NCBI GenBank assembly: GCA_029762595.1
Contig: JARVGJ010000001.1
Location: 62,001-126,000, forward strand
Origin: Methanolobus sp.
GTDB lineage: Archaea > Halobacteriota > Methanosarcinia > Methanosarcinales > Methanosarcinaceae
Direction of reading: 5' to 3'
DNA length: 64,000 nucleotides
Shown here: in pieces, positions 1 to 64,000 of the stretch
Position numbering within the stretch: the first letter of the stretch is position 1
How the letters are laid out: each line of letters begins with the position of its first letter
The notes under the pieces: model-generated
What the model was told of the DNA's origin: nothing
Databases searched by the model: none
The model's input: the letters and a program-made list of their open reading frames with translations, nothing else
Position numbers and translations under genes: made by a program

Positions 1-856
1 TCTGCGAGATGACCTCTGACCACAGGGACCTGATTCTGTCTGAAAATTCATTTCCGCAATACTCCACAACAGCTTTCGAATTCATCATGGCATCAAGAGG
101 AGAAATGTCATAAGGAAGCAATCCTACAACACTGACACCCCTGCTCTGACAATGAGCCATCATATCACAGGACATCTCTTCATTGATATCGTACTTGTTG
201 ATGCATACAAGCGCGGGTATCCTGAAGTGCTCCACTAATAAGAGGACCCTTTCAAGATCGTGTAGTCCGGAAACAGTGGGTTCGGTGACGATCAGAACAA
301 GGTCTGTCCCTGTTATTGCAGCGATTACAGCACATCCAGTCCCAGGAGGACCATCGATGATAATCAGATCCCTGTCATCCTCAGATGCAAGCTCATGTGC
401 CCTTCTCTTCACATTAGACACAAGTTTTCCACTGGCCTCCTCACCGGCACTCAGCTTTGCATGCACCATCGGCCCAAAACGGGTATTTGAACAATAATAT
501 TCACCTGCTTTTTTATCAGCCATGATGATTGCATTTTCAGGACAAACATATTTGCATACGGCACAGCCTTCACATTTGTATACATCGATATGCATATACT
601 TATCTATTGCATCGAACCTGCAGAAGTTAGTACATTCACCACAAGCGGTACAAAGATCTTTATTGATAGTGGCAACCTTCAGACCATAAAAACCATATGT
701 TTCAAAGGTTTTGGGATCCAGAATTAGATGAAGGTCTGCAGCATCAACATCACAATCAGCAATGACCGCATTTTCGGCAAGTGCAGCAAAAGAAGACGTG
801 ATGGTAGTCTTACCGGTGCCACCTTTACCACTTATGACAGCAAGCTGTTTTACCAT
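1..856 (-). CDS. MinD-type P-loop ATPase with inserted 2x[4Fe-4S] ferredoxin domain (partial, C-terminus off the window)
   Basis: Reading the minus strand from ATG at 856, the frame stays open to base 1, so the C-terminus is missing. The N-terminus has the deviant Walker A motif SGKGGTGKTT (about residues 9-18), followed by a ferredoxin insert with two cysteine clusters, CTACGECTNFC and CEGCAVCKYVC. After the insert come the MinD motifs IIIDGPPGTG and a TEPT segment. This is the COG1149 family, which is cytoplasmic and thought to couple ATP hydrolysis to Fe-S cluster or electron handling; no substrate is proven. Its ATG overlaps the TGA of the upstream paralogue (TGATG), so the two are translationally coupled and probably act as a pair. 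Confidence 0.9.
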   Translation of the reverse strand, partial: MVKQLAVISGKGGTGKTTITSSFAALAENAVIADCDVDAADLHLILDPKTFETYGFYGLKVATINKDLCTACGECTNFCRFDAIDKYMHIDVYKCEGCAVCKYVCPENAIIMADKKAGEYYCSNTRFGPMVHAKLSAGEEASGKLVSNVKRRAHELASEDDRDLIIIDGPPGTGCAVIAAITGTDLVLIVTEPTVSGLHDLERVLLLVEHFRIPALVCINKYDINEEMSCDMMAHCQSRGVSVVGLLPYDISPLDAMMNSKAVVEYCGNEFSDRIRSLWSEVISQ

Positions 857-1710
857 CAGACACCTCCCCTGTAAGAGACGGACTTAGATATGTGCTTGTA
901 AAGCTCCCGGAAATTCTCTTTCCAGATTGGCATCGCTTCAACAAAAGGAATGCCTTTTGAGTAAAGGACAGCTATATCCCTGTCAAAAGGTATCCTCATC
1001 AGGACAGGTATACTTTCTGTCCTGCAATAATCCTCTATCCGCCCATCTCCCAGGCCATTGCGATTTATAACGACACCAAATGGAATATTCATCTGCCTTA
1101 CAACTTCCACTGCAAGGACAAGATCATTCAAACCAAATGGAGTAGGTTCAGTCACAAGCACACAATAATCCATCCCTGCAACAGAAGCTATGACGGAACA
1201 AGCAGTCCCCGGAGGAGAGTCAATTATTGCAACTGTGCTTTCATCAATATGTGCTTGTAACTGCCTGATAACCGGTGAAGCCATAGGTTCACCGATATCA
1301 AGAGTACCCTGAAAAAGTTCAATGCTGCAATTCTCATTGGTGCCTTTTTCAATAAGCCCTATGGAACGTCTTTTTTCTATTATCGCTTTTTCAGGACATA
1401 TAAGAGTACAACCACCACAGCCGTGACAGAGTTTGGGAAAGAGCCTGATACTGCGGGGAAGTTTAGCTATCGCATTGTATTGACATAGATCTGCACATCT
1501 GCCACAAAGAGTACACTTCCCAGAATCCAGTTCCGGGACCATTATCTCAACGTCTTCCTGTTTTTCAAGGTCATACCCAAGAAAGAGATTGCAATTGGGT
1601 TCTTCCACATCACAATCAAGGATCTGTGCACTGCCAAGGGCAATGGCAAGATTTACGGCTACTGTCGTTTTTCCTGTACCGCCTTTGCCGCTTGCGACAG
1701 CTATTTTCAT
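856..1710 (-). CDS. MinD-type P-loop ATPase with inserted ferredoxin domain, second copy
   Basis: This 284-residue protein is a paralogue of the next gene. It has Walker A SGKGGTGKTT near residue 8, two cysteine clusters (CTLCGRCADLC and CHGCGGCTLIC) at about residues 65-110 that should bind two [4Fe-4S] clusters, and a Walker B-like IIDSPPGTA segment. The ATG at 1710 is chosen over an in-frame TTG at 1725 because the family starts with MKIAVASGKGG and GGGTG lies eight bases upstream. It sits in a minus-strand run behind two NifX-like genes. In many anaerobes such ATPases are adjacent to NifX-type genes, which suggests a shared role in metal-cofactor assembly; that role is inference. Confidence 0.92.
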   Translation of the reverse strand: MKIAVASGKGGTGKTTVAVNLAIALGSAQILDCDVEEPNCNLFLGYDLEKQEDVEIMVPELDSGKCTLCGRCADLCQYNAIAKLPRSIRLFPKLCHGCGGCTLICPEKAIIEKRRSIGLIEKGTNENCSIELFQGTLDIGEPMASPVIRQLQAHIDESTVAIIDSPPGTACSVIASVAGMDYCVLVTEPTPFGLNDLVLAVEVVRQMNIPFGVVINRNGLGDGRIEDYCRTESIPVLMRIPFDRDIAVLYSKGIPFVEAMPIWKENFRELYKHISKSVSYRGGV

Positions 1711-1733
1711 ATTGAATACACCCAAAAGAACAT

Positions 1734-2129
1734 TTATTGGCAGTTACCATGATCATGTCCATGACCGTGATCATGTCCATGTCCACTGCATGAATTGTCC
1801 CTTGTTGCCTTTGAAAGCTTGCATTCTTCCCAGGCAGCGATTGCATCCTGGATAGTTCCAGTGGCACCTACAAAGACATCTATACCATACTGTTCGAACA
1901 TGGCAACTGCCTTAACTCCAAGACCGCCGCAAAGCATAATATCCACGCCTTCCTTTGCCATGATCTCCGGAGGCAGACCTGTGCCACCGTTGTGTTCACT
2001 TGTATTTGCAATAACAGAGACTTCCCTTGTTTCTGTGTCACATACTGCATAGTAAGGCACTTTTCCAAAATGCTGCCCCACAGTATCACCAATACCGTTC
2101 TGTCCCATTGAAGGTATACATAGTTTCAT
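1734..2129 (-). CDS. NifX/NifB-C-terminal-like (dinitrogenase FeMo-cofactor biosynthesis fold) protein with His-rich tail
   Basis: This 131-residue protein has the NifX/NafY-like fold: an N-terminal strand, a QHFGKVPYYAV segment, GGTGLPPE and a Gly-rich LCGGLGVKA motif. Family members bind or carry Fe-S or FeMo-type clusters. The last 15 residues are HGHDHGHGHDHGNCQ, an added metal-binding tail absent from the second NifX-like protein in this cluster. A good ribosome site (AAGAGG) precedes the ATG. No nif structural gene is visible here, so a role outside nitrogenase is likely: general Fe-S or nickel/cobalt trafficking. Confidence 0.88.
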   Translation of the reverse strand: MKLCIPSMGQNGIGDTVGQHFGKVPYYAVCDTETREVSVIANTSEHNGGTGLPPEIMAKEGVDIMLCGGLGVKAVAMFEQYGIDVFVGATGTIQDAIAAWEECKLSKATRDNSCSGHGHDHGHGHDHGNCQ

Positions 2130-2204
2130 ATTTAAACCTCTTATTTAGTAGTTCTTGTTGTTTATATCACATCACTGTCAGAATCAATGTCCTGTGAACT
2201 GGAC

Positions 2205-2567
2205 TTATAGCCCGTGTTTTCCGGGAGAGTTTGCTGCATCGATGTTTTCCAGTGACCCTGACCTGTAAGCTTCAATAGCTTCGCGGACCGATCCTGAACA
2301 GAATGATTTTATCGTGACATTTTCCGATGAGAGTAACGAGTATGCATTGGGACCTACACTGCCGGTTATGAGTACGTCTATACCCTCACCTATTGTTTCC
2401 TGTGCGGCCTGCACGCCAGCACCACCAGAAGCAGAAACGTGCCTGTTGTTTATGTATTTGAAATCCATGGTAACAGGATCAACCATTAGAAAATAATTAC
2501 ATCTGCCAAAATGAGGATCCACTGGTGCTTCCAGACTGGGTTTTATTGCTGTAACACATATTTTCAT
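2205..2567 (-). CDS. NifX-like dinitrogenase iron-molybdenum cofactor family protein
   Basis: This 120-residue protein is a second NifX-type domain. Visible features are the N-terminal strand MKICVTAIKPSLE, then DPHFGRCNYFLMVD, ASGGAGVQAAQ and DVLITGSVGPNA, all matching the NifX/NifB C-terminal fold that binds cluster precursors. AGGAG lies at good spacing before the ATG. It is the first gene of the minus-strand run NifX, NifX-His tail, MinD, MinD, so its promoter should lie in 2568-2660. Whether it carries Fe-S clusters or another metallocofactor cannot be decided from sequence. Confidence 0.88.
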   Translation of the reverse strand: MKICVTAIKPSLEAPVDPHFGRCNYFLMVDPVTMDFKYINNRHVSASGGAGVQAAQETIGEGIDVLITGSVGPNAYSLLSSENVTIKSFCSGSVREAIEAYRSGSLENIDAANSPGKHGL

Positions 2568-2716
2568 TTATATTCTCCTATTTTACTGATATATATACAC
2601 ACATATGAGAACAAATATAAATAGATAACCCATAAAGAGTATATATTTTCACCCATTTGAACAATAATACCCGCGAACCACTCCGTATATATACAAATAA
2701 AGCCAAAGTAGCCGTG
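2568..2716. promoter_or_regulatory. Divergent intergenic promoter region (NifX cluster / uppP)
   Basis: AT-rich DNA lies between two divergent genes. It holds TATA-like stretches on both strands, including ATATATATAC near 2588 and AAATATAAATAG near 2615. These are candidates for the minus-strand NifX promoter and the plus-strand uppP promoter. No operator is evident. Confidence 0.5.
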
Positions 2717-3514
2717 ATGCTGACCATCTTTGAGGCAATAATACTTGGAATTATTCAGGGGATAACGGAATGGCTCCCTATAAGCAGTCAAGGAATGACA
2801 TCCCTTATAATGATCAATGTGTTCAATAAATCGCTTGCAGATTCACTACCTATAGCCATCTGGCTGCACACAGGCACGCTTCTTTCGGCTGTTGTATATT
2901 TCAGGAAGGACGTAAAAGAAATAATAACAGAGATACCCGCATATCTCACAAGCAGAGATTTAAGGCAGAAAAAGGGAAGTTTGATAACATTCCTTTTGAT
3001 ATCAACACTGATAACAGGGATCATAGGACTTCCGCTTATACTACTTGCAACCGGGATAGAAGATTTTTCAGGCAAGCTTGCAACTGCACTCATAGGATTA
3101 CTGCTGATAATAACAGGTCTGCTGCAGATATCTGCCTCAAATATGGAGAAAAAAAGGGATAAACCAGTGATTATGGATTCGCTTATTGTTGGAATTGCCC
3201 AGGGTTTTGCAGCACTACCGGGAATCAGCAGGTCAGGAATAACCGTATCAACACTCCTGCTTCGGAATATAGAGGCTTCTCAGGCACTAAGACTCAGTTT
3301 TCTTATGAGTATACCGGCAGTCATTGCAGCAGATCTTGGAATGGGAGCTATGGGGCTTCTAAGTTTTGATATAGCTTCAATGCTGGCACTGTTCTTTGCA
3401 TTCATAGTTGGCATACTCACAATTGACCTGTTCATCAAAGCTGCAAAAATATTTGATTTTTCAAAGTTCTGCATAGCCCTCGGCATTATCAGCATACTGG
3501 CATATTTTCTATGA
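2717..3514 (+). CDS. uppP: Undecaprenyl-diphosphatase family (UppP/BacA) membrane phosphatase
   Basis: This is an integral membrane protein of about 265 residues. The conserved N-terminal EAIILGIIQGITEWLPISS block contains the catalytic glutamate region, and the second family block PGISRSGITVSTLLLRNI lies near residue 175. About eight hydrophobic segments follow the UppP pattern. In bacteria UppP dephosphorylates undecaprenyl diphosphate; in archaea it presumably recycles dolichyl/polyprenyl diphosphate used in surface glycosylation. ATG 2717 is chosen because it places the family N-terminus at residue 2; an upstream TTG at 2657 would add 20 unconserved residues. Confidence 0.92.
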   Translation: MLTIFEAIILGIIQGITEWLPISSQGMTSLIMINVFNKSLADSLPIAIWLHTGTLLSAVVYFRKDVKEIITEIPAYLTSRDLRQKKGSLITFLLISTLITGIIGLPLILLATGIEDFSGKLATALIGLLLIITGLLQISASNMEKKRDKPVIMDSLIVGIAQGFAALPGISRSGITVSTLLLRNIEASQALRLSFLMSIPAVIAADLGMGAMGLLSFDIASMLALFFAFIVGILTIDLFIKAAKIFDFSKFCIALGIISILAYFL

Positions 3515-3540
3515 ATGCTGTCTTTTGCCACAAAAGAGAA

Positions 3541-3597
3541 TAAATATTTAAAGGTTTTGAGTTATCCTTAAATAAGAAACTATGCAATCATTGCATA
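3541..3597 (+). promoter_or_regulatory. DUF134 gene promoter with start-proximal palindrome
   Basis: A TATA-like element (TAAATATTTAAAGG, 3541-3554) lies about 50 bases before the ATG at 3601. A palindrome, TATGCAA-TCA-TTGCATA (3581-3597), lies where transcription should begin and ends three bases before the start codon. The position suits an autoregulatory operator for the DNA-binding protein encoded next. Confidence 0.5.
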
Positions 3598-3600
3598 ACA

Positions 3601-3906
3601 ATGACTTGTAGAGGAAGACCCAGATCACCCAGAAGGGTTGAATGCTCACCGGAAGTACTATACTTCAAGCCACGTGGGGTGCCACTGAAAGAGCTTGAAA
3701 CAGTACCCCTTACAATCGAAGAGCTTGAGGCACTGCGTCTGGCGGACCTGGAGGGTTTGCAGCAGGAAGAAGCTGCTATTAGCATGGGAATCTCAAGGAG
3801 AGCTTTCTGGCAGGACCTGCAGAATGCAAGAAAGAAAGTAGCTTTAGCCCTTATAAAAGGAATGGCCATCGAGATAGTAGGCAAGCTCCGGGATGAAAAG
3901 AAATAG
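3601..3906 (+). CDS. DUF134 (UPF0251) predicted DNA-binding protein
   Basis: This 101-residue protein matches the DUF134 family: the N-terminal [12 protein letters not shown] segment, the [17 protein letters not shown] motif near residues 38-54, then a helix-turn-helix [19 protein letters not shown] that resembles the sigma-70 region 4 fold. The family often sits beside NifX-like and MinD/Mrp genes, as here. No ribosome site is visible and the ATG lies close to the predicted transcript start, so the mRNA may be nearly leaderless. It probably controls neighbouring Fe-S or cofactor genes and itself; this is inference from context. Confidence 0.88.
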
Positions 3907-3971
3907 TTCCTGCATAGTTATTTGTTATTTCTATTAGTTACCAGTAACATAACATTAATAAGGAGACCTAT

Positions 3972-4805
3972 ATGACACAAAATATCCAGAGTACTAATGA
4001 TCTTTTGAAAAAAGCAGAGGAGCCAAAGCTAATAAGGAATATGAGAGCCATCAGAAAGAAGATTATGGTGATGAGCGGCAAAGGAGGAGTCGGTAAAAGC
4101 ACAGTTGCCGCAAACCTGGCTGCAAGACTTGCAGAACGTGGACATAAAATAGGGCTCCTGGATGCGGACATACACGGACCAAGCATACCAAAGATGTTTG
4201 GCATAGAAGGCCGCAGACCTGAAGTTGATGAGAATGGCATATTACCTATAAAGGTCACTGAGAACCTTTCCGTAATGTCAGTGGCATTGCTTCTTGAGGA
4301 CAGGGATGCACCCGTAATATGGAGAGGGCCGGCAAAGATGGCAGCAATTAAGCAGTTCCTTGAAGATGTTTCATGGGGCAAGCTGGACTACCTCATTGTG
4401 GACTTGCCACCTGGCACAGGGGATGAACCCCTCAGCATTGCACAATTGATAGAGAAGATGGAAGGTGCGGTGGTTGTAACAACTCCACAGGACATGGCGC
4501 TTGTAAGTGTAAGGAAATCCATCAGATTCGCAGAAATACTCAAAGTGCCTGTGATCGGTATTGTTGAGAACATGAGTGGTATCATCTGCCCCCACTGTGA
4601 CAAGATGATCGACATATTCGGAAAAGGTGGTGTTGAAAAGGCTGCAAATGATTTCAATGTACCTATCCTTGGTGAGTTGCCCATGGACCCGAAGATCGCT
4701 GAGATAGAGGATAGTGGCAGGGTGCACATGGACATAAATGAAGAGATCCCATGGGCAAAGAGTTTTGCTGCAATTGTTGATACTGTTGAGAGGTTTAAAA
4801 AATAA
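3972..4805 (+). CDS. Mrp/NBP35 (ApbC) family Fe-S cluster carrier ATPase
   Basis: This 277-residue protein has deviant Walker A SGKGGVGKST near residues 36-45, DADIHGPSIPKMFG, Walker B-like DYLIVDLPPGTGDE, and the C-terminal cysteine pair in MSGIICPHCD (CPHC) that bridges a [4Fe-4S] cluster between two subunits. These are hallmarks of ApbC/NBP35 scaffolds that deliver Fe-S clusters to apoproteins in the cytoplasm. AAGGAG lies at good spacing before the ATG. It follows DUF134 by 65 bases and may share its regulation. Confidence 0.94.
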   Translation: MTQNIQSTNDLLKKAEEPKLIRNMRAIRKKIMVMSGKGGVGKSTVAANLAARLAERGHKIGLLDADIHGPSIPKMFGIEGRRPEVDENGILPIKVTENLSVMSVALLLEDRDAPVIWRGPAKMAAIKQFLEDVSWGKLDYLIVDLPPGTGDEPLSIAQLIEKMEGAVVVTTPQDMALVSVRKSIRFAEILKVPVIGIVENMSGIICPHCDKMIDIFGKGGVEKAANDFNVPILGELPMDPKIAEIEDSGRVHMDINEEIPWAKSFAAIVDTVERFKK

Positions 4806-4902
4806 TAAAAACATATGTAAAAATACATATAAAAATCCTTTCTGACTTATATTTGATTTTTGCTTTTGTTTTATTTTAACCTTCTTTTTTTTAAGAGAAA
4901 TT

Positions 4903-4998
4903 ATGTATCAAGCACATGAACAGTATCTGAATAAAATCAGAGGTTCAAGTGGAAAAATAGATATAGTCCAGTGCCTTCAAAAGCAATATGGACTTTAA
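4903..4998 (+). CDS. Possible 31-codon leader ORF overlapping the next gene
   Basis: An ATG at 4903, preceded by AAGAGAAATT, opens a 31-codon frame ending in TAA at 4996-4998. It overlaps the start of the following gene by 11 bases in a different frame. The peptide looks protein-like (KIDIVQCLQKQYGL at its end), so it could be a translationally coupled leader or the true N-terminus of the next gene cut off by a frameshift. There is no homology evidence. Confidence 0.25.
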   Translation: MYQAHEQYLNKIRGSSGKIDIVQCLQKQYGL

Positions 4999-5713
4999 GA
5001 GTGAGACATCGTTCAAGTGGCTTTATTCACAAGAGATATCAAGTGTAAAGGACCTTGCACGTATGGCACAGGCAGATTATCTGTGGAACACAAAAAAAGA
5101 ATATTCAGAAAAGCTAATCAGTCTAAAGAATGAATGCTCGTGGAATTCAGACCTGCGAAATACGGCACGTGCTGCTTCAGTCCTTGCAATTACGGGGACT
5201 ATTTGTAAAAACGTTGAAAAGTGGATACTTTCAAAGCAGGCTGACAGGTCATGGAACAATGATGCCTATGACACTGCATACGCATTAATAGCACTTGCTG
5301 ACATGGGTTCGCATAATTTAGAAGGATGTGGGTGGCTTATTGAGAATTATGGGCATGATTGGGAACATCCTGGCACTACTGCCCTCATCATCACTGCACT
5401 CATAAAACAAACCCTTCCCGGAAACAATAAGATATTCACCGATTTTGTAGAAAATCGCACAAAATGGATAATTGAGCAAAGAGAGAACAACAAGGCATGG
5501 AAAACACTGGCCACCAGCAATCTTGTAATCCAGGCACTTCTTCTTGCAGGACATAAAAAGGAAACAACGATTCCAATAAAATGGCTATTATCAAGTATGA
5601 ACATTAATGGTTCATGGGGTAAAGATAACGGGGAAATCAATACAACATCACTGTCACTTATCAGCCTGAAGGAATATAGCAAACATGATCATTTCACAGG
5701 TAAAAGTACATGA
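4988..5713 (+). CDS. Small alpha/alpha-toroid protein (prenyltransferase/squalene-cyclase-like repeats), function unknown
   Basis: The 241 residues contain repeated helical units with the SWNND..DTAYALIALADMG pattern near residues 83-103 and later versions at AWKTLATSNLVIQALL and SWGKDNGEINTTSLSLISL. This resembles the repeat of prenyltransferase and terpene-cyclase alpha-toroids. It is far shorter than a squalene cyclase and lacks the DxDD acid motif, so it is probably not a cyclase. No signal peptide or membrane segment is seen. The 3' end overlaps the convergent kinase gene by 25 bases. Function is unknown. Confidence 0.7.
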   Translation: MDFKSETSFKWLYSQEISSVKDLARMAQADYLWNTKKEYSEKLISLKNECSWNSDLRNTARAASVLAITGTICKNVEKWILSKQADRSWNNDAYDTAYALIALADMGSHNLEGCGWLIENYGHDWEHPGTTALIITALIKQTLPGNNKIFTDFVENRTKWIIEQRENNKAWKTLATSNLVIQALLLAGHKKETTIPIKWLLSSMNINGSWGKDNGEINTTSLSLISLKEYSKHDHFTGKST

Positions 5714-7680
5714 ATAGTAGTGCCTGAACCGGCTTTGCTCTCTGCCCATATCGTACCCTTGTGTGCCTCGATTATCTTCCTGCAAATATAGAGACCAAGG
5801 CCATTGCCACCGTACTTACGTGTTGAGGAACCATCAACCTGATAGAATCTGTTAAATACCTGAGTGAGGTTTTCCTCAGGTATGCCCACCCCATTATCAG
5901 TAATTGATATGTGTATCTTCTTATCTTCCTGAAGTCTGACAGATATGGATATTTTCCCCCCTTGATGCGTGAACTTGATGGCATTGTCTATAATATTGAT
6001 GAATACCTCTTCAAGGAAATCCAGATCACCTTCTATGAGAGGGATATTGGAAGGAATGGACCTCTCTATAGCATGTCCTTTACTTGTGATCTCTGGAGAC
6101 CTGTCATGTAATGATGAATCTATTACCTCGGATATCCTTAACGGAACAAAAGTGTATTCCATATTTCCACCCTCTGTTATGCTGACATAGAGCAGGGAAT
6201 CTATCAGCCTCCTTAGCCTTTCAGAACTAAGCATAACTTTCTCCATTGCATCTTGTTGCTTCTGGTTAAGCTCCCCAAGTGCTCCTTCATACATAAGCTC
6301 GCTGTATCCTTTGATAGGTATAAGGGGGGTCTTCAGCTCATGACGCAGGTTAGACAGGAACTCATCCTTCATCCGGTCCAATGATTTCAGTTCCTCATTG
6401 GCTTTTGCAAGATCGGCAGCATATTGGTTAAGAGCCTTTTCTGCAGCTTTTCGCTCGGTGAAATCCTCTACTACACATACACCACCCATGAATTTACCTT
6501 CCTCAGAGATAACAGGACTGAACTCTGCCTTAATAGGGATTACCTTATCAGAGAAAGGAGAACGGAATTCATCCTCATACCGCGAGGGAATTCCGGCAAG
6601 GACTTGAATGATAGCTTTTTTGATTGAATTGTCTTCAGCAAAGGATTCTATTATGTTGAAACCAATTAAATTAGAGATCACGTTTTCTGCAGGAACATCA
6701 AGGATCTTTACCAAATTCTCATTGCACTGTGTTATCACGCCTTTCTCATCAAAGTGGAAAATACCCAGAGGAGATTTTTCAAACATCATACGATATTTGT
6801 TCTTGGCAATTGTTGTCAGGCGCTCTTTCATTTTCCTTTGGGAGATGTCGTTGATCAAAGCACCGTGGAATACAACCCCTTTTACTCTTGTAGTCGTTAT
6901 AGCCAATTCCAGAGGGAATTCCGTACCATCCTTGCGTAATCCTGTCATTTCAACTATTTTTCCAACTACAGGAGATTTACCAATGGATATAAGCTCTTCC
7001 CAGCCTTCATGAGCTTTACGATATCTTTTAGGCATGATAGCAGTTATGTGCTTTCCGATAATCTCTTCTTCCATGTACCCGAAAAGTTTGGATGCTTTCC
7101 TGTTCCAGAAAGTTATACATCCTACATCATCGGAAAGGACCATAGCATAAGGAATAGACTCAAGGTGATCGAATATCTTTTCAGTACCAATGATCAACTC
7201 GTTTTCAAGTTCTTTTTTTTCCTGTATATCCGTACAGGTTAAAAGCAGGGCTTTTTCAGAAGACATTTCGTCTTCCAGCAAACTCACGTTGATAAGAAAG
7301 ACCTTCCGCATCCCATCGGACCCCACAATTGTAGCTTCTAATGATTGGGGTACTGTACCTTCATCAGATAGAAGAGATGAAAAGAGGACACTTGTTTTTT
7401 CTTTTTCATCTTTGGATAAAAGAATGTCTGAAAAGCATATATCATCAAGGCCTTTTTTCCCAGGCCTTAAGTAGTTTTGTGCTTTTTTATTAGCAAGAGC
7501 TATAAGCCCTTTTTCATCAACTACAAATATAAGTAGATCAAGAAGATCAAAAAATGTTTTTGAACGATCAATTTCCGAAAATTGTATTCTGCTGGCTAAA
7601 AGACAGACAGAATCGTCTATATCAGGAGAGTGAGCAATGCTATCGTCCGGAAAATCGGTTACTTCTTTTTTGATGACCAT
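5689..7680 (-). CDS. PAS-domain sensor histidine kinase (three PAS, HisKA, HATPase)
   Basis: This is a soluble kinase of 663 residues. Three PAS domains lie at about residues 40-150, 165-285 and 300-410; the second contains FWNRKASKLFGYMEEEIIGK. The dimerisation domain follows with phospho-acceptor His447 in SNLRHELKTPLIPIKG, then the ATPase domain with N box INIIDNAIKFT, DNGVGIP and GNGLGLYICRK. No membrane segment is present, so it should sense a cytoplasmic ligand or redox signal. ATG 7680 is chosen for its AAAGGTG ribosome site; 21 upstream codons are unconserved. No response regulator is adjacent, as is common in methanogens. Confidence 0.92.
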   Translation of the reverse strand: MVIKKEVTDFPDDSIAHSPDIDDSVCLLASRIQFSEIDRSKTFFDLLDLLIFVVDEKGLIALANKKAQNYLRPGKKGLDDICFSDILLSKDEKEKTSVLFSSLLSDEGTVPQSLEATIVGSDGMRKVFLINVSLLEDEMSSEKALLLTCTDIQEKKELENELIIGTEKIFDHLESIPYAMVLSDDVGCITFWNRKASKLFGYMEEEIIGKHITAIMPKRYRKAHEGWEELISIGKSPVVGKIVEMTGLRKDGTEFPLELAITTTRVKGVVFHGALINDISQRKMKERLTTIAKNKYRMMFEKSPLGIFHFDEKGVITQCNENLVKILDVPAENVISNLIGFNIIESFAEDNSIKKAIIQVLAGIPSRYEDEFRSPFSDKVIPIKAEFSPVISEEGKFMGGVCVVEDFTERKAAEKALNQYAADLAKANEELKSLDRMKDEFLSNLRHELKTPLIPIKGYSELMYEGALGELNQKQQDAMEKVMLSSERLRRLIDSLLYVSITEGGNMEYTFVPLRISEVIDSSLHDRSPEITSKGHAIERSIPSNIPLIEGDLDFLEEVFINIIDNAIKFTHQGGKISISVRLQEDKKIHISITDNGVGIPEENLTQVFNRFYQVDGSSTRKYGGNGLGLYICRKIIEAHKGTIWAESKAGSGTTIHVLLPVK

Positions 7681-7936
7681 CCATACACCTTTAAACCCGG
7701 TAAACAGATTGTAGAAAACTACATTAGTAAATACCGGATACACATAATTATATCATATATATAATATATAATGTTTAGTATTTGAATTGTACCATCTTTC
7801 TTGTGTAGACTACAATTGGACATATACCTACGCAAGAAAATTTAGAATGATGTGGATACCAGTAGAAGTACTCAAGTCCTGGCATCCTGAGTAGTATTTA
7901 TAATTTAAAAACTATTGAATAAGCACGGTGACCTAG

Positions 7937-8368
7937 ATGAGTGAAAATACGATCAGATATCATGGAGATTCAAATACTTATGTTGCCCGCAGGAATACTT
8001 ATTTTGAAAATGATGTCAACATTGAAGGAAATTTCATGGTCGGTGCGGGAGTTAATTTCTGGAAAGACCTTAATGTGAAAGGGAAACTGGAACTTGGAAA
8101 AGGAAGTTTTGTGAAAGGGAACATTAAAGCTGATGAGGCCCTGATAGGCGCAAGATCAGAGATCATGGGTAATATAGAAGTATCTGGGAATCTTAAGATA
8201 TTTGACTGCACAATAATCAATGGCTCTGCAATTGCAGGAGAGGAAATGCTTGTCCGCCCCGGTTGCAAACTCAGCTTTGCAAAAGCCAGCAGAACAATGG
8301 AAATCGTAGGTAAGGCCAGTATAAAGGAGATAGAATCCGGAACAAAGGTTATCGTGCGTTCTGATTGA
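7937..8368 (+). CDS. Bactofilin-like polymer-forming beta-helix protein
   Basis: This 143-residue protein is made of short hydrophobic/glycine rungs (NIEGNFMVGAGVNFWKDLNV, LELGKGSFVKGNIKA, ARSEIMGNIEVSGNLKI) that fit the right-handed beta-helix of bactofilins and related polymer-forming proteins. No signal peptide or transmembrane helix is visible, so it should be cytoplasmic or membrane-associated. In bacteria such proteins form filaments used as scaffolds. The gene stands alone between a divergent kinase and a convergent ABC operon. Role in this organism is unknown. Confidence 0.7.
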   Translation: MSENTIRYHGDSNTYVARRNTYFENDVNIEGNFMVGAGVNFWKDLNVKGKLELGKGSFVKGNIKADEALIGARSEIMGNIEVSGNLKIFDCTIINGSAIAGEEMLVRPGCKLSFAKASRTMEIVGKASIKEIESGTKVIVRSD

Positions 8369-8380
8369 ACACACATTATT

Positions 8381-9139
8381 TCACTTTGTCTGTTCTTTTA
8401 TTAGAGTTTTTAATATCCTGTCACGAAGAACATTAGTCTCAAGACTGGTCCTCTCACGTGGCCTGGGAAACTCAACCGGGATAATTTCTTTTATCTTACC
8501 CGGCCGGGCGCTCATCAGGACGATCTTATCTGCCAGAAAGACGGCCTCATCCACACTATGGGTTACAAAGAGTATAGTGATGTTCTTTTTTTGCCATATC
8601 TCAAGAAGTTCCTGCTGGAGTATATTGCGTGTCTGGGCATCCAGTGCTCCAAATGGTTCGTCCATAAGAAGCACGGAAGGTTCGTTGGCAAGAGCCCTGG
8701 CAATAGCTACCCTCTGCTTCATTCCGCCTGAGAGCTCATAGGGATAACTATTCCTGAATTGGGTGAGTCCCACCAGTTCAAGATATTTCTCAGCATCAAC
8801 AAGTGCATCTTTCTTTTTTATCCCGCGCATAACCGGGCCAAAGATAACGTTGTCCGTAACTGTTTTCCATGGGAACAGGGAATATTCCTGAAAGACCATA
8901 CCCCTGTCAGGACCAGGTCCTTTGATAACTTTGCCATCCAGATAGACTTCACCTTCGTCCGGCAGGTCAAGACCGGACATTATCCTGAGCAATGTTGTTT
9001 TACCACAGCCTGATGGACCGATGAAGCAAACGAATTCCTTATCGTCAATCTCAAGGCTCACATTATCCAGCGCAAGTGTGGAAGTATCCTTGTCCTTTAC
9101 AAACCTGCGGGAAACATTTCGCACTTTTACCATTCCCAT
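8381..9139 (-). CDS. ABC transporter ATP-binding protein, NitT/TauT (SsuB/TauB) type
   Basis: This 252-residue ATPase has Walker A GPSGCGKTTLL near residue 42, a Q-loop in VFQEYSLFPW, signature LSGGMKQR, Walker B VLLMDEPFGALD and the H-loop in FVTHSVDEAVFLAD. The sequence is typical of importers for nitrate, sulfonates, taurine or related anions. The permease stop codon directly abuts its ATG, so translation is coupled. It energises uptake through the adjacent permease and binding protein. Substrate is not determinable; a sulfur or organosulfonate compound is plausible in a methanogen. Confidence 0.93.
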   Translation of the reverse strand: MGMVKVRNVSRRFVKDKDTSTLALDNVSLEIDDKEFVCFIGPSGCGKTTLLRIMSGLDLPDEGEVYLDGKVIKGPGPDRGMVFQEYSLFPWKTVTDNVIFGPVMRGIKKKDALVDAEKYLELVGLTQFRNSYPYELSGGMKQRVAIARALANEPSVLLMDEPFGALDAQTRNILQQELLEIWQKKNITILFVTHSVDEAVFLADKIVLMSARPGKIKEIIPVEFPRPRERTSLETNVLRDRILKTLIKEQTK

Positions 9140-10075
9140 TTATATCACTACCCCTTTGCGCCATTTCAGGAGCCTGCCATCTATATAATAACGCAGCAAT
9201 CGATCAATTAGTAATCCCAAAAAGCCCAGGATTATCATGTATACCAGCACAAGATCCATGTTATGCAGGTAGTAATGATGCCATATCTTATAGCCAAGTC
9301 CGTACCTGCTAACACCGAACATCTCAGCAGCTACCAGGCACATCCATCCAACCCCCATAGCTATCCTGATACCTGCAGCAATTGAAGGCAGGGCGGAAGG
9401 AAGAGCCACATAACGTATCAGTTCATGGTCCTTGTTACAGCCCAGTACCTTTGCAGCCTCCACATAGACCCGGGAAACACTCTTAAAACCGGTAAAGGTA
9501 TTAATTATGATAGGGAAGACCGCACCTATGAATATCACAAAACCAGCTGCAAACGGGTTCAAACCTATCCATATGATAGCAAATGGGATCCATGCAAGCG
9601 GAGGGATAGGGCGTATGATCTCTATCAAAGGATCCACTAAGCGGTCAATTGTACGGAACCAGCCCATTATCATCCCCACAGGGATACCAATTAAAAGCGC
9701 TGAAACTAAACCTATGAGAAAATGCATTAAACTGTAAATAAGATCGATCACAAGAACAGGAAGCCTTATGTCAGGACCCGTAATAATACCAAACCTGGCA
9801 AGGATATCCATTACCAAAACCGGAAACTGAAAATCAATACCCAGTATACTTAATTGAGCATCCCTGGACAAGACATCCACAAATGCAAAGGTAACGTCAG
9901 TAAAACTTGGAAGAAAGAACTTGTTCTGCACAAAGTAAACAGCAATTATCTCCCATAGTAGTATTGCAGCAAAGATGGAAATTATTTCCATGCTTTTGTT
10001 GCGTATCGCAGAAGAGAAGACTGACATCAATCCTACACTTTTTTCAGTTAGTTCCTGCAAATGTTTTTTTATCAT
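9140..10075 (-). CDS. ABC transporter permease, NitT/TauT type
   Basis: This 311-residue membrane protein has six or more hydrophobic helices and the cytoplasmic EAA-like loop with VYVEAAKVLGCNKDHELIRY near residue 205, the contact site for the ATPase. The N-terminal part is longer than in a typical SsuC/TauC and holds a short internal echo, FPVLVMDIL and LPVLVIDLI about 20 residues apart, flanking RFGIITGPDI. It is the middle gene of the binding protein-permease-ATPase operon on the minus strand. Confidence 0.92.
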   Translation of the reverse strand: MIKKHLQELTEKSVGLMSVFSSAIRNKSMEIISIFAAILLWEIIAVYFVQNKFFLPSFTDVTFAFVDVLSRDAQLSILGIDFQFPVLVMDILARFGIITGPDIRLPVLVIDLIYSLMHFLIGLVSALLIGIPVGMIMGWFRTIDRLVDPLIEIIRPIPPLAWIPFAIIWIGLNPFAAGFVIFIGAVFPIIINTFTGFKSVSRVYVEAAKVLGCNKDHELIRYVALPSALPSIAAGIRIAMGVGWMCLVAAEMFGVSRYGLGYKIWHHYYLHNMDLVLVYMIILGFLGLLIDRLLRYYIDGRLLKWRKGVVI

Positions 10076-10166
10076 GTAGCCCCCGTTGCTGGAGATAATA
10101 AGCTTTGGATAAACAATAGAAATGACAGCTTATTATTTAAGTTATTTTCAAAAAAGGAAAAAAAGA

Positions 10167-11186
10167 TTATTGATCCAGAGTGTTGTAAAAGCTCAGATCA
10201 AATATATCATCCTGTGTAAGAGGACTGCTTATGTATCCCAGTTCGTACTGAACCTGCGCATACTCCACTGTGGAGTCGACTATCAGGTTAGGGTCAGCTA
10301 TCCAGGAACCATCCCATTCTTCCAGTGACTTCTTTACAAGTTCTACATCCCATTCCTGATCATCGGCATATATCTGTGCCGCTTCATCCATGTTCTCAGC
10401 ATTGTATTCCGTCGCACGTATATGAGTCTCTACTATCTGGCTGACTATTTCGGGGTGATCACGTATCAAGTTCCCGCTTACTGCAATGACACAGCAAGCA
10501 TGGTCGTTAAGCATTGAACCGGAAGAGACAACTGACCTGGCAACACCATTGTTTTCGATCATTGCAGGAGCAGGATGTGGAAGGAAGACTGCATCGACCT
10601 GACCTGCAGTGATAGCAGTCATTGCATCACCAGGACCCATGCCAAGTATCTGTACATCCGTTTCCGGATCAAGACCGTTCTCTTTCAGCCAGTTCCTGAG
10701 TATAGTATCCTGTATGGTCCCTGGAGGGAAAGTTGCGATCTTAAGACCTTTCAGATCTGCAGGGGTTTCATATGGATGATCATTGTGCACTACAATATCT
10801 GAGCCCTGTGTCTGGACTGCAGCTACGATCTTTGCATCCAGACCACTTGAAAGAGCTGCTATCACCGGTGCGGCACCGACATAGGCAACCTGTATATCCC
10901 CTGCAAGCATTGCCTGCATTTCAGGTGCACCTGTTGGGAAAAGACGGTCATCTACAGTCTTTACTCCATATGGTGCAAGGTCCTCAGCCCACCAGCCTTT
11001 TTCCCTTGCAGTGATATATGCTATCTGATGGGTACTTGGCTGGTAACCAAAAGTTATCTTCTGTATACCGTCTGCTTGTTCACTATCGGTTGTTCTATCA
11101 GTGCATCCTGAAATAAATACTGCCATGATAAGAACAATGACAAAAAATAAAGTTGAAGCTAATTTAAATGTATTTTTGTGATTCAT
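10167..11186 (-). CDS. ABC substrate-binding lipoprotein, NitT/TauT (SsuA/NMT1-like)
   Basis: This 339-residue protein has a lipoprotein signal with a lipobox ending at Cys28 (AVFISGC), then an SsuA/THI5-like periplasmic-binding fold: ITFGYQPSTHQIAYITAREK, YVGAAPVIAALSSG, DLKGLKIATFPPGTIQD and ITAGQVDAVFLPHPAP. It should be anchored outside the membrane and hand an anionic or small organic substrate to the permease. It is the first gene of the operon and is divergent from an HTH regulator, from which it is separated by 165 bases that probably carry both promoters. Confidence 0.92.
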   Translation of the reverse strand: MNHKNTFKLASTLFFVIVLIMAVFISGCTDRTTDSEQADGIQKITFGYQPSTHQIAYITAREKGWWAEDLAPYGVKTVDDRLFPTGAPEMQAMLAGDIQVAYVGAAPVIAALSSGLDAKIVAAVQTQGSDIVVHNDHPYETPADLKGLKIATFPPGTIQDTILRNWLKENGLDPETDVQILGMGPGDAMTAITAGQVDAVFLPHPAPAMIENNGVARSVVSSGSMLNDHACCVIAVSGNLIRDHPEIVSQIVETHIRATEYNAENMDEAAQIYADDQEWDVELVKKSLEEWDGSWIADPNLIVDSTVEYAQVQYELGYISSPLTQDDIFDLSFYNTLDQ

Positions 11187-11296
11187 ATTACCACCTGGTT
11201 TATGTTCAGATAATCTGAAAGCATGACCCTATATATTATATATATTTCCACATTTCGTACCAGAGATGACCCAAAAGTATTAATCCATGATATAGC

Positions 11297-11322
11297 TTAA
11301 CCTTAAAAGGATGATTAACCTT
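11297..11322. promoter_or_regulatory. Direct repeats TTAACCTT x2 in the regulator/ABC divergent region
   Basis: TTAACCTT occurs at 11297-11304 and again at 11315-11322, about two helical turns apart, just before the HTH regulator gene. The first copy runs into the partly palindromic CCTTAAAAGG. A strong AT stretch near 11233-11250 should serve the divergent ABC promoter. This is a candidate operator for the neighbouring regulator. Confidence 0.35.
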
Positions 11323-11351
11323 GGAAGAATGTAAATATAGGGTGTGCGGAG

Positions 11352-11873
11352 ATGAATGCTGCGGAGAAAATAATAGATGCTGTTTTTGAATCAGATGACG
11401 ATTTCAGGAAAGTGCTTTCCATTACCATAAAAGAAGATATGAATATGAACGTGGCAGAATTTGCCGAGCATGCGGATATCCCTGCAAGTACTCTGTATAA
11501 GATAATGTCGGGAAAAAGAGAGCCAAATGTCAAGACGCTCAGGCAGATAATAAAGACCGTAAAGAGGCTTAAAGGATCGGAAAAGGGCGAGTTTATCGCC
11601 GTCATTGCTGCCAGGCCGGTACTTGACAATATCAGCGAAACAAAAAGGAAGATATGTGGGAGCCTGTGTACTATAAGGGAATACTCCGCAACTTCCATGG
11701 AAGAGGCAATAATTGCTGCGATACGTGCTGAAAGGGATGGTGCGAAAGCGCTTGTGTGTGCACCTATAGTAAGCCCTACTGTGGAGAAGATATTAAGGAT
11801 ACCCGTTGCCACTATAATGCCAAAGAACAGCCTTCTTGAAGCTATAGAGAACGTGGCAAAAAAAATAAATTAA
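11352..11873 (+). CDS. HTH transcriptional regulator with C-terminal effector-like domain
   Basis: The 173 residues begin with a helical segment and then an XRE-like helix-turn-helix at about residues 33-60 (MNVAEFAEHADIPASTLYKI, followed by SGKREPNVKTLRQI). The C-terminal 85 residues (EEAIIAAIRAERDGAKALVC, PIVSPTVEKILRIPVATIMP) resemble a compact alpha/beta sensor domain. The gene is divergent from the NitT/TauT ABC operon, so it most likely controls that transporter in response to its substrate; this is inference from position. It has no membrane segment. Confidence 0.8.
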   Translation: MNAAEKIIDAVFESDDDFRKVLSITIKEDMNMNVAEFAEHADIPASTLYKIMSGKREPNVKTLRQIIKTVKRLKGSEKGEFIAVIAARPVLDNISETKRKICGSLCTIREYSATSMEEAIIAAIRAERDGAKALVCAPIVSPTVEKILRIPVATIMPKNSLLEAIENVAKKIN

Positions 11874-11942
11874 AACAGCAGAAGAGCCAGAATATTTACA
11901 ACCTGGATTATAAAAATTAAAATTGAAAGTAAAAATAAAAGG

Positions 11943-14900
11943 TTAGCGGAGGTTTCCGACCAACTCTTTTATTGCCTCGATAGCCTCGGCCACTTTTGCC
12001 TGTGCAATTTCAACGGTCCATCCGCCTGCTGTGAACAGATAAGCAATTCCGCCCACTGCTGCCAGAGCAATTGCCCCAAGAACGTACCACACTGTGCCTG
12101 ATCTCTCAAATACCTCATAAGTGGTACTAAGGCCACCGACTTCTACTTTATATGTTCCGGGTTCCTGCTCCTTGTGTTTGAACTCAATGGTAGTGGATTC
12201 CTCCATTGCAAGACTTACAAGCTGTGAATCAACCACAACATCATTGATCTTAAGGTCCACTGTGTATTCACCATCTGCAGTACCTGTGTTGGTTACATCC
12301 ACAGTGATAGTAGCTTCTTTACCCTGTCTTATTTCAAGAGGGGATATCTCCAGATCGGTGAATGTGAATTTGGCAGCAAGTTCGTTCACCCTCAGATCAA
12401 GCTCTGCGTCCACCATACCTGATCGTGTTGCCTTCAGTTTGTGAACTCCGGCCTCTGTTGCAGTATAAGTGACAGTGCCTTCACTGCCTGTGGTGCCAAT
12501 AATCTTTCCATTATAAGTGACCTCAGCCCCGGAGATGCCATCCCCGCCTATTGCCTTGATCACAAATATTGTCATGGAAGTACCTTCGTATACCTCAGAA
12601 GGAGATACTTCTATGCTCATCTTTTTGGTCTCATCATCCGGGGATATCACCTCAAGTGAAGTGCTTCCTGAAACAAAATTATCCTTTTCAGCTGTGACCG
12701 TGTAGGTTCCAACAGTTGAAGCCGTGTAAGTGACCCTGCCTTCGTCATCGGTTTTTCCTATTGTGTTGCTTCCGATCTTTACTGTGGCATCACTAACAGA
12801 GGCACCACGGGATGTAACAGTGACAATTACCTCTTCTCCCCTAATGACTACAGAGTTATCAATTTTTACACTCAGAGACTGGGAAGGCGCAGTAGTGACT
12901 GAAACATATGGGTAGTATCGCACAGTATTGGAGTCATCTGCCACCTTGATATTAATATCTCCCATCAGGGAAATTGACCTGTCCCTTGTCAAAGTGATAG
13001 AATCCTTGTTTTCCATCACAATAGCATTTGAATCGAATGTCTTGACTTCCATTCTTCCAAAGGTATCCCCGCTTTCAAGCTCAATATAATCCTCAGATAT
13101 CTGGAATATACCCTGGATGAAGACAGCATTTGTTTCTGTTCCCCTGAATATGGAATCAAAGTGGATTGCAATTATTGGGACCTTGTCTGAACCAAGCTCT
13201 TCCTCATAGCCATAGGTACCACTTCCCGAAACAATATCACTGTCAACCTCTTTGCCATCCTTTGCAAGGGTCACCCAGACATTGTTCCCGTTTACATCGA
13301 CCTCTACTATGTTAAGTCTGTATCCTTCCTCAAGAACAAGTGATGAACCGGAATATACCGATTTTTTATCATCCTCATCAATGAGCACCTTTGAGAGTTT
13401 TCCAGTGGCTATAAGACTGACAGGACTGCCCCCTGTTATTGAATTGGATGTGTTTGTAGTGTATCCTGCGAAGTATTTCTCAGCCATGAAACCAATGACA
13501 TCATACCTGCCCCAGCCTGACCGCTCAAATAGAACTTCTTCCGGATTACTTGTGTACACCAGATCATTTATGGTTCTGCCTGATATGCTTTTCAATTCGA
13601 GCTTTTCAGTCTGTATACCTTCGTCTATATCATAATAGAAACCTTCAAAGTTTAATGGAGTCCATGTGAATTCGTCATTTCCTTCCACAACAGTACCACG
13701 TAGCTCATATGTGCCTGGTTCCGACATATCAACAAATGGCGCAAAACGCAGGTCATTAGAATCAGCAACTATGAAGTTGATCTTACCCATAATAGGAACG
13801 GTCCTGCCTTTGGTAAGGGAGAAAGAACCATCGTTCTTCATCTCAATATATGTTGAATCAAATCCGGTGACTTCCATCTTGCCGTATTTTTCACCACCCT
13901 CTAACTCGACGTAGTCTTCAGATATCTGGAATATACCCTGGATGAAGACAGCATTTGTTTCAGTTCCCCTGAAGATGGAATCGAAGTTAACTATGATAAT
14001 CGGAACTTCTTCAGAACCAAGCTCTTTTTCAAATATATATGGAGTGTTTGCGGAAATAACATCACTGTCAAGCTCGTTACCGCCTTTTGTCAGGGTAATA
14101 AATACATTATTACCATTCACATCGATCTCAACGATATTAAGCCTGTAACCATCCTCAAGGATAAGGGATGAGCCGGAGAAAACCGATTGCCGACTGTCAT
14201 CATCAAGAAGTACTTTGGTAAGGATCCCAGATGATATGAGACTGGCAGGACTGACTCCGGCGATAGATGTAGTTGCCGTATATCCTGCGAAATACTTCTC
14301 GGCCATGAAACCAATGACATCATACTTACCCCAGCCGCTATGTTCAAAGCCGGATTCCACAGGTCTGGTGGTGTACACAAGATCCCTGTTAGCTATAGTA
14401 CTTCCTGAAGAGGGAATCGTTATTTCCATCGTTTCAGAGCTGAATCCCGAATCCAGATCATAGAAGAAACCAGAGAAACTCTTTGCATTCCATGTATATT
14501 TATATGACTGGTCTGCATTCTCGTCCCAGATACGATCACCTGTTAAATAGGTTTTTGAGCGGACAGTTATTGTTTTACTTGCACTGTCAGGACCGTCGGC
14601 ATTGCTTGCTGTAAGTGTAACATTGTAAGTGCCCGTGGAAGTAAATGTGTGCACAGGATTCTGAGACGTAGAATCCACAGTTCCATCGTTGTTGAAGTCC
14701 CATGCCCAGGAAGTCGGACTGTTTGTCGAAGTATCATTGAACTGGACCGTTAGAGACACTGGGCCTTCTGTCACATTTGTTGTGAAAGAGGCAACCGGAG
14801 GCGTCGGTGAAGGGATCGTGACAGTTATGAAATCGGTCTTAGTTTCAACATCACTCAGAGTACCATTTACAGCTATCAAAGAAACAGTATAATTTCCGGG

Positions 14901-15665
14901 TGAATTGTAAGTATAAACAGGGTTTTGTGATGTAGAATCATTTGTACCGTCATTATTAAAGTCCCAGTACCATTCAGTGACGTTAGTAGACGCATCGGTG
15001 AATTGAACAGTAAGTGGAGCATCACCGGAAGTGATATTAGCTGTAAAATCGGCAGTTGGCGTCATCACAAGGGGTACTGAGTTTACAGTTATGAAATCTG
15101 TCTTAGTTTCAACATCACTCAGAGTACCATTTACAGCTATCAAAGAAACAGTATAATTTCCGGGTGAATTGTAAGTATAAACAGGGTTTTGCGATGTGGA
15201 ATCATTTGTACCGTCATTATTAAAGTCCCAGTACCATTTAGTGACGTTAGTAGACGCATCGGTGAATTGAACAGTAAACGGAGCATCACCGGAAGTGGTA
15301 TTAGCTGTAAAATCGGCAGTTGGCGTCATCACAGGGGGTACTGAATTTACAGTTATGAAATTTGTCTTAGTTTCAACATCACTCTGAGTACCATTTACAG
15401 CTGTCAGAACAACAGTATAAGTTCCGGGAGAATTGTAAATATAAACAGCGTTTTGTGATGTAGAATCATTGGTACCGTCATTATTAAAGTCCCAGTACCA
15501 TTCAGTGGCATTAATAGAAGCATCGGTAAATTGAACAGTAAGTGGAGCATCACCAGAAGTGGTATTCGCAGTAAAGTTTGCAGTGACATTTGCAGCAGAA
15601 ACAACGCTACTAAATAGGAATATTAATGATAGTGCAATTAATATCAATTTGAATTTTTTAAACAT
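11943..15665 (-). CDS. S-layer-like cell-surface protein with PKD repeats, duplicated S-layer domains and C-terminal anchor
   Basis: This 1240-residue secreted protein starts at ATG 15665, chosen for its signal peptide (FKLILIALSLIFLFSSVVSA) and the AAGGAAGG ribosome site. In order it shows three near-identical 88-residue PKD domains with a WYWDFNNDGTNDSTSQNPVY core, a fourth divergent PKD, then two copies of the Methanosarcinales S-layer domain. The paired motifs are HSGWGKYDVIGFMAEKYFAG and RSGWGRYDVIGFMAEKYFAG, each followed by IFRGTETNAVFIQGIFQISE. Two Ig-like domains, a CARDB-like domain, one transmembrane helix near residue 1210 and a short cytoplasmic tail complete it. It should lie in or on the S-layer; the PKD array suggests adhesion. 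Confidence 0.9.
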   Translation of the reverse strand: MFKKFKLILIALSLIFLFSSVVSAANVTANFTANTTSGDAPLTVQFTDASINATEWYWDFNNDGTNDSTSQNAVYIYNSPGTYTVVLTAVNGTQSDVETKTNFITVNSVPPVMTPTADFTANTTSGDAPFTVQFTDASTNVTKWYWDFNNDGTNDSTSQNPVYTYNSPGNYTVSLIAVNGTLSDVETKTDFITVNSVPLVMTPTADFTANITSGDAPLTVQFTDASTNVTEWYWDFNNDGTNDSTSQNPVYTYNSPGNYTVSLIAVNGTLSDVETKTDFITVTIPSPTPPVASFTTNVTEGPVSLTVQFNDTSTNSPTSWAWDFNNDGTVDSTSQNPVHTFTSTGTYNVTLTASNADGPDSASKTITVRSKTYLTGDRIWDENADQSYKYTWNAKSFSGFFYDLDSGFSSETMEITIPSSGSTIANRDLVYTTRPVESGFEHSGWGKYDVIGFMAEKYFAGYTATTSIAGVSPASLISSGILTKVLLDDDSRQSVFSGSSLILEDGYRLNIVEIDVNGNNVFITLTKGGNELDSDVISANTPYIFEKELGSEEVPIIIVNFDSIFRGTETNAVFIQGIFQISEDYVELEGGEKYGKMEVTGFDSTYIEMKNDGSFSLTKGRTVPIMGKINFIVADSNDLRFAPFVDMSEPGTYELRGTVVEGNDEFTWTPLNFEGFYYDIDEGIQTEKLELKSISGRTINDLVYTSNPEEVLFERSGWGRYDVIGFMAEKYFAGYTTNTSNSITGGSPVSLIATGKLSKVLIDEDDKKSVYSGSSLVLEEGYRLNIVEVDVNGNNVWVTLAKDGKEVDSDIVSGSGTYGYEEELGSDKVPIIAIHFDSIFRGTETNAVFIQGIFQISEDYIELESGDTFGRMEVKTFDSNAIVMENKDSITLTRDRSISLMGDINIKVADDSNTVRYYPYVSVTTAPSQSLSVKIDNSVVIRGEEVIVTVTSRGASVSDATVKIGSNTIGKTDDEGRVTYTASTVGTYTVTAEKDNFVSGSTSLEVISPDDETKKMSIEVSPSEVYEGTSMTIFVIKAIGGDGISGAEVTYNGKIIGTTGSEGTVTYTATEAGVHKLKATRSGMVDAELDLRVNELAAKFTFTDLEISPLEIRQGKEATITVDVTNTGTADGEYTVDLKINDVVVDSQLVSLAMEESTTIEFKHKEQEPGTYKVEVGGLSTTYEVFERSGTVWYVLGAIALAAVGGIAYLFTAGGWTVEIAQAKVAEAIEAIKELVGNLR
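14824..15615 (-). repeat. Three tandem 264-bp repeats encoding PKD domains
   Basis: The same sequence recurs with an exact 264-bp (88-codon) period: the anchor GTTATGAAAT occurs at 14824, 15088 and 15352. The first two units are almost identical; the third (N-terminal in the protein) has more differences. Such in-frame repeats can expand or contract by recombination, changing how far the protein projects from the cell. Confidence 0.85.
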
Positions 15666-15676
15666 TATAAACCTTC

Positions 15677-15703
15677 CTTGAATTAAATTAACTTGAATTA
15701 AAT
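15677..15703 (-). promoter_or_regulatory. 12-bp direct repeats in the S-layer gene promoter/leader
   Basis: CTTGAATTAAAT (plus strand) occurs at 15677-15688 and 15692-15703, 15 bases apart, within the 62 bases between thiL and the surface-protein start. On the coding strand it reads ATTTAATTCAAG and includes TATA-like sequence. It may be the promoter or a regulator site for the surface protein. Confidence 0.35.
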
Positions 15704-15727
15704 ATCGTAAACTAATCCTGCCTAATC

Positions 15728-16720
15728 CTAGGCTCCTAATTGTAGATAACCTTTTCGATTTATCGTCAGGATTTTTCCGTTTCGGGACGTAAGGACGATA
15801 CCAGCTTCCTGAGAAACTACCTCGCCTATAACATTTAAGTAACATGCGCTTTGGGCAGCCTCAAGCATAGAGGGGGAGACCGTGAACAGCAGTTCGAAAT
15901 CGCCGCCTGTGTAAAGTGCCAATTCTGTAAGTGATCCGGGATCAGATGTGATAAATTCAGAGATCTCCTGCTGTATGGGCAGAGATGCTTCATCTATCAG
16001 GAAACCTACTCCGTTAAGATCTGCAAGATCATGGAGGGACATGGCAAGACCATCGCTCGTATCCATCATACATGTCACAGCACCTGACTTTGCAAGCTTC
16101 ATTGCCTCATTGACACGGGGAATGGGCGTGATCAGTTTGTTGAGAAGACTGTCCGGAATATCAATACCATGTTCAATAGCATGAAGTGCAGCTCCGGCGG
16201 AGCCTGCAAGACCTGTCACACAGACCTTATCACCCACCCTGGCACCTTTACGGGTCAGCATTTCTGACTTTCGTACCCGTCCAAGTGCTGTGCCGGTGAT
16301 AGTCAGCTCATCATGGGTATCAATATCCCCACCTATTACCGAAGTACCGCAGAACCTGGCACAATCATCCATGCCCTTGCAGATATCTTCGACAAATGAA
16401 AGATCGGTATCTTTGGAAAAGCCCATGGCTGAGAGATAACCCACGGGTCGCGCACCCATTGATGCCACGTCACTGAAATTGACTGCAGCCGACATCCAGC
16501 CTATCTGCCAGGGGGTCATCTGTGGTGGAAAATCCGTTTTCCGGTGCAACATGTCCGTTGTTATCACCATGCACTCATCTTCGGAAATATCGATGACAGC
16601 ACAGTCATCAGTTCCCGAACCTATGAGAACATCAGGATTACAGCCGCTATTAAAGATAGCCGATATGAGCTTTATAAGTGGACGCTCGCCGATCCCGGAT
16701 ACAGGAATAGGAGTATTCAT
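15728..16720 (-). CDS. thiL: Thiamine-monophosphate kinase
   Basis: This 330-residue protein of the PurM/ThiL (AIRS) superfamily has GSGTDDCAVIDI near residue 35, TTDMLHRKTDFPP, the Mg-binding NFSDVASMGARPVGYLSA segment, VIGGDIDTHDELTITGTALG and MMDTSDGLAMSLHDLA, all ThiL motifs. It phosphorylates thiamine phosphate to thiamine diphosphate with ATP in the cytoplasm. The length matches the family. It is a single gene between the surface protein and the DUF4349 lipoprotein, on the same strand as both. Confidence 0.94.
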   Translation of the reverse strand: MNTPIPVSGIGERPLIKLISAIFNSGCNPDVLIGSGTDDCAVIDISEDECMVITTDMLHRKTDFPPQMTPWQIGWMSAAVNFSDVASMGARPVGYLSAMGFSKDTDLSFVEDICKGMDDCARFCGTSVIGGDIDTHDELTITGTALGRVRKSEMLTRKGARVGDKVCVTGLAGSAGAALHAIEHGIDIPDSLLNKLITPIPRVNEAMKLAKSGAVTCMMDTSDGLAMSLHDLADLNGVGFLIDEASLPIQQEISEFITSDPGSLTELALYTGGDFELLFTVSPSMLEAAQSACYLNVIGEVVSQEAGIVLTSRNGKILTINRKGYLQLGA

Positions 16721-16813
16721 ATTTAACCTGCTATTTTGATGTCATATATAGTTACTTAACACTGTAGAGATGCTTTAGAGATGATGAAGCAATGGAACGT
16801 TTTGGTAGTAAAT

Positions 16814-16873
16814 AATCTTTTTTCATACCAAAATAACAATGCTAATCTTTTTTCAGACCAAACTAACAATGCT
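16814..16873. repeat. Two tandem 30-bp repeats
   Basis: A 30-bp unit beginning AATCTTTTTTCA and ending TAACAATGCT occurs at 16814-16843 and 16844-16873 with only two differences. It lies between the end of the DUF4349 gene and the start of thiL, both on the minus strand, so it is in the 3' end of one transcript and upstream of the other. On the minus strand the A-runs give no obvious terminator. Confidence 0.8.
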
Positions 16874-16911
16874 TTTCACATAAATAAAAGGAGTAGACAG
16901 GGCAGCAAAAG

Positions 16912-17778
16912 TCACCTGCGCAATCTTCTCCCAATTACCACAAGGCCGCCCCCAAGAACCACTAAAACGATCAAGAGAGGTAGAAGATACCCCACCAGGA
17001 CTATCATTGCATTTACCGTTGAAATAAAGCCCCTGACAGATTCGGATACTGCGTCCCTGATACCCCATGAATGTGCAATAGGACGGGGTTCTGTGACACG
17101 GATGTTTATCGTTGTGTACTCTATCCTGTCTTCAAGATAGTTCAGCCTCCCAGTAAGGCTCTCGATTTCACCGCGCACCCTTTCAAGTTCCTTTTCAACA
17201 CTGAGGACCTCCTCAACAGTCCCGGCCATATCAAGTATCTCCTGAAGGCGTGTCTCCTGTCTTTTGAGATTGTCCAGGCGCGCATTCACATCGATATATT
17301 CTTCAGTTACATCCTGGGCATTGACACTCTTACGGGTAACTTCACCAAGCTCCTCCACCTCATCAAGGAAAGAGGGATACGCAGATTCAGGTATCCTGAC
17401 CGTAACATAACCTTCTTTACTGGAGTCTGAGCCGCTGTAATACGAATCATATACAGATGAACCTGATACATAGCCCCCGGCTGCAAGTGCCATATCCGAT
17501 ATCATATTCACAGCTTCTGCAGCATTATTGACCTGTATGGTCATATCAACGGTTGTTATGGTCCTGCGCTCCACAGACCCGGATTCAGCGCCGCCATGAT
17601 CCACCCCTCCACCTGTTACTGTTACCTTTCTTGCAGAAGAGCCATCATAGATTTCCTCGTAGCCCATATCAACAGAATCCCCAGATTGTGAATAGCTTTC
17701 ATCGTTTATCGCCATGCATCCGCTTACAAGGGTAGCCATAAGTAAAATCAGAATTACTGAAACAAGTCTTATCTTCAT
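16912..17778 (-). CDS. DUF4349 domain lipoprotein with coiled coil and C-terminal membrane helix
   Basis: This 288-residue protein starts at ATG 17778, which gives a clean lipoprotein signal (lipobox LVSGC, Cys21); 23 upstream in-frame codons are unconserved. The DUF4349 region has VDMTIQVNNAAEAVNMISDM and a coiled coil (RLQEILDMAGTVEEVLSVEK, then LERVRGEIESLTGRLNYLED). It ends in a hydrophobic helix (VLVGYLLPLLIVLVVLGGGL) with a basic tail. DUF4349 proteins are envelope proteins of unknown function. The longer reading frame would overlap nrdG by four bases; the chosen start leaves a 65-base gap. Confidence 0.85.
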   Translation of the reverse strand: MKIRLVSVILILLMATLVSGCMAINDESYSQSGDSVDMGYEEIYDGSSARKVTVTGGGVDHGGAESGSVERRTITTVDMTIQVNNAAEAVNMISDMALAAGGYVSGSSVYDSYYSGSDSSKEGYVTVRIPESAYPSFLDEVEELGEVTRKSVNAQDVTEEYIDVNARLDNLKRQETRLQEILDMAGTVEEVLSVEKELERVRGEIESLTGRLNYLEDRIEYTTINIRVTEPRPIAHSWGIRDAVSESVRGFISTVNAMIVLVGYLLPLLIVLVVLGGGLVVIGRRLRR

Positions 17779-17843
17779 TCGATCACACCGCTTATATTCT
17801 GATTGAATGAATGACAGGGAAGTATTAAAAAATTGTTTAAGCT

Positions 17844-18632
17844 TCAAACTGATTCGAAGTTAACCTTTTCATTACCTTTCTCTTTTGTCCGGATATAGAT
17901 ATTATCAAGAAACTCATGTGCAACAGCAGCCAGTCCAAGAAGCTCATCCCTAGTCAATGGCTTTTTGTCCCTCAGGGATCCAAGCAGGGAATTTTTAGCA
18001 ATTCCCTGCTGCAGCACATATGTGAGATCCCGCCTGCCAGTGAGTATGTAAATGGACCTTGCAATAAGACGTATTTCATCAGGACTACCCATAAAATCCC
18101 GGATAATGGTGGTCCTTAGCTCAAGTCCGGCCTTGCTCCCAGAAACAATGCTGATGGAGCTTGCAACCTTGTCCATTGCAACTTTAGGGTCTATTTGGAT
18201 GGCGCAGTGGCTTATGCACCCAATAGCCTTTGAATACAGCCCTGCATCATCCAGAGGAGCTTTTACATCGATAAAGAACTTATCGACCAGGCCTTCTTCT
18301 ATGAGTTTGGCCATTACGTGAGGATAATGACCATTGGTATGGATGCCCACAAGCAGGGAATTCTTCCTTGCAAAGCGTGCGAGATGCATCACAGCATCCT
18401 TCTGCATCAGGGGTTCACCACCCGAGATAACAACACTGCTTACAAAAGGCCGGGACTTCCTGATCTCTGCTTCAAGCACAGATGCATCAAGCATATTGCG
18501 CTCAAAAAGAAGCTCATGGTTCTGGCAGTAAGGGCACCTGTAGGGACATCCCCGTAAAAAGAAGACGATTGACACCTTTCCGTGCCAATCTACAGTTGAT
18601 ATGGGAACACTGCTCCCATAATTTATTTCCAT
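17844..18632 (-). CDS. nrdG: Anaerobic ribonucleotide reductase activating protein (radical SAM)
   Basis: This 262-residue radical SAM enzyme has its cluster motif CPYRCPYC at Cys29, Cys33 and Cys36 (C-x3-C-x2-C), the SAM-binding VVISGGEPLM motif near residue 67, and IHTNGHYP. It lies 11 bases downstream of nrdD, which fits the activase that generates the glycyl radical on NrdD. It is longer than bacterial NrdG and matches the archaeal NrdG2 type. It needs anaerobic conditions and an electron donor. Confidence 0.92.
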   Translation of the reverse strand: MEINYGSSVPISTVDWHGKVSIVFFLRGCPYRCPYCQNHELLFERNMLDASVLEAEIRKSRPFVSSVVISGGEPLMQKDAVMHLARFARKNSLLVGIHTNGHYPHVMAKLIEEGLVDKFFIDVKAPLDDAGLYSKAIGCISHCAIQIDPKVAMDKVASSISIVSGSKAGLELRTTIIRDFMGSPDEIRLIARSIYILTGRRDLTYVLQQGIAKNSLLGSLRDKKPLTRDELLGLAAVAHEFLDNIYIRTKEKGNEKVNFESV

Positions 18633-18643
18633 GGATAGCAGGT

Positions 18644-21046
18644 TCAGATCATGTCTGAGGAGCTGTAGCGCATCCTGTCTGCCAGTTCCTGCCTCTTACC
18701 ATTGTTCCAGCCGCCAACAGCCTGCACATAGCCTGTTACCCTGGACATCTGCTCCACATGCGAGGAACCACAATTCTCACATTTTTCCTTCAGGCCGGAC
18801 ATCATGTGGAAATCATCAAGACATACTGTCATGTCCTTGGTGAAGGCAAAGTAACCTATCTGGGTGTTCTTTGCGATGTTCATTGCAAACTCCTTAAGGC
18901 CCTTTGCATCAGGAGCACCTTCACCCATCCAGATGTGACAGATGTTTCCTCCATCAACAATAGGGAAGAATACATGCTCGATGTTCAGCCTGTCAACAAG
19001 TGATATATTGGCACCTGGAGGTACATGGGTCCCGTTGGTGTAATAGACAGGCAAATCGGTTGTCTTTTTGAGGTTTGCAAGAGCAGCTTCCTTGTCACCC
19101 TTTACAACTTCAAGCACACAATCCCTGTATTCTTCATGGAGCATATCGGATACAGAGAATCTCTGACCTGTTGTTTCGGCAGGAGTACGTGCAAGAGCAA
19201 TTTCCAGGCCGTGTTTCTGGCTGAGCTCATGTGCATACATCTCCATCTCAGTCATTACCCTGATTGCAAACTTGAATGCATCCTTAGACTCATGTATCTG
19301 GGAGCCGGTGTGATACTGCACCATCTCATTGATACCTATAACACCTATTGTACACACAAGTGCATCGATATCAACTGCAATACAACCCTTTTCACCCGTG
19401 AGCGGGTCCTTTGGCCTCTGGGTCGCAAATGGCATCCTGTTGTTCTCGATGATGTTATCCATCCAGCTGCGCTTGGTCTTGAAGAGCTTTATGCACTGAT
19501 CCATGAGGTTCCTGAGATCCGCAAACAGAGCAGAGTCATCCCCATTTGCCCTGTATGCAGCTCTTGGACAGTTAAGAGACACTACCTGCCAGGAACCCAT
19601 TGAGAAATGTTTTCCATCTTTGAACAGGAGTTTGTCATCAAAGCTGTCATCTGCATCAGCATTTGCTGAGAACTGATATGCACAGCATTGATAACAGGAA
19701 ATACCTTCACCTGCTCCTCTGTATTCCGGCAGCTGATTATCGAAATACGGAGTACCGAACTTTGCTGCAAGTTCAAAGGTCATGTCGTAGAGTTCCTCAT
19801 AGCCCAGAAGATCAGGATGTGCCTTGTTAAAGAACTCATCTTCTTTCATGAAGTCTGGCTCTATGGATATCTCCGGCTTAGGGAAATTGAAAGGTTTGCC
19901 CCAATTGTCACCCTCGATCATTACATCCATAAGCGCCTGGAAAGATAGACGGACCTCGCGCTCGAACTCACTGTAGGTACGCTTCTGCGTACCATTTGTA
20001 CCATCGTGCACGCGCCCCTTGTAGACAACTGGCTTGTCCTTCCAGAGTTTTGGTACACCCGGGGACAACTGTACGGAGGAGAAAACCACCTGTCCACCCC
20101 GGGCTACCATCATCTGGGTCATCTCATACACGAACATCTGCATTAGCTGCTTTATATCATTGTAACTCTTGCCCTCAAAGTACGGAGCAAGGAATGTGAG
20201 GAAATTATAGAATCCCTGGCCTCCTGCAAAGTTTGTCTGGGCACTTCCCAGGGCCTTGACAGCATGGAGTATTGCCACCTCTGCCTTCATTGCAGGACCG
20301 GCCACACTTGCCTTGGCACCTGAGCCATCCGGCATGAGACCATAGTAGAAGAAATACCTGAGGTCCCAATCCTGGCAGAATGCACGGGTTCCGAGGTATT
20401 CGAGGTCATGAATGTGGATATCACCGTTAAGGTGCATGTCAGCTATCTTTGGAGGGAGCAGGAGCAGGTACTGTTCCTTGGATATCTTGTCTGCCTTCTT
20501 CTTGTGGGAAGTCTCAGCATTTTCCTGGAGGTTCGCGTTGTCCCTTGCCTCAAAACCACTTCCAAGATCTATTTCACAGGCATCGTACACGGGGGTACCT
20601 ATCCTTGTAGAGATGTTCCTCCATTCCACATGTCCCCTCTGGAGAAGCTCCATGTTGACAATCTCCCTTATGAGAGGACCGGAAAGGAACTTGAGATCCA
20701 TTGACCTGATGCGGCGCTCAACTTCTTTTGCAATATCATGGGCCTCATCTTTCTCAATGCCGGGCTTGCCATGGAATCTCTCTGCAAGTTTTGTCTCTTT
20801 GAGCAACTGATCGACAATAACACTGCGGTCCCAGTCTACCATATGCCCTGATGTTGTACGCACCTTTGGCATTATAGGGATAGTATGCCCGTCAAGTGTC
20901 TTCTGTAGAGCATGATGTTTTGTGAATGCTGTCATATTGATATCTGTCCTCTGGTCTTCCTCTGAGCGAAACGGAAGGTCATTTCCCAGGTCTGCCTTCT
21001 CAAGTTCTGCTTTTTCCTTTACGCTGGTAGCACATATGTCCATCAT
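18644..21046 (-). CDS. nrdD: Anaerobic ribonucleoside-triphosphate reductase (glycyl radical enzyme)
   Basis: This protein of about 800 residues begins with an ATP-cone (about residues 55-150, with RSVIVDQLLKETKLAERF), followed by the NrdD barrel with FAGGQGFYNFLTFLAP, GEGISCYQCCAYQFSA and NNRMPFATQRPKDP. The C-terminus has the glycyl radical motif RVTGYVQAVGGWNNGK. It reduces NTPs to dNTPs without oxygen. The usual C-terminal zinc site of two CxxC motifs is altered: VCLDD replaces the first, leaving CENC as the only intact pair. Start is ATG 21046 or 21043 after GAGGTGGG; a GTG at 21052 is less likely. Confidence 0.94.
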   Translation of the reverse strand: MMDICATSVKEKAELEKADLGNDLPFRSEEDQRTDINMTAFTKHHALQKTLDGHTIPIMPKVRTTSGHMVDWDRSVIVDQLLKETKLAERFHGKPGIEKDEAHDIAKEVERRIRSMDLKFLSGPLIREIVNMELLQRGHVEWRNISTRIGTPVYDACEIDLGSGFEARDNANLQENAETSHKKKADKISKEQYLLLLPPKIADMHLNGDIHIHDLEYLGTRAFCQDWDLRYFFYYGLMPDGSGAKASVAGPAMKAEVAILHAVKALGSAQTNFAGGQGFYNFLTFLAPYFEGKSYNDIKQLMQMFVYEMTQMMVARGGQVVFSSVQLSPGVPKLWKDKPVVYKGRVHDGTNGTQKRTYSEFEREVRLSFQALMDVMIEGDNWGKPFNFPKPEISIEPDFMKEDEFFNKAHPDLLGYEELYDMTFELAAKFGTPYFDNQLPEYRGAGEGISCYQCCAYQFSANADADDSFDDKLLFKDGKHFSMGSWQVVSLNCPRAAYRANGDDSALFADLRNLMDQCIKLFKTKRSWMDNIIENNRMPFATQRPKDPLTGEKGCIAVDIDALVCTIGVIGINEMVQYHTGSQIHESKDAFKFAIRVMTEMEMYAHELSQKHGLEIALARTPAETTGQRFSVSDMLHEEYRDCVLEVVKGDKEAALANLKKTTDLPVYYTNGTHVPPGANISLVDRLNIEHVFFPIVDGGNICHIWMGEGAPDAKGLKEFAMNIAKNTQIGYFAFTKDMTVCLDDFHMMSGLKEKCENCGSSHVEQMSRVTGYVQAVGGWNNGKRQELADRMRYSSSDMI

Positions 21047-21073
21047 TCCCACCTCAATTTGATTGCACTTAAT

Positions 21074-21325
21074 TTAGAGTACCCCACCCAATGCTTCCAG
21101 GTTCACGTCAGGACCAGTGAAGAGTTCCTTATGAGTTAAAAACTCATCGCCGATCTGGAGCACAGGGGCAGTCATGGTAAAAACACCATTGAATTTCAGT
21201 TCGGTCAAAGCCTCAGGAGTAGACATGTCTGCAGTTTCAAAGGAAACTCCCTTTGATACCAGTACCTTTTTGAGTTGCTCGCATTTTGGGCAAGTCTTTG
21301 TTGTATATATTACCACTTCAACCAT
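21074..21325 (-). CDS. Glutaredoxin/NrdH-like thioredoxin-fold protein
   Basis: The 83-residue small redoxin has its active site TTKTCPKCEQLKKVL (Cys12, Cys15) and the cis-proline region TAPVLQIGDEFL. It lies 27 bases upstream of nrdD in the same direction, so it is probably the disulfide reductant or a redox partner for the reductase operon. ATG 21325 is chosen because a TATA-like element near 21345-21352 would place transcription start almost at this codon; longer in-frame starts would run through the promoter. Confidence 0.85.
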   Translation of the reverse strand: MVEVVIYTTKTCPKCEQLKKVLVSKGVSFETADMSTPEALTELKFNGVFTMTAPVLQIGDEFLTHKELFTGPDVNLEALGGVL

Positions 21326-21841
21326 TTTCTCGCGTCCCTTCATAGTATATAAATAAGCTATTATATTATTGCCATTTCGGAGAGGAACAACAATGCCAAT
21401 CAAAAAAACACATTCGATTGACATTGTTATAATAGTTACCTTTTTCACCGGATGGTAAATTATACAAATGACCTATGACTTAATAATGCTTTTTCAAACT
21501 GCGTTTGAATATACAACGAAGAATATTACACCAAGTAGCGCATCTGAAATGAAACATATCTGATAACATATATGAATCAGATATGTTATCATAGATTCCA
21601 ACGGAAGATCCGGCAATTAAATTTTTAAAATTATCCGCAGTTCACATAACAAAACGCCGCTATTAAAAACTGCTATTTATTATTAGTCAATAAGAAATAG
21701 ACACAGATATCCGGAAAAGCTCAAAGCGAAACAATACTTCCCGGGCAATTGGATGATTCCCGAGTGTCCCCTGAAAGCATAGACCTATTGCCAAAAGATG
21801 TATATTATGAGTCCCATTATAGCACATAATCCCATAAAGAG
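21326..21841. promoter_or_regulatory. 516-base divergent intergenic region between the nrd operon and radB
   Basis: This gene-free stretch holds several structures. A TATA-like TTTATATA (minus strand, about 21345-21352) should drive the redoxin-nrdDG operon. An imperfect inverted repeat with arms AACAATG (21389-21395) and CATTGTT (21422-21428) lies upstream of it. Overlapping palindromes lie at 21555-21591. The last 250 bases before radB contain no clear open frame; the radB promoter should be in this part. Confidence 0.5.
21555..21591. repeat. Two overlapping inverted repeats (mutually exclusive hairpins)
   Basis: CATATCTGAT (21555-21564) pairs with ATCAGATATG (21576-21585), and TGATAACATAT (21561-21571) pairs with ATATGTTATCA (21581-21591). 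The arms interleave, so only one of the two 10-11 bp hairpins can form at once, or two proteins could bind overlapping palindromes. No known element is recognised. Confidence 0.6.
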
Positions 21842-22519
21842 GTGTACAAGATAAACGAGCAACTAAGTTCCGGCTGCAAGCCCATTGATAATCTATTGGG
21901 TGGAGGATTTGAGGCAGGCGTAGTCACTCAGATATTTGGTGAACCCGGTGGTGGCAAGACAAATCTCTGCCTGCAGCTTGCAGTGGAGTGTGCCAAAAAA
22001 GGTAAAAAGGTAATTTATATAGATACCGAAGCAATCTCACCTGAGCGTTTCAAGCAGATAGCCGGAGAGAACGCAAAGGAGATAGCTCAGCAAATAATCA
22101 TCTTTGAGCCTCATACTTTTGAAGAACAGTACGCAGCTGTCAAGGAAATAGAGAAGCTGATTTCAGACAGAATCGGGCTTATACTCATCGATTCTGCAAC
22201 TGCTTTCTACAGATTCGAGCTCGACCAGGAAGAATCAAGCATCAGGACCAGAAGGGAGCTTTCAAACCAGATAGGTTTCATACATGCCATAGCGCGCAAA
22301 CACAGGATAGTGGCAGTCATAACGAACCAGGTTTACAACGACATCGCAACAGGTTCTGTGAGACCAATCGGTGGAAGCGGCATCGAACACATATCAAAGA
22401 CCATCATCCAGCTTGAAAGGACCGGCGATGGGAAAAGACGGGCCAAACTCTGGAAACACCGCTCACTTCCCGAAGGAGGAACCTGCGAATTCACCATAAC
22501 CGGCGAAGGTGTCAGGTAA
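21842..22519 (+). CDS. radB: DNA repair and recombination protein RadB
   Basis: This 225-residue RecA-fold protein has Walker A GEPGGGKT (residues 33-40), Walker B LILIDSATAFYRFEL and the family's L2-region ITNQVYNDIATGSVRPIGG. It lacks the N-terminal HhH domain of RadA, which identifies RadB, the euryarchaeal paralogue that assists RadA in homologous recombination. Translation starts with GTG at 21842 (protein MYKINEQLSSG). It is a single gene convergent with trmI. Confidence 0.94.
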   Translation: MYKINEQLSSGCKPIDNLLGGGFEAGVVTQIFGEPGGGKTNLCLQLAVECAKKGKKVIYIDTEAISPERFKQIAGENAKEIAQQIIIFEPHTFEEQYAAVKEIEKLISDRIGLILIDSATAFYRFELDQEESSIRTRRELSNQIGFIHAIARKHRIVAVITNQVYNDIATGSVRPIGGSGIEHISKTIIQLERTGDGKRRAKLWKHRSLPEGGTCEFTITGEGVR

Positions 22520-22551
22520 AAAAAGAATATGGTATTGACAGGTCAAATACC
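22520..22551 (-). terminator. Hairpin terminator for the HD-trmI transcript
   Basis: GGTATTGAC-AG-GTCAAATACC (22531-22551) forms a 9-bp stem with one bulge. On the minus strand it is followed by TTCTTTTTTT, directly downstream of the trmI stop, as expected of an intrinsic terminator. It may also act for radB from the other side. Confidence 0.6.
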
Positions 22552-22563
22552 AAAAATACCAGT

Positions 22564-23316
22564 TCATGCCCTTGCTATTGTAATAAAACCTGTGTGCCCC
22601 ACTTTAGAAGTGGAGGGACGTGTACCTCTTGAAGAAAAGGAGATCTCACGCTCCGTACATTCGATCGTCATCACATCATAGAACTGTTCGGCCTCCATGG
22701 CATCGCGTATCTCCTTTGTCTGTTCAAAGAATGGAGAGTATGTAGCAAGAAAACCCCCCGGATACAGCACATCCTTTACATGGGCAATGACATCCTTTGT
22801 GTTCTGGGAGTCAAGGGTTATGACATCAAATTTCTCATCGAGCTTCCCTACCTCCTCAACAATATCGCCACATCTCAGTTCCACGTTATTGAGACCTGCG
22901 CTTTCTACGTTTTTACGGGCTACCTCCAAAAACTCTTCCCTTATCTCATAGGTAACCACACGTTTTGCGATGGAGCCAAGGTACATGGCGAGTATACCTG
23001 AACCTGTCCCTGCATCCAGAACAGTATCGTTCTTGTTTATCCCTGTATATGCGATAATCATACCTATGTCTTTGGGCATCATGGGAGCACCGGTCCTCTT
23101 CGCATGACGGAAGAAATCCGGCATCTTAGGTCTCTGAATAGTGAACTCCTGGCCTTTGTGAGATACTACGATATCACCAGGCATCTTTTCTACCAGTTCT
23201 GACAGGTCCACAACACCAAAATCCGTGTGCATCCTATCATCACAGACCTTCACAATGAATTCCCTGAGCTTGCCCTTGTGGGAGGTCTTCAGCAAAACCA
23301 ATTCACCTGTTAACAT
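22564..23316 (-). CDS. trmI: tRNA (adenine-N1)-methyltransferase
   Basis: The 250 residues have an N-terminal beta-barrel (LVLLKTSHKGKLREFIVKVC), then the conserved TGAPMMPKDIGMIIAYTGI segment and SAM motif DAGTGSGILAMYLG near residue 100. The catalytic/NPPY-like region is DVITLDSQNT. This is the archaeal TrmI family that makes m1A57/58 in the T-loop of tRNA. Its ATG overlaps the stop of the HD-domain gene by one base (TAATG), so the two are coupled. Confidence 0.92.
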   Translation of the reverse strand: MLTGELVLLKTSHKGKLREFIVKVCDDRMHTDFGVVDLSELVEKMPGDIVVSHKGQEFTIQRPKMPDFFRHAKRTGAPMMPKDIGMIIAYTGINKNDTVLDAGTGSGILAMYLGSIAKRVVTYEIREEFLEVARKNVESAGLNNVELRCGDIVEEVGKLDEKFDVITLDSQNTKDVIAHVKDVLYPGGFLATYSPFFEQTKEIRDAMEAEQFYDVMTIECTEREISFSSRGTRPSTSKVGHTGFITIARA

Positions 23317-25160
23317 TATCTTACACCTGCTGGACGTTTTTTTGATGTATACCGGTTAGAAGGGATTGTAACCATATCCCTCCTTATAGAATGCTTGTTA
23401 ATTGAAAGATAGGAAAACATCTCATCTAATTCAGGACGGTATGCCTCTGAAAGTACTTCTGCATATTCAACTCCTTCCCATGTAAGCACATATTCATAAC
23501 TCTGCCGGAAACGGCCATCCTTTTCATAGTAACGAAGATCCTCATCCACAATACCCATGGCAACAAGCACCTGTATATCCTCAAAAACTTTCTCACTGTA
23601 AGGAAAACCGTACCTTTCATGAAAAGAATAATCAAAGAGGTTCCTGAGCCTTGGGAAAGTACTTAGCTCCCGGATGGTGCGATAGAGCCATGTTATATGC
23701 CTGAGTCGAGGTATTGATATAAATCCTTGTTTCTCAACAGTGAAAATGGAATGTACCGTATAGAATAGGAGAATAATTCCCTCTATTGGAAGGTATTGAT
23801 CCTCACGCGTGAATTTGAGGAGCCTTGGAGACAGGTCATCCACCACCCTGCCCAATTCCATAAGCACAGCAGAAGAATCCCCTTCTGTTACAATATCAGG
23901 ATGTGAGAAGGCTGTGAGGGATAACTGCCTGGATATTGCCCGGACCAGTCCATTGGCAAGTGCTGATTCATCATAGAAGAAGCCATCCTTGTCATCCATT
24001 ACAATGCGCATGCTCTTGGGAACCCCCGAGGCCACTGTCAGATCTACAAGGACATCCCCAAGTTCCCGGGCAATTCGTGCCTCAAGCCTCTTTGTTGCCA
24101 GACCATGCCGGGCAATGGTTGAAAGGGCCATTCTTGTGGAAGGCCTTAATATCTTCTGGCTAAGCCTTGCAATAGGTACATAAAGCCTCCCATCACGCAG
24201 ATCATCCAGCAACACGATGGAGCTATCAGATGCATTGGACCGGATGAAGTTTAGAAGATCGTAATCGTTGTATTCGGTAAAGAAGCGAAGGATCTCATCC
24301 TTTGCCGCATCCTGACCGAAAACATTCCTGAAACACTCCAGTGCATCCTCAAGCGAGTGGAGCAGCATCACCCTGGCTGCCTGCGTTCTGGGATTATGGA
24401 TGATTGCTGTGTAATGATGTGCACGGGATATAAGAAGGGACTCTGCAGCAGTCAGAGCCATATCATCCCCGTAGGTGGAACCGTCGCAACTTCCCAGCAC
24501 TACATTATCATCCTTGATAATGAGACTCCCAATTATCTGATCAACGTCTATGAGTCCGAAAGAGACACCTGTATGATAGGAATCACGCAGGAGAAAATCA
24601 ATCCTGTCGGCATCCACGTCACCTGCAATAAGCTGCGCAAGATAGGGTTTTGATATGGAGCTTGTATCCCCGGTGGCTATCCTTGAGATCTCATCAAAGA
24701 AGTCAAAGGGATCGGTGGCAAACTCTGCTTCAACATACCTCGCAATATAATTATCCTGCGGGAATATCCTGGAGATAATATCTTTTGAGAATGCTTCGTG
24801 CCTGATGAATTTCTTCCCCATGACATCCGGCTGAAGAGACGGATTGCGCTTGAGAACATTTTCCACCGCATGCGAGAATGCCGAGTGCCCCACATCATGC
24901 AAAAGACCTGCAAGCCTTACCTTGCGTATGTCATCCACATCCAGTGAAAGAGAACGCCCGATTACCGAAGCCATGTGCATGGTGCCTATACTGTGCTCAA
25001 AACGAGTGTGTTTGGCACCAGGATATACATGGTCGACTAAAGCGAGCTGCTGGATGTTCCTGAGCCTTTGCACGTGCCTCGTGTTCAGGACCATCTGTTC
25101 GAACTCATCAAGAATGATAGTCTTATGGACAGGATCATGGATTATGAGGGGTTTTTGCAT
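23316..25160 (-). CDS. HD-superfamily phosphohydrolase (COG1078, dNTPase/nucleotidase-like), long form
   Basis: This 614-residue protein carries HD-domain metal ligands: H in TRFEHSIGTMHMA near residue 55, the HD pair in LAGLLHDVGHSAFSH near residue 88, and the distal D in GDVDADRIDFLLRDSYHTG near residue 190. These match dGTPase-like COG1078 enzymes, which hydrolyse dNTPs or other nucleotides. The C-terminal 200 residues, rich in charged helices, extend past the usual family length and may hold a winged-helix or regulatory domain. Substrate is unknown. It is coupled to trmI downstream. Confidence 0.85.
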   Translation of the reverse strand: MQKPLIIHDPVHKTIILDEFEQMVLNTRHVQRLRNIQQLALVDHVYPGAKHTRFEHSIGTMHMASVIGRSLSLDVDDIRKVRLAGLLHDVGHSAFSHAVENVLKRNPSLQPDVMGKKFIRHEAFSKDIISRIFPQDNYIARYVEAEFATDPFDFFDEISRIATGDTSSISKPYLAQLIAGDVDADRIDFLLRDSYHTGVSFGLIDVDQIIGSLIIKDDNVVLGSCDGSTYGDDMALTAAESLLISRAHHYTAIIHNPRTQAARVMLLHSLEDALECFRNVFGQDAAKDEILRFFTEYNDYDLLNFIRSNASDSSIVLLDDLRDGRLYVPIARLSQKILRPSTRMALSTIARHGLATKRLEARIARELGDVLVDLTVASGVPKSMRIVMDDKDGFFYDESALANGLVRAISRQLSLTAFSHPDIVTEGDSSAVLMELGRVVDDLSPRLLKFTREDQYLPIEGIILLFYTVHSIFTVEKQGFISIPRLRHITWLYRTIRELSTFPRLRNLFDYSFHERYGFPYSEKVFEDIQVLVAMGIVDEDLRYYEKDGRFRQSYEYVLTWEGVEYAEVLSEAYRPELDEMFSYLSINKHSIRRDMVTIPSNRYTSKKRPAGVR

Positions 25161-25290
25161 TGGGTGCTATTAGGAGAAGAGAGTATATAAAGAGAAGGCA
25201 AAATGCGCCCATACTCATTTACCCTTTAATCCTGATATCCACAACCTTTACATTTTTATTCAGGTTCATACATCTAAAGAGACAGATAAC

Positions 25291-26310
25291 ATGAGAACCA
25301 TAGACTGGAATGATGAATCAGATTCAATTGTGATGATAGACCAGACACTTCTGCCATTGGAGTACAAGATCATTGAGTGCAAAACCCTTTCATCGCTCTG
25401 TGAAGCGATAAGGTCCCTGCGTGTGAGAGGAGCTCCGGCCCTTGGAGTTGCCGGAGCATATGGTATTGCACTTGCCGCAACATTAAGCAGCGCAAACGAC
25501 ATGGATGCCCTTACAAAGGACCTGCAGGTAGCCGCAAAGACAATAAAGGCCACAAGGCCTACTGCTGTCAACCTGGCATGGGGAATTGACAGCACAATGG
25601 ATGCCATATCAGATGCATTCAGTCTTGGCAGCATTAAGGATGTGGTGCTTTCCGAAGCAAGGAAAATCGCTGACCAGGACGTTGAAACTAACAGAAGATT
25701 AGGCAAGCACGGGGCAAAGCTGCTTGAAAGCGGTGATACCGTCATGACACACTGCAACGCAGGCAGGCTTGCATGCGTTGACTGGGGAACGGCCCTTGGA
25801 GTAATCCGTTCTGCTGTGGAAACAGGCAAGGACATCAAGGTCATTGCCTGTGAGACAAGGCCACTTAACCAGGGAGGAAGGATAACGACCTGGGAACTTA
25901 TGCAGGATAATATAGACGTGACCTTGATCAGCGATTCGATGTCAGGACATGTCATGAGCAGAGGAATGGTGGACAAGGTGATCGTTGGTGCGGACAGGAT
26001 AACAGGGGATGCGGTGTTCAACAAGATAGGAACCTACACCCATTCCGTGCTTGCAAAAGAGCACGAGATACCTTTCTTTGTCGCAGCCCCCATATCCACA
26101 TTTGACCCGGAAAACTGGGAGGATACCGTGGAAATAGAACAGAGGGATGCAAACGAGCTGCGCTTCTTAAAGGATCAGCAGATAGCGCCTGCAGATGTAA
26201 AGGTATATAACCCGGCATTTGATGCCACCCCCATGGAGAATGTTACAGCCATTATAACAGAGAAAGGAGTGTTTTATCCCCCATTCCTGCTGGACGAGCT
26301 CCTGGTATGA
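25291..26310 (+). CDS. mtnA: MtnA-type isomerase (S-methyl-5-thioribose-1-phosphate isomerase family)
   Basis: The 339-residue aldose-ketose isomerase has RSLRVRGAPALGVAGAYG near residue 45, the cysteine motif THCNAGRLACVDWGTALGV near residue 152, ETRPLNQGGRITTWEL, and the catalytic Asp in VGADRITGDAVFNKIGTYT near residue 240. It converts methylthioribose-1-phosphate to methylthioribulose-1-phosphate in methionine salvage. In methanogens without the rest of that pathway it may process 5-deoxy or 5-methylthio sugars left by radical SAM and polyamine reactions. The related ribose-1,5-bisphosphate isomerase is a less likely alternative. Confidence 0.88.
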   Translation: MRTIDWNDESDSIVMIDQTLLPLEYKIIECKTLSSLCEAIRSLRVRGAPALGVAGAYGIALAATLSSANDMDALTKDLQVAAKTIKATRPTAVNLAWGIDSTMDAISDAFSLGSIKDVVLSEARKIADQDVETNRRLGKHGAKLLESGDTVMTHCNAGRLACVDWGTALGVIRSAVETGKDIKVIACETRPLNQGGRITTWELMQDNIDVTLISDSMSGHVMSRGMVDKVIVGADRITGDAVFNKIGTYTHSVLAKEHEIPFFVAAPISTFDPENWEDTVEIEQRDANELRFLKDQQIAPADVKVYNPAFDATPMENVTAIITEKGVFYPPFLLDELLV

Positions 26311-26417
26311 AGGCACAGTCTTTTAAACCATGAAAGACATGAAAGGGACAAATAGATTAATAATGACCAATATAAGAGGTCATAAGTATTATTTGAAAAC
26401 TTAAATACGGAGATACA

Positions 26418-26597
26418 ATGACTAAGAAGAAATCCAGTGGTAACGGCTTGATGTCATCTGCAGGACTTATGAGATATTACGACGCCGACAAAAGAGCAGT
26501 ACACATAAATCCAAAAACCGTAGTAATAGCCGGTCTGCTAATAGGGCTTACCATTATTATATTAGAGGCTAATTTTGGAAGATGGCCACTTCCGTAA
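26418..26597 (+). CDS. Preprotein translocase subunit Sec61-beta (SecG-like)
   Basis: A 59-codon gene encodes a short hydrophilic N-terminus with LMSSAGLMRYYDADKRAVHI, which is the archaeal Sec61beta signature, followed by one transmembrane helix (TVVIAGLLIGLTIIILEANF) and a very short external tail. It associates with SecY and SecE in the membrane channel. The ATG at 26418 follows GGAGAT. It is monocistronic and convergent with the SRP19 gene, another protein-export component. A size cutoff of 60 residues would miss it. Confidence 0.92.
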   Translation: MTKKKSSGNGLMSSAGLMRYYDADKRAVHINPKTVVIAGLLIGLTIIILEANFGRWPLP

Positions 26598-26642
26598 AGC
26601 CACAATTATTCTTTTTTAGCGATATTTTAAAAACATATTGCA

Positions 26643-26927
26643 TCAGGAACGCATTTCCTTGATAATTGCACAGATCCTTCTACAGTGATGGGTCTTTGCT
26701 GCACTATTATCAATGAGCACCCTGCCACGACCTTCCCACCAGCTGCGAGGGTAAGCCTTGTCTGCCTCTACTTCAGGATTAAGACCAAGCTTCTGAGCTG
26801 CAAGATCAATCTCAGCAATGGTAGGAGACTCCACAGAAGTCCTTCTGGAAACAATACGGCCATGACTGCGGGATTTTGTTTTATCGATGTATGCAGGCCA
26901 AATGACCAGTTTTCCCCTGTCTTTCAT
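26643..26927 (-). CDS. Signal recognition particle 19 kDa protein (SRP19)
   Basis: The 94-residue protein starts MKDRGKLVIWPAYIDKTKSR and continues GRIVSRRTSVESPTIAEI, the SRP19 RNA-binding core. It binds SRP RNA helices 6 and 8 and allows SRP54 to join. The ATG at 26927 matches the family N-terminus; in-frame ATGs at 26933 and 26954 also exist. A TATA-like AATTTAAATT at about 26962-26971 suggests a leaderless or nearly leaderless transcript. Confidence 0.92.
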   Translation of the reverse strand: MKDRGKLVIWPAYIDKTKSRSHGRIVSRRTSVESPTIAEIDLAAQKLGLNPEVEADKAYPRSWWEGRGRVLIDNSAAKTHHCRRICAIIKEMRS

Positions 26928-27051
26928 CAACATGGGTAGTACAATGAAACTCATTCAATTTAAATTTGCCCTGAAAACACCGGATTAATACAGATCACAG
27001 GGGTTAATTGGATGGACAAGGCTTAAGTATAGAGAATACTCCCTAGTAGCT

Positions 27052-27327
27052 ATGGCAGATACACCACAAAAAATAAAGGTCGAAGCTCAGGTTGAAGACT
27101 TTATCCGTAAATCCGGAAAGGATTACCGCTTATGCACAACCTGTGGAGGACCTGCCATTGTTCCTGTGGCGATGAGCATACCAAAGAATTCAGATATAAA
27201 AGTGAAGATTGGAAATAACACATTGCACATTTCCAGGGTACAGGCAAGATATATCAGACAGGTGGAGATTAGCATGCTTTTTGGTTACCTCAACTATTGT
27301 CAAAGAACCGGGATCAAGGAGTATTAA
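27052..27327 (+). CDS. Conserved hypothetical protein with CxxC motif
   Basis: The 91 residues have a CTTCGGPAIVPVAMSIP segment near residue 31, suggesting a zinc or Fe-S ligand pair, and a basic C-terminal half ending in LNYCQRTGIKEY. No signal peptide or membrane segment is seen. I do not recognise a named family. The gene looks real from codon use and compactness and probably has its own promoter, since it is divergent from SRP19. Confidence 0.65.
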   Translation: MADTPQKIKVEAQVEDFIRKSGKDYRLCTTCGGPAIVPVAMSIPKNSDIKVKIGNNTLHISRVQARYIRQVEISMLFGYLNYCQRTGIKEY

Positions 27328-27391
27328 TACATAACATATAGTACAGCCGCCATACCAATAACCATGTTAATGTGTATCCTCCATTGAACTC

Positions 27392-27865
27392 TTAATATCC
27401 TTCGTCCAGAGATTCATTTATATTCCTTAACACCTCAGCAACAAGCAACTGGACCTCGGTCGCATGCTCTTGAGGTACTTCGCTCCCTTCTGTATCCATG
27501 AGTTTCCTTATGTCCTTTACCATCTGATGGATCATAGAGATCATCTCTTCCTGAGTGATCAGGCCTGCATAATAAGCATAGAAGAAAGTAGTGCCACTTC
27601 TTTGCACCTTTTTCTTGAAGGAAGCTCTGGCGTTTGAGACTTCCTGCCTTGAATAGGCCTCATCCATAAAAGGAACCATAGCCGGGAGATTCTCACCTAT
27701 CCACGTCATCTCTGAATGATCTGAAAGGTTCTTAAAATCAGCACACATCCGGGCAATCACCCACTCACGAGCCGTAAGATGGGTGCTCTTTTTAAGGAAA
27801 CGGGTTACATCGGAATAACTTTTATTATCCATCTTTTTGAATTTGCGATATTTGCTTACTGACAT
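27392..27865 (-). CDS. DUF5806 family protein
   Basis: The 157 residues begin KYRKFKKMDNKSYSDVTRFL and contain THLTAREWVIARMCADF, IGENLPAMVPFMDEAYSRQE and ARASFKKKVQRSGTTFFYAY, which match a euryarchaeal family also found in haloarchaea (DUF5806). It is helical and charged, with no membrane segment. The AREWVIARMCAD block suggests a DNA- or RNA-associated helical bundle, but function is unknown. Confidence 0.75.
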   Translation of the reverse strand: MSVSKYRKFKKMDNKSYSDVTRFLKKSTHLTAREWVIARMCADFKNLSDHSEMTWIGENLPAMVPFMDEAYSRQEVSNARASFKKKVQRSGTTFFYAYYAGLITQEEMISMIHQMVKDIRKLMDTEGSEVPQEHATEVQLLVAEVLRNINESLDEGY

Positions 27866-27979
27866 TTACTCACCATAAAATTACAATATAGAAAATAAAC
27901 AATATAGTATTGCAGCCAATGTAATACACAAATATGCATTCCAACATATTTAATAATAACCAGGACAATCCAAGATTTA

Positions 27980-28390
27980 ATGAAAATCCTTATCCCAACA
28001 GATGGTTCCTCATACTCTTCAAATGCCGCCAGGGTCGCAGCAAAGATAGCTTTGGAACATGATTACAGACTGATAATCCTCCACGTTATCCCTGACAAAG
28101 GATTCTCAAGAAAGACATGGCAGAATGAAGGTGCTGAGAAAGCAATCTCTGCGATATTAGATATACTGGTCGATTCTGGCTGTGAAAGAGAAAGGATTGA
28201 GACCCTTATAGAGGACGGCAATGCTGCAGAAAAGATAGTTGAAGTCGCCATAGACAATGCAGTGGACCGTATAATCATTGGCACACAGGGCAGGAATGGG
28301 ATTAAAAAACTCATGGGCTCTGTTACAGAAAAGGTGCTACAGACATCCGAGGTCCTTGTACTGGTGGTGCCTCCAAACTACACGCCCTGA
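27980..28390 (+). CDS. Universal stress protein (UspA) family
   Basis: The 136-residue single-domain UspA protein begins MKILIPTDGSSYSSNAARVA and ends with the nucleotide-binding loop IIGTQGRNGIKKLMGSVTEK and a final VLVLVVPP strand. It should bind ATP or AMP as a cytoplasmic dimer. The loop between the second and third conserved glycines is one residue shorter than the common G-x2-G-x9-G pattern. Its target process is unknown. Confidence 0.9.
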   Translation: MKILIPTDGSSYSSNAARVAAKIALEHDYRLIILHVIPDKGFSRKTWQNEGAEKAISAILDILVDSGCERERIETLIEDGNAAEKIVEVAIDNAVDRIIIGTQGRNGIKKLMGSVTEKVLQTSEVLVLVVPPNYTP

Positions 28391-28453
28391 ACGAGAGTGT
28401 AAAAGAGGCCTCAATAAGGTCATATCAGAGGACTTAAATGCGGTATTTGAATA

Positions 28454-29266
28454 CTAGTATACTCCTATAATTTTTTTTATTAAAGACTTTCCTGAGCGTA
28501 CATCTCCCATGGAGAAGACCTCCATATTATAGATACCACGATAACCTTTCAGTTCTTTCAATATGCTGTAGTCAATACAGCCTGCCCCCGGAGCCAGATG
28601 TTCATCGCCATCATATTGTTCCGTCCACAACCCTCTGTTATCATGCACATGTACATGAACCACATATGGAGCAAGGTCCTTTATGAATTTCCTGAGCTTT
28701 GAATTGTCCCCACCACACGTAAGGTTCGCATGACCGATGTCAAAGGTTGCACCCAGACTTTCAGAATTTACTGCTTTTACTGCACGCACCAGTTCTTCGG
28801 CGTTACAGCACATATTGCCTGCAGATGTACCTTCCTTGTTCTCAAGACCCAGCATCACACCACATTCCTGCGCATATGATGCCAGGGCCTGCAGATTGGA
28901 CACCATTTTATCAAAGCTCGCATTGTAGTCATTTTCATATCTGCCAGGATGCAGGACAACTGCCCTTGAACCAAGTCTTGAGGCAAGTTCAATAGATTCC
29001 CTGATAAGACGGAATTCCTTTTCACCCATATTTGCAGTATCAACTACAAGGTCTTTTGGATAGCCAGGAGTATCTGCAAAATATGGGGCATGCAAAGAAG
29101 TTTGCAGATCGGTAACTGAAAGTTCGTCAAGTATCCGTTCAAGGATGTCTTTTTGCAAAATAGAGTTCCTGTATATTCCAAGTTTGGGCATGTAAAGTTC
29201 AACGGACTGTAATTCGGCAGCAATCTCGGAAAAACTCCCGGCAAAGGACGAAGCACCTAAGATCAT
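28454..29266 (-). CDS. Xylose isomerase-like TIM-barrel protein (AP endonuclease 2 superfamily)
   Basis: The 270-residue protein starts MILGASSFAGSFSEIAAELQ and has LQTSLHAPYFADTPGYPKDL, SRAVVLHPGRYENDYNASFD, VMLGLENKEGTSAGNMCCNA and HVHVHDNRGLWTEQYDGDEH, the metal-ligand pattern of the sugar phosphate isomerase/endonuclease IV superfamily. It is divergent from the U32-family gene. Start ATG 29266 is preferred over longer frames that would overlap that gene. Substrate is unknown; the histidine-rich metal site argues for an isomerase or phosphodiesterase. Confidence 0.82.
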   Translation of the reverse strand: MILGASSFAGSFSEIAAELQSVELYMPKLGIYRNSILQKDILERILDELSVTDLQTSLHAPYFADTPGYPKDLVVDTANMGEKEFRLIRESIELASRLGSRAVVLHPGRYENDYNASFDKMVSNLQALASYAQECGVMLGLENKEGTSAGNMCCNAEELVRAVKAVNSESLGATFDIGHANLTCGGDNSKLRKFIKDLAPYVVHVHVHDNRGLWTEQYDGDEHLAPGAGCIDYSILKELKGYRGIYNMEVFSMGDVRSGKSLIKKIIGVY

Positions 29267-29356
29267 AGTTAATTGCTTAGGTAAGCAGTTAATAACACTT
29301 TTGCTCGTTAAACCGTAACCAAAATCCTTATCTAAATTAAAGATTACCAGCAAACA

Positions 29357-30388
29357 ATGAAACTTTATGTACCTCATGCAGGACATCTTGAAGGACTTGA
29401 AGAACTCCTGAGCGGATCAAAGAACATCCATGGGATCTATATGGCAGGCACTCCTGACTATGTGGGCACCGGGAGAACAAACTTAAGTGCTCCAGGGCTT
29501 GAAGATATAGCAGAGCAAACTGCCTACGCACATGAAATGGGCGTGAAGATGGAAATTGTCCTAAACAGCTCATGCATGGGAGGACAGCACCTTACAGCAG
29601 AAGGATTCAACCGCATCAATTGGTATTTTACACAGCTCAATAACATTGGAGTGGATTCAATAACGGTTGCGGAACCTTATTTTGTTGAAATGCTTTCAAG
29701 GGAATTTGATATGGAAGTGGTGGTATCAGTACTTTCTTTTGTGGATTCTCCGCAAAAGGCTGAATTCTATGAAGGACTTGGTGCGGACACTATAGTAATA
29801 GATCCTGTTATCAACAGAGATTTTAAAAAACTTGAGGCCACCAAGGATGCAGTCTCATGTGACCTGAAACTGCTTGTGAATGAGGGGTGTCTTTACCAGT
29901 GCCCTTTAAGGTATGCACATTTCAATTTCTTCTCTCACGCAAACGGACCGGGGCCGAAACTGAATGTACTGGATGACTATTATTATTACAAATGCCTCTC
30001 AATGAGAATAAATGACCCACAGCAACTTATCAAATCCCCATGGATCAGACCCGAGGACCTGGGAGAATACGAGCACATAACAGATATCTTCAAGATAGGA
30101 GGAAGGACCCATTTCCCCAACTGGATATTGAACAATGTAGAGGCTTATGCAAATAGGTCATACGATGGCAACCTAATGGACCTGCTGGATTGTCCAAGGG
30201 ATATAAGGGATCTTTTCTACATCTCAAATAAGGAGCTTGGAGGTGCAATATCCCAATGGGAACAGTGCAATAAGGTCTGCAATAAATGTGGATACTGCAA
30301 TAGGCTTGCAGAGAAAATAATAAAAGTCAATTCCACAGAGGATGGAAAAAACGTACTAAAGCCCCTTAAATTCAAAGGAGGGAAATAA
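29357..30388 (+). CDS. Peptidase U32 family (Fe-S, UbiU/V-like) protein
   Basis: The 343-residue TIM-barrel protein has the U32 signature NEGCLYQCPLRYAHFNF near residue 175, and further cysteines in YYKCLSMRIN, DLLDCPRDIRDL and the C-terminal EQCNKVCNKCGYCNRLAEK. The U32 relatives UbiU/UbiV, TrhP and RlhA are oxygen-independent hydroxylation factors with a [4Fe-4S] cluster, so a role in an anaerobic RNA or cofactor modification is more likely than proteolysis. It overlaps the next ORF by one base (TAATG). Confidence 0.82.
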   Translation: MKLYVPHAGHLEGLEELLSGSKNIHGIYMAGTPDYVGTGRTNLSAPGLEDIAEQTAYAHEMGVKMEIVLNSSCMGGQHLTAEGFNRINWYFTQLNNIGVDSITVAEPYFVEMLSREFDMEVVVSVLSFVDSPQKAEFYEGLGADTIVIDPVINRDFKKLEATKDAVSCDLKLLVNEGCLYQCPLRYAHFNFFSHANGPGPKLNVLDDYYYYKCLSMRINDPQQLIKSPWIRPEDLGEYEHITDIFKIGGRTHFPNWILNNVEAYANRSYDGNLMDLLDCPRDIRDLFYISNKELGGAISQWEQCNKVCNKCGYCNRLAEKIIKVNSTEDGKNVLKPLKFKGGK

Positions 30389-30774
30389 TGACCATAACAG
30401 AAACATTAGCAAGGAACCGTGGTGAGCTTGAGGTAAAAATGAGGGACCTGTTAGCAAAACCGGTCTTTATTATAGAGATGGATGCTTTTGCCCTTCCATG
30501 CGGATGTAAAGGTGTCACGATAAATACCCGGGGATTGCAATATGAAGATCTGGACATATTTGAGGAACACATCAGGAAATACCTGAAAGAGAGTTCAGAG
30601 GGACTTGAGATAGAGCCTTCTTTTCTTTTCGCACGACTTGTGCCCGGCACAGCAGAAGTTGCCTCACTCAATAGCAGGGTACTTTGTAACAGGTGTTACA
30701 TGGATTTTGCACGGGGGAGTGGGAAAAGACCAAGGCCGGACATATATATACTTAACTTAACGCGCAGAGAATAA
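30388..30774 (+). CDS. Cysteine-containing methanogen hypothetical protein
   Basis: The 128 residues have two cysteine groups, LPCGCKG near residue 38 and VLCNRCYMDFA near residue 98, a likely metal or Fe-S site. No hydrophobic segment is present. Its start overlaps the U32-family stop, so the two are translationally coupled and probably act together. I do not recognise the family. It is the last gene before the mtr operon, from which it is separated by 255 bases. Confidence 0.6.
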   Translation: MTITETLARNRGELEVKMRDLLAKPVFIIEMDAFALPCGCKGVTINTRGLQYEDLDIFEEHIRKYLKESSEGLEIEPSFLFARLVPGTAEVASLNSRVLCNRCYMDFARGSGKRPRPDIYILNLTRRE

Positions 30775-31029
30775 GATACTTTTTTTTGGCGTGAGCAGCA
30801 ATATATATTGCTACTGTTTACGACAACAGGATATTTCTCCGCAATACAACTAAAAATAACAACACTTTTGATTACATCCATACGAAAGATTTAAGAAGTA
30901 TTTAATATAATGCAAACCACCTGACGTTAGTTTACGCCATATCAATTATAATAAGATCTTTAAAAATAATTATTGTAATTTTGGCACGATCTACGCTAAT
31001 AAATAATAATATAAAAGGAGGAAATGTGA
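30775..31029 (+). promoter_or_regulatory. mtr operon upstream region with promoter and 16-bp palindrome
   Basis: A perfect 16-bp palindrome AGCAATATATATTGCT lies at 30797-30812, just after the upstream gene. TATA-like AAGATTTAAGAAG (about 30886) and TATTTAATATAATG (about 30900) are promoter candidates that would give a leader of roughly 100 bases. A strong ribosome site, AAAAGGAGGAAAT, precedes mtrE. The palindrome has no T-tract, so it is more likely a regulator site than a terminator. Confidence 0.5.
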
Positions 31030-31938
31030 ATGGAACCGCTCACAAGTATGGGCATACTGGCACTTATGGGAGCTGCCGCAACTATTGCAGGTGCCTCTGA
31101 AGACCTTGAATCAGATGTCGGGTCACAGAGTAACCCCAACTCCCAGGTACAGTTAGCGCCTCAGATGATGTATCCACACAGGATCTACAACAAAGCCGTT
31201 TCTGGTGAACCACCATCAAATGCACTTATGTGTGCAATCGGTGGAACAACCGCATCAGTTCTGATGAGTACAGGCGCATCCGTAATGCTGGCATTGACGA
31301 TTGGATCAATTATCGCTGCAGTGATACACGGAACTTACTCAGTTACATCATACATAGGAAGAACAGCAAGTCAGAAACGTTTCAAGCAACCACTTTATCT
31401 TGATCTGATAAGAACTCACACACCCGTTATTATGGGATATGCCTTTATCACAACATTCTGTATCCTTGTAGTATCATATCTTATGATAACTGCAATGGCA
31501 CATCCATTCCCACTGCCACTTCTGGCATTCATATGGGGAATAGCTGTTGGTGCTATTGGTTCATCTACCGGTGACGTGCATTACGGTGCAGAAAGGGAAT
31601 TCCAGAATGTGGAATTTGGATCAGGCCTCAACGCTGCTAACTCCGGTAACATCGTGAGAAAAGCAGAATCCGGTCTGAGAAATGGTATCGACAACTCCTG
31701 GTTCTGCTCAAAGTTCGGAGGACCTGTGACAGGGATCGCTTTCGGTATGGTCGTATTCCTCACCGGATGGATCACAGTCGTATTCGATCCGTCCATCAGT
31801 GAAACCATGGGCTGGGAAGCCATTATAGCAGGCGCTGTCATTGTACTTTTGCTGGCCATCTGGAACAGGAAGATCGAAGTAGATGCCCGTAAAGCATACG
31901 GACCTTATAAGAAAGATGAGGAAGAGGTGGCAGCTTGA
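31030..31938 (+). CDS. mtrE: Tetrahydromethanopterin S-methyltransferase subunit E
   Basis: The 302-residue membrane subunit has about seven hydrophobic segments and the family block [20 protein letters not shown] near residue 41, then [20 protein letters not shown]. It is the first of eight contiguous mtr genes. The complex transfers the methyl group of methyl-H4SPT to coenzyme M and pumps Na+; MtrE is one of the integral subunits around MtrC/D. The gene order EDCBAFGH is canonical for Methanosarcinales. Confidence 0.97.
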
Positions 31939-32654
31939 TAGACATTGCAGGAATAATAGCAGAAGATTTTCTTAACATAGCCATGATAACCCTCGGTGGA
32001 GTGCTTATTTCATTAGGTGTCCATTTCGTACCTGTTGGAGGAGCCCCTGCTGCAATGGCACAGGCTACCGGTGTAGGTACAGGTACAGTCCAGCTTGCTG
32101 CAGGAGCAGGCCTTACAGGCCTTGTAACGGCAGGTTTTATGATGAATGTCACAGACAATATGGGCCTGATCATCGCATCCGGAACTATCGGTGCTATGAT
32201 AATGATATCAGTCACAATGCTGGTTGGACAATGGTCATACGTATATGGAGTCGGTTGTCCACCTGCATCTGCAAAGGTCAAATATGACCCTATAACCAAG
32301 GATAGACAGGATCTCTACGTATCACAGGGTACAGAAGGACACGGAATACCAACCGCATCATTTGTAAGCGGAATCATCGGTGCCGGACTTGGCGGATTGG
32401 GAGGATCTATGATATACTTCTATCTTCTAAGCATCGAGAACGGACTTCCAGAAGCAGATTTTATAGGAATCGCCAGTATTTTTGCGATCGGCCTTTTCTT
32501 CGTTAACGCAGTAATACCCTCATATAACATAGGAGGGACCATTGAAGGATTCCATGATCCGAAATTCAAGAGATTCCCAAAAGCTGTGCTCGCATCCTTT
32601 ATTGCAACATTCCTGGCTGCCATAATGGGTGTAGTAGCTATTGGAGGTATGTAA
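31935..32654 (+). CDS. mtrD: Tetrahydromethanopterin S-methyltransferase subunit D
   Basis: This 239-residue membrane protein has about six helices and glycine/alanine-rich segments ([19 protein letters not shown]). It starts with TTG at 31935 inside the mtrE stop region (four-base overlap), after GAGGTGG. MtrD belongs to the Na+-translocating membrane part of the complex. Confidence 0.96.
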
Positions 32655-32655
32655 T

Positions 32656-33501
32656 ATGTCTGCAGGAGGAGGAAGTGGAGGAGCACACAGTGCAATTCCA
32701 CAGAACAATATAATCGCCTTCGGAGTAATTGGAGGCCTTGCAGGGATATACGGTGCTCACTTCCTTGTTGATATGATCAGCCCCTATATGTCATTCCTGG
32801 GTGCACTCGGTGCGATATGCGGTATCGTATGGGGTGCTTCAGCAGTCAGAAGGGTTGCAAACTACGGTCTGGGTACAGGTGTACCATCAATTGGCATGCT
32901 TGCCTTAGGTATAGGAATAATCGCTACGACTTTCGGTCTTGCCGTCGGCGGGATAGCCGGACCTGTTGTTGCACTCATCTTTGCAGCACTTATAGGACTG
33001 GTAGTCGGTGTTCTTGCAAACAAGGTACTCAACATGGGAATACCTATCATGGTACAGTCCATGATAGAGATCGCAGCAGCGGGAGCCATAGCAATTGTGG
33101 GCCTGAGTACTTCCATGATAGGGACATTCATGTTCTTTGATGAGGTAGTAAACGGAGTCGTAGTCGCACAGGGAGTTGCCACCGGAGTCATGACAACAGG
33201 ATACATAGCAGTCATATTCATTGCCGGCGGTCTTGCAATTCTGCACCCATACAATGCAAATCTCGGACCTGATGAAAAACAGGACCGTACACTTGCATGT
33301 GCTTTCGAGAAGGGAGCCATAGCAATGATAATTGCAGGTATAGTGGCTACTATAACACCGTTAGCATCAGGTGCGATCACCATCCTGATAGGAGTGGCAA
33401 TTTGGTATATTTCATTCAGTAAATACTACAAACTTGTGAAGAGAGATGCATACATGATATCAGGTGCAGGACTTCTGCCTTCAAAGGAGGAATTGGAATG
33501 A
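32656..33501 (+). CDS. mtrC: Tetrahydromethanopterin S-methyltransferase subunit C
   Basis: The 281-residue membrane protein has about seven helices and starts MSAGGGSGGAHSAIPQNNII. The ATG at 32656 directly follows the mtrD stop; an upstream TTG in frame is ignored. MtrC forms part of the integral Na+-transport core. Confidence 0.96.
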   Translation: MSAGGGSGGAHSAIPQNNIIAFGVIGGLAGIYGAHFLVDMISPYMSFLGALGAICGIVWGASAVRRVANYGLGTGVPSIGMLALGIGIIATTFGLAVGGIAGPVVALIFAALIGLVVGVLANKVLNMGIPIMVQSMIEIAAAGAIAIVGLSTSMIGTFMFFDEVVNGVVVAQGVATGVMTTGYIAVIFIAGGLAILHPYNANLGPDEKQDRTLACAFEKGAIAMIIAGIVATITPLASGAITILIGVAIWYISFSKYYKLVKRDAYMISGAGLLPSKEELE

Positions 33502-33812
33502 GCATGATCCACGTAGCTCCGGAAGCACATCTGGTACTTGATCCCCTTACATCCCTGCTTGCTGCAGAAAGGGAGGATATAATAGAATATTCCATGGATC
33601 CGATAATGGCACAGCTTGATGAGCTGGACAAGATAACAGATGACCTCATGAACTCCCTCTCACCTGACAAGGCACTGCTCAACTCATTCCCGGGACGTGA
33701 AAACGCATCCATGGGAGCAGGTTTCTACAGCAACGCATTCTATGGAATTATAGTAGGCCTTGGTGTTGCAGGACTTATGCTTCTGGTCATGAGCGCATTA
33801 GGAGTGATGTAA
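33498..33812 (+). CDS. mtrB: Tetrahydromethanopterin S-methyltransferase subunit B
   Basis: The 104-residue subunit has a soluble N-terminal part (SMIHVAPEAHLVLDPLTSLL) and one C-terminal transmembrane helix (GIIVGLGVAGLMLLVMSALG). It starts inside the mtrC stop (ATGA overlap). It is one of the single-span stalk subunits alongside A, F and G. Confidence 0.96.
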   Translation: MSMIHVAPEAHLVLDPLTSLLAAEREDIIEYSMDPIMAQLDELDKITDDLMNSLSPDKALLNSFPGRENASMGAGFYSNAFYGIIVGLGVAGLMLLVMSALGVM

Positions 33813-33813
33813 A

Positions 33814-34542
33814 ATGGCAGATAAAAGAGAACCCGCTTCCGGGTGGCCAATCCTGAAGGGCGAGTACGATGTTGGCGACGTTAAGAACTGTGTTGCAGTC
33901 ATAACATGTGGTTCACACCTTCCGGGCGGTCCTCAGTTAGAAGCGGGTGCAGCTGTAACAGGCCCATGTAAGACTGAAAACCTTGGTCTTGAAAAGGTAA
34001 TCGCTCATGTGATCTCTAACCCCAACATCAGATACCTTATTGTAACCGGATCTGAAGTAAAGGGTCACATTACCGGACAGGCAATGCTCATGATCCACAA
34101 GAACGGGATCAAGGATAACAGGATTGTCGGTGCAACTGGTGCTATTCCCTACATAGAGAACCTCACACAGGAAGCAATTGAAAGATTCCAGCAACAGATA
34201 GAATGTATCGATTTCATCGGTACAGAGGACATGAATGCTATTGTTGCAAAGATCAAGGAATATGCTGCAAAGGATCCGGGGGCATTCGACGCAGAACCGA
34301 TGGTACTTGAAGTCGGCGAAGCAGGCGGCGATGAAGGATCAGAGGCAGGCGGATTGAAGCCAATGGCATCCGAGATCGGAACCATCAGAAATAGGATACT
34401 GGGCATCAAGAAAGAGATGATCGATATCGGTAACCTCAACAAATTCCATTCCGGTATTCATGCAGGTAAGATAGAAGGCGCAATGATAGGCCTATCGATC
34501 ACACTAACGTTGCTTGGAATGCTACTGTTTGGAGGTAACTGA
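33814..34542 (+). CDS. mtrA: Tetrahydromethanopterin S-methyltransferase subunit A (corrinoid protein)
   Basis: The 242-residue subunit has a cytoplasmic corrinoid domain with [20 protein letters not shown] at the N-terminus and [16 protein letters not shown], where His85 is the expected cobalt ligand. A C-terminal transmembrane helix ([18 protein letters not shown]) anchors it. It accepts the methyl group from MtrH on Co(I) and passes it to coenzyme M; the linked conformational change is thought to drive Na+ export. Confidence 0.97.
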
Positions 34543-34543
34543 T

Positions 34544-34771
34544 ATGGCAGAAGAAGAATATGGAAAAGGCGTACCAATGGTGATTAACCCACAAATGGGA
34601 CCCATTGAAGCCGTTATCGAGGATATCCGTTACAGGGCCCAGCTTATTGCAAGAAATCAGAAACTCGATTCAGCAGTATCTGCAACTGGCATAGCTGGTT
34701 TTTTAGCAGGATTCATATTTGCACTGTTAATGGTAGTAATAGTCCCTATGTTCGTATGGAAGGTGATGTGA
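34544..34771 (+). CDS. mtrF: Tetrahydromethanopterin S-methyltransferase subunit F
   Basis: The 75-residue single-span subunit has the family block [20 protein letters not shown] followed by a C-terminal helix. ATG 34544 is the true start; the longer in-frame reading overlaps mtrA. It resembles the N-terminal end of MtrA in some orders and is a stalk subunit. Confidence 0.95.
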
Positions 34772-34772
34772 A

Positions 34773-35006
34773 ATGACTGACCGAAGCGACAGGGTACCAA
34801 GCGTGGTTACAAACCCGGATGACTTTAATGCAGTACTTGAGAAGCTCAATCAGATAGATGAGAAGATCGAGTTCGTAAACAGTGAAGTTGCACAGCGTAT
34901 TGGTAAGAAAGTAGGAAGAGACATAGGAATATTATATGGAGCTGTTGCCGGAATAATCATATTCCTGCTCTACGTTCTGTTCCTTGCACCTATGCTCGGC
35001 ATTTAA
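34773..35006 (+). CDS. mtrG: Tetrahydromethanopterin S-methyltransferase subunit G
   Basis: The 77-residue subunit has VPSVVTNPDDFNAVLEKLNQ and IDEKIEFVNSEVAQRIGKKV, a helical stalk, then a C-terminal membrane helix. It starts one base after the mtrF stop. It anchors peripheral subunits to the membrane core. Confidence 0.95.
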   Translation: MTDRSDRVPSVVTNPDDFNAVLEKLNQIDEKIEFVNSEVAQRIGKKVGRDIGILYGAVAGIIIFLLYVLFLAPMLGI

Positions 35007-35024
35007 AATAAAGAGGTTGATCAT

Positions 35025-35981
35025 ATGTTCAGATTTGACAAGAAACAAGAAGTATTCGAGGTCGGCGGAGTTAAGTTCGGTGGCCAGCCTGGTGAATACC
35101 CAACCGTACTTGTGGGAACAATGTTCTATAACAGACACAAGATAGTGACTGACGAGGACAAGGGAATTTTCGACAAGGAAGCAGCAGATAAGCTCTGGCA
35201 AAGTATTGTAGATATGGGAGAAGTAACAGGTAACCCATATGTGAACCAGATAGTAGGTGAAACACCTGAAGCTATCAAGAAGTACATTGACTGGTTCATT
35301 GAACTTGATGACAAGACACCTTTTTTAATCGACTCATCAGCAGGAGATGTACGTGCAGCTGCTGCAGAATACGTCACTGAGATAGGTGTCGCGGACAGGG
35401 CCATCTACAACTCCATAAACGCAAGTGTCCATGCAGAGGAAATAGAGGCCATCAGAGACAGTGACATTGACTGTTCAATTGTCCTTGCTTTCAACGCAAC
35501 CGACCCTAGCGTAAAAGGAAAACTGGAGATCCTTGAGAGTGGCGGTACAGGACAGGATAAAGGTATGCTTGAGATCGCAAAGGAATGTGGGATCACAAAA
35601 CCACTGATCGATGTAGCTGCAACCCCGCTAGGTGCCGGATCAGGCGCATCCATGAGAGCGGTTCTCGCAATCAAGGGACACCTTGGACTTCCTGTTGGTG
35701 GTGGATATCACAACATGGCATCTGCATGGGACTGGATGAAAACATATAAGAAGCAGTTCGAGACAAAAGAAGAAAGGCAGGCAATCTACATGCCAGCTGA
35801 TATCGGAACAAACCTTGTACCACAGGTACTCGGTTCCAACTTCCAGCTCTTTGGACCTATCGAGAATACAGACAAAATATTCCCTGCAACAGCAATGGTA
35901 GACATCATGCTGGCAGAGACTGCAAAAGAACTTGGTATTGAGGTCAAAGACCCCAACCATCCAATCAACAAGCTGGTTTAA
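35025..35981 (+). CDS. mtrH: Tetrahydromethanopterin S-methyltransferase subunit H
   Basis: The 318-residue soluble TIM-barrel methyltransferase has the pterin-binding features KFGGQPGEYPTVLVGTMFYN, FLIDSSAGDVRAAAAEYV and LPVGGGYHNMASAWDWMKT. It catalyses methyl transfer from methyl-H4SPT to the corrinoid of MtrA. It is the last gene of the operon and its TAA lies in the loop of the terminator hairpin. Confidence 0.97.
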   Translation: MFRFDKKQEVFEVGGVKFGGQPGEYPTVLVGTMFYNRHKIVTDEDKGIFDKEAADKLWQSIVDMGEVTGNPYVNQIVGETPEAIKKYIDWFIELDDKTPFLIDSSAGDVRAAAAEYVTEIGVADRAIYNSINASVHAEEIEAIRDSDIDCSIVLAFNATDPSVKGKLEILESGGTGQDKGMLEIAKECGITKPLIDVAATPLGAGSGASMRAVLAIKGHLGLPVGGGYHNMASAWDWMKTYKKQFETKEERQAIYMPADIGTNLVPQVLGSNFQLFGPIENTDKIFPATAMVDIMLAETAKELGIEVKDPNHPINKLV

Positions 35982-36006
35982 ACAAACCAGCTTTCTTTTT
36001 TTATTT
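35970..36006 (+). terminator. Intrinsic-type terminator of the mtr operon
   Basis: A perfect 10-bp stem (AAGCTGGTTT at 35970-35979, AAACCAGCTT at 35984-35993) with loop AAAC is followed by a T-rich tract. The mtrH stop codon TAA (35979-35981) spans the end of the left arm and the loop, so the 5' arm is coding sequence. Confidence 0.85.
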
Positions 36007-36166
36007 ATAGCATTCTGGCAAGCAGCCAGAGGCTTGGATAAAAACCCACTTCCAAACCTTAACGTACATTAATACTGTCCATATAATGAACATTAACCTA
36101 TATACTGAATTTTACTTTTAAAAGATAGCAACTTTTAAAAAAAGCAAAATAAAAATAAAAACAATA
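36007..36166. other. AT-rich intergenic DNA between the mtr terminator and the MITE
   Basis: There is no gene in this stretch. ACTTTTAAAA occurs twice (about 36111 and 36132). These may be remnants of the promoter for the gene at 36378 that was separated from it by the MITE. Confidence 0.4.
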
Positions 36167-36343
36167 ATGTCAGGGCTCTGTAGAAATCTTTTCTTTATTA
36201 ATAAAGCACAGATGAAAAATATCTGCGTGCATCAGCGTTACCTGCTAAACGGAGGTTTAGAAGGCACTCAACTCTGTAAGAGGTGAGTGTATCTGCGGTT
36301 CACAAATTATTGATAATAGGTTTTCTACAGAGCCAATGTCAGC
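36167..36343. mobile_element. 161-bp MITE (IS6-family-like ends) with 8-bp target site duplications
   Basis: Perfect 13-bp terminal inverted repeats, GGCTCTGTAGAAA (36175-36187) and TTTCTACAGAGCC (36323-36335), bound a 161-bp element with no open frame. It is flanked by perfect 8-bp direct repeats AATGTCAG (36167-36174 and 36336-36343), a target duplication. The ends resemble IS6-family termini (GGTTCTGTTGCAAA type), and that family makes 8-bp duplications. Internal palindromes at 36194-36207, 36207-36231, 36242-36265, 36266-36290 and 36307-36318 make it highly foldable. It was probably moved by a transposase elsewhere in the genome. Confidence 0.85.
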
Positions 36344-36377
36344 AAAATTATTAAAGTAGAGAATACTATCGCCTAAC

Positions 36378-36944
36378 ATGACGGATGTAATATTGATATG
36401 GGATAATCCACTGCTTTTTGAAAAACTTTTCAGGGAGTATGATATCAAATGCCAGAGAATCATAGCCGATTCTATAGGCACCCCCTTTATACAACCATGC
36501 AAATGTGTGATCATACCTACCGGTTTTGCAAATGAGGCCTATACAAATATATTACCAGGGATTGAAAGGAATGCTAAGAGGTTAGAGAATTTTGTGCTTA
36601 AAGGTGGCAACCTTATAATATTCAGCCCGATGGTTCCCAGCTACAGATACGATTGGCTCCCAATAGAACTGGAATACACACAACAACACCAGGTCACCCA
36701 TATATCCAATGATCAGAAACATGAAGCACAATGTCTTGTGGAAGACAGCTGTTGTGAAGTTGAGTTTGACGGATATTTTTCAAAAACTGATGGAGAAGTC
36801 GTCTTTAAAAGTAAGGAAGGAAATCCCCTCATGGTAGTAAAAGAGATAGGTGAAGGAAGGATAATTGCAACAACCATCCATGAATTTCCTTCAGGAGAAT
36901 TCCTTAAATGGATAACAGGGAATGCAAAAAAAAGCAGGTTATAA
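36378..36944 (+). CDS. Hypothetical protein with class I glutamine amidotransferase-like (ThuA-like) fold
   Basis: The 188 residues resemble a small alpha/beta protein: VILIWDNPLLFEKLFREYDI, CVIIPTGFANEAYTNILPGI and NFVLKGGNLIIFSPMVPS recall the GATase1-like/BPL-N fold, in which a subdomain looks for a strand ending in G-G-x-L-I. A catalytic Cys-His-Glu triad is not obvious. No signal peptide is seen. The MITE ends 34 bases before its ATG, with TATA-like AAATTATTAAAG between (36346-36357). Function is unknown. Confidence 0.55.
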   Translation: MTDVILIWDNPLLFEKLFREYDIKCQRIIADSIGTPFIQPCKCVIIPTGFANEAYTNILPGIERNAKRLENFVLKGGNLIIFSPMVPSYRYDWLPIELEYTQQHQVTHISNDQKHEAQCLVEDSCCEVEFDGYFSKTDGEVVFKSKEGNPLMVVKEIGEGRIIATTIHEFPSGEFLKWITGNAKKSRL

Positions 36945-36950
36945 CCCTTA

Positions 36951-37226
36951 TTATTTGAAATCCTTACCAAGCTGCTCTGCAATATCCGCAGCATCCGGCA
37001 CCCGAAGTACAAAGAGTCCAAAACAGGGTTTGATGAACTGGAAAAAAACCTCATCCCCTTTTACACCCACAGGAACATTATCCCCCATTAAAGCCACACC
37101 ACGTAGCCTGTAACCACCTGGAACGTGATAGACCTTATCAGACTTTTCCTGAATAAGTCTCTCACACTGGATCGGATTAGCTCCCTTCAGGAGGATCTCA
37201 AAAGGAATATCATTGATGCAAGCCAT
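36951..37226 (-). CDS. Conserved hypothetical protein, 91 residues
   Basis: The protein (MACINDIPFEILLKGANPIQ, then YHVPGGYRLRGVALMGDNVP and FFQFIKPCFGLFVLRVPDAA) is compact and beta-rich, and looks real. It lies 15 bases downstream of purM on the same strand and convergent with the previous gene. I do not recognise the family; it is likely archaea-specific. Co-transcription with purM and aspartokinase suggests a small regulatory or binding protein, but that is inference. Confidence 0.6.
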   Translation of the reverse strand: MACINDIPFEILLKGANPIQCERLIQEKSDKVYHVPGGYRLRGVALMGDNVPVGVKGDEVFFQFIKPCFGLFVLRVPDAADIAEQLGKDFK

Positions 37227-37241
37227 GGTAATAACCTTTGA

Positions 37242-38246
37242 TCATTCAGTAATTACAAGGTCGCGCACTTTAATACCTTTTTCCGTAATACGGCCAACAA
37301 CTTTACCACCTGTCATGGCAACAGCCTTTTCTGCCTGCCCAGGGGGCAATATGATAATGAATCCCATACCCATATTGAAGGTCCTGTACATTTCAAGGTC
37401 ATCAACATTACCTTCTTCCTGAAGGAATTTAAAGATGGGGTTTGGTTCTATAGGATCATAGAAATCAAAGCCAAGTTTTGTAACCCTTTTTAATTTCAAA
37501 AGCCCACTACCTGTAATATGGGCAAGTCCATGGACATCGCATTCCTTTATCACATCAAGGACCTCCATATAGATCCTGGTCGGTATCAGGAGCTCATCTC
37601 CTATAGTCGTAGAACTGTCAAAGGGAAAAGGGTCGCTGTATGAATACTTGGAACTCTCCACTATATTCCTTACAAGAGTATAACCATTACTGTGAACCCC
37701 AGCGCTTGGAATGCCCACTATGGCATCTCCAAGACTGACCTTTTCACCTGTAATGATCATATCTTTCCTGACCATTCCCAGACATGTACCTGCAAGGTCA
37801 AAACCCTTCACAATATCCGGAAGAGTTGCCGTTTCGCCACCAACTATGGACATACGTGATATCTTTGCACCTTTCTTAAGACCCTCACCTATCTGGGAAG
37901 CGAAGCCCTCATCATGCTTTTCAAGGGCAAGGTAATCAACAAAGGATATAGGCTCAGCGCCTATGGCCAGAAGGTCGTTCACATTCATTGCAATGCAATC
38001 AATACCCACTGTATTCCAGCGTTTCATCTCGTTTGCTATAAGGACCTTTGAACCCACACCATCCGTAGCAAGGGCTAAGGCGTATTCACCGAAATCGATT
38101 AATCCGGCATAGTGACCAATGCCTGTTAAAGGGGCACCCAGACCCTCCCGCTTATAATCCATACCCTGTGTAAGTGCCTTGATAGTGGCTTCTTCTTCTT
38201 CAATGTCAACCCCTGACCCGGCATACGTAAGATGCTTATCTTTCAT
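37242..38246 (-). CDS. purM: Phosphoribosylformylglycinamidine cyclo-ligase (AIR synthetase)
   Basis: The 334-residue protein has YAGSGVDIEEEEATIKAL at the N-terminus, YALALATDGVGSKVLIANEM, IDCIAMNVNDLLAIGAEPIS and SMVGGETATL-like SIVGGETATLPDIVKGFDL, all PurM motifs. It makes AIR from FGAM with ATP, step five of purine synthesis. ATG 38246 overlaps the aspartokinase stop (ATGA), so the two genes are translationally coupled. Confidence 0.95.
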   Translation of the reverse strand: MKDKHLTYAGSGVDIEEEEATIKALTQGMDYKREGLGAPLTGIGHYAGLIDFGEYALALATDGVGSKVLIANEMKRWNTVGIDCIAMNVNDLLAIGAEPISFVDYLALEKHDEGFASQIGEGLKKGAKISRMSIVGGETATLPDIVKGFDLAGTCLGMVRKDMIITGEKVSLGDAIVGIPSAGVHSNGYTLVRNIVESSKYSYSDPFPFDSSTTIGDELLIPTRIYMEVLDVIKECDVHGLAHITGSGLLKLKRVTKLGFDFYDPIEPNPIFKFLQEEGNVDDLEMYRTFNMGMGFIIILPPGQAEKAVAMTGGKVVGRITEKGIKVRDLVITE

Positions 38247-39655
38247 CTGAAATCCCTGCATTGTTTATCAAGTTCGAATTCTTTATGCAGCGTCCTTACA
38301 GCATCAAGAGCTTCCTCTATGCTCACCACAAAGGAGATATTATGCTGCGACGAACCCTGACTTATCATAATAATATTTATACCGGCCTTGCCAAGGGAAT
38401 TGAATACTTTTCCTGCAACACCGGGAATACCATCCATACCTGCACCGACAACGGCAACTACACATATATCACTATCATATGCCACATCACCCACTACATT
38501 GGTAGTGAACTCAGACCTTATGGCAGCCACCGCGGCCTCAAGATGATCCTCATTTACCACCAGTGACATGTTAGCCTCGGATGAGGCCTGACTGATCATG
38601 ATAATATTCACACCAGCATTTGCAAGTGCAGAAAACACCCTTGCTGCTGTACCTATGGTCCCCACCATGCCGGCACCACTGATATTAATAAGAGCTACCT
38701 TGTTGATCAGTGTTACAGCTTTAACAACATCCTGTATCTTCTGCTGTTCCGCAACGATAAGTGTACCGGGAAAATCAGGTTCGAATGTGTTCTTCACACG
38801 CACAGGGATCTTGTGCCTTATAGCAGGTTCAATGGTCCTTGGATGAAGGACCTTAGCCCCGAAATAAGACAGTTCCATTGCCTCTATATACGATATCTGC
38901 GCAAGTGGCCTTGCTTCAGGCACTATCTTAGGATCTGTAGTAAGCACTCCATGGACCTCTTTCCACAGCCATATCTCATCAGCATTTATAGATGCCCCAA
39001 TAATCGAAGCAGAGAAGTCAGAACCCCCACGGCCCAGAGTAGTGATGATATCCTGTTTGTTCTGAGCAATAAATCCCGTGACCACGGGAATATGGTCCTT
39101 CAGCAAAGGACAAAGCCGTTCATGTACCTGTTTATAGCTATCCTCCAGAAGTTTTGCATCCCCGTAGTTGGAATCTGTTACAATGCCAGCCTCCCCACCT
39201 GTGAAAGCCTTTGATGGAATACCTAAAGAGCGAATAGAACCACTTACAATAGGAACAGCCAGACGCTCCCCATATGAAGATATATAATCAATAGAACGGT
39301 TGGTCAGTTCACCAAGATAACATATGCCTATAAGGGCCTTTTCAAGCTCATCGACCCTGCTGTCTATTACGCCTATACATTCTGATCTGATAGACTCATC
39401 AGAAATGGCAAAATTGATAGCATCGTAATGCTTCTTTGACAGGTCGGTAATGAATTCCTTTACCTGGCTTACTTTGCCGTTTCTTGAAACTTCTTTTGCA
39501 GTACTGAGCAACCCATCTGTAACACCGCCAAGTGCTGAAGTAACTGCCACAAGTTCATTACCGTTCATATGATATTGCTTTAAAAGCTCTGCCACATGAC
39601 GGATCTTTTCACCGTTTTCAACGGAAGTCCCGCCGAACTTCATTACGATTCTCAT
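38243..39655 (-). CDS. lysC: Aspartate kinase
   Basis: The 470-residue enzyme begins MRIVMKFGGTSVENGEKIRH, the amino acid kinase signature, with ITTLGRGGSDFSASIIGASI near residue 210. Two C-terminal ACT domains contain the paired INIIMISQASSEANMSLVV and INIIMISQGSSQHNISFVV motifs, so allosteric feedback by lysine or threonine is likely. It phosphorylates aspartate for lysine, threonine, methionine and, in methanogens, diaminopimelate. It is the first gene of the lysC-purM-hypothetical operon. Confidence 0.95.
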   Translation of the reverse strand: MRIVMKFGGTSVENGEKIRHVAELLKQYHMNGNELVAVTSALGGVTDGLLSTAKEVSRNGKVSQVKEFITDLSKKHYDAINFAISDESIRSECIGVIDSRVDELEKALIGICYLGELTNRSIDYISSYGERLAVPIVSGSIRSLGIPSKAFTGGEAGIVTDSNYGDAKLLEDSYKQVHERLCPLLKDHIPVVTGFIAQNKQDIITTLGRGGSDFSASIIGASINADEIWLWKEVHGVLTTDPKIVPEARPLAQISYIEAMELSYFGAKVLHPRTIEPAIRHKIPVRVKNTFEPDFPGTLIVAEQQKIQDVVKAVTLINKVALINISGAGMVGTIGTAARVFSALANAGVNIIMISQASSEANMSLVVNEDHLEAAVAAIRSEFTTNVVGDVAYDSDICVVAVVGAGMDGIPGVAGKVFNSLGKAGINIIMISQGSSQHNISFVVSIEEALDAVRTLHKEFELDKQCRDFR

Positions 39656-39775
39656 GATAAGACCACATTTACTTTGTCAGCTGATTTCGTCTATAAACAA
39701 TACGGACCGATATAAAGATTATGTGTCATGAAAGAACAGGCCAGTGTAAAATGACATATAGCCTGCAATTACATG

Positions 39776-40990
39776 TTATTTGAACTTCTTCAAGAAAACA
39801 AAGAATACAAAAAAAACTCCTGCCGTTACAACCAGAGAAATGATGTTTGAAATGTTCGATGTTAAAGGCAAAGACTGGAGAGACAAAACGGAAGACTTGT
39901 TTGAGGAACTGTTTTCTTCACCTATGCTTCCTGTAGCCGAACTTGCAATCCCCATTATTGAGCCTGTAATATTATTCCTGATATTAGATGACACCGAGAA
40001 CTCCCTGGAATAATATGAAAAGTGCCCATCGTTATCAAGCATCATAAGGGTAACATTATGAATACCTGCATCCAGCTCCCCTGTCACGGCTTTATAGGTA
40101 CCTGGATGCACATATTTCCTGGAATCAATGATTTCCCCATCGATCAGGACTTTAACTTCAGGAGAAGGAACATTCAAAATGTAACTAATGATAGCAACAT
40201 GTCCGGCTTTCAGTCCGCCTTCTACCGGAGAGATAACCTCAATGTCTACCGCATCCCCCGAGCCAGCACCTATCTCTGATATCTGCTCCTGACGCAATGA
40301 AACGTGTTTGAGGAATACAGTGGTTGAATCATCGGACTGGAAAAACGCCTTCACATTGGCAAGAAAGATTGTCCTTGGGCCATTCTCTGAATAAACCGTG
40401 TAATAAAAATAATCCTCATAACCAACTTCATCTTCTTTTAATAATTTACCATCGTATTTGAGCCTAAGAGATACCGTCTCATCATCCACACCACCAGTCT
40501 CAAGTGTGTAGAGTCCAGCCAGATCAAGCTCATAACCACTTTTCAGTGAATAGCTCTTATCAAGGAGAAAATAATGTCCTACATCTTCCACAGGGTCAAG
40601 ATACTGTTCAATGTATACAGTGGAATAAAAATCACCGCCTGATCTTTTCACAGAGCCTTTTGGAGTTATCCGCAGGATCAGATAATCTTTCTCTTTCTCA
40701 TTATCCGTTACAACGGAGCGGATATATTCAAGAGGAACATCTTTTTTTGCAAGGTTATTTTCAATTTTAACAGGCTTACCATGAAGATATACATCTATCA
40801 GCATTTCACCGGTGTTACTGCTCACATCCACTATCCTGACAGAATAACCCTGTTCCAGGAACAATTCATCCTTAATGGTTACCGAAGGTTCTGAATAATG
40901 AACCATTGTCTCTGTGCTGACACCTGCTCCAGGAAAGGCACACATGAACAAAAGACAGATAAAGATAATTACAAAACGTATATATTTCAT
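39776..40990 (-). CDS. S-layer-related surface protein with signal peptide and C-terminal anchor
   Basis: The 404-residue protein has a signal peptide (FVIIFICLLFMCAFPGAGV), two copies of a roughly 100-residue beta domain whose starts (LEQGYSVRIVDVSSNTGEML and LKSGYELDLAGLYTLETGGV) resemble the second half of the S-layer domain in the large surface protein at 11943-15665, an Ig-like region around residue 270, an Asn/Ser-rich linker with N-glycosylation sequons, and a final membrane helix (IISLVVTAGVFFVFFVFL). It is probably an S-layer-associated or anchored surface protein; function is unknown. Confidence 0.7.
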   Translation of the reverse strand: MKYIRFVIIFICLLFMCAFPGAGVSTETMVHYSEPSVTIKDELFLEQGYSVRIVDVSSNTGEMLIDVYLHGKPVKIENNLAKKDVPLEYIRSVVTDNEKEKDYLILRITPKGSVKRSGGDFYSTVYIEQYLDPVEDVGHYFLLDKSYSLKSGYELDLAGLYTLETGGVDDETVSLRLKYDGKLLKEDEVGYEDYFYYTVYSENGPRTIFLANVKAFFQSDDSTTVFLKHVSLRQEQISEIGAGSGDAVDIEVISPVEGGLKAGHVAIISYILNVPSPEVKVLIDGEIIDSRKYVHPGTYKAVTGELDAGIHNVTLMMLDNDGHFSYYSREFSVSSNIRNNITGSIMGIASSATGSIGEENSSSNKSSVLSLQSLPLTSNISNIISLVVTAGVFFVFFVFLKKFK

Positions 40991-41107
40991 CGAAACCTCA
41001 CATCATAGGACCGGATAAAAATGACATTCAATTATGCTACTTTGTATGCATATTATTGTCTTATGGTTTTTATTGATTTCTACTAATATAGGCGAATAGG
41101 TGAAAAT

Positions 41108-42313
41108 ATGAAATATGTAGTACTCATAGGGGATGGAATGGCAGATGAGCCCCTCGAAGAATTCGGGAACCGGACAGTTCTCCAGAAAGCCAATACACCC
41201 AACATGGATTACATAACCATAAATGGCAGGGCCGGGCTGGCACGAACGGTCCCGGAAGGATTACATCCCGGAAGTGATGTGGCGAACATGTCTATTTTGG
41301 GCTACGACCCAAAAAAGTACTATTCTGGAAGAGCACCCCTTGAAGCTGTGAGTATGGGCGTGGAACTGGAAAAAGATGATGTTGCATTCCGATGCAACCT
41401 CATAACAATAAAGAACGACCTGATAACTGACTACAGCTCCGGGCATATAAGCAGTGAGGAAGCAAAGGAACTAATCCAAAGTATCAGGTCTGATCTTGGA
41501 GATGAGAGATTTGAGTTCTACCCCGGGATAAGCTACAGACACCTTATGGTAGCAAAGAAAGCCTTTGGTGCCAATACAGAATGTGTCCCACCACATGATG
41601 TTATAGACACCAACATGCATGAACACATGCCAAAAGGAGAGGACAGCGAGGCCATCTCAGAACTTATTGAAAAGTCCATGGAGATACTTAAAGAACACCC
41701 TGTGAATATGAAGAGGATAGCAGAAGGTAAGAACCCGGGAAACTCCATATGGCTATGGGGACAGGGATTTGTACCTGCGTTCACTCCATTTAAAGAACTT
41801 TACGGACTTAACGGAGCCATTATCTCAGCTGTTGACCTCGTTAAGGGAATTGGCACATATGCAGGGCTTGATGTGATCGAAGTCCCCGGAGCTACAGGAT
41901 ATCTTGACACTAATTATATAGGCAAGGCAGAGTACGCCATTGAAGCCCTCAAGAACCATGATTTTGTCTTTGTGCATGTTGAAGCGCCAGACGAGGCAGG
42001 ACACATGGGAGATGTGAATGCAAAGATACAGGCAATAGAAGACTTTGATGAGAAGGTCGTTGGCACTGTACTTAAGGGAGCCATTGAAATGGAAGAGGAC
42101 GTAACCATCATGGTCCTGCCTGACCATCCAACACCTATTGCATTAAGGACACACACATCCGCACCAATCCCTGTGGCAATATACTGCACCCTGGAAGAGG
42201 AAGCTGACAAAGCAGATGCATTTGATGAGGAGTCTGTCAGAAAGGGGTCGCTTGGAACTGTATATGCTGCTGACCTAGTGGAAATGCTGATCAGTAAGAA
42301 GTGGGTATTATAA
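41108..42313 (+). CDS. apgM: Cofactor-independent phosphoglycerate mutase, archaeal type
   Basis: The 401-residue member of the alkaline phosphatase superfamily has [20 protein letters not shown] at the N-terminus (metal Asp), [20 protein letters not shown] with the catalytic Ser near residue 60, [20 protein letters not shown] and [20 protein letters not shown] (metal His). It interconverts 2- and 3-phosphoglycerate in gluconeogenesis and glycolysis. It is monocistronic and divergent from the surface-protein gene. Confidence 0.94.
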
Positions 42314-42330
42314 GCTTGTTTTTACAGCTC

Positions 42331-42425
42331 ATAATATATAAATAAGAATACCCGGATATTACTGAGTAATGGGAGTACCAATAGGATCGATAGTCCCATC
42401 TATAAGATAAAAAGGAGTGGTATAC
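42331..42425 (+). promoter_or_regulatory. Hsp20 promoter and leader
   Basis: A TATA-like ATAATATATAAATAA (42331-42345) precedes a leader of about 55 bases. The leader contains a short palindrome ATTACTGAGTAAT (42358-42370) and a strong ribosome site AAAAGGAG (42410-42417). GGAGT of the ribosome site could pair with ACTCC in codons 6-7. Confidence 0.45.
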
Positions 42426-42887
42426 ATGAAGTTTGGACTGACTCCCTGGAGAACCTCGGGGATTTCCGGATTGGACCCCTTGGATGAGATGAAGCGCATG
42501 CATGATCGACTCAACCGTTTTTTCTCAGAAGAGGGAAAAAGATCAGAGATGATGGACATAGATACGCTTTCACCTCTTGTGGACATCAAAGAGAAAGACA
42601 ACAATATAATTGTCACAACTGATCTGCCTGGTATTGACAAAAAGGATGTCAACATCGATATCAAAGATAATATGGTATGGATAAGTGCCAATACGCATAA
42701 AGAATCCGAGGAAGAAAAGGAAGGGTATCTTATGCGTGAGCGCAGCTACAACAGGTTTGCACGTGCATTCAATCTGCCTGCAGCTGTCAGAGAAGGAGAT
42801 GCAAGTGCAAAACTTGAAGATGGCGTACTTACCATTACATTGCCAAAAGCAGAGATCGAGGAAAAGCACAGGATAATGATAGAGTGA
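42426..42887 (+). CDS. Small heat shock protein (Hsp20/alpha-crystallin)
   Basis: The 153-residue chaperone has an N-terminal arm (MKFGLTPWRTSGISGLDPLD), the alpha-crystallin domain with DTLSPLVDIKEKDNNIIVTT and RSYNRFARAFNLPAAVREGD, and the hallmark GVLTITLPKAE motif, then a short tail with IMIE. It forms oligomers that hold unfolded proteins. ATG 42426 lies nine bases after AAAGGAG; the GTG at 42417 overlaps that ribosome site and is rejected. Confidence 0.94.
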   Translation: MKFGLTPWRTSGISGLDPLDEMKRMHDRLNRFFSEEGKRSEMMDIDTLSPLVDIKEKDNNIIVTTDLPGIDKKDVNIDIKDNMVWISANTHKESEEEKEGYLMRERSYNRFARAFNLPAAVREGDASAKLEDGVLTITLPKAEIEEKHRIMIE

Positions 42888-42901
42888 ACTTTATTAACAA
42901 A

Positions 42902-42933
42902 CGTCCTTTAGGACGACACTCTTTTATTTCTAT
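42902..42933 (+). terminator. Terminator after hsp20
   Basis: CGTCC-TTTA-GGACG (42902-42915) forms a 5-bp GC stem with a 4-base loop, followed by a T-rich stretch (CTCTTTTATTTC). It lies 14 bases after the hsp20 stop. Confidence 0.65.
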
Positions 42934-43147
42934 TTTCTTTTATTTCCAAACCCTTGTTTTGCGGCATCAGTAAAAAATATCATCATCCTTTGCTCAGTCG
43001 GGGTAACTGTCATCATCGCCGCAGGAAACAATATGCCCATATACTATAATTAGCTTTTCGGATTATTCCCATAACAATAATGAATACCATTCACAACATT
43101 TTTGAAATAAAACGCAATCTAACTTCATTACTTTGGGAGGAAACTGA

Positions 43148-43906
43148 TTGAAACTCAATGCATTCACTGTGGATAACATACCCCTTATAAAAAAAGGGGA
43201 TGACATCGCATCTATAATCTGTGAAAGAACAGAAATAGAGGACAATGACATCATAGTCGTGGCATCTACCATCGTTTCAAAAGCAGAGGGCAGAACTTTC
43301 AGGCTGGAGGATATCAATGCAAAAGAAGAAGCCAAAAGAATTGCAGACAGGCATGGTCTTGATGAAAGGTTCGTGCAGGCTGTTCTGGACAGCAGCCATG
43401 AGGTACTGGTGGAATTCCCGATATTTCTCGTAGAAACAAACAACGGACATATTTGCATAAAAGCTGGAATCGATGAATCCAATGTTGACAAAGGATACCT
43501 GGCATACCTGCCGCCTGACCCGGACCTTAGTGCACAGTTGATTGGAGAGGGCATAGAGAAGATCACAGGAAAAAATATCAGTGTCATAGTCACCGATACC
43601 AATGGAAGGGCCTTTAAGGTAGGGCAGACAGGAATTGCCATTGGAGTTTACAGCATACGTCCCATAAACAACTGGAAAGGCAAAAAGGACCTCTTTGGCA
43701 ATACTCTGGCAATTACAGAGGAAGCAGTTGCCGATGAGATTGCAGGGGCTGCAAACCTCCTCATGGGTGAAGGTGACGGAGGATATCCTGTGATTATCAT
43801 CCGAGGGCTGCAACTCCGGTCCAAGGACGGTTCAATAAAAGAGATGTATCGCAGCGACAGGGAGGATGTGATCAAAAAAGGACTTCGGTCTTTAAACCGG
43901 ATCTGA
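43148..43906 (+). CDS. cofE: Coenzyme F420-0:L-glutamate ligase
   Basis: The 252-residue enzyme has VDNIPLIKKGDDIASIICER, VASTIVSKAEGRTFRLEDI, VIVTDTNGRAFKVGQTGIAI and NLLMGEGDGGYPVIIIRGL, typical of CofE. It adds glutamates to F420-0 using GTP, completing the deazaflavin electron carrier of methanogenesis. It starts with TTG at 43148, eight bases after GGGAGG. It is convergent with the deaminase gene and overlaps it by 15 bases. Confidence 0.94.
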   Translation: MKLNAFTVDNIPLIKKGDDIASIICERTEIEDNDIIVVASTIVSKAEGRTFRLEDINAKEEAKRIADRHGLDERFVQAVLDSSHEVLVEFPIFLVETNNGHICIKAGIDESNVDKGYLAYLPPDPDLSAQLIGEGIEKITGKNISVIVTDTNGRAFKVGQTGIAIGVYSIRPINNWKGKKDLFGNTLAITEEAVADEIAGAANLLMGEGDGGYPVIIIRGLQLRSKDGSIKEMYRSDREDVIKKGLRSLNRI

Positions 43907-44353
43907 TACCTGGATATTGACAACCTCAACACCTGAATCCGAGAAGAAATCCAGTGCATCCGTATCGGGATAAGGCTGGATGTAGACCACTCTTTTGATA
44001 TTGGAATTGATGATCATCTTGGCACAGAGTATACATGGCTGATGTGTGCAGTAGAGTGTGGAACCATCTGTGCTCACTCCATGCAGAGCGGCCTGTATGA
44101 TAGCGTTCTGCTCCGCATGGACAGCACGGCATTTCTCATGACGTGTGCCTGAAGCAATATTATTCTGCTGCCTTACACAGCCAATATCAAGGCAATGTTC
44201 CATATTCCGGGGTGCACCATTATACCCTGTGGAAAGTATACGTTTATCCCTTGCGATAACAGCACCAACCCTGTTCCGCAGGCATGTAGAACGTTTGGAT
44301 ACCACGGTTGCTATTTCAAGGAAATACTCATCGATACTTGGCCTGTCATTCAT
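43892..44353 (-). CDS. dCMP deaminase (zinc cytidine/deoxycytidylate deaminase family)
   Basis: The 153-residue protein has the zinc motifs CRAVHAEQNAIIQ (His ligand and catalytic Glu) and THQPCILCAKMII (two Cys ligands), with NRVGAVIARDKRILSTGYNG upstream. This spacing matches dCMP deaminase, which makes dUMP for thymidylate synthesis, in line with the anaerobic reductase genes elsewhere in the window. A free cytidine deaminase is less likely given the GAPRNMEHC insert. Confidence 0.9.
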   Translation of the reverse strand: MNDRPSIDEYFLEIATVVSKRSTCLRNRVGAVIARDKRILSTGYNGAPRNMEHCLDIGCVRQQNNIASGTRHEKCRAVHAEQNAIIQAALHGVSTDGSTLYCTHQPCILCAKMIINSNIKRVVYIQPYPDTDALDFFSDSGVEVVNIQVSDPV

Positions 44354-44465
44354 TGCTTAAGAGAAGCAGTAAGTGGTATATATAAGTTATAGTGTAAGAG
44401 TGTATCAATCAATCATTTCCACTAGAACATGGAATTGAAAAACTAGTATTCCGGAGTATAGAAAC

Positions 44466-45368
44466 ATGGTAGTCGGTTTGACTGAACGGTTGGATTCTTT
44501 TGTTAGAACGCACAACGATCGTCAGCTTGCAGCAATACCGCTTGCATTATTCGTGATTGCATTATTGATACTGGCATTCACTTTCGCAAGTACCGGTGCA
44601 CCTGTCAAGCTTGGCATGGAATTTAAAGGCGGAACAATGATTTCCGTTGCTACAGAGGAAAGTGTACTATCTTTTGAGGAGACATTTGCCGATTATCCAT
44701 TGAATAACATCAGACAGACCGGATCTCGAGTCATAATGCAATTCGGACCCATGAGTGATGATATGCAGCATGAGCTGGTGAGTAATGTAGTAGGTTCCTA
44801 TACCGGCGTGGAAATAAACCAGATAGGACCTGTATACGGAGCAAGCCTTCAGAAACAGGCTGTAATAGCAGTAATTATATCATTTATAGGCATGGCTCTC
44901 CTGGTCTTTTTGATATTCAAGACATTCGTACCATCTATAATAGTAGTAGTGTCAGCATTATCTGACATAATAATAGCTGCTGCATTTATGAATGTGGCAG
45001 GGATAGAATTGTCCCTGGGAACCGTAGCAGCCCTGCTTATGATCATCGGTTACTCGGTTGACAGTGATATATTGCTTAACACACGGGTCCTCAAGAGAAG
45101 GGGTACAACCCAGGAGAACATCACCAGTGCAATGTATACGGGTGTGACCATGACGACTACAACACTTGCCGCGCTTATAGTGATGTACCTGGTATCCACT
45201 TATTCATATCTTTTAAGTTCATCACTATCACAGATAACCCTCCTTTCAAACATAGCTATTGTACTGATCTTCGGACTGGTAGCAGACCTGATCAATACCT
45301 GGATGCTTAATACATCCATATTGAGATGGCATGTGAATAAAAATGGCTCAAGGAGGCGTAAAGCATGA
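44466..45368 (+). CDS. secF: Protein-export membrane protein SecF
   Basis: The 300-residue protein has six membrane helices, the first near residue 22, and an external loop containing LGMEFKGGTMISVATEE. The conserved SecF helices include TVAALLMIIGYSVDSDILLN and LADLINTW-type end segments. It works with SecD at the Sec translocon to complete export using the ion gradient. It overlaps secD by four bases. In archaea the order secF-secD is common. Confidence 0.94.
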   Translation: MVVGLTERLDSFVRTHNDRQLAAIPLALFVIALLILAFTFASTGAPVKLGMEFKGGTMISVATEESVLSFEETFADYPLNNIRQTGSRVIMQFGPMSDDMQHELVSNVVGSYTGVEINQIGPVYGASLQKQAVIAVIISFIGMALLVFLIFKTFVPSIIVVVSALSDIIIAAAFMNVAGIELSLGTVAALLMIIGYSVDSDILLNTRVLKRRGTTQENITSAMYTGVTMTTTTLAALIVMYLVSTYSYLLSSSLSQITLLSNIAIVLIFGLVADLINTWMLNTSILRWHVNKNGSRRRKA

Positions 45369-47059
45369 GAGATGATGAGCAGGAACAGAGCATTTACCGG
45401 GACTACAGAATAATCCTGTTCGCACTGGCAATAATTGCTTCCTTGTTCTTCATACAGCCATGGTACTCGTCAGACGAAGGTTTCACGAGCAACCTTAACT
45501 ATGGCCTTGATCTGCAGGGCGGATCCTGGCTTCAGGTGAAACTCCAGGGCGCTGTTGTACAACTGGATGCAGATAGTGGCCTCCTGATCAGGGAAATAGT
45601 AAAAACGAACCTCGGAGAGAACGTCGAGATAAGAACGGTGGAAGAAAGGGAAGATGGGACAACAGTCATATTCACATCCGGTTCGATGCTCACAAACAAC
45701 CAGATAGATCAACTTGGTCTTGGACAGGCGACCATTTCCCGAAGTAACAATATAACTGAATTGACGCTCCACACCTCAAAAGTGACCCTCATTACCAGAT
45801 ATCTTTCAGATTCACTAAAGGCCGAAGTCATACCGGGGCTTGTTTCCAGTGGCATGCAATACGAGATAAGGACCGCTGTTTCCCAGGAAGAGCTTGAGAT
45901 ACTGATGGCAGTTGTTGAGGGATCAATTGTAACCGACCTCAATGGAGAACCCATCTACAGAGAAGGCGTGACGGTAGAGACAAGGGACCTGACAAAAGAA
46001 ATACTTAGTGATAAGCTCAATTCCCTGGGACTTAAGGATATACCCGTAAGGACCGCAGGCGATGACTACATTATAATTGATTTTGCGGGAATAGACCTTG
46101 CAACAGCCAAGAACATTGCAGAGAGGCCTGGTAAATTCGAGATACGGATAGCCACCCAGGGAAATGAGTCCATGCATGTCCTTTATGGGGATGAGATCCG
46201 GGCCGTGAGTATTGTCGGATACAATGACAATGACGGGCAGTGGTATGTGCCTTTCACCCTTACAGATGCCGGTGCTCTTGCACTTCAGAAAGCTGCCATC
46301 GAGACCGGTGCAACCCGTAATCCGTTGTCACATAATCTGATAATGTACCTTGATGACAGGGAAGTTTACAGTGCACCACTCAGCCATTCAGCCGCTGCCC
46401 GCCTTGAGGAAGTACCTATATATTCGTGGCAGGCATCCACAGGCCCTGACGAGGATAGTAAGGCAAGGGCCGAACAATTGCAGATACATCTGCGTGCCGG
46501 TGCTTTGCCTGTGAATGTGGAACTTGTAGGTTCAGGACAGGTAGATGCCACACTTGGAAAACAGTTCAAGGAACAGGCGGTTCTTGCAGGGTTTTTGGCA
46601 CTGTTTGGTGTTGCATTCGTAATATATAGAAAATACAAGAAAAAAGGCATACTAGTACCAATGGTGGCCACTTCTGTAAGTGAAGTCATCATGATACTTG
46701 GTTTTGCAGCAGCAACCGGGTGGCAACTTGACCTTGCAAGCATTGCAGGTATAATAGCAGTCATAGGAACAGGTATTGACCATCTGGTCATCATCACTGA
46801 TGAAGTACTTTATGAAGGGAAACTGCCTCCGAAGAAAGTATATCTTGCCAGGATAACAAAAGCGTTCTCTATAATATTTGCAGCCGCTGCAACTACCATT
46901 CTTGCAATGTCACCCCTGGTCTTCATGGGATTCGGTGCACTTAAGGGATTTGCAATAACCACTATAGTGGGCGTCCTGATAGGAATATTCATTGCAAGAC
47001 CTGCATATGCCAGAGTGATACCTGAGGTTCTTGAAACGAACCCCAATGACACAGAATAA
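45365..47059 (+). CDS. secD: Protein-export membrane protein SecD
   Basis: The 564-residue protein has an N-terminal helix, then LNYGLDLQGGSWLQVKLQGA, the SecD signature. A large external domain (about residues 45-400) follows, and five more helices at the C-terminus include IAGIIAVIGTGIDHLVIITD, whose Asp lies in the position used for ion coupling. It starts inside the secF stop (ATGA). SecDF assists late steps of protein export, relevant to the surface proteins in this window. Confidence 0.94.
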   Translation: MRDDEQEQSIYRDYRIILFALAIIASLFFIQPWYSSDEGFTSNLNYGLDLQGGSWLQVKLQGAVVQLDADSGLLIREIVKTNLGENVEIRTVEEREDGTTVIFTSGSMLTNNQIDQLGLGQATISRSNNITELTLHTSKVTLITRYLSDSLKAEVIPGLVSSGMQYEIRTAVSQEELEILMAVVEGSIVTDLNGEPIYREGVTVETRDLTKEILSDKLNSLGLKDIPVRTAGDDYIIIDFAGIDLATAKNIAERPGKFEIRIATQGNESMHVLYGDEIRAVSIVGYNDNDGQWYVPFTLTDAGALALQKAAIETGATRNPLSHNLIMYLDDREVYSAPLSHSAAARLEEVPIYSWQASTGPDEDSKARAEQLQIHLRAGALPVNVELVGSGQVDATLGKQFKEQAVLAGFLALFGVAFVIYRKYKKKGILVPMVATSVSEVIMILGFAAATGWQLDLASIAGIIAVIGTGIDHLVIITDEVLYEGKLPPKKVYLARITKAFSIIFAAAATTILAMSPLVFMGFGALKGFAITTIVGVLIGIFIARPAYARVIPEVLETNPNDTE

Positions 47060-47076
47060 GAATAAGAGGTGAGTGT

Positions 47077-48105
47077 TTGAGAGACCTGTGGACTGTAAAA
47101 TACCGGCCAAAGAGCCTCGAAGAGATAATGGGTAACGAGCAATCCATTGACATGGTGAAAAAGCTCATCAAGTCCAACAACATGCCACACCTTATATTCC
47201 ATGGACCGGAAAACACAGGTAAATCAAGCACTGCCTTTGCACTTGCCAGGGAAATGTACGGGGATGATTATGAAAGGAACCTGGCTTACTTTAATGCATC
47301 AGATTTCTTTGAGCAGGGTAAGAACTACCTTGTACGTGACAAACGTTTCACACGCATAATAGGGACCGATGATCCAAAAAAGATAGATAAGAGTGTCATA
47401 TATGTCTTTAAAGACATCATAAACGAATATGCAGGCATGGGGCCAGTTGATGCCGATTTCAAAATAATATTCATTGATAACGCAGAGTCCCTTAAATCCG
47501 ATTCGCAACATGCACTCAGGAGAATAATGGAGAAATACACTGCAACCTGTCGTTTTATTCTCTCTACAAGCCAGCCGTCAAAGCTGATAAATCCACTGAG
47601 GTCCAGAGGATTACAGTTATTCTTTACCCACGTTTCTGATGACAAACTTGCAAAGTTCATTTCCAGTATCGTTGAAAAAGAAGGGATCATCATTAACACT
47701 GATGGAATTGATGCACTTGTATATCATGCAAAAGGTAATGTCGCCAGAGCAGTTAATACACTCCAGATAGCATCAATACAGAATGAAAATAAGGAAATTG
47801 GTCCACAACAGATATACGACTCAACACTGAGGGAACAATCAGAGAACGTAATAAAACTGTTTGAGGCTATGATCTCAAAGAATCCCCTGGAAGCCAGAAA
47901 ATACATTGACAACCTGATACTTGAAGAGGGGTTATCAGGCAGGGAGATAATTCTTCTGTTGCATAAGGTTGTAATCGGTTCCAGCGAACCTGATGACATT
48001 GTTGCAAAGTGGATAAATAAAATCGCGGATACGGATTTCTACCTTACCGAAAGTGCAAATGAAAGAATACAACTGCAATCGCTTGCAGCAATGTTCTTCA
48101 AATAG
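47077..48105 (+). CDS. Replication factor C small-subunit paralogue with degenerate ATPase motifs
   Basis: The 342-residue AAA+ protein begins DLWTVKYRPKSLEEIMGNEQ, the clamp-loader N-terminus, with Walker A HGPENTGKSS near residue 45. Walker B reads IIFIDNAESL, so the catalytic Glu of DEAD/DEAE is replaced by Asn, and the SRC arginine-finger motif is SRGLQL. This fits the second, non-catalytic small subunit found in some methanogens rather than the standard RfcS. Translation starts with TTG at 47077 after GAGGTGA, closely behind secD. Confidence 0.88.
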   Translation: MRDLWTVKYRPKSLEEIMGNEQSIDMVKKLIKSNNMPHLIFHGPENTGKSSTAFALAREMYGDDYERNLAYFNASDFFEQGKNYLVRDKRFTRIIGTDDPKKIDKSVIYVFKDIINEYAGMGPVDADFKIIFIDNAESLKSDSQHALRRIMEKYTATCRFILSTSQPSKLINPLRSRGLQLFFTHVSDDKLAKFISSIVEKEGIIINTDGIDALVYHAKGNVARAVNTLQIASIQNENKEIGPQQIYDSTLREQSENVIKLFEAMISKNPLEARKYIDNLILEEGLSGREIILLLHKVVIGSSEPDDIVAKWINKIADTDFYLTESANERIQLQSLAAMFFK

Positions 48106-48135
48106 ACCTTTTTTTGATTATGTTCAACTATATCA

Positions 48136-49791
48136 ATGGTTCAGATGAGCAACGATGAGAAAATAAAATTTGAGACTGCCTGCAGGGAAATACTGGACAT
48201 GGTCCTTGATGGGCGGATAAGTGATGAAAAGCAACTCAATGAAACTAAGAAGAAGGTTGCAAAAGCTTTTCAACTGCGCAGCCTGCCTAAAAATGCAGAT
48301 ATCATCATTTCTGGCAACGACAAAGAGCAGGAGATGGTCCGTGCCATACTCCAGCGCAAACCTGTACGAACCATATCCGGTGTGGCAGTCATAGCGGCAA
48401 TGACATCACCTGCCCCCTGCCCTCATGGAATATGTGTTCCGTGCCCTGGAGGACCCTCATCGGAGTTCAGATCACCCCAGAGCTATATGGGAAGGGAACC
48501 TTCCACCATGCGGGCAATACAATTCTCATATGATCCTTACAGGATAGTCACCAACCGGCTGACACAGTTAAAGCAGATAGGTCATGAGGTCAAAAAAGCA
48601 GAGCTTATCATTATGGGAGGTACCTTTTCAGCAAGGTCTGTAGACTACCAGGAATGGTACACAAAACGCTGCCTTGAAGCCATGAATGATTTTTATGGAG
48701 ACTCCTGGAGAGAAAAGGCCCATCCTATCGGAAAGACAATCCCGTATTTTACAATAGAAGATGTCCAGAAGGCAAATGAGACAGCAGAGGTCAGGAATAC
48801 AGGCATCACCTTTGAAACACGTCCTGACTGGGCAAAAACAACCCACATTGATAAGCTACTGGAGCTGGGAGCAACAAAAGTAGAGATAGGTGTTCAGAGC
48901 ACTTACGATTTCATTCTTGAGAGAATGAAGCGAGGCCACAGTGTTGCAGACAGTATCGAGGCGAACAGAGTACTGAGGGATAGTGCTCTGAAAGTAGGTT
49001 TCCACATGATGCCCGGTCTTCCGGGAACTGATATGGAGATGGATGCCAGGAATTTTAAAAGGCTGTTTGATAATCCGGGATTCAGGCCAGATTATCTGAA
49101 GATATATCCGACCCTTGTTACAGAAGGCACCGAACTTCAGCAAATGTGGGAGAAGGGTAACTACCAGGCTATGGGGGATGAGGAAGCAACATTGCTCCTG
49201 TCCAGGATCAAGTCCTTCATACCTAAATGGGTAAGGTTGCAGCGTATACAGAGGGATATTCCCTCACCCCAGATACTTGCAGGAGTAAAAAAGAGCAATA
49301 TACGCCAGCTTGCAAGTGAGCACCTTGAACAGCATGGCGGTAAATGCCGATGTATACGCTGTCGTGAGGTCGGGCATAACATACTGAAGGGAAATGAGCC
49401 TGTAATGGACAATATAGAACTTACAGTTGAGACCTATGAATGCTGCGAAGGCAAGGAGCATTTTATTTCTTTTGAGGATACTGAAAAGGATATTCTGATA
49501 GGTTTCCTTAGATTGAGATTACCCTGCAGACCTCATCGGGATGAGCTGAAAAATGCAGCACTTGTAAGAGAACTGCACATATACGGCTCATCGGTTGCCG
49601 TGGGAAAAGATGCAGGAAAGTATGACTGGCAACACAGAGGATATGGAAGGGAACTACTTTCATATGCAGAGGAGTTAGCTGCAGACTCAGGTTATGGGAA
49701 GATTGCAATAATAAGTGGCATAGGAGTCAGGCAATATTATAGAAAGTCAGGCTATGAACTGGAAAAAGTATATATGACAAAAAAATTATAA
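48136..49791 (+). CDS. elp3: Elp3-type tRNA uridine-34 carboxymethyl radical SAM/acetyltransferase
   Basis: The 551-residue enzyme has an N-terminal radical SAM domain with PCPHGICVPCPGGP near residue 100 as the cluster region, IMGGTFSARSVDYQEWYTKR, GITFETRPDW and MPGLPGTDMEMD, and a C-terminal GNAT acetyltransferase domain (about residues 400-551) with HRGYGRELLSYAEELA as the acetyl-CoA loop. Archaeal Elp3 alone forms cm5U34 in tRNA from acetyl-CoA and SAM. The length matches archaeal Elp3. Confidence 0.95.
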   Translation: MVQMSNDEKIKFETACREILDMVLDGRISDEKQLNETKKKVAKAFQLRSLPKNADIIISGNDKEQEMVRAILQRKPVRTISGVAVIAAMTSPAPCPHGICVPCPGGPSSEFRSPQSYMGREPSTMRAIQFSYDPYRIVTNRLTQLKQIGHEVKKAELIIMGGTFSARSVDYQEWYTKRCLEAMNDFYGDSWREKAHPIGKTIPYFTIEDVQKANETAEVRNTGITFETRPDWAKTTHIDKLLELGATKVEIGVQSTYDFILERMKRGHSVADSIEANRVLRDSALKVGFHMMPGLPGTDMEMDARNFKRLFDNPGFRPDYLKIYPTLVTEGTELQQMWEKGNYQAMGDEEATLLLSRIKSFIPKWVRLQRIQRDIPSPQILAGVKKSNIRQLASEHLEQHGGKCRCIRCREVGHNILKGNEPVMDNIELTVETYECCEGKEHFISFEDTEKDILIGFLRLRLPCRPHRDELKNAALVRELHIYGSSVAVGKDAGKYDWQHRGYGRELLSYAEELAADSGYGKIAIISGIGVRQYYRKSGYELEKVYMTKKL

Positions 49792-49902
49792 AATTTATGT
49801 ATATGCTAATTTATTGATATTTAAGGTAAATTAGATAATATAATACTACATAATAGCTAAAATGATAGCTAAAAAATCCGGACAATAAAATAAGGAGAAG
49901 AA

Positions 49903-50265
49903 ATGTCATATTCTGAAGTGTTTGAGGAAATTGTAAATAATCTTAAAAATATCAATACCAAACTTGATCGTGTCATTGCAAAGATGGAACAAAAGGATGA
50001 TCATGTTAGTAAAAAGACTCAAATAATGGCAGATTACCTGGATGTCATGACACTTTTGTCCCTTCCTGACCATTTAAGGACAACTGCAACAACATTATTT
50101 GAGATCGGACCTGCAACTGCAGACGAGATTGCAAATATGACACATAAAGAAAGAGCCGTGGAAAGTAATTACCTCAACCAACTTGTCAGGATGGAACATG
50201 TTACAAAGTATAGAGAAGGAAGAAAGGTTTATTTCAGTATAAACGAAAGTTTAAGGAAAAAATAA
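49903..50265 (+). CDS. Winged-helix transcriptional regulator-like protein
   Basis: The 120 residues have an N-terminal coiled coil (FEEIVNNLKNINTKLDRVIA) and a winged-helix domain (DHLRTTATTLFEIGPATADE, followed by SNYLNQLVRMEHVTKYREGR and VYFSIN). The ribosome site AAGGAGAAGAA precedes the ATG. It probably binds DNA as a dimer. It is followed 76 bases later by a MinD/ParA-like ATPase gene; a functional link is inferred from proximity only. Confidence 0.78.
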   Translation: MSYSEVFEEIVNNLKNINTKLDRVIAKMEQKDDHVSKKTQIMADYLDVMTLLSLPDHLRTTATTLFEIGPATADEIANMTHKERAVESNYLNQLVRMEHVTKYREGRKVYFSINESLRKK

Positions 50266-50341
50266 TATATCATAGCATGGATACATCGTCCTTTCAGAGA
50301 AAATTGAAACAAACCATATCTAAAATTAACTTGCCCGAAAC

Positions 50342-51088
50342 ATGACCCTGACATTAGCAATACATTCCTCCAAAGGAGGAACAGGAAAAACCAGTATAGC
50401 CATAAACCTGGCAGTTGCTTTTGCATCTGCCGGTAAAGATACGTGCCTTATAGACATGGATCTTAGAGGCCCTTCCCTGTGTTCCATGTTCGAACCAAAG
50501 GTGCATTTCTGGATCAACGATTTTTTGTCCGGAAGATGCAATATCAAAGATACCTTAAAAGATATTGGAAAAGACATGAATACAAAAGGTCATCTGTGCC
50601 TGAGCTTTGCAAATCCTGAGATTGCAGAGATAAGGAACCTGGCAAGTAAAGACAGAAGCTGGCAGGCAGGAGCTCTAAAAACACTGATGAACGGGAAAAA
50701 AGAGCTTATCAGAAGTGATATGGACATCATCATATTTGACACAAGCCCGGGAGTGGAATATGAATCCATAAATGCTGTTGCTGCTTCAGACATGGTTATC
50801 ATAGTTCATAATGACACAAATGCATGTTACAGTTGCACTGAACAACTTATAAAAGGTATCTATAATCCCCTGGATAAAAAATGTGCCATTATAGACAATA
50901 TGAAGCATGGAAATTGTCTTAATAATATAGAAAGAAGCAGATATGGAGTACCCATCCTTGCAACCATACCTTGCATGTGCGAAGTTGCAACCCGTAGCAA
51001 TAATGAGATACTTATCCATACCGAACCGGAACATTTATTCTCAAAAAGTATAATTACTATCAAAGAAGAGATCGAAAGACTGTATTGA
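50342..51088 (+). CDS. MinD/ParA-like P-loop ATPase without ferredoxin insert
   Basis: The 248-residue ATPase has deviant Walker A HSSKGGTGKTSIAINLAVAF near residues 8-27, a DMDLRGPSLCSMFEP segment and Walker B-like DIIIFDTSPGVEYES. Unlike the two proteins at the start of the window it has no ferredoxin domain and carries scattered cysteines (ACYSCTEQ, TIPCMCEV). It may position membrane or surface complexes or partition DNA; its partner is unknown. No ParB is adjacent. Confidence 0.85.
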   Translation: MTLTLAIHSSKGGTGKTSIAINLAVAFASAGKDTCLIDMDLRGPSLCSMFEPKVHFWINDFLSGRCNIKDTLKDIGKDMNTKGHLCLSFANPEIAEIRNLASKDRSWQAGALKTLMNGKKELIRSDMDIIIFDTSPGVEYESINAVAASDMVIIVHNDTNACYSCTEQLIKGIYNPLDKKCAIIDNMKHGNCLNNIERSRYGVPILATIPCMCEVATRSNNEILIHTEPEHLFSKSIITIKEEIERLY

Positions 51089-51116
51089 AACCATAATACA
51101 GGGTTCATTCATCTTC

Positions 51117-51986
51117 TTATGGTTCATCTTCTTCTATGATCTTCATTACATCTTTATGAATATATTCATCCAGATCCTTTGATCTGATTTGTTCTATTTC
51201 CTCTTCAATATCCCCTGAAGAAAGCAATATATCCTTGAAAACAATGATAAGCACATAAACCACAAAAGCCGGGAATATCGCCAGTATCAGCCTCTCAACC
51301 GGATAAATGAAGATCACTGACTGATACATATTTGCAGGCAGGCCATAGAGAAGATAGTAAGCAATACTGCCTGCCATATGATTGGAAAGGACGCCCATGA
51401 GGGAGGCCAGGAAAAGCGCCAGGAATACATAGATTTTGGAAGTGGCGGTCTTTGCAAGAATGGGCTTTTCAAAGATGATGAAACAGCCAAGTACCAGCAG
51501 ATGAAACCAGGGATAATAAAATGCGACACGCCCTACATCGAGCAGGTACCAGATAACTATGAGCCCGAGGAATATTCTCTTTGCAGCCTTATGCTCCCGG
51601 TTAACTACAAGGCCGGCAACTATTGAACTAAGTGCGATGATCAAAGGTGAGATCTGGGAAAAGGTACTTTTTGAAAGATATGTCCCCTCGGTCATAGCCT
51701 CATGCAAAAGCATGCCGGTCACAGATACAATGGAACCCCAGAAAGGGCCGAAAAGCATGCCATTCAGTGTTCCGAAAGAAACTATGGAACTGATCCTGAC
51801 ATCATCCAAGCCTGCAACATCCATAAAATCAGGCAGAAAGCTTGAAAAATACATCAAAACTATACCAAATATAAGGTAAATTGCCTTTACATCATTTTTG
51901 ACCCTTAATTGTGGCAACAGTTTTGGATACATATCCCTTAAATTGGAGATAAAGCGATATAAACTTTTACAAGCAAACAAAAACAA
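51117..51986 (-). CDS. Polytopic membrane protein, possibly ECF-type substrate-specificity (S) component
   Basis: The 289-residue protein has about seven hydrophobic segments and an acidic cytoplasmic C-terminus (SSGDIEEEIEQIRSKDLDEY). The repeated glycine-rich segment FGTLNGMLFGPFWGSIVSVT recalls S components of ECF vitamin transporters, but no ATPase or T component is adjacent. A shorter start at ATG 51932 (MYPKLLPQLRVKN) is possible. Substrate unknown. Confidence 0.65.
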   Translation of the reverse strand: MFLFACKSLYRFISNLRDMYPKLLPQLRVKNDVKAIYLIFGIVLMYFSSFLPDFMDVAGLDDVRISSIVSFGTLNGMLFGPFWGSIVSVTGMLLHEAMTEGTYLSKSTFSQISPLIIALSSIVAGLVVNREHKAAKRIFLGLIVIWYLLDVGRVAFYYPWFHLLVLGCFIIFEKPILAKTATSKIYVFLALFLASLMGVLSNHMAGSIAYYLLYGLPANMYQSVIFIYPVERLILAIFPAFVVYVLIIVFKDILLSSGDIEEEIEQIRSKDLDEYIHKDVMKIIEEDEP

Positions 51987-52484
51987 TTCTCAAAAAAAAG
52001 TCTCTACGCACTTATTTTTTAGTCGGACAAATTAAAATGTATATCATATCTGTATATACATTCAGTATGTTAGTTTAAATGATTGCATTTCAGTTCTAAC
52101 TAACAAATACATTGAAAATGAAGTGTTTTCATTAAAACAAAGTTTTTTATGTGATGCGGTAAAATAATAACAGTGCATCTTAAAATCCTCAGTATATTAA
52201 TTATAACTAATATATTAAAAAATATATAGTTAGTTTTCAAAAATTCGAGACATAACACTGTGAACATGCAAAAAGTAAATGATAGAGAAGTATTGAATAA
52301 AAACACAAACTGTATTAAAAAAATAAACAATTATACCATTGAACTAATTTATACCATTAATATAATGTTATATTCGTAACCTTAAAATAAAAGTTTGTAT
52401 ATACACTAATTTCTAGAGAGAAAAAAATCTAGAGATAACCTCACAAAAATCATGCAAGCTATTGAAAGGTAAGGAAGGTAAAAC
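51987..52484. other. Long AT-rich gene-free region with short palindromes
   Basis: About 500 bases carry no convincing gene. They contain AATGTATAT/ATATACATT (52036-52062), a hairpin with arms GTTAGTT (52069-52075) and AACTAAC (52098-52104) enclosing AAATG/CATTT, a similar hairpin with AACTAA (52205-52210) and TTAGTT (52230-52235), and a direct repeat TCTAGAGA (52412-52419, 52428-52435) close to the next gene. The (A)GTTAGTT-type motif recurs through the region. It probably holds promoters and a long leader for the DUF1699 gene. Confidence 0.5.
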
Positions 52485-52883
52485 ATGAAAATAAGAGTTG
52501 TAAGTTCTAAAGAAGAGATTAACACCCTTGGCCCAAATGAAGAGATCATCCATCTTGCATTCAGACCATCAAATACAGATATATTCTCACTTATCATGAA
52601 GTGCCCCAATGTAAAAGCACTCCACATACCCAGCTCCTACAAGAGAACCATATCAAACTCTGCAAAGATGTATCTTGAGATGCAGGGGATCGAATTACTT
52701 GAAGGCGACGTATGGGGACACAGAAAGGACATAAATGAATATTCAGAGGTATCACAAAGCGTTTATGACCGTATCGCACAGTACAAGCAGGATGGACTTT
52801 CAGATGAGGAAGTAGAAGAAAAGATGATCCGGGAAACAAGACTCAGCCCTGACTTTGTCAAGTTCCTCGTCAAACAGGGATAA
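52485..52883 (+). CDS. DUF1699 family protein
   Basis: The 132-residue protein (MKIRVVSSKEEINTLGPNEE, HLAFRPSNTDIFSLIMKCPN, LEGDVWGHRKDINEYSEV) matches DUF1699, a family largely confined to Methanosarcina relatives. No signal peptide or membrane segment is present. The ribosome site GGTAAGGAAGG precedes the ATG. The protein is preceded by the long AT-rich leader region described above and followed by a GC-rich hairpin at 52896-52910. Function is unknown. Confidence 0.82.
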   Translation: MKIRVVSSKEEINTLGPNEEIIHLAFRPSNTDIFSLIMKCPNVKALHIPSSYKRTISNSAKMYLEMQGIELLEGDVWGHRKDINEYSEVSQSVYDRIAQYKQDGLSDEEVEEKMIRETRLSPDFVKFLVKQG

Positions 52884-53187
52884 TAAAGTGATTATCCGGC
52901 TTTAAGCCGGAAAACTTCCCAATTGGAAGAATATATCATCACGCATAATTTACCATATATCTTAAATAATACTTTTCTTGTATGCGGATGAGTACCAGCA
53001 ACAAACAATAATATTCCATAGTATATTCATTGCTGCTGCTGAGCCCGGCACATATACAAATAGAATGTCGTTAGTAATACCCTAAAGGAAAAACTGACCC
53101 CAGACCTGAGAAGTCATATCTGCAAGATCCACACTTCAGGACCAGGCTTCAGACCTCCTGTAAAAACTGTCATTGGAAAGGAAGAAC
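52884..53187. other. Intergenic region with hairpins and a GC-rich island
   Basis: A compact hairpin CCGGC-TTTAA-GCCGG (52896-52910) follows DUF1699 but has no T-tract. From about 53085 the base composition turns GC-rich; CCTG(AG)AAGT (53105-53114) can pair with ACTTCAGG (53133-53140), with ATCT-GCA-AGAT (53118-53128) inside. A 50-codon frame without a start codon also runs through it. It may be a small structured RNA or a decayed gene. Confidence 0.4.
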
Positions 53188-53370
53188 TCATTGCATTTCA
53201 TTCAGCTTCAGGCCAACCACAGAGACAACAACTATGAATATTATGAGCGAGGCGATAAATCCATATTCCTGGGAAAATGAGTCCCTTACATGGTGTGCAA
53301 CCGCAAACAGTATGATCAGCAATACCACAGTACCCGTCGAAGCTATTATTTCCATGTTTTTCTTATTCAT
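53188..53370 (-). CDS. Small two-helix membrane protein
   Basis: The 60-residue protein has two membrane helices (IIASTGTVVLLIILFAVAHH and FIASLIIFIVVVSVVGLKL) with a short loop of charged residues (HVRDSFSQEYG). The N-terminus MNKKNME is basic, which places it inside. No family is recognised, but the clean hydrophobic pattern supports a real gene. Confidence 0.55.
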   Translation of the reverse strand: MNKKNMEIIASTGTVVLLIILFAVAHHVRDSFSQEYGFIASLIIFIVVVSVVGLKLNEMQ

Positions 53371-53483
53371 CAGTGTGTTAAATGATCAAACATATACATC
53401 AATCTGACGATTTGTAAAAATATCCCGGAACAGCATTAAATATAACCTTGAAAATAATATGATCCTAAAAACGTGATAGTACA

Positions 53484-53981
53484 ATGACAGAATTTGAAAG
53501 GGTACTTGTCCAGTCATTCAATGCATTCTTTGAGGATAAAAAGCTCAAAGGAGTAGCATACAGGCTAAAACAGCACAGGTTCACAGCCCAGTTCCTGGAT
53601 GTGCTGGTAGATTCGCTTGACCCTGACTACTACATGGGGATAGAATGCAAGAGCATATCTGTGGATAAAGGTGCAAAGGCACTTTATTTCACACAGCATT
53701 TCACAACTGATAAGAATGGTGTCCACCAGATAGAAAGAATATCAGACTTCCTGTTAAGGTCAGGAAGAACAGGATTCCTTGCAGTGGAATTGAAAATGGG
53801 AGTGGGGCATTCAAGGGAGGCATACATGATTCCCTGGACAGAGCTGTGCCGCAGGTATAAAGAAGAAGGAACGGCAAAAATAACCGTGGATGAGATAAGA
53901 GCTTATCCAAATATCGGGAGAGAACGCAATAGATACCAGATAGATCCCAAGGGATGGAAAAAGCTCAGGCTGATAGAATAA
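53484..53981 (+). CDS. PD-(D/E)XK nuclease-like protein (Hjr-like fold)
   Basis: The 165-residue protein has a restriction-endonuclease-like core: YRLKQHRFTAQFLDVLVDSL, then D-x-DYYMGIECKSISV where E-x-K is the catalytic pair, and FLAVELKMGVGHSREAYMIP. This recalls archaeal Holliday junction resolvases but is not a clear Hjc. It lies 14 bases upstream of the archaeal RecJ gene, which suggests a joint role in DNA repair or recombination. Confidence 0.7.
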   Translation: MTEFERVLVQSFNAFFEDKKLKGVAYRLKQHRFTAQFLDVLVDSLDPDYYMGIECKSISVDKGAKALYFTQHFTTDKNGVHQIERISDFLLRSGRTGFLAVELKMGVGHSREAYMIPWTELCRRYKEEGTAKITVDEIRAYPNIGRERNRYQIDPKGWKKLRLIE

Positions 53982-53995
53982 CGAGGAACACATAA

Positions 53996-55378
53996 ATGAC
54001 TGAAACCATGTCAATGATGACAGAACATGCCAGGGAATGTGCCGAAGAAATAAAAAGATACGATGAGATACAACTGGTCTCCCATATCGACGCAGACGGG
54101 ATAACATCTGCAGCCATTATTGCAAAAGCCCTTGAAAGATACGGCATAGGCTACAAGATGCTGTTTGTAAAACAGCTTGATGAGAACATCGTAAAAAAAC
54201 TGACAGATGATGCACCAGATCTTGTCATTTTCACTGACCTTGGAAGCGGGCAACTGGAACACATAAATAATTACGGATTGAATGCCATTGTTTGCGACCA
54301 TCATCGCCCTCAGGGTGAAAACAGATTTCATCTTAATCCCCATCTTTTCGGAGCAAACGGATCCTATGAGATAAGCGGCTCTGGAACAACTTTCATACTT
54401 GCAACACAGCTTGGAAACAATCATGACCTTGCTGATCTTGCTATCGTAGGATGTGTCGGGGACATGCAATACCGCAAGCATGGCAAACTCGTAAGTCTTA
54501 ACAGGATTATACTTGAAACAAACCCTGATGTTATAAGCTCAAAGACAGACATATCACTTTTTGGCAAGCAGACAAGACCCGTTTACAAGATGTTACAATA
54601 TTCTTCCGACCCTTTCATCCCCGGACTCACAGGTAATGAGGATGCATGCACAGATTTCCTTTCCAGGACCGGACTTCAGTTCTCAAATGATGAAAGATGG
54701 AGAAGATGGATAGATCTTTGCGATCAGGAAAAGATGAAGATCACATCATCCCTTCTGCAGTATTGTATGCAGAATGGCATGTCATCCTACAATATGGGAA
54801 GGCTGGTAGCAGAAGGGTACATACTTCTGGGTGAGAAGGAAGGTACCGAGATGAGGGATGCAACAGAATATTCAACCCTTCTCAATGCAACCGGCAGATA
54901 TATGGAAGCTGAAATCGGCATGCAGGTATGCATGGGAGACCGTGACAAAGCCTATGAGCAAGCACGCGAGCTTCTGAACAACCATCGCAGAAACCTTGTC
55001 AATGGATTGAACTTTGTAAAGGAGAATGGTATTAAAGAGCTATCACATGTCCAATATTTCGATGCAGGAAAAGACATACCTGAAACCATTGTTGGGATTG
55101 TTGCAGGGATGAGCCACTTCTCTGCAGGCAACCGCAAGCTCCCGATAATTGCATTTGCTGACAAGGAAGACGGTCATAAGGTATCAGCGAGGGGAACACA
55201 GGAACTTGTCAACAGGGGACTCAACCTTGCAGATGCCCTGACTATTGTATGCCAGGAACTTGGAGGTGCAGGAGGCGGCCATGATATTGCAGCGGGTGCT
55301 ACAGTCCCATTTGGTAAAAAAGAAGAGTTCATCAGTAAACTCAATTCAACTATTGCTGCGCAGCTTACAAGAGCATGA
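53996..55378 (+). CDS. recJ: DHH-family single-stranded-DNA exonuclease, archaeal RecJ type
   Basis: The 460-residue protein has DHH-family motifs VSHIDADGITSAAIIAKALE near residue 28, DLVIFTDLGSGQLEHI, the DHH motif in VCDHHRPQ near residue 100, and a C-terminal DHHA1 domain ending with the GGAGGGHDIAAGATVP motif. Archaeal RecJ (GAN) homologues act as 5'-3' exonucleases on single-stranded DNA or RNA and can associate with the replisome. It follows the PD-(D/E)XK gene and ends five bases before the convergent NrpR-like gene. Confidence 0.88.
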   Translation: MTETMSMMTEHARECAEEIKRYDEIQLVSHIDADGITSAAIIAKALERYGIGYKMLFVKQLDENIVKKLTDDAPDLVIFTDLGSGQLEHINNYGLNAIVCDHHRPQGENRFHLNPHLFGANGSYEISGSGTTFILATQLGNNHDLADLAIVGCVGDMQYRKHGKLVSLNRIILETNPDVISSKTDISLFGKQTRPVYKMLQYSSDPFIPGLTGNEDACTDFLSRTGLQFSNDERWRRWIDLCDQEKMKITSSLLQYCMQNGMSSYNMGRLVAEGYILLGEKEGTEMRDATEYSTLLNATGRYMEAEIGMQVCMGDRDKAYEQARELLNNHRRNLVNGLNFVKENGIKELSHVQYFDAGKDIPETIVGIVAGMSHFSAGNRKLPIIAFADKEDGHKVSARGTQELVNRGLNLADALTIVCQELGGAGGGHDIAAGATVPFGKKEEFISKLNSTIAAQLTRA

Positions 55379-55383
55379 ATGCG

Positions 55384-56145
55384 TCACAGGACATCGTTGA
55401 TGTGGGAAAGTTCATTTATATCTATAAGTGTGGACATCGCATTGGTCCATATTGGGATGCCATGCTCCTGAACTATGGCCATCGGATTTGTACCACCTAT
55501 AACAACGATACCAAGATGATCGCGCTCAACGGGCACGTCCAGTATTCTTGTGTTTGGCTCGCCCACTTCAAGGATACCGTTTATACCCGCATCCACCATA
55601 TCAGAAAGAGTGCTGTCAATAACATCCCTGGCAACCATAGGTGCCTCGCGCAGATTTGCAAGTATCTTGCCAGAGCCTGTTTTGAGCATACTCATGACAG
55701 ATGTGAGTTCCTGTGACATAAGGACCTCCAGCGGATCTATCGTGGTACTCTGATATGTGAGTACATTTGTGAAACGTATGGGTTCTCCGTCCCGTATCTC
55801 AACAAGTCCGCCAAAACGGGGCTTTACCATCACACCAGCCTTGAGAAGCAGGCCATCGATAGTAATGCTGCATACAGTTGCAAATCCGACCTCATCTTTG
55901 CCGATCGTCCTTTCACCGATACTATCCCCTTCATGAAGTATCTTTAACAAAGGGCTGACAGAGAGACCGCTGTTGATAGCCATACTGAATATCCGGAAAA
56001 CATCGTCGAAATACTGCCGGTCAATAAGAGATAGGTTAACGATCACATCTCCCTCCATGGTCCTGGGATTGAATGTGGTCCTGAACATAAGGTCCTCTAT
56101 TTTCGATGATGTGAACTGAATGCGATGATCCATTTGCAAAGACAT
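55384..56145 (-). CDS. NrpR-type (DUF128) nitrogen regulator domain protein, no HTH (NrpRII-like)
   Basis: The 253-residue protein consists of a single DUF128 effector domain ([40 protein letters not shown] and [20 protein letters not shown]). No helix-turn-helix is present. In Methanosarcina mazei the nitrogen repressor is split into NrpRI, with the HTH, and NrpRII, with only this domain; the present protein matches NrpRII. DUF128 senses 2-oxoglutarate. It should act with a separate HTH-containing NrpRI elsewhere. Confidence 0.85.
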
Positions 56146-56227
56146 ACCTCTCTATCCGTATTATAACTGCTAAGGTTTAGTAACTGCCAGGAATTTATAG
56201 TTTCGCATGGCAGCTTTATAAAGTACA

Positions 56228-56962
56228 TCACTCTGTGAATATCGCTTTTTTGAATATAGCAGGATAATCCTGCGGGCTTGTAAGGAAACGGAGCTTTCCG
56301 ATATCATTTACCAGCCCATACATATCCTTGCCACAGAAAAGACCTGCCTCCGGATAATCCTTTGCCTTTACAGATCTTATCTCGGGCACCTGAGGGTAAT
56401 CGGGGTTCTTTACAAAACCACTTTTGAGGAGATAATATGCACCCCCGAAAAGCTTCCTGATAGGTTCATAAAGGGAAGAAAAATCACGACAGACCCAATT
56501 AGCCATTTTAAGGGTCTTGTCTGATGCATTGATGGTTATGTGACCATAATCGGGAGGAACCAGAACAAGATCACCTTCCTTTGCCTTACACACAATCACA
56601 TCAACTATCCTTTCACCTTCGGCCTTCTGGAGAAGATAGATTGCCTCTCCTTTAAGTACCTGATACAGCTCGGCATATGACACATGATGGCCCGGTACAG
56701 GAGGATGGTAGTGTCCTGCAGTCTTTACATACTCATCACCAAGCATTGCAGGAGGGATTATAGTGATATCATACCTTAAACTGTTCCCTACTATTATTTT
56801 GTGATCAGATTCGTTTTTTGAGAGATCACGATACATATAATAAAGCTCAATGTTATCCTGTGAGCGCAGCCATTCCTTATCATATACAACCTCATCCATA
56901 TCATTAAGCATCCTTATATCAGGATGATGGATGTTCCCATAAAAATCCAGTTCTTTACCCAT
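56228..56962 (-). CDS. Cupin-type glucose-6-phosphate isomerase
   Basis: The 244-residue cupin enzyme has the metal-binding TAGHYHPPVPGHHVSYAELY near residue 82, with the His pair and Glu expected of euryarchaeal cupin PGI, and a further His in DYGHITINASDKTL. It interconverts glucose-6-phosphate and fructose-6-phosphate in the cytoplasm. ATG 56962 is preferred to the TTG at 56992. It is a single gene between the NrpR protein and uvrC. Confidence 0.92.
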   Translation of the reverse strand: MGKELDFYGNIHHPDIRMLNDMDEVVYDKEWLRSQDNIELYYMYRDLSKNESDHKIIVGNSLRYDITIIPPAMLGDEYVKTAGHYHPPVPGHHVSYAELYQVLKGEAIYLLQKAEGERIVDVIVCKAKEGDLVLVPPDYGHITINASDKTLKMANWVCRDFSSLYEPIRKLFGGAYYLLKSGFVKNPDYPQVPEIRSVKAKDYPEAGLFCGKDMYGLVNDIGKLRFLTSPQDYPAIFKKAIFTE

Positions 56963-57092
56963 TTGATCACACTTTACCAATCGTAATACCAATCATAACA
57001 AAACGAGGTATACAAAACAATAATTGCTATCCACAGTATATATTTTTGCCGCAAATTGCCTAATTAGGTGAACGTGTAACCTACAGGAAAAA

Positions 57093-58889
57093 TCATCTAT
57101 TCAGATTTTCAAGTATCCTGTTTGCAAGTACCTTGCTTATGCCATCAAGCCTTGCCAATTCTTCAGGCGAAGCAGACCCTATCTTCTCCACAGAGCCGAA
57201 AGTCTCAAGCAAAAGGCGCTTTCTGGAAACACCAACCCCGGGTATTGCATCTAGTTCGGAGTGTGTCAGGCTGGCAGAACGTCTCCTCCTGTGAGAACTT
57301 ACAGCAAACCTGTGGGCTTCATCACGGATGTGCATCAGCAGCTTTAGTGCAGGAGATGTATGTGGAAGGATGATGACCTCTTCAGGACCTTTTCTGGTGG
57401 TGATTATATGCTCAAATCTCTTGGCAAGGCCAATAATTGGTATTTCAAGACCAAGAGACTCAAGAGAGGACCTTGCAGCACTAACCTGCCCCGGTCCCCC
57501 GTCAATTAGGATCAGGTCAGGCATCTCTTCCTTAACATTCAGCAATCCTGAGTACCTCCTGTATACAACCTCAGCCATCATTGCAAAATCATCTATACCC
57601 TTCACCGTTCTGATATTGTGCTGTCTGTACTTGTTATTAGCAGGTCTTCCATTCTCAAAATACACCATGGAACCAACTGCATTTGTCCCGGAGATGTTGG
57701 AAATGTCAAAACCTTCTATATGCACGGGAAGAGATCTGAGGGATAGCACCTGCTGCAGTTCTTCAAGTGCAGAAATTGCAGATTCTGATGGTGCAGGTTT
57801 TAGCAGGGCCATTTTTCCGGACATTTCTGCGTTCCTTGCGGCCATCTCCATCAGTTTTTTCTTTTCCCCCCTCAGAGGCACATGCACCTTTACATCCCTG
57901 CCTGAGCGCCTGCAAAGCCAGCTGACAATCAGTTCCTTCTCAGGTAGTTCGTACTGCACCAGGATCTCAGGAGGGATTGGTGAATCCTGATAATACTGTT
58001 TTACAAACTGAGCCATAGATTCCTCGATACTTTCAGATACCTCGGCGCCAAGCAAAGTGAAATCAGCCTTGCCTACCATACTACCATGACGCACATAGAA
58101 TAGCTGTATGTAGATTGCCTTCTCATCTGCAAAAGCTGCCAGTACATCACGGTCATCAGTGCCTGAACTTGCAATCTGTTGCTGAGATAGGGACCTTACT
58201 GACAGTATCTGGTCCCTGATAATTGCCGCAGACTCGTAATCCTGCCCCATTGCCAGGGAATCCATCTTGTTTTCAAGCCCCTTCAAAAGATCTGCAGTAT
58301 CACCTTTCAGAAATCGTACAGCTTCCATGACCCTTCTACGATACTCATTTTTGTCAAGGCCATCCTTACAGGGAGCCATACAACGCCTGATATGATAATT
58401 CAGACATGGGCGAGTCCTTCCCGGCTCTATTTTCTTTTTACATTGGCGGAGCATGAACACACGGGAAACTATGTCAAGGGTTGTACGAATGGCTTTGACA
58501 TTAGTATAAGGTCCAAAATAGAGCCCTCCATCCATGAGCCTGCGGCGGGTCAGGAATATGCGGGGGAATTCGGCATTTATTGTTACCTTGACATATGGAT
58601 AGCGTTTATCGTCCTTTAACCTTACATTGTAGCGGGGCTTGTATTTTTTGATAAGGTTTGCCTCAAGCACCAGGGCATCGATCTCTGAATCAGTTACAAT
58701 GTACTCAATATCATCGATGTGCCTGACAAGCGTAACAGTCTTTGGAGAAAGATTTTTATCCGACTGGAAGTACTGGCGCACCCTCTTGTCCAGGGATTTG
58801 GCCTTGCCCACATATATGACGTCCCCGGAGATATCTTTCATCAGGTATACGCCGGGTAGTCCCGGGAGAGTCTTCAGGTCAAAGATCAT
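57093..58889 (-). CDS. uvrC: Excinuclease ABC subunit C
   Basis: The 598-residue protein has the GIY-YIG nuclease domain at the N-terminus (LPGVYLMKDISGDVIYVGKA), the conserved Cys-rich stretch around residue 155 (CLNYHIRRCMAPC), a UVR domain near residues 200-235, the RNase H-like 5' nuclease (HIEGFDISNISGTNAVGSMV) and C-terminal HhH motifs (LDAIPGVGVSRKRLLLETFG). It makes both incisions in nucleotide excision repair. uvrA and uvrB are not in this window. It starts one base after the stop of the next gene upstream. Confidence 0.96.
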   Translation of the reverse strand: MIFDLKTLPGLPGVYLMKDISGDVIYVGKAKSLDKRVRQYFQSDKNLSPKTVTLVRHIDDIEYIVTDSEIDALVLEANLIKKYKPRYNVRLKDDKRYPYVKVTINAEFPRIFLTRRRLMDGGLYFGPYTNVKAIRTTLDIVSRVFMLRQCKKKIEPGRTRPCLNYHIRRCMAPCKDGLDKNEYRRRVMEAVRFLKGDTADLLKGLENKMDSLAMGQDYESAAIIRDQILSVRSLSQQQIASSGTDDRDVLAAFADEKAIYIQLFYVRHGSMVGKADFTLLGAEVSESIEESMAQFVKQYYQDSPIPPEILVQYELPEKELIVSWLCRRSGRDVKVHVPLRGEKKKLMEMAARNAEMSGKMALLKPAPSESAISALEELQQVLSLRSLPVHIEGFDISNISGTNAVGSMVYFENGRPANNKYRQHNIRTVKGIDDFAMMAEVVYRRYSGLLNVKEEMPDLILIDGGPGQVSAARSSLESLGLEIPIIGLAKRFEHIITTRKGPEEVIILPHTSPALKLLMHIRDEAHRFAVSSHRRRRSASLTHSELDAIPGVGVSRKRLLLETFGSVEKIGSASPEELARLDGISKVLANRILENLNR

Positions 58890-58890
58890 A

Positions 58891-59646
58891 TCAGATGCAT
58901 TCGGAAAATTTATTTTCGATGAAACGTGGAAGCATCATGTCGATTATTGTCTTTAGGTTCACTATATCCTCACGATTGTACTTCAGCAACAGTTCAAGTG
59001 CATCATCATCCCCGCGCTCGTACTGGTGCCAGAGACGCACAGCATCAAAACCACTTATCCCAACAGTTTCCTCTGCCCTTGAGATACCCAGCTCGCATTC
59101 TATCTTTTTCAGGCCACCGGTCAGGGATATGCGCCTTAGGGGATACATAAGGTCCGCGTGGAGCTGGTTGAACTCGATCCCAGGGAATTCATGTTTGATG
59201 AATGGCAGGTCAAATCTCGCCCCGTTAAAGGTAACAAGGAACTCATACTCAGGAAATATATCGACTATCTCATCAAGGTCAATTCCTTTTACATAGGTAC
59301 GTGCATCCTTACCATCATAAATACCTACGACAGTAATGGATGAACTACGAGGGGACAGGCCCGTTGTTTCAATATCAACATAGGCCACTTTACCCGAGAA
59401 CTCCTCAAAGGCCCGCCAGTGTTCTGCCCTTGGAAGAGACTTTGCAAAAAAATCAAAATCCCGGGACTCAAGCCTTTCAAAAGATTCCCTTATACCTGTT
59501 ACGATCATATTCTTTTTTGATGGAGCTATAAGAAGTTCATCTTTTTTATCCATGAACTCTTCCCATGTCTTTACACCATTTGACCATATTCTCTTTTCCA
59601 GAGTTGAACCAATCCGTGGCATATGTATGTATGTACTTGTGAGCAT
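58891..59646 (-). CDS. YprB-like ribonuclease H-like 3'-5' exonuclease
   Basis: The 251-residue protein has a DnaQ/RNase H fold: VAYVDIETTGLSPRSSSITV with the catalytic D-x-E, FLVTFNGARFDLPFIKHEFP, HADLMYPLRRISLTGGLKKI and LLKYNREDIVNLKTIIDMM with the final Asp. This is the YprB family predicted to be an exonuclease. ATG 59646 follows AAGGGGAATT. It is upstream of and probably cotranscribed with uvrC, which supports a repair role. Confidence 0.85.
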   Translation of the reverse strand: MLTSTYIHMPRIGSTLEKRIWSNGVKTWEEFMDKKDELLIAPSKKNMIVTGIRESFERLESRDFDFFAKSLPRAEHWRAFEEFSGKVAYVDIETTGLSPRSSSITVVGIYDGKDARTYVKGIDLDEIVDIFPEYEFLVTFNGARFDLPFIKHEFPGIEFNQLHADLMYPLRRISLTGGLKKIECELGISRAEETVGISGFDAVRLWHQYERGDDDALELLLKYNREDIVNLKTIIDMMLPRFIENKFSECI

Positions 59647-59825
59647 GACAATTCCCCTTTCAGAATAACGATAGATGATATTTCAATGATATTGTAATGA
59701 TGAATATACCTGCAAATGATAAATAAAAGAAGGATTGATATATATATGTTGGATTCAATCCCTACAACCATAAAATAATAATATTCAATGTAGCATTTTT
59801 TAAACACCGTCTTCAGGAGATATAA

Positions 59826-60749
59826 ATGGCTAAAGTTGCGGTTATAGGTTCGGGAAATGTTGGTGCCACCACGGTCCAGAGACTTGCAGAACTCAATATC
59901 GCAGATATCATGATGCTGGACATAGTCGAGGGACTGCCGCAGGGTAAGGCAATGGACATTGTCCATGCTGCACCTATTATGGGTTACGATGTGGATGTTG
60001 CTGGAACCAATGATTATGCAGACATCATTGACTCGGATATTGTGGTGGTCACTGCAGGCATAGCACGCAAACCAGGAATGAGCAGGGATGACCTGCTTGC
60101 AACCAACACCAAAATAACACAGCAGGTATGTGCCAATATAGAAGAATATGCGCCTGATTCTATAATCATGACAGTGACAAATCCCCTTGACATTATCACC
60201 TATGCTGCCCTGAGGTGTACGCAGTTTGACAGGAACCGTGTACTGGGAATGAGCGGACTGCTCGATTCCAGCCGTTTTGCATCTTTTATTGCAAAGGAGC
60301 TGAACTGCTCTGTGAGAGATGTTAATGCAATGGTCCTGGGAGGTCATGGTGATGCCATGGTCCCGCTCCCAGAGTACTCCACTGTATCAGGAATAAAATT
60401 GAGCAAACTGATGGACGAGGAGACAATTGAGATGATAGTGGACCGGACAATCAATGCAGGCGCTCAGATAGTAAGCCACCTTAAGGAGGGCAGTGCATTC
60501 TACGCCCCATCTGCAGCAATTGCTGCTATGGCAGAGTCAATACTCAAGGATACAAAAAGGATATTACCGGCTTCGGTATTCCTTAATGGCGAGTATGGAA
60601 TGCATGACATATGCCTGGGAGTACCCGTGAAGCTTGGAAGGAATGGTGTTGAAGAGATAATAGAACTGGAACTGAACAGCCGGGAAACAGAAGCCCTGCA
60701 AAGGTCTGCCAGTGCCGTAAGAGAAGGGATAGCAAAACTCAGGTCATGA
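59826..60749 (+). CDS. mdh: Malate dehydrogenase
   Basis: The 307-residue enzyme begins MAKVAVIGSGNVGATTVQRL with the dinucleotide-binding glycines and Asp32 after the second strand, has IARKPGMSRDDLLATNT (the substrate-loop Arg that favours malate over lactate), VTNPLDIITY and the catalytic VLGGHGDAMVPLPEYS. It converts malate and oxaloacetate in the incomplete citric acid path used for biosynthesis. Whether it prefers NAD or NADP is not certain from sequence. Confidence 0.93.
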   Translation: MAKVAVIGSGNVGATTVQRLAELNIADIMMLDIVEGLPQGKAMDIVHAAPIMGYDVDVAGTNDYADIIDSDIVVVTAGIARKPGMSRDDLLATNTKITQQVCANIEEYAPDSIIMTVTNPLDIITYAALRCTQFDRNRVLGMSGLLDSSRFASFIAKELNCSVRDVNAMVLGGHGDAMVPLPEYSTVSGIKLSKLMDEETIEMIVDRTINAGAQIVSHLKEGSAFYAPSAAIAAMAESILKDTKRILPASVFLNGEYGMHDICLGVPVKLGRNGVEEIIELELNSRETEALQRSASAVREGIAKLRS

Positions 60750-60838
60750 ATAAGACCTTAAATTAGATATCACAGGGTCTTCATCGATTTACATACAAAT
60801 ATTCATATATAAGTAAAATAAAAGAGGGTAGGGATATC

Positions 60839-61108
60839 ATGCGTGCAGACATAACTTCACTTTTTGGATTGAATATCTATACTGAAACAGGTACATATGT
60901 AGGGAAGGTTGCTGACCTTGTATTAGATGTTGACGAAAGGATAGTCAGGGGCCTGGCTGTTTCAGACGTAAACAAGGATATTTTCGATGTGAACTCAAAG
61001 GGTATCATAATTCCTTACAGATGGGTTATCACTTCAGGAGATATAGTGCTTATAAGGAATGTAGTGAACAAGTTCAGAAAGCACAAGAAAGAAAAAGAAG
61101 AAGACTGA
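60839..61108 (+). CDS. PRC-barrel domain protein
   Basis: The 89-residue protein is a single PRC barrel: ITSLFGLNIYTETGTYVGKV, ADLVLDVDERIVRGLAVSDV and GIIIPYRWVITSGDIVLIRN, then a Lys/Glu-rich tail. PRC-barrel proteins in archaea bind RNA or assist ribosome and membrane assembly; which one is unclear. It ends three bases before the Thg1-like gene, so they are probably co-transcribed. Confidence 0.85.
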   Translation: MRADITSLFGLNIYTETGTYVGKVADLVLDVDERIVRGLAVSDVNKDIFDVNSKGIIIPYRWVITSGDIVLIRNVVNKFRKHKKEKEED

Positions 61109-61111
61109 TCC

Positions 61112-61846
61112 ATGAAGAGGCGAGAGATCTATTCGGATCTGCGTTGCATACCGCCTGCAATAGTGCGTATAGATGGCCGTAACTTCAAAAACGTGCTGTC
61201 ACGCATGGGGTTTGAAAAACCTTATGATGAAAGGTTCACATCCGCAATTGTCGATTCCATAGTAGCCTTTTTTAAAAGAAGCGGATTGAGTCCTGTTCTT
61301 GCTTATACTTTTTCTGATGAGATAAGTTTTCTTTTCAGGGATGATGCTTTTGATGGCAGGATCGAGAAGATAGATTCCATAGTACCCTCCTATATCAGCA
61401 GTGCTTTTACAATGGCATTAAAGCCTGATGAACCAGTATCTTTTGATTCAAGGGTCATACCCCTGCATGATGAAGAGGTTTTCAATTACCTGATATGGAG
61501 ACAGGCAGAAGCGTGGCGCAACTGTATCAATTCGTACGCATACTACACGCTCCTGGCTGAGGGAGTGGAAGAGAAGGAAGCTGCCAGGCAACTGAAGAAC
61601 AAAAGATCGCCGGACATGCACGACCTGCTTTTTGAAAGAGGTATCAATATATCAAAAGTCCCCGCATGGCAACGGCGTGGGATAATGGTACTCAAGGAAA
61701 TAGCAGAGATAGATGGTTTTAATCCGCAGCTCAATACAAGCACAAAGAGTACCAGAACAAAAGTGACTGTAGACAGGGATATCCCGCTGTTCAGCTCCAA
61801 AGAAGGAGAGATATTCCTCAGCAAAGCTCTTGCACCGAAGCAATAG
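61112..61846 (+). CDS. thg1: tRNA(His) guanylyltransferase (Thg1/TLP family)
   Basis: The 244-residue protein has the Thg1 metal site IVRIDGRNFKNVLSRMGFEK at the N-terminus, YTFSDEISFLFRDDAF (SDE carboxylates) and FNYLIWRQAEAWRNCINSYA. It adds nucleotides in the 3'-5' direction, for tRNA-His G-1 or tRNA 5'-end repair. Unlike the Methanosarcina acetivorans gene, whose reading frame is known to contain an in-frame amber codon, this frame has no in-frame TAG. It is downstream of the PRC-barrel gene. Confidence 0.92.
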   Translation: MKRREIYSDLRCIPPAIVRIDGRNFKNVLSRMGFEKPYDERFTSAIVDSIVAFFKRSGLSPVLAYTFSDEISFLFRDDAFDGRIEKIDSIVPSYISSAFTMALKPDEPVSFDSRVIPLHDEEVFNYLIWRQAEAWRNCINSYAYYTLLAEGVEEKEAARQLKNKRSPDMHDLLFERGINISKVPAWQRRGIMVLKEIAEIDGFNPQLNTSTKSTRTKVTVDRDIPLFSSKEGEIFLSKALAPKQ

Positions 61847-61913
61847 ATATACACAAGAAAAAGCATTTAAAGGTGGATGTGATTATACAACCCACCATTT
61901 ATAAGGTGAACAT

Positions 61914-62864
61914 ATGGACAGACTTGAGCTTATAAAAAGAAATGTGCAGGAAATAGTAACAGAGGATGAACTGAAGAAACTTCTGGAAACAAAGGAACAG
62001 CCCACTGCCTATGTAGGATATGAGCCAAGCGGTAAGATCCATATGGGACATGTACTAACGGTCAACAAGTTACTTGACCTTCAAAAAGCTGGCTTTAAAA
62101 TAACGGTCCTCCTTGCAGATGTGCATGCCTACCTTAACAAAAAGGGAACACTTGAAGAGGTTCGAAAGATAGCGGATTATAATAAAAGATGTTTCATTGC
62201 ACTGGGACTTGATGAGAAGGAAACTGACTTTGTATATGGATCCGATTACCAGCTTGGGCAGGAATATATCCTCAATGTACTGAAGCTTACCCGCAGCACA
62301 ACCCTGAACAGGGCCACAAGGAGCATGGATGAGGTTGGACGCAAGATGGATGACCCAATGGTCTCCCAGATGGTCTACCCAATTATGCAGGCAATAGATA
62401 TTGCAATGCTTGGTGTTGACGTAGCTGTTGGCGGTATTGATCAGCGCAAGATCCACATGCTTGCAAGGGAAGGGCTCTCGTCTCTGGGATTTTCAGCACC
62501 CCTGTGCATCCATACACCAATTCTGCTGGGACTTGACGGAGAGAAAATGTCATCATCCAATAATAATTTCATATCCGTGGACGACTCAGAGGATGACATA
62601 AATAAGAAGATGAAGAAGGCATTCTGCCCTCCGGGTGAAATAAAAGACAACCCGGTGATGGAACTCTTCAGATATCACATATGCCCCAGGTATGAAGAGA
62701 TCGTTTTTGAAAGACCTGAGAAATTTGGCGGAAACCTTGTATGTAAAGGTTACGGGGAACTTGAACAAGTGTTCTCAGCAGAGGAACTACATCCTATGGA
62801 CCTGAAAAACGGTGCTGCAAAGTACATGAATATGATACTTGATGTGGTCAGGGCTGTACTTTGA
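61914..62864 (+). CDS. tyrS: Tyrosyl-tRNA synthetase
   Basis: The 316-residue class I synthetase of archaeal length has the HIGH-like motif in SGKIHMGHVLTVNKLLDL near residue 37, the tyrosine-binding region ATRSMDEVGRKMDDPMVSQM and the KMSSS motif in DGEKMSSSNNNFISV near residue 208. It charges tRNA-Tyr in the cytoplasm. A ribosome site AAGGTGAAC precedes the ATG. It is probably cotranscribed with or shortly after thg1, which also acts on tRNA. Confidence 0.96.
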   Translation: MDRLELIKRNVQEIVTEDELKKLLETKEQPTAYVGYEPSGKIHMGHVLTVNKLLDLQKAGFKITVLLADVHAYLNKKGTLEEVRKIADYNKRCFIALGLDEKETDFVYGSDYQLGQEYILNVLKLTRSTTLNRATRSMDEVGRKMDDPMVSQMVYPIMQAIDIAMLGVDVAVGGIDQRKIHMLAREGLSSLGFSAPLCIHTPILLGLDGEKMSSSNNNFISVDDSEDDINKKMKKAFCPPGEIKDNPVMELFRYHICPRYEEIVFERPEKFGGNLVCKGYGELEQVFSAEELHPMDLKNGAAKYMNMILDVVRAVL

Positions 62865-62964
62865 ATTTACTTTGCTCCACCTGAATAGCAATTTATATAT
62901 GGTGTCTGCAAGAATATACCATTACAAATAAAGAAGGATAAAATATAGCAGGATGGAGATTCGG

Positions 62965-64000
62965 ATGAACTATACATTTCAGGACTCTACGGAATTGCCC
63001 TTACAGAGGGACTTTATTCAGGACCTTAACAACTTCATAGAAATGGCAAAAAAAGTCCTACCACTTGAGAACTCCGCCATTGAACTGAGCGAGGAGGAGT
63101 CAGAAGAAATATCTTCCCTTGAAACAAGGATAGAGGAAATGACAAGGTTTGGGAAAGATATACAGCAATATGTGGACCAGCGTTCAAATGGTGCTGAGAA
63201 CAAGGAGATCCTGGAATGTCGCAATGCTGTTATGGACGTCTGCACTGAAGTCACTAATCGTGGACTTAAGGAGCTAAGCCAGAAACTCGAGCAGATAAAA
63301 AGGGAATCTGAAAGTGGCATCTATAAGATAGAAATGGATCTTCTGAACAACCTGAACCCTCTTTTCAGATCCGGGATCTACGGCTCTGACAAGGCATATT
63401 ACGTTTCCATGTCAGATGGTGCCCTCAAAGGTATACTGAAAGCATCATTCTCAGGAATGGAATATACATGTGACCTCACATATGCCCATGAAATAATTAC
63501 TGTCAGGGAAATTTACGGGGAACTTTTCATTCCCACGTGGACAAAAGCAGGCATATTCTCTAAAGAGAACAAGGTCAAAATGATAGATGTATCTGACTAC
63601 ATGATCACCTCCATGAACTACGATGGTGACAAGCACGTTGACCTGAGCTTTGAGAACAAAAAGGGGGAGCAGAGATTCAAGATCATTTCCGACAATTCAA
63701 CTTACCAGATATATCATGGGGAGCTTGATGTCACAGCTGATGAAACCCTGCTTCGATCATTAACTTTGGATAGTGTGGCAGGTCTTGTTGATGATGTGAA
63801 AAAGTATGTGGAATTGTTCATAAAATCCCAGACACTTAAGCAGATATTGCTTGATGGTAAGGATGCCGTGCGCAACAACGAGGTATTTGACTGCCTGAAA
63901 CTCATTGCCGAACAATATGGCGATATAGTGAGGGAATCGCTTGACAGGGGATATGTCAAGAACGAAATAACCATCAAGATAGAATCATCCGACGGCACCC
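62965..64000 (+). CDS. Hypothetical methanogen protein, partial (C-terminus off the window)
   Basis: The frame stays open to the end of the window, giving at least 345 residues. It has a helical N-terminal half with a coiled coil (LSEEESEEISSLETRIEEMT, then KELSQKLEQIKRESESGIYK) and a beta-rich middle (YVSMSDGALKGILKASFSGM). No signal peptide or membrane segment is visible in this part. ATG 62965 is preferred because GGAG lies six bases upstream; ATG 62953 is in the same frame. I do not recognise a family. Confidence 0.7.
   Translation, partial: MNYTFQDSTELPLQRDFIQDLNNFIEMAKKVLPLENSAIELSEEESEEISSLETRIEEMTRFGKDIQQYVDQRSNGAENKEILECRNAVMDVCTEVTNRGLKELSQKLEQIKRESESGIYKIEMDLLNNLNPLFRSGIYGSDKAYYVSMSDGALKGILKASFSGMEYTCDLTYAHEIITVREIYGELFIPTWTKAGIFSKENKVKMIDVSDYMITSMNYDGDKHVDLSFENKKGEQRFKIISDNSTYQIYHGELDVTADETLLRSLTLDSVAGLVDDVKKYVELFIKSQTLKQILLDGKDAVRNNEVFDCLKLIAEQYGDIVRESLDRGYVKNEITIKIESSDGT

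Follow-up and report, generated by a model that had tools for sequence, protein, structure and literature searches.

MITEs derived from the IS5 family have been tabulated for the Methanosarcinaceae in a survey of archaeal genomes, and its entries include those of M. burtonii ISMbu10 (185 bp), M. barkeri ISMba19 (147 bp), and M. acetivorans ISMma12 (140 bp) and ISMac15 (252 bp) (PMC3852290). According to the same survey, a MITE and its partner usually share their borders only (PMC3852290). The element that we describe here, from a Methanolobus sp. genome, is like these tabulated MITEs in being short and ORF-less, in having 15-17-bp inverted repeats and an IS5-family partner, and in a similarity to that partner confined to the ends. 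In contrast, the direct repeats tabulated for the four MITEs are 0, 0, 3, and 0 bp, whereas the Methanolobus MITE has clear 8-bp duplications. One of the listed MITEs, that of ISMbu10 in particular, may be a close relative of ours. We found no report of MITEs from Methanolobus in the literature searched, which took in only a minority of subscription journals.

Measured against the IS5 family (NF033579 type), the partner is alike in its transposase family, its length of ~1 kb, its ends, and the length of its duplications, whereas the MITE has no transposase and shares only 16-17 bp with the partner at each end. Within IS5, 8-bp duplications are made by the ISH1-like subgroup, to which the partner, with duplications of this length, may belong. 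A second point of comparison is the REP/BIME-like palindromic repeats; REPs have GTAG motifs and hairpins. The MITE resembles these repeats in its conserved hairpin core, which is also found without transposon ends and, in two genomes, as tandem 52-bp units. Our reading, to which we give a probability of about 0.93 from sequence comparison, is that the element is a MITE that an IS5-family DDE transposase probably mobilises in trans, the ~1-kb element of this transposase having the same ends. As a MITE it is ordinary, a clear archaeal case with an IS5 partner, 8-bp duplications, and an intact promoter-like block downstream; more interest attaches to its hairpin core, which seems to lead an existence of its own.

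The window, by which we mean the whole 64-kb stretch of DNA analysed, is C11:62001-126000 of a host assembly of 2,429,529 bp in 58 contigs, and its features are collected in Table 1. Two genomes that carry the same genus label as the host, G009 and G012, are identical over 3 kb to the Methanolobus records of M. psychrotolerans YSF-03 and M. halotolerans SY-01 (100%), which puts the host in Methanolobus. A preliminary description of the window had placed a 161-bp element with perfect 13-bp inverted repeats and an 8-bp target duplication at 36175-36335; direct reading confirmed the repeats, the duplication, and the length, and moved the element one base to the left. The inverted-repeat arms extend imperfectly to 29 nt (76%). 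The exact 13-mer occurs at the two ends of the element and nowhere else in the window, and allowing up to 2 mismatches gives six matches, the two exact ones included, against an average of 1.56 in shuffles. The octamer AATGTCAG is found five times in the window, about as often as expected by chance (3.46), and its repetition is meaningful because it abuts both inverted-repeat ends exactly.

Table 1. Features of the element and its surroundings (window coordinates)
Feature	Coordinates	Strand	Remarks
mtrH, upstream neighbour	35025-35981	+	PF02007 468.6 bits; TIGR01114 515 bits
Target duplication, left copy, 8 bp	36166-36173		AATGTCAG
MITE, 161 bp	36174-36334	+	From sequence; 11 host copies of exactly 161 bp, one of 160 bp (C20)
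Left terminal inverted repeat	36174-36186	+	GGCTCTGTAGAAA; continues GGCTCTGTAGAAATC..; resembles the transposase-C-terminal (R) end of the IS5 element
Hairpin module C	36207-36227		CACAGATGAAAAATATCTGCG
Hairpin module B	36241-36264		CCTGCTAAACGGAGGTTTAGAAGG; one stem mismatch relative to the family's GCAGG
Hairpin module A	36265-36289		CACTCAACTCTGTAAGAGGTGAGTG; most conserved part of the core; C11:98265-98289 in contig coordinates
Right terminal inverted repeat	36322-36334	-	TTTCTACAGAGCC; inward reading GGCTCTGTAGAAAACC.., like the IS5 element's other (L) end
Target duplication, right copy, 8 bp	36335-36342		AATGTCAG
TATA-like box of downstream gene, retained	36346-36355	+	AATTATTAAA; AATAATTAAA at the same place in 9/14 relatives
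Downstream gene, 188 aa	36378-36944	+	No Pfam or NCBIfam match

The earlier statement that the element contains no ORF is nearly right, given that the single frame of 80 aa or more overlapping it is one of 85 aa on the minus strand (36257-36514); the element is thus both short and without a transposase gene. Its single-stranded fold is far better than that of shuffled sequences (z = -6.4, with none of 200 shuffles as good). A PDB search returned two weak Caskin-2 matches (E 0.007-0.008) and no transposase, Rfam had no match over 35900-36600 up to E = 1, and no tRNA genes were found in the window.

The host genome contains many copies of this element, with 62 BLAST matches to the 161-bp query. 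In the stretches examined, 25 related elements at different sites have both inverted repeats and flanks that repeat at 7-8 of 8 positions (16 at 8/8 and nine at 7/8), and these copies with differing 8-bp flanks support the initial reading of a MITE, or non-autonomous insertion. When elements were chosen blind to the duplication, by inverted repeats and module A, 33 pairings were obtained: 16 at 8/8, seven at 7/8, and ten at 5/8 or below, three of the last being second pairings of elements already counted. Flanks taken from different pairings matched on average at 2.76 of 8 positions, and among 1056 such comparisons, which include the doubled elements, 17 reached at least 7 and three reached 8. 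Some host copies have no duplication (C10:23761, C22:48690, and C57:3396). Re-joining the 25 insertion sites, with flanks of up to 1500 bp (some less; 175 bp on one side at C57:176) and with open-ended frames counted, left only four sites with frames running across, the shortest 71 aa and the longest 87 aa. The left duplication copies of the 25 elements are A/T at 159 of 200 bases, as a raw count. The 161-bp query had no match in plasmid and phage collections. One 90-bp host copy (L034, C11:2914-3003) retains both ends and has lost modules A and B; its flanks agree at 1/8.

The element lies in the intergenic region after mtrH, and its location beside the mtr operon was correctly described. A terminator-like hairpin at 35970-35993 followed by a T run ends mtrH, and the insertion therefore stands after the mtr operon and not inside it. 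Among 14 relatives from the same genus, 12 have mtrH just upstream of the ortholog of the gene at 36378, and a scan of the 400 bp before the orthologous start gave no inverted repeat at under 4 mismatches in any of the 14, 4-5 mismatches being the chance level seen in shuffles. The empty site, one of the checks first suggested, is thus found in all 14. A broader search of 29 relatives with the 161-bp element gave matches in nine, either partial or, near full length, at 75-76% (G003, G018). Among the 11 copies that measure exactly 161 bp, identity to their consensus is 93.8-98.1%, the copy in the window, at 98.1%, being at the upper end of this range; together with the perfect duplication and the absence from 14 of 14 relatives, this bears out the suggestion of a recent insertion. 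The opposite pattern, an element at the orthologous position in distant relatives with no other copies anywhere, is not what we observed.

It had also been suggested that the insertion may have replaced the promoter of the downstream gene. The element is strongly folded and ends 43 bp before the ATG at 36378 (35 bp separate the ATG from the outer repeat, close to the 34 first reported), and one could regard it as a promoter-bringing or promoter-replacing insertion that controls this gene. Against this, an A/T-rich block is kept in all 14 relatives; it closes with TTAAA 23 or 24 bp ahead of the start codon and reads AATAATTAAA at -32 in nine, AACAATTAAA in two, and AATTAAA at -29 or -30 in three. 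The window carries AATTATTAAA at -32 with the MITE immediately upstream. The spacing of the block fits that of an archaeal TATA box. Because the MITE stands immediately upstream of this box, the box has not been replaced, and we conclude from the comparison of these regions that the putative promoter of the downstream gene is not replaced by the MITE, its TATA-like box surviving as AATTATTAAA. Furthermore, copies of the element lie between genes at many other places. Control of the 36378 gene by the element is therefore unlikely, although an upstream regulatory site displaced by 169 bp could still matter.

The evidence for an IS5 partner comes from relatives and from the host itself. Paired ends flanked by 8/8 duplications occur at four of 37 related loci, spanning 999 (L114), 1004 (L100), 1054 (L098), and 1313 bp, the last with two R-type ends. 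The other three, along with L220 (1001 bp) in the closed relative G057, combine paired ends of both MITE types with 8/8 duplications. L100 and L220 have the transposase frame whole; stops interrupt it in L098, and in L114 it is shortened. In L100 it encodes 312 aa from the first ATG, with the stop codon outside the element, and scores 230.7 bits against NF033579 (IS5; cut-off 140) and 80 bits against PF01609 (cut-off 23), which places it in the IS5 family. G057 also has the same kind of ends at L225 (1001 bp, whole frame, 2/8), at L230 (1002 bp, one stop, 7/8), and at the decayed L236 and L239 (8/8). The inverted repeats of the MITE are thus matched by those of an autonomous element that is intact in relatives (L100, L220).

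In the host, eleven contig ends break off 75-121 bp into a repeat that has the 13-bp ends of the MITE; six are R ends and five L ends. The R-end peptide is like the C-terminus of an IS5 transposase, and each of the six contig ends with an R end has a match to the L100 transposase. Four pairs of R-end and L-end contig ends have identical 8-bp flanks (GTAATTCC, AAAACTAA, AGAATACT, and AAATAATG), a fifth pair (C15 and the C54 end) has a 7-bp repeat inside a MITE copy, and no partner was found for the R end at C22; because such pairs share flanks, several IS copies appear to sit unresolved in the assembly. At the fifth pair (L046, the end of C54, and L035, the start of C15), an entire IS has apparently inserted into a MITE copy, with GAAATCC as the shared flank, 7 bp rather than 8. 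Of the seven places in the host that match PF01609, C25 alone has such ends within the sequence examined, in a decayed IS at C25:2425-3328 that contains stops and has both ends. No intact IS copy was found in the host assembly, which has decayed pieces (C25, C54, C3) beside the contig ends, and for this reason we infer, rather than observe, an active transposase in the host. The MITE consensus and the host IS are identical over 17 bp at the R end and 16 bp at the L end, in the same polarity, with no evident similarity beyond. Since the similarity stops there, the MITE is not a simple internal deletion of the IS.

On the reading that we favour, trans-mobilisation by the IS5 partner, the IS5 transposase would recognise the GGCTCTGTAGAAA-type ends of the 161-bp element, whose anatomy can be read directly, and would insert it into intergenic DNA, creating the 8-bp duplication. 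At the 36378 gene, it would have landed directly upstream of the TATA-like box, leaving the box in place. The interior consists of recurrent palindromic modules, A (CACTCAACTC..GAGGTGAGTG), B (CCTGCTAAACnnnnGTTTAGCAGG), and C (CAGATGAAAAATATCTG), whose combinations give length classes of 121, 161, 181/188, and 227-231 bp. The three copies of 227-231 bp have the order A-B-C-B'-A' (A' damaged in one), the 181- and 188-bp copies have A-B-C, the 161-bp class C-B'-A', and the 121-bp class A alone; for most of its length, the 230-bp copy can fold back on itself (z = -11.2). Judging from these copies, the shorter classes probably arose by different deletions of a symmetric A-B-C-B'-A' element, and two of them, 121 and 161, would then have multiplied. 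This suggests how one palindromic element can give several length classes through the loss of modules.

In an alignment of 21 hand-picked B-A copies, five of the 17 predicted pairs vary at both positions and still pair. Module A includes AGGAGGTGA, complementary to the 3' end of 16S rRNA. We do not favour module A as a hidden ribosome-binding site, as a C-G to T-A change in 4 of the 21 copies, all from the host genome and perhaps one event, keeps the hairpin and spoils AGGAGGTGA. With up to 2 mismatches, module A is found in 12 genomes of a 60-genome sample from the family, host included, and a reversed control pattern had no matches. A covariance model of B and A at E 1e-4, run with strict filters and the best 13 scored candidates per genome, detected the core in at least 10 of 392 genomes of the phylum, host included, all within two families that belong to one order. 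The g13 genomes with module A, which may lie outside that sample, are not among these 10. We did not find the core sequence in the literature covered by our search, and viral contigs had no exact match to a 30-mer covering module A.

In several genomes the core is accompanied by IS5 ends. Of 13 core places examined in G057, which has at least that many, five carry IS5 end pairs flanked by 8/8 duplications, another four carry weaker pairs (6-7 of 8), and the remaining four are one-ended, in a pairing that took the duplication into account; under duplication-blind choice, one of the weaker pairs (L214, 4 mismatches in each end) is lost. Other genera contribute L217 (g17), with paired ends and 8/8, L152 (g17), with one end, and L218 and L201 (g12), with paired ends at 0-2 mismatches and flanks at 4/8 and 3/8; in the genus of the host, L066 has 7/8 and L065 has paired ends with 3/8. 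Within the host genome, 22 of 36 A modules lie in paired-repeat elements with duplications and 14 do not, some of the 14 being cut by contig ends, one-ended, or bounded by both ends without a duplication.

Elsewhere the core seems to stand free. At 17 loci from g13, g21, and g22 the ends are at chance level, with at least 5 mismatches on the left in all 17 and on the right in 15 (L150 has 3 and L162 has 4), where shuffled 220-bp segments give 4-6 in 794 of 820 cases; for g13, the loci examined are 14 of its 62 A-module places, some with flanks cut by contig ends. Two loci from G009, in the same genus as the host, and one from f2 (L067) are at chance level on at least one side. Two g13 genomes have the 52-bp B-A unit in tandem, three and four times, in like surroundings (L170:394-549 in G078 and L171:406-612 in G056, apparently the same locus). 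In another g13 genome, G032, the core at L167:1453-1628 lies between other inverted repeats (24 nt, 75% complementary), possibly as a MITE of another family.

Because free copies in other Methanosarcinales genera have chance-level ends, the core seems able to exist without IS5 ends, and the MITE may be chimeric, with IS5 ends joined to a hairpin repeat that is dispersed separately. The fuller version of this idea is a tentative one that we hold at somewhat less than even odds: the core, module A (CACTCAACTCCGTAGGAGGTGAGTG) with the covarying hairpin B, would be a separate dispersed element of the Methanosarcinales with its own route of spreading in some genera, and in others would have come to lie between IS5 ends, the IS5 transposase then shipping a conserved, structured passenger. 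If this is true, the conservation of A across genera while the filler beside the IS ends differs would mean that the core is maintained for its structure. An independent core would also mean that a structured repeat which a transposon has carried is present in Methanosarcinales genomes, and how it spreads would become testable.

The GTAG motifs and hairpins of the core recall REPs and some copies lack IS5 ends, which would also suit a REP-type repeat moved by a Y1 (RAYT-like) transposase, with the IS5 ends incidental. However, in contrast to REP/BIME-like repeats, no linked Y1 transposase was found: none of 20 Y1_Tnp loci in nine genomes (from 23 matches listed) contains the core within the 1.6-3.4 kb covered, about 1.5 kb on each side of the gene. 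G057, moreover, has core copies but no Y1_Tnp match, and the duplications in the host sit exactly at the IS5 ends, leaving us to regard such an origin as very unlikely.

The preliminary description had advised a search for an IS with the same ends, which is present in relatives with 8-bp duplications, and had likened the ends to IS6 termini; they belong to an IS5-family transposon. The IS6 family also makes 8-bp duplications and its ends resemble GGTTCTGT, yet an IS6-family MITE has a negligible chance of being correct, as PF13610 (IS240/IS6-type transposase) has 0 matches in the host, though the same search matches 5 of 14 control genomes, and there are IS5 elements that have these ends together with 8-bp duplications. 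Other candidates for the partner within the host were also set aside. The six PF01609 places other than C25 have no such end, at up to 2 mismatches, in the 1.9-3.9 kb examined. A 741-bp inverted-repeat pair at C54:106049-106789 has no transposase and flanks at 2/8, and was rejected as a parent IS. This pair (L031:1050-1790) has IS5-like ends of the right polarity (GGCTCTGTTGAAATCC / GGCTCTGCAGAAAACC) and encloses an ORF for a HicB-like antitoxin (PF15919, 47.4 bits).
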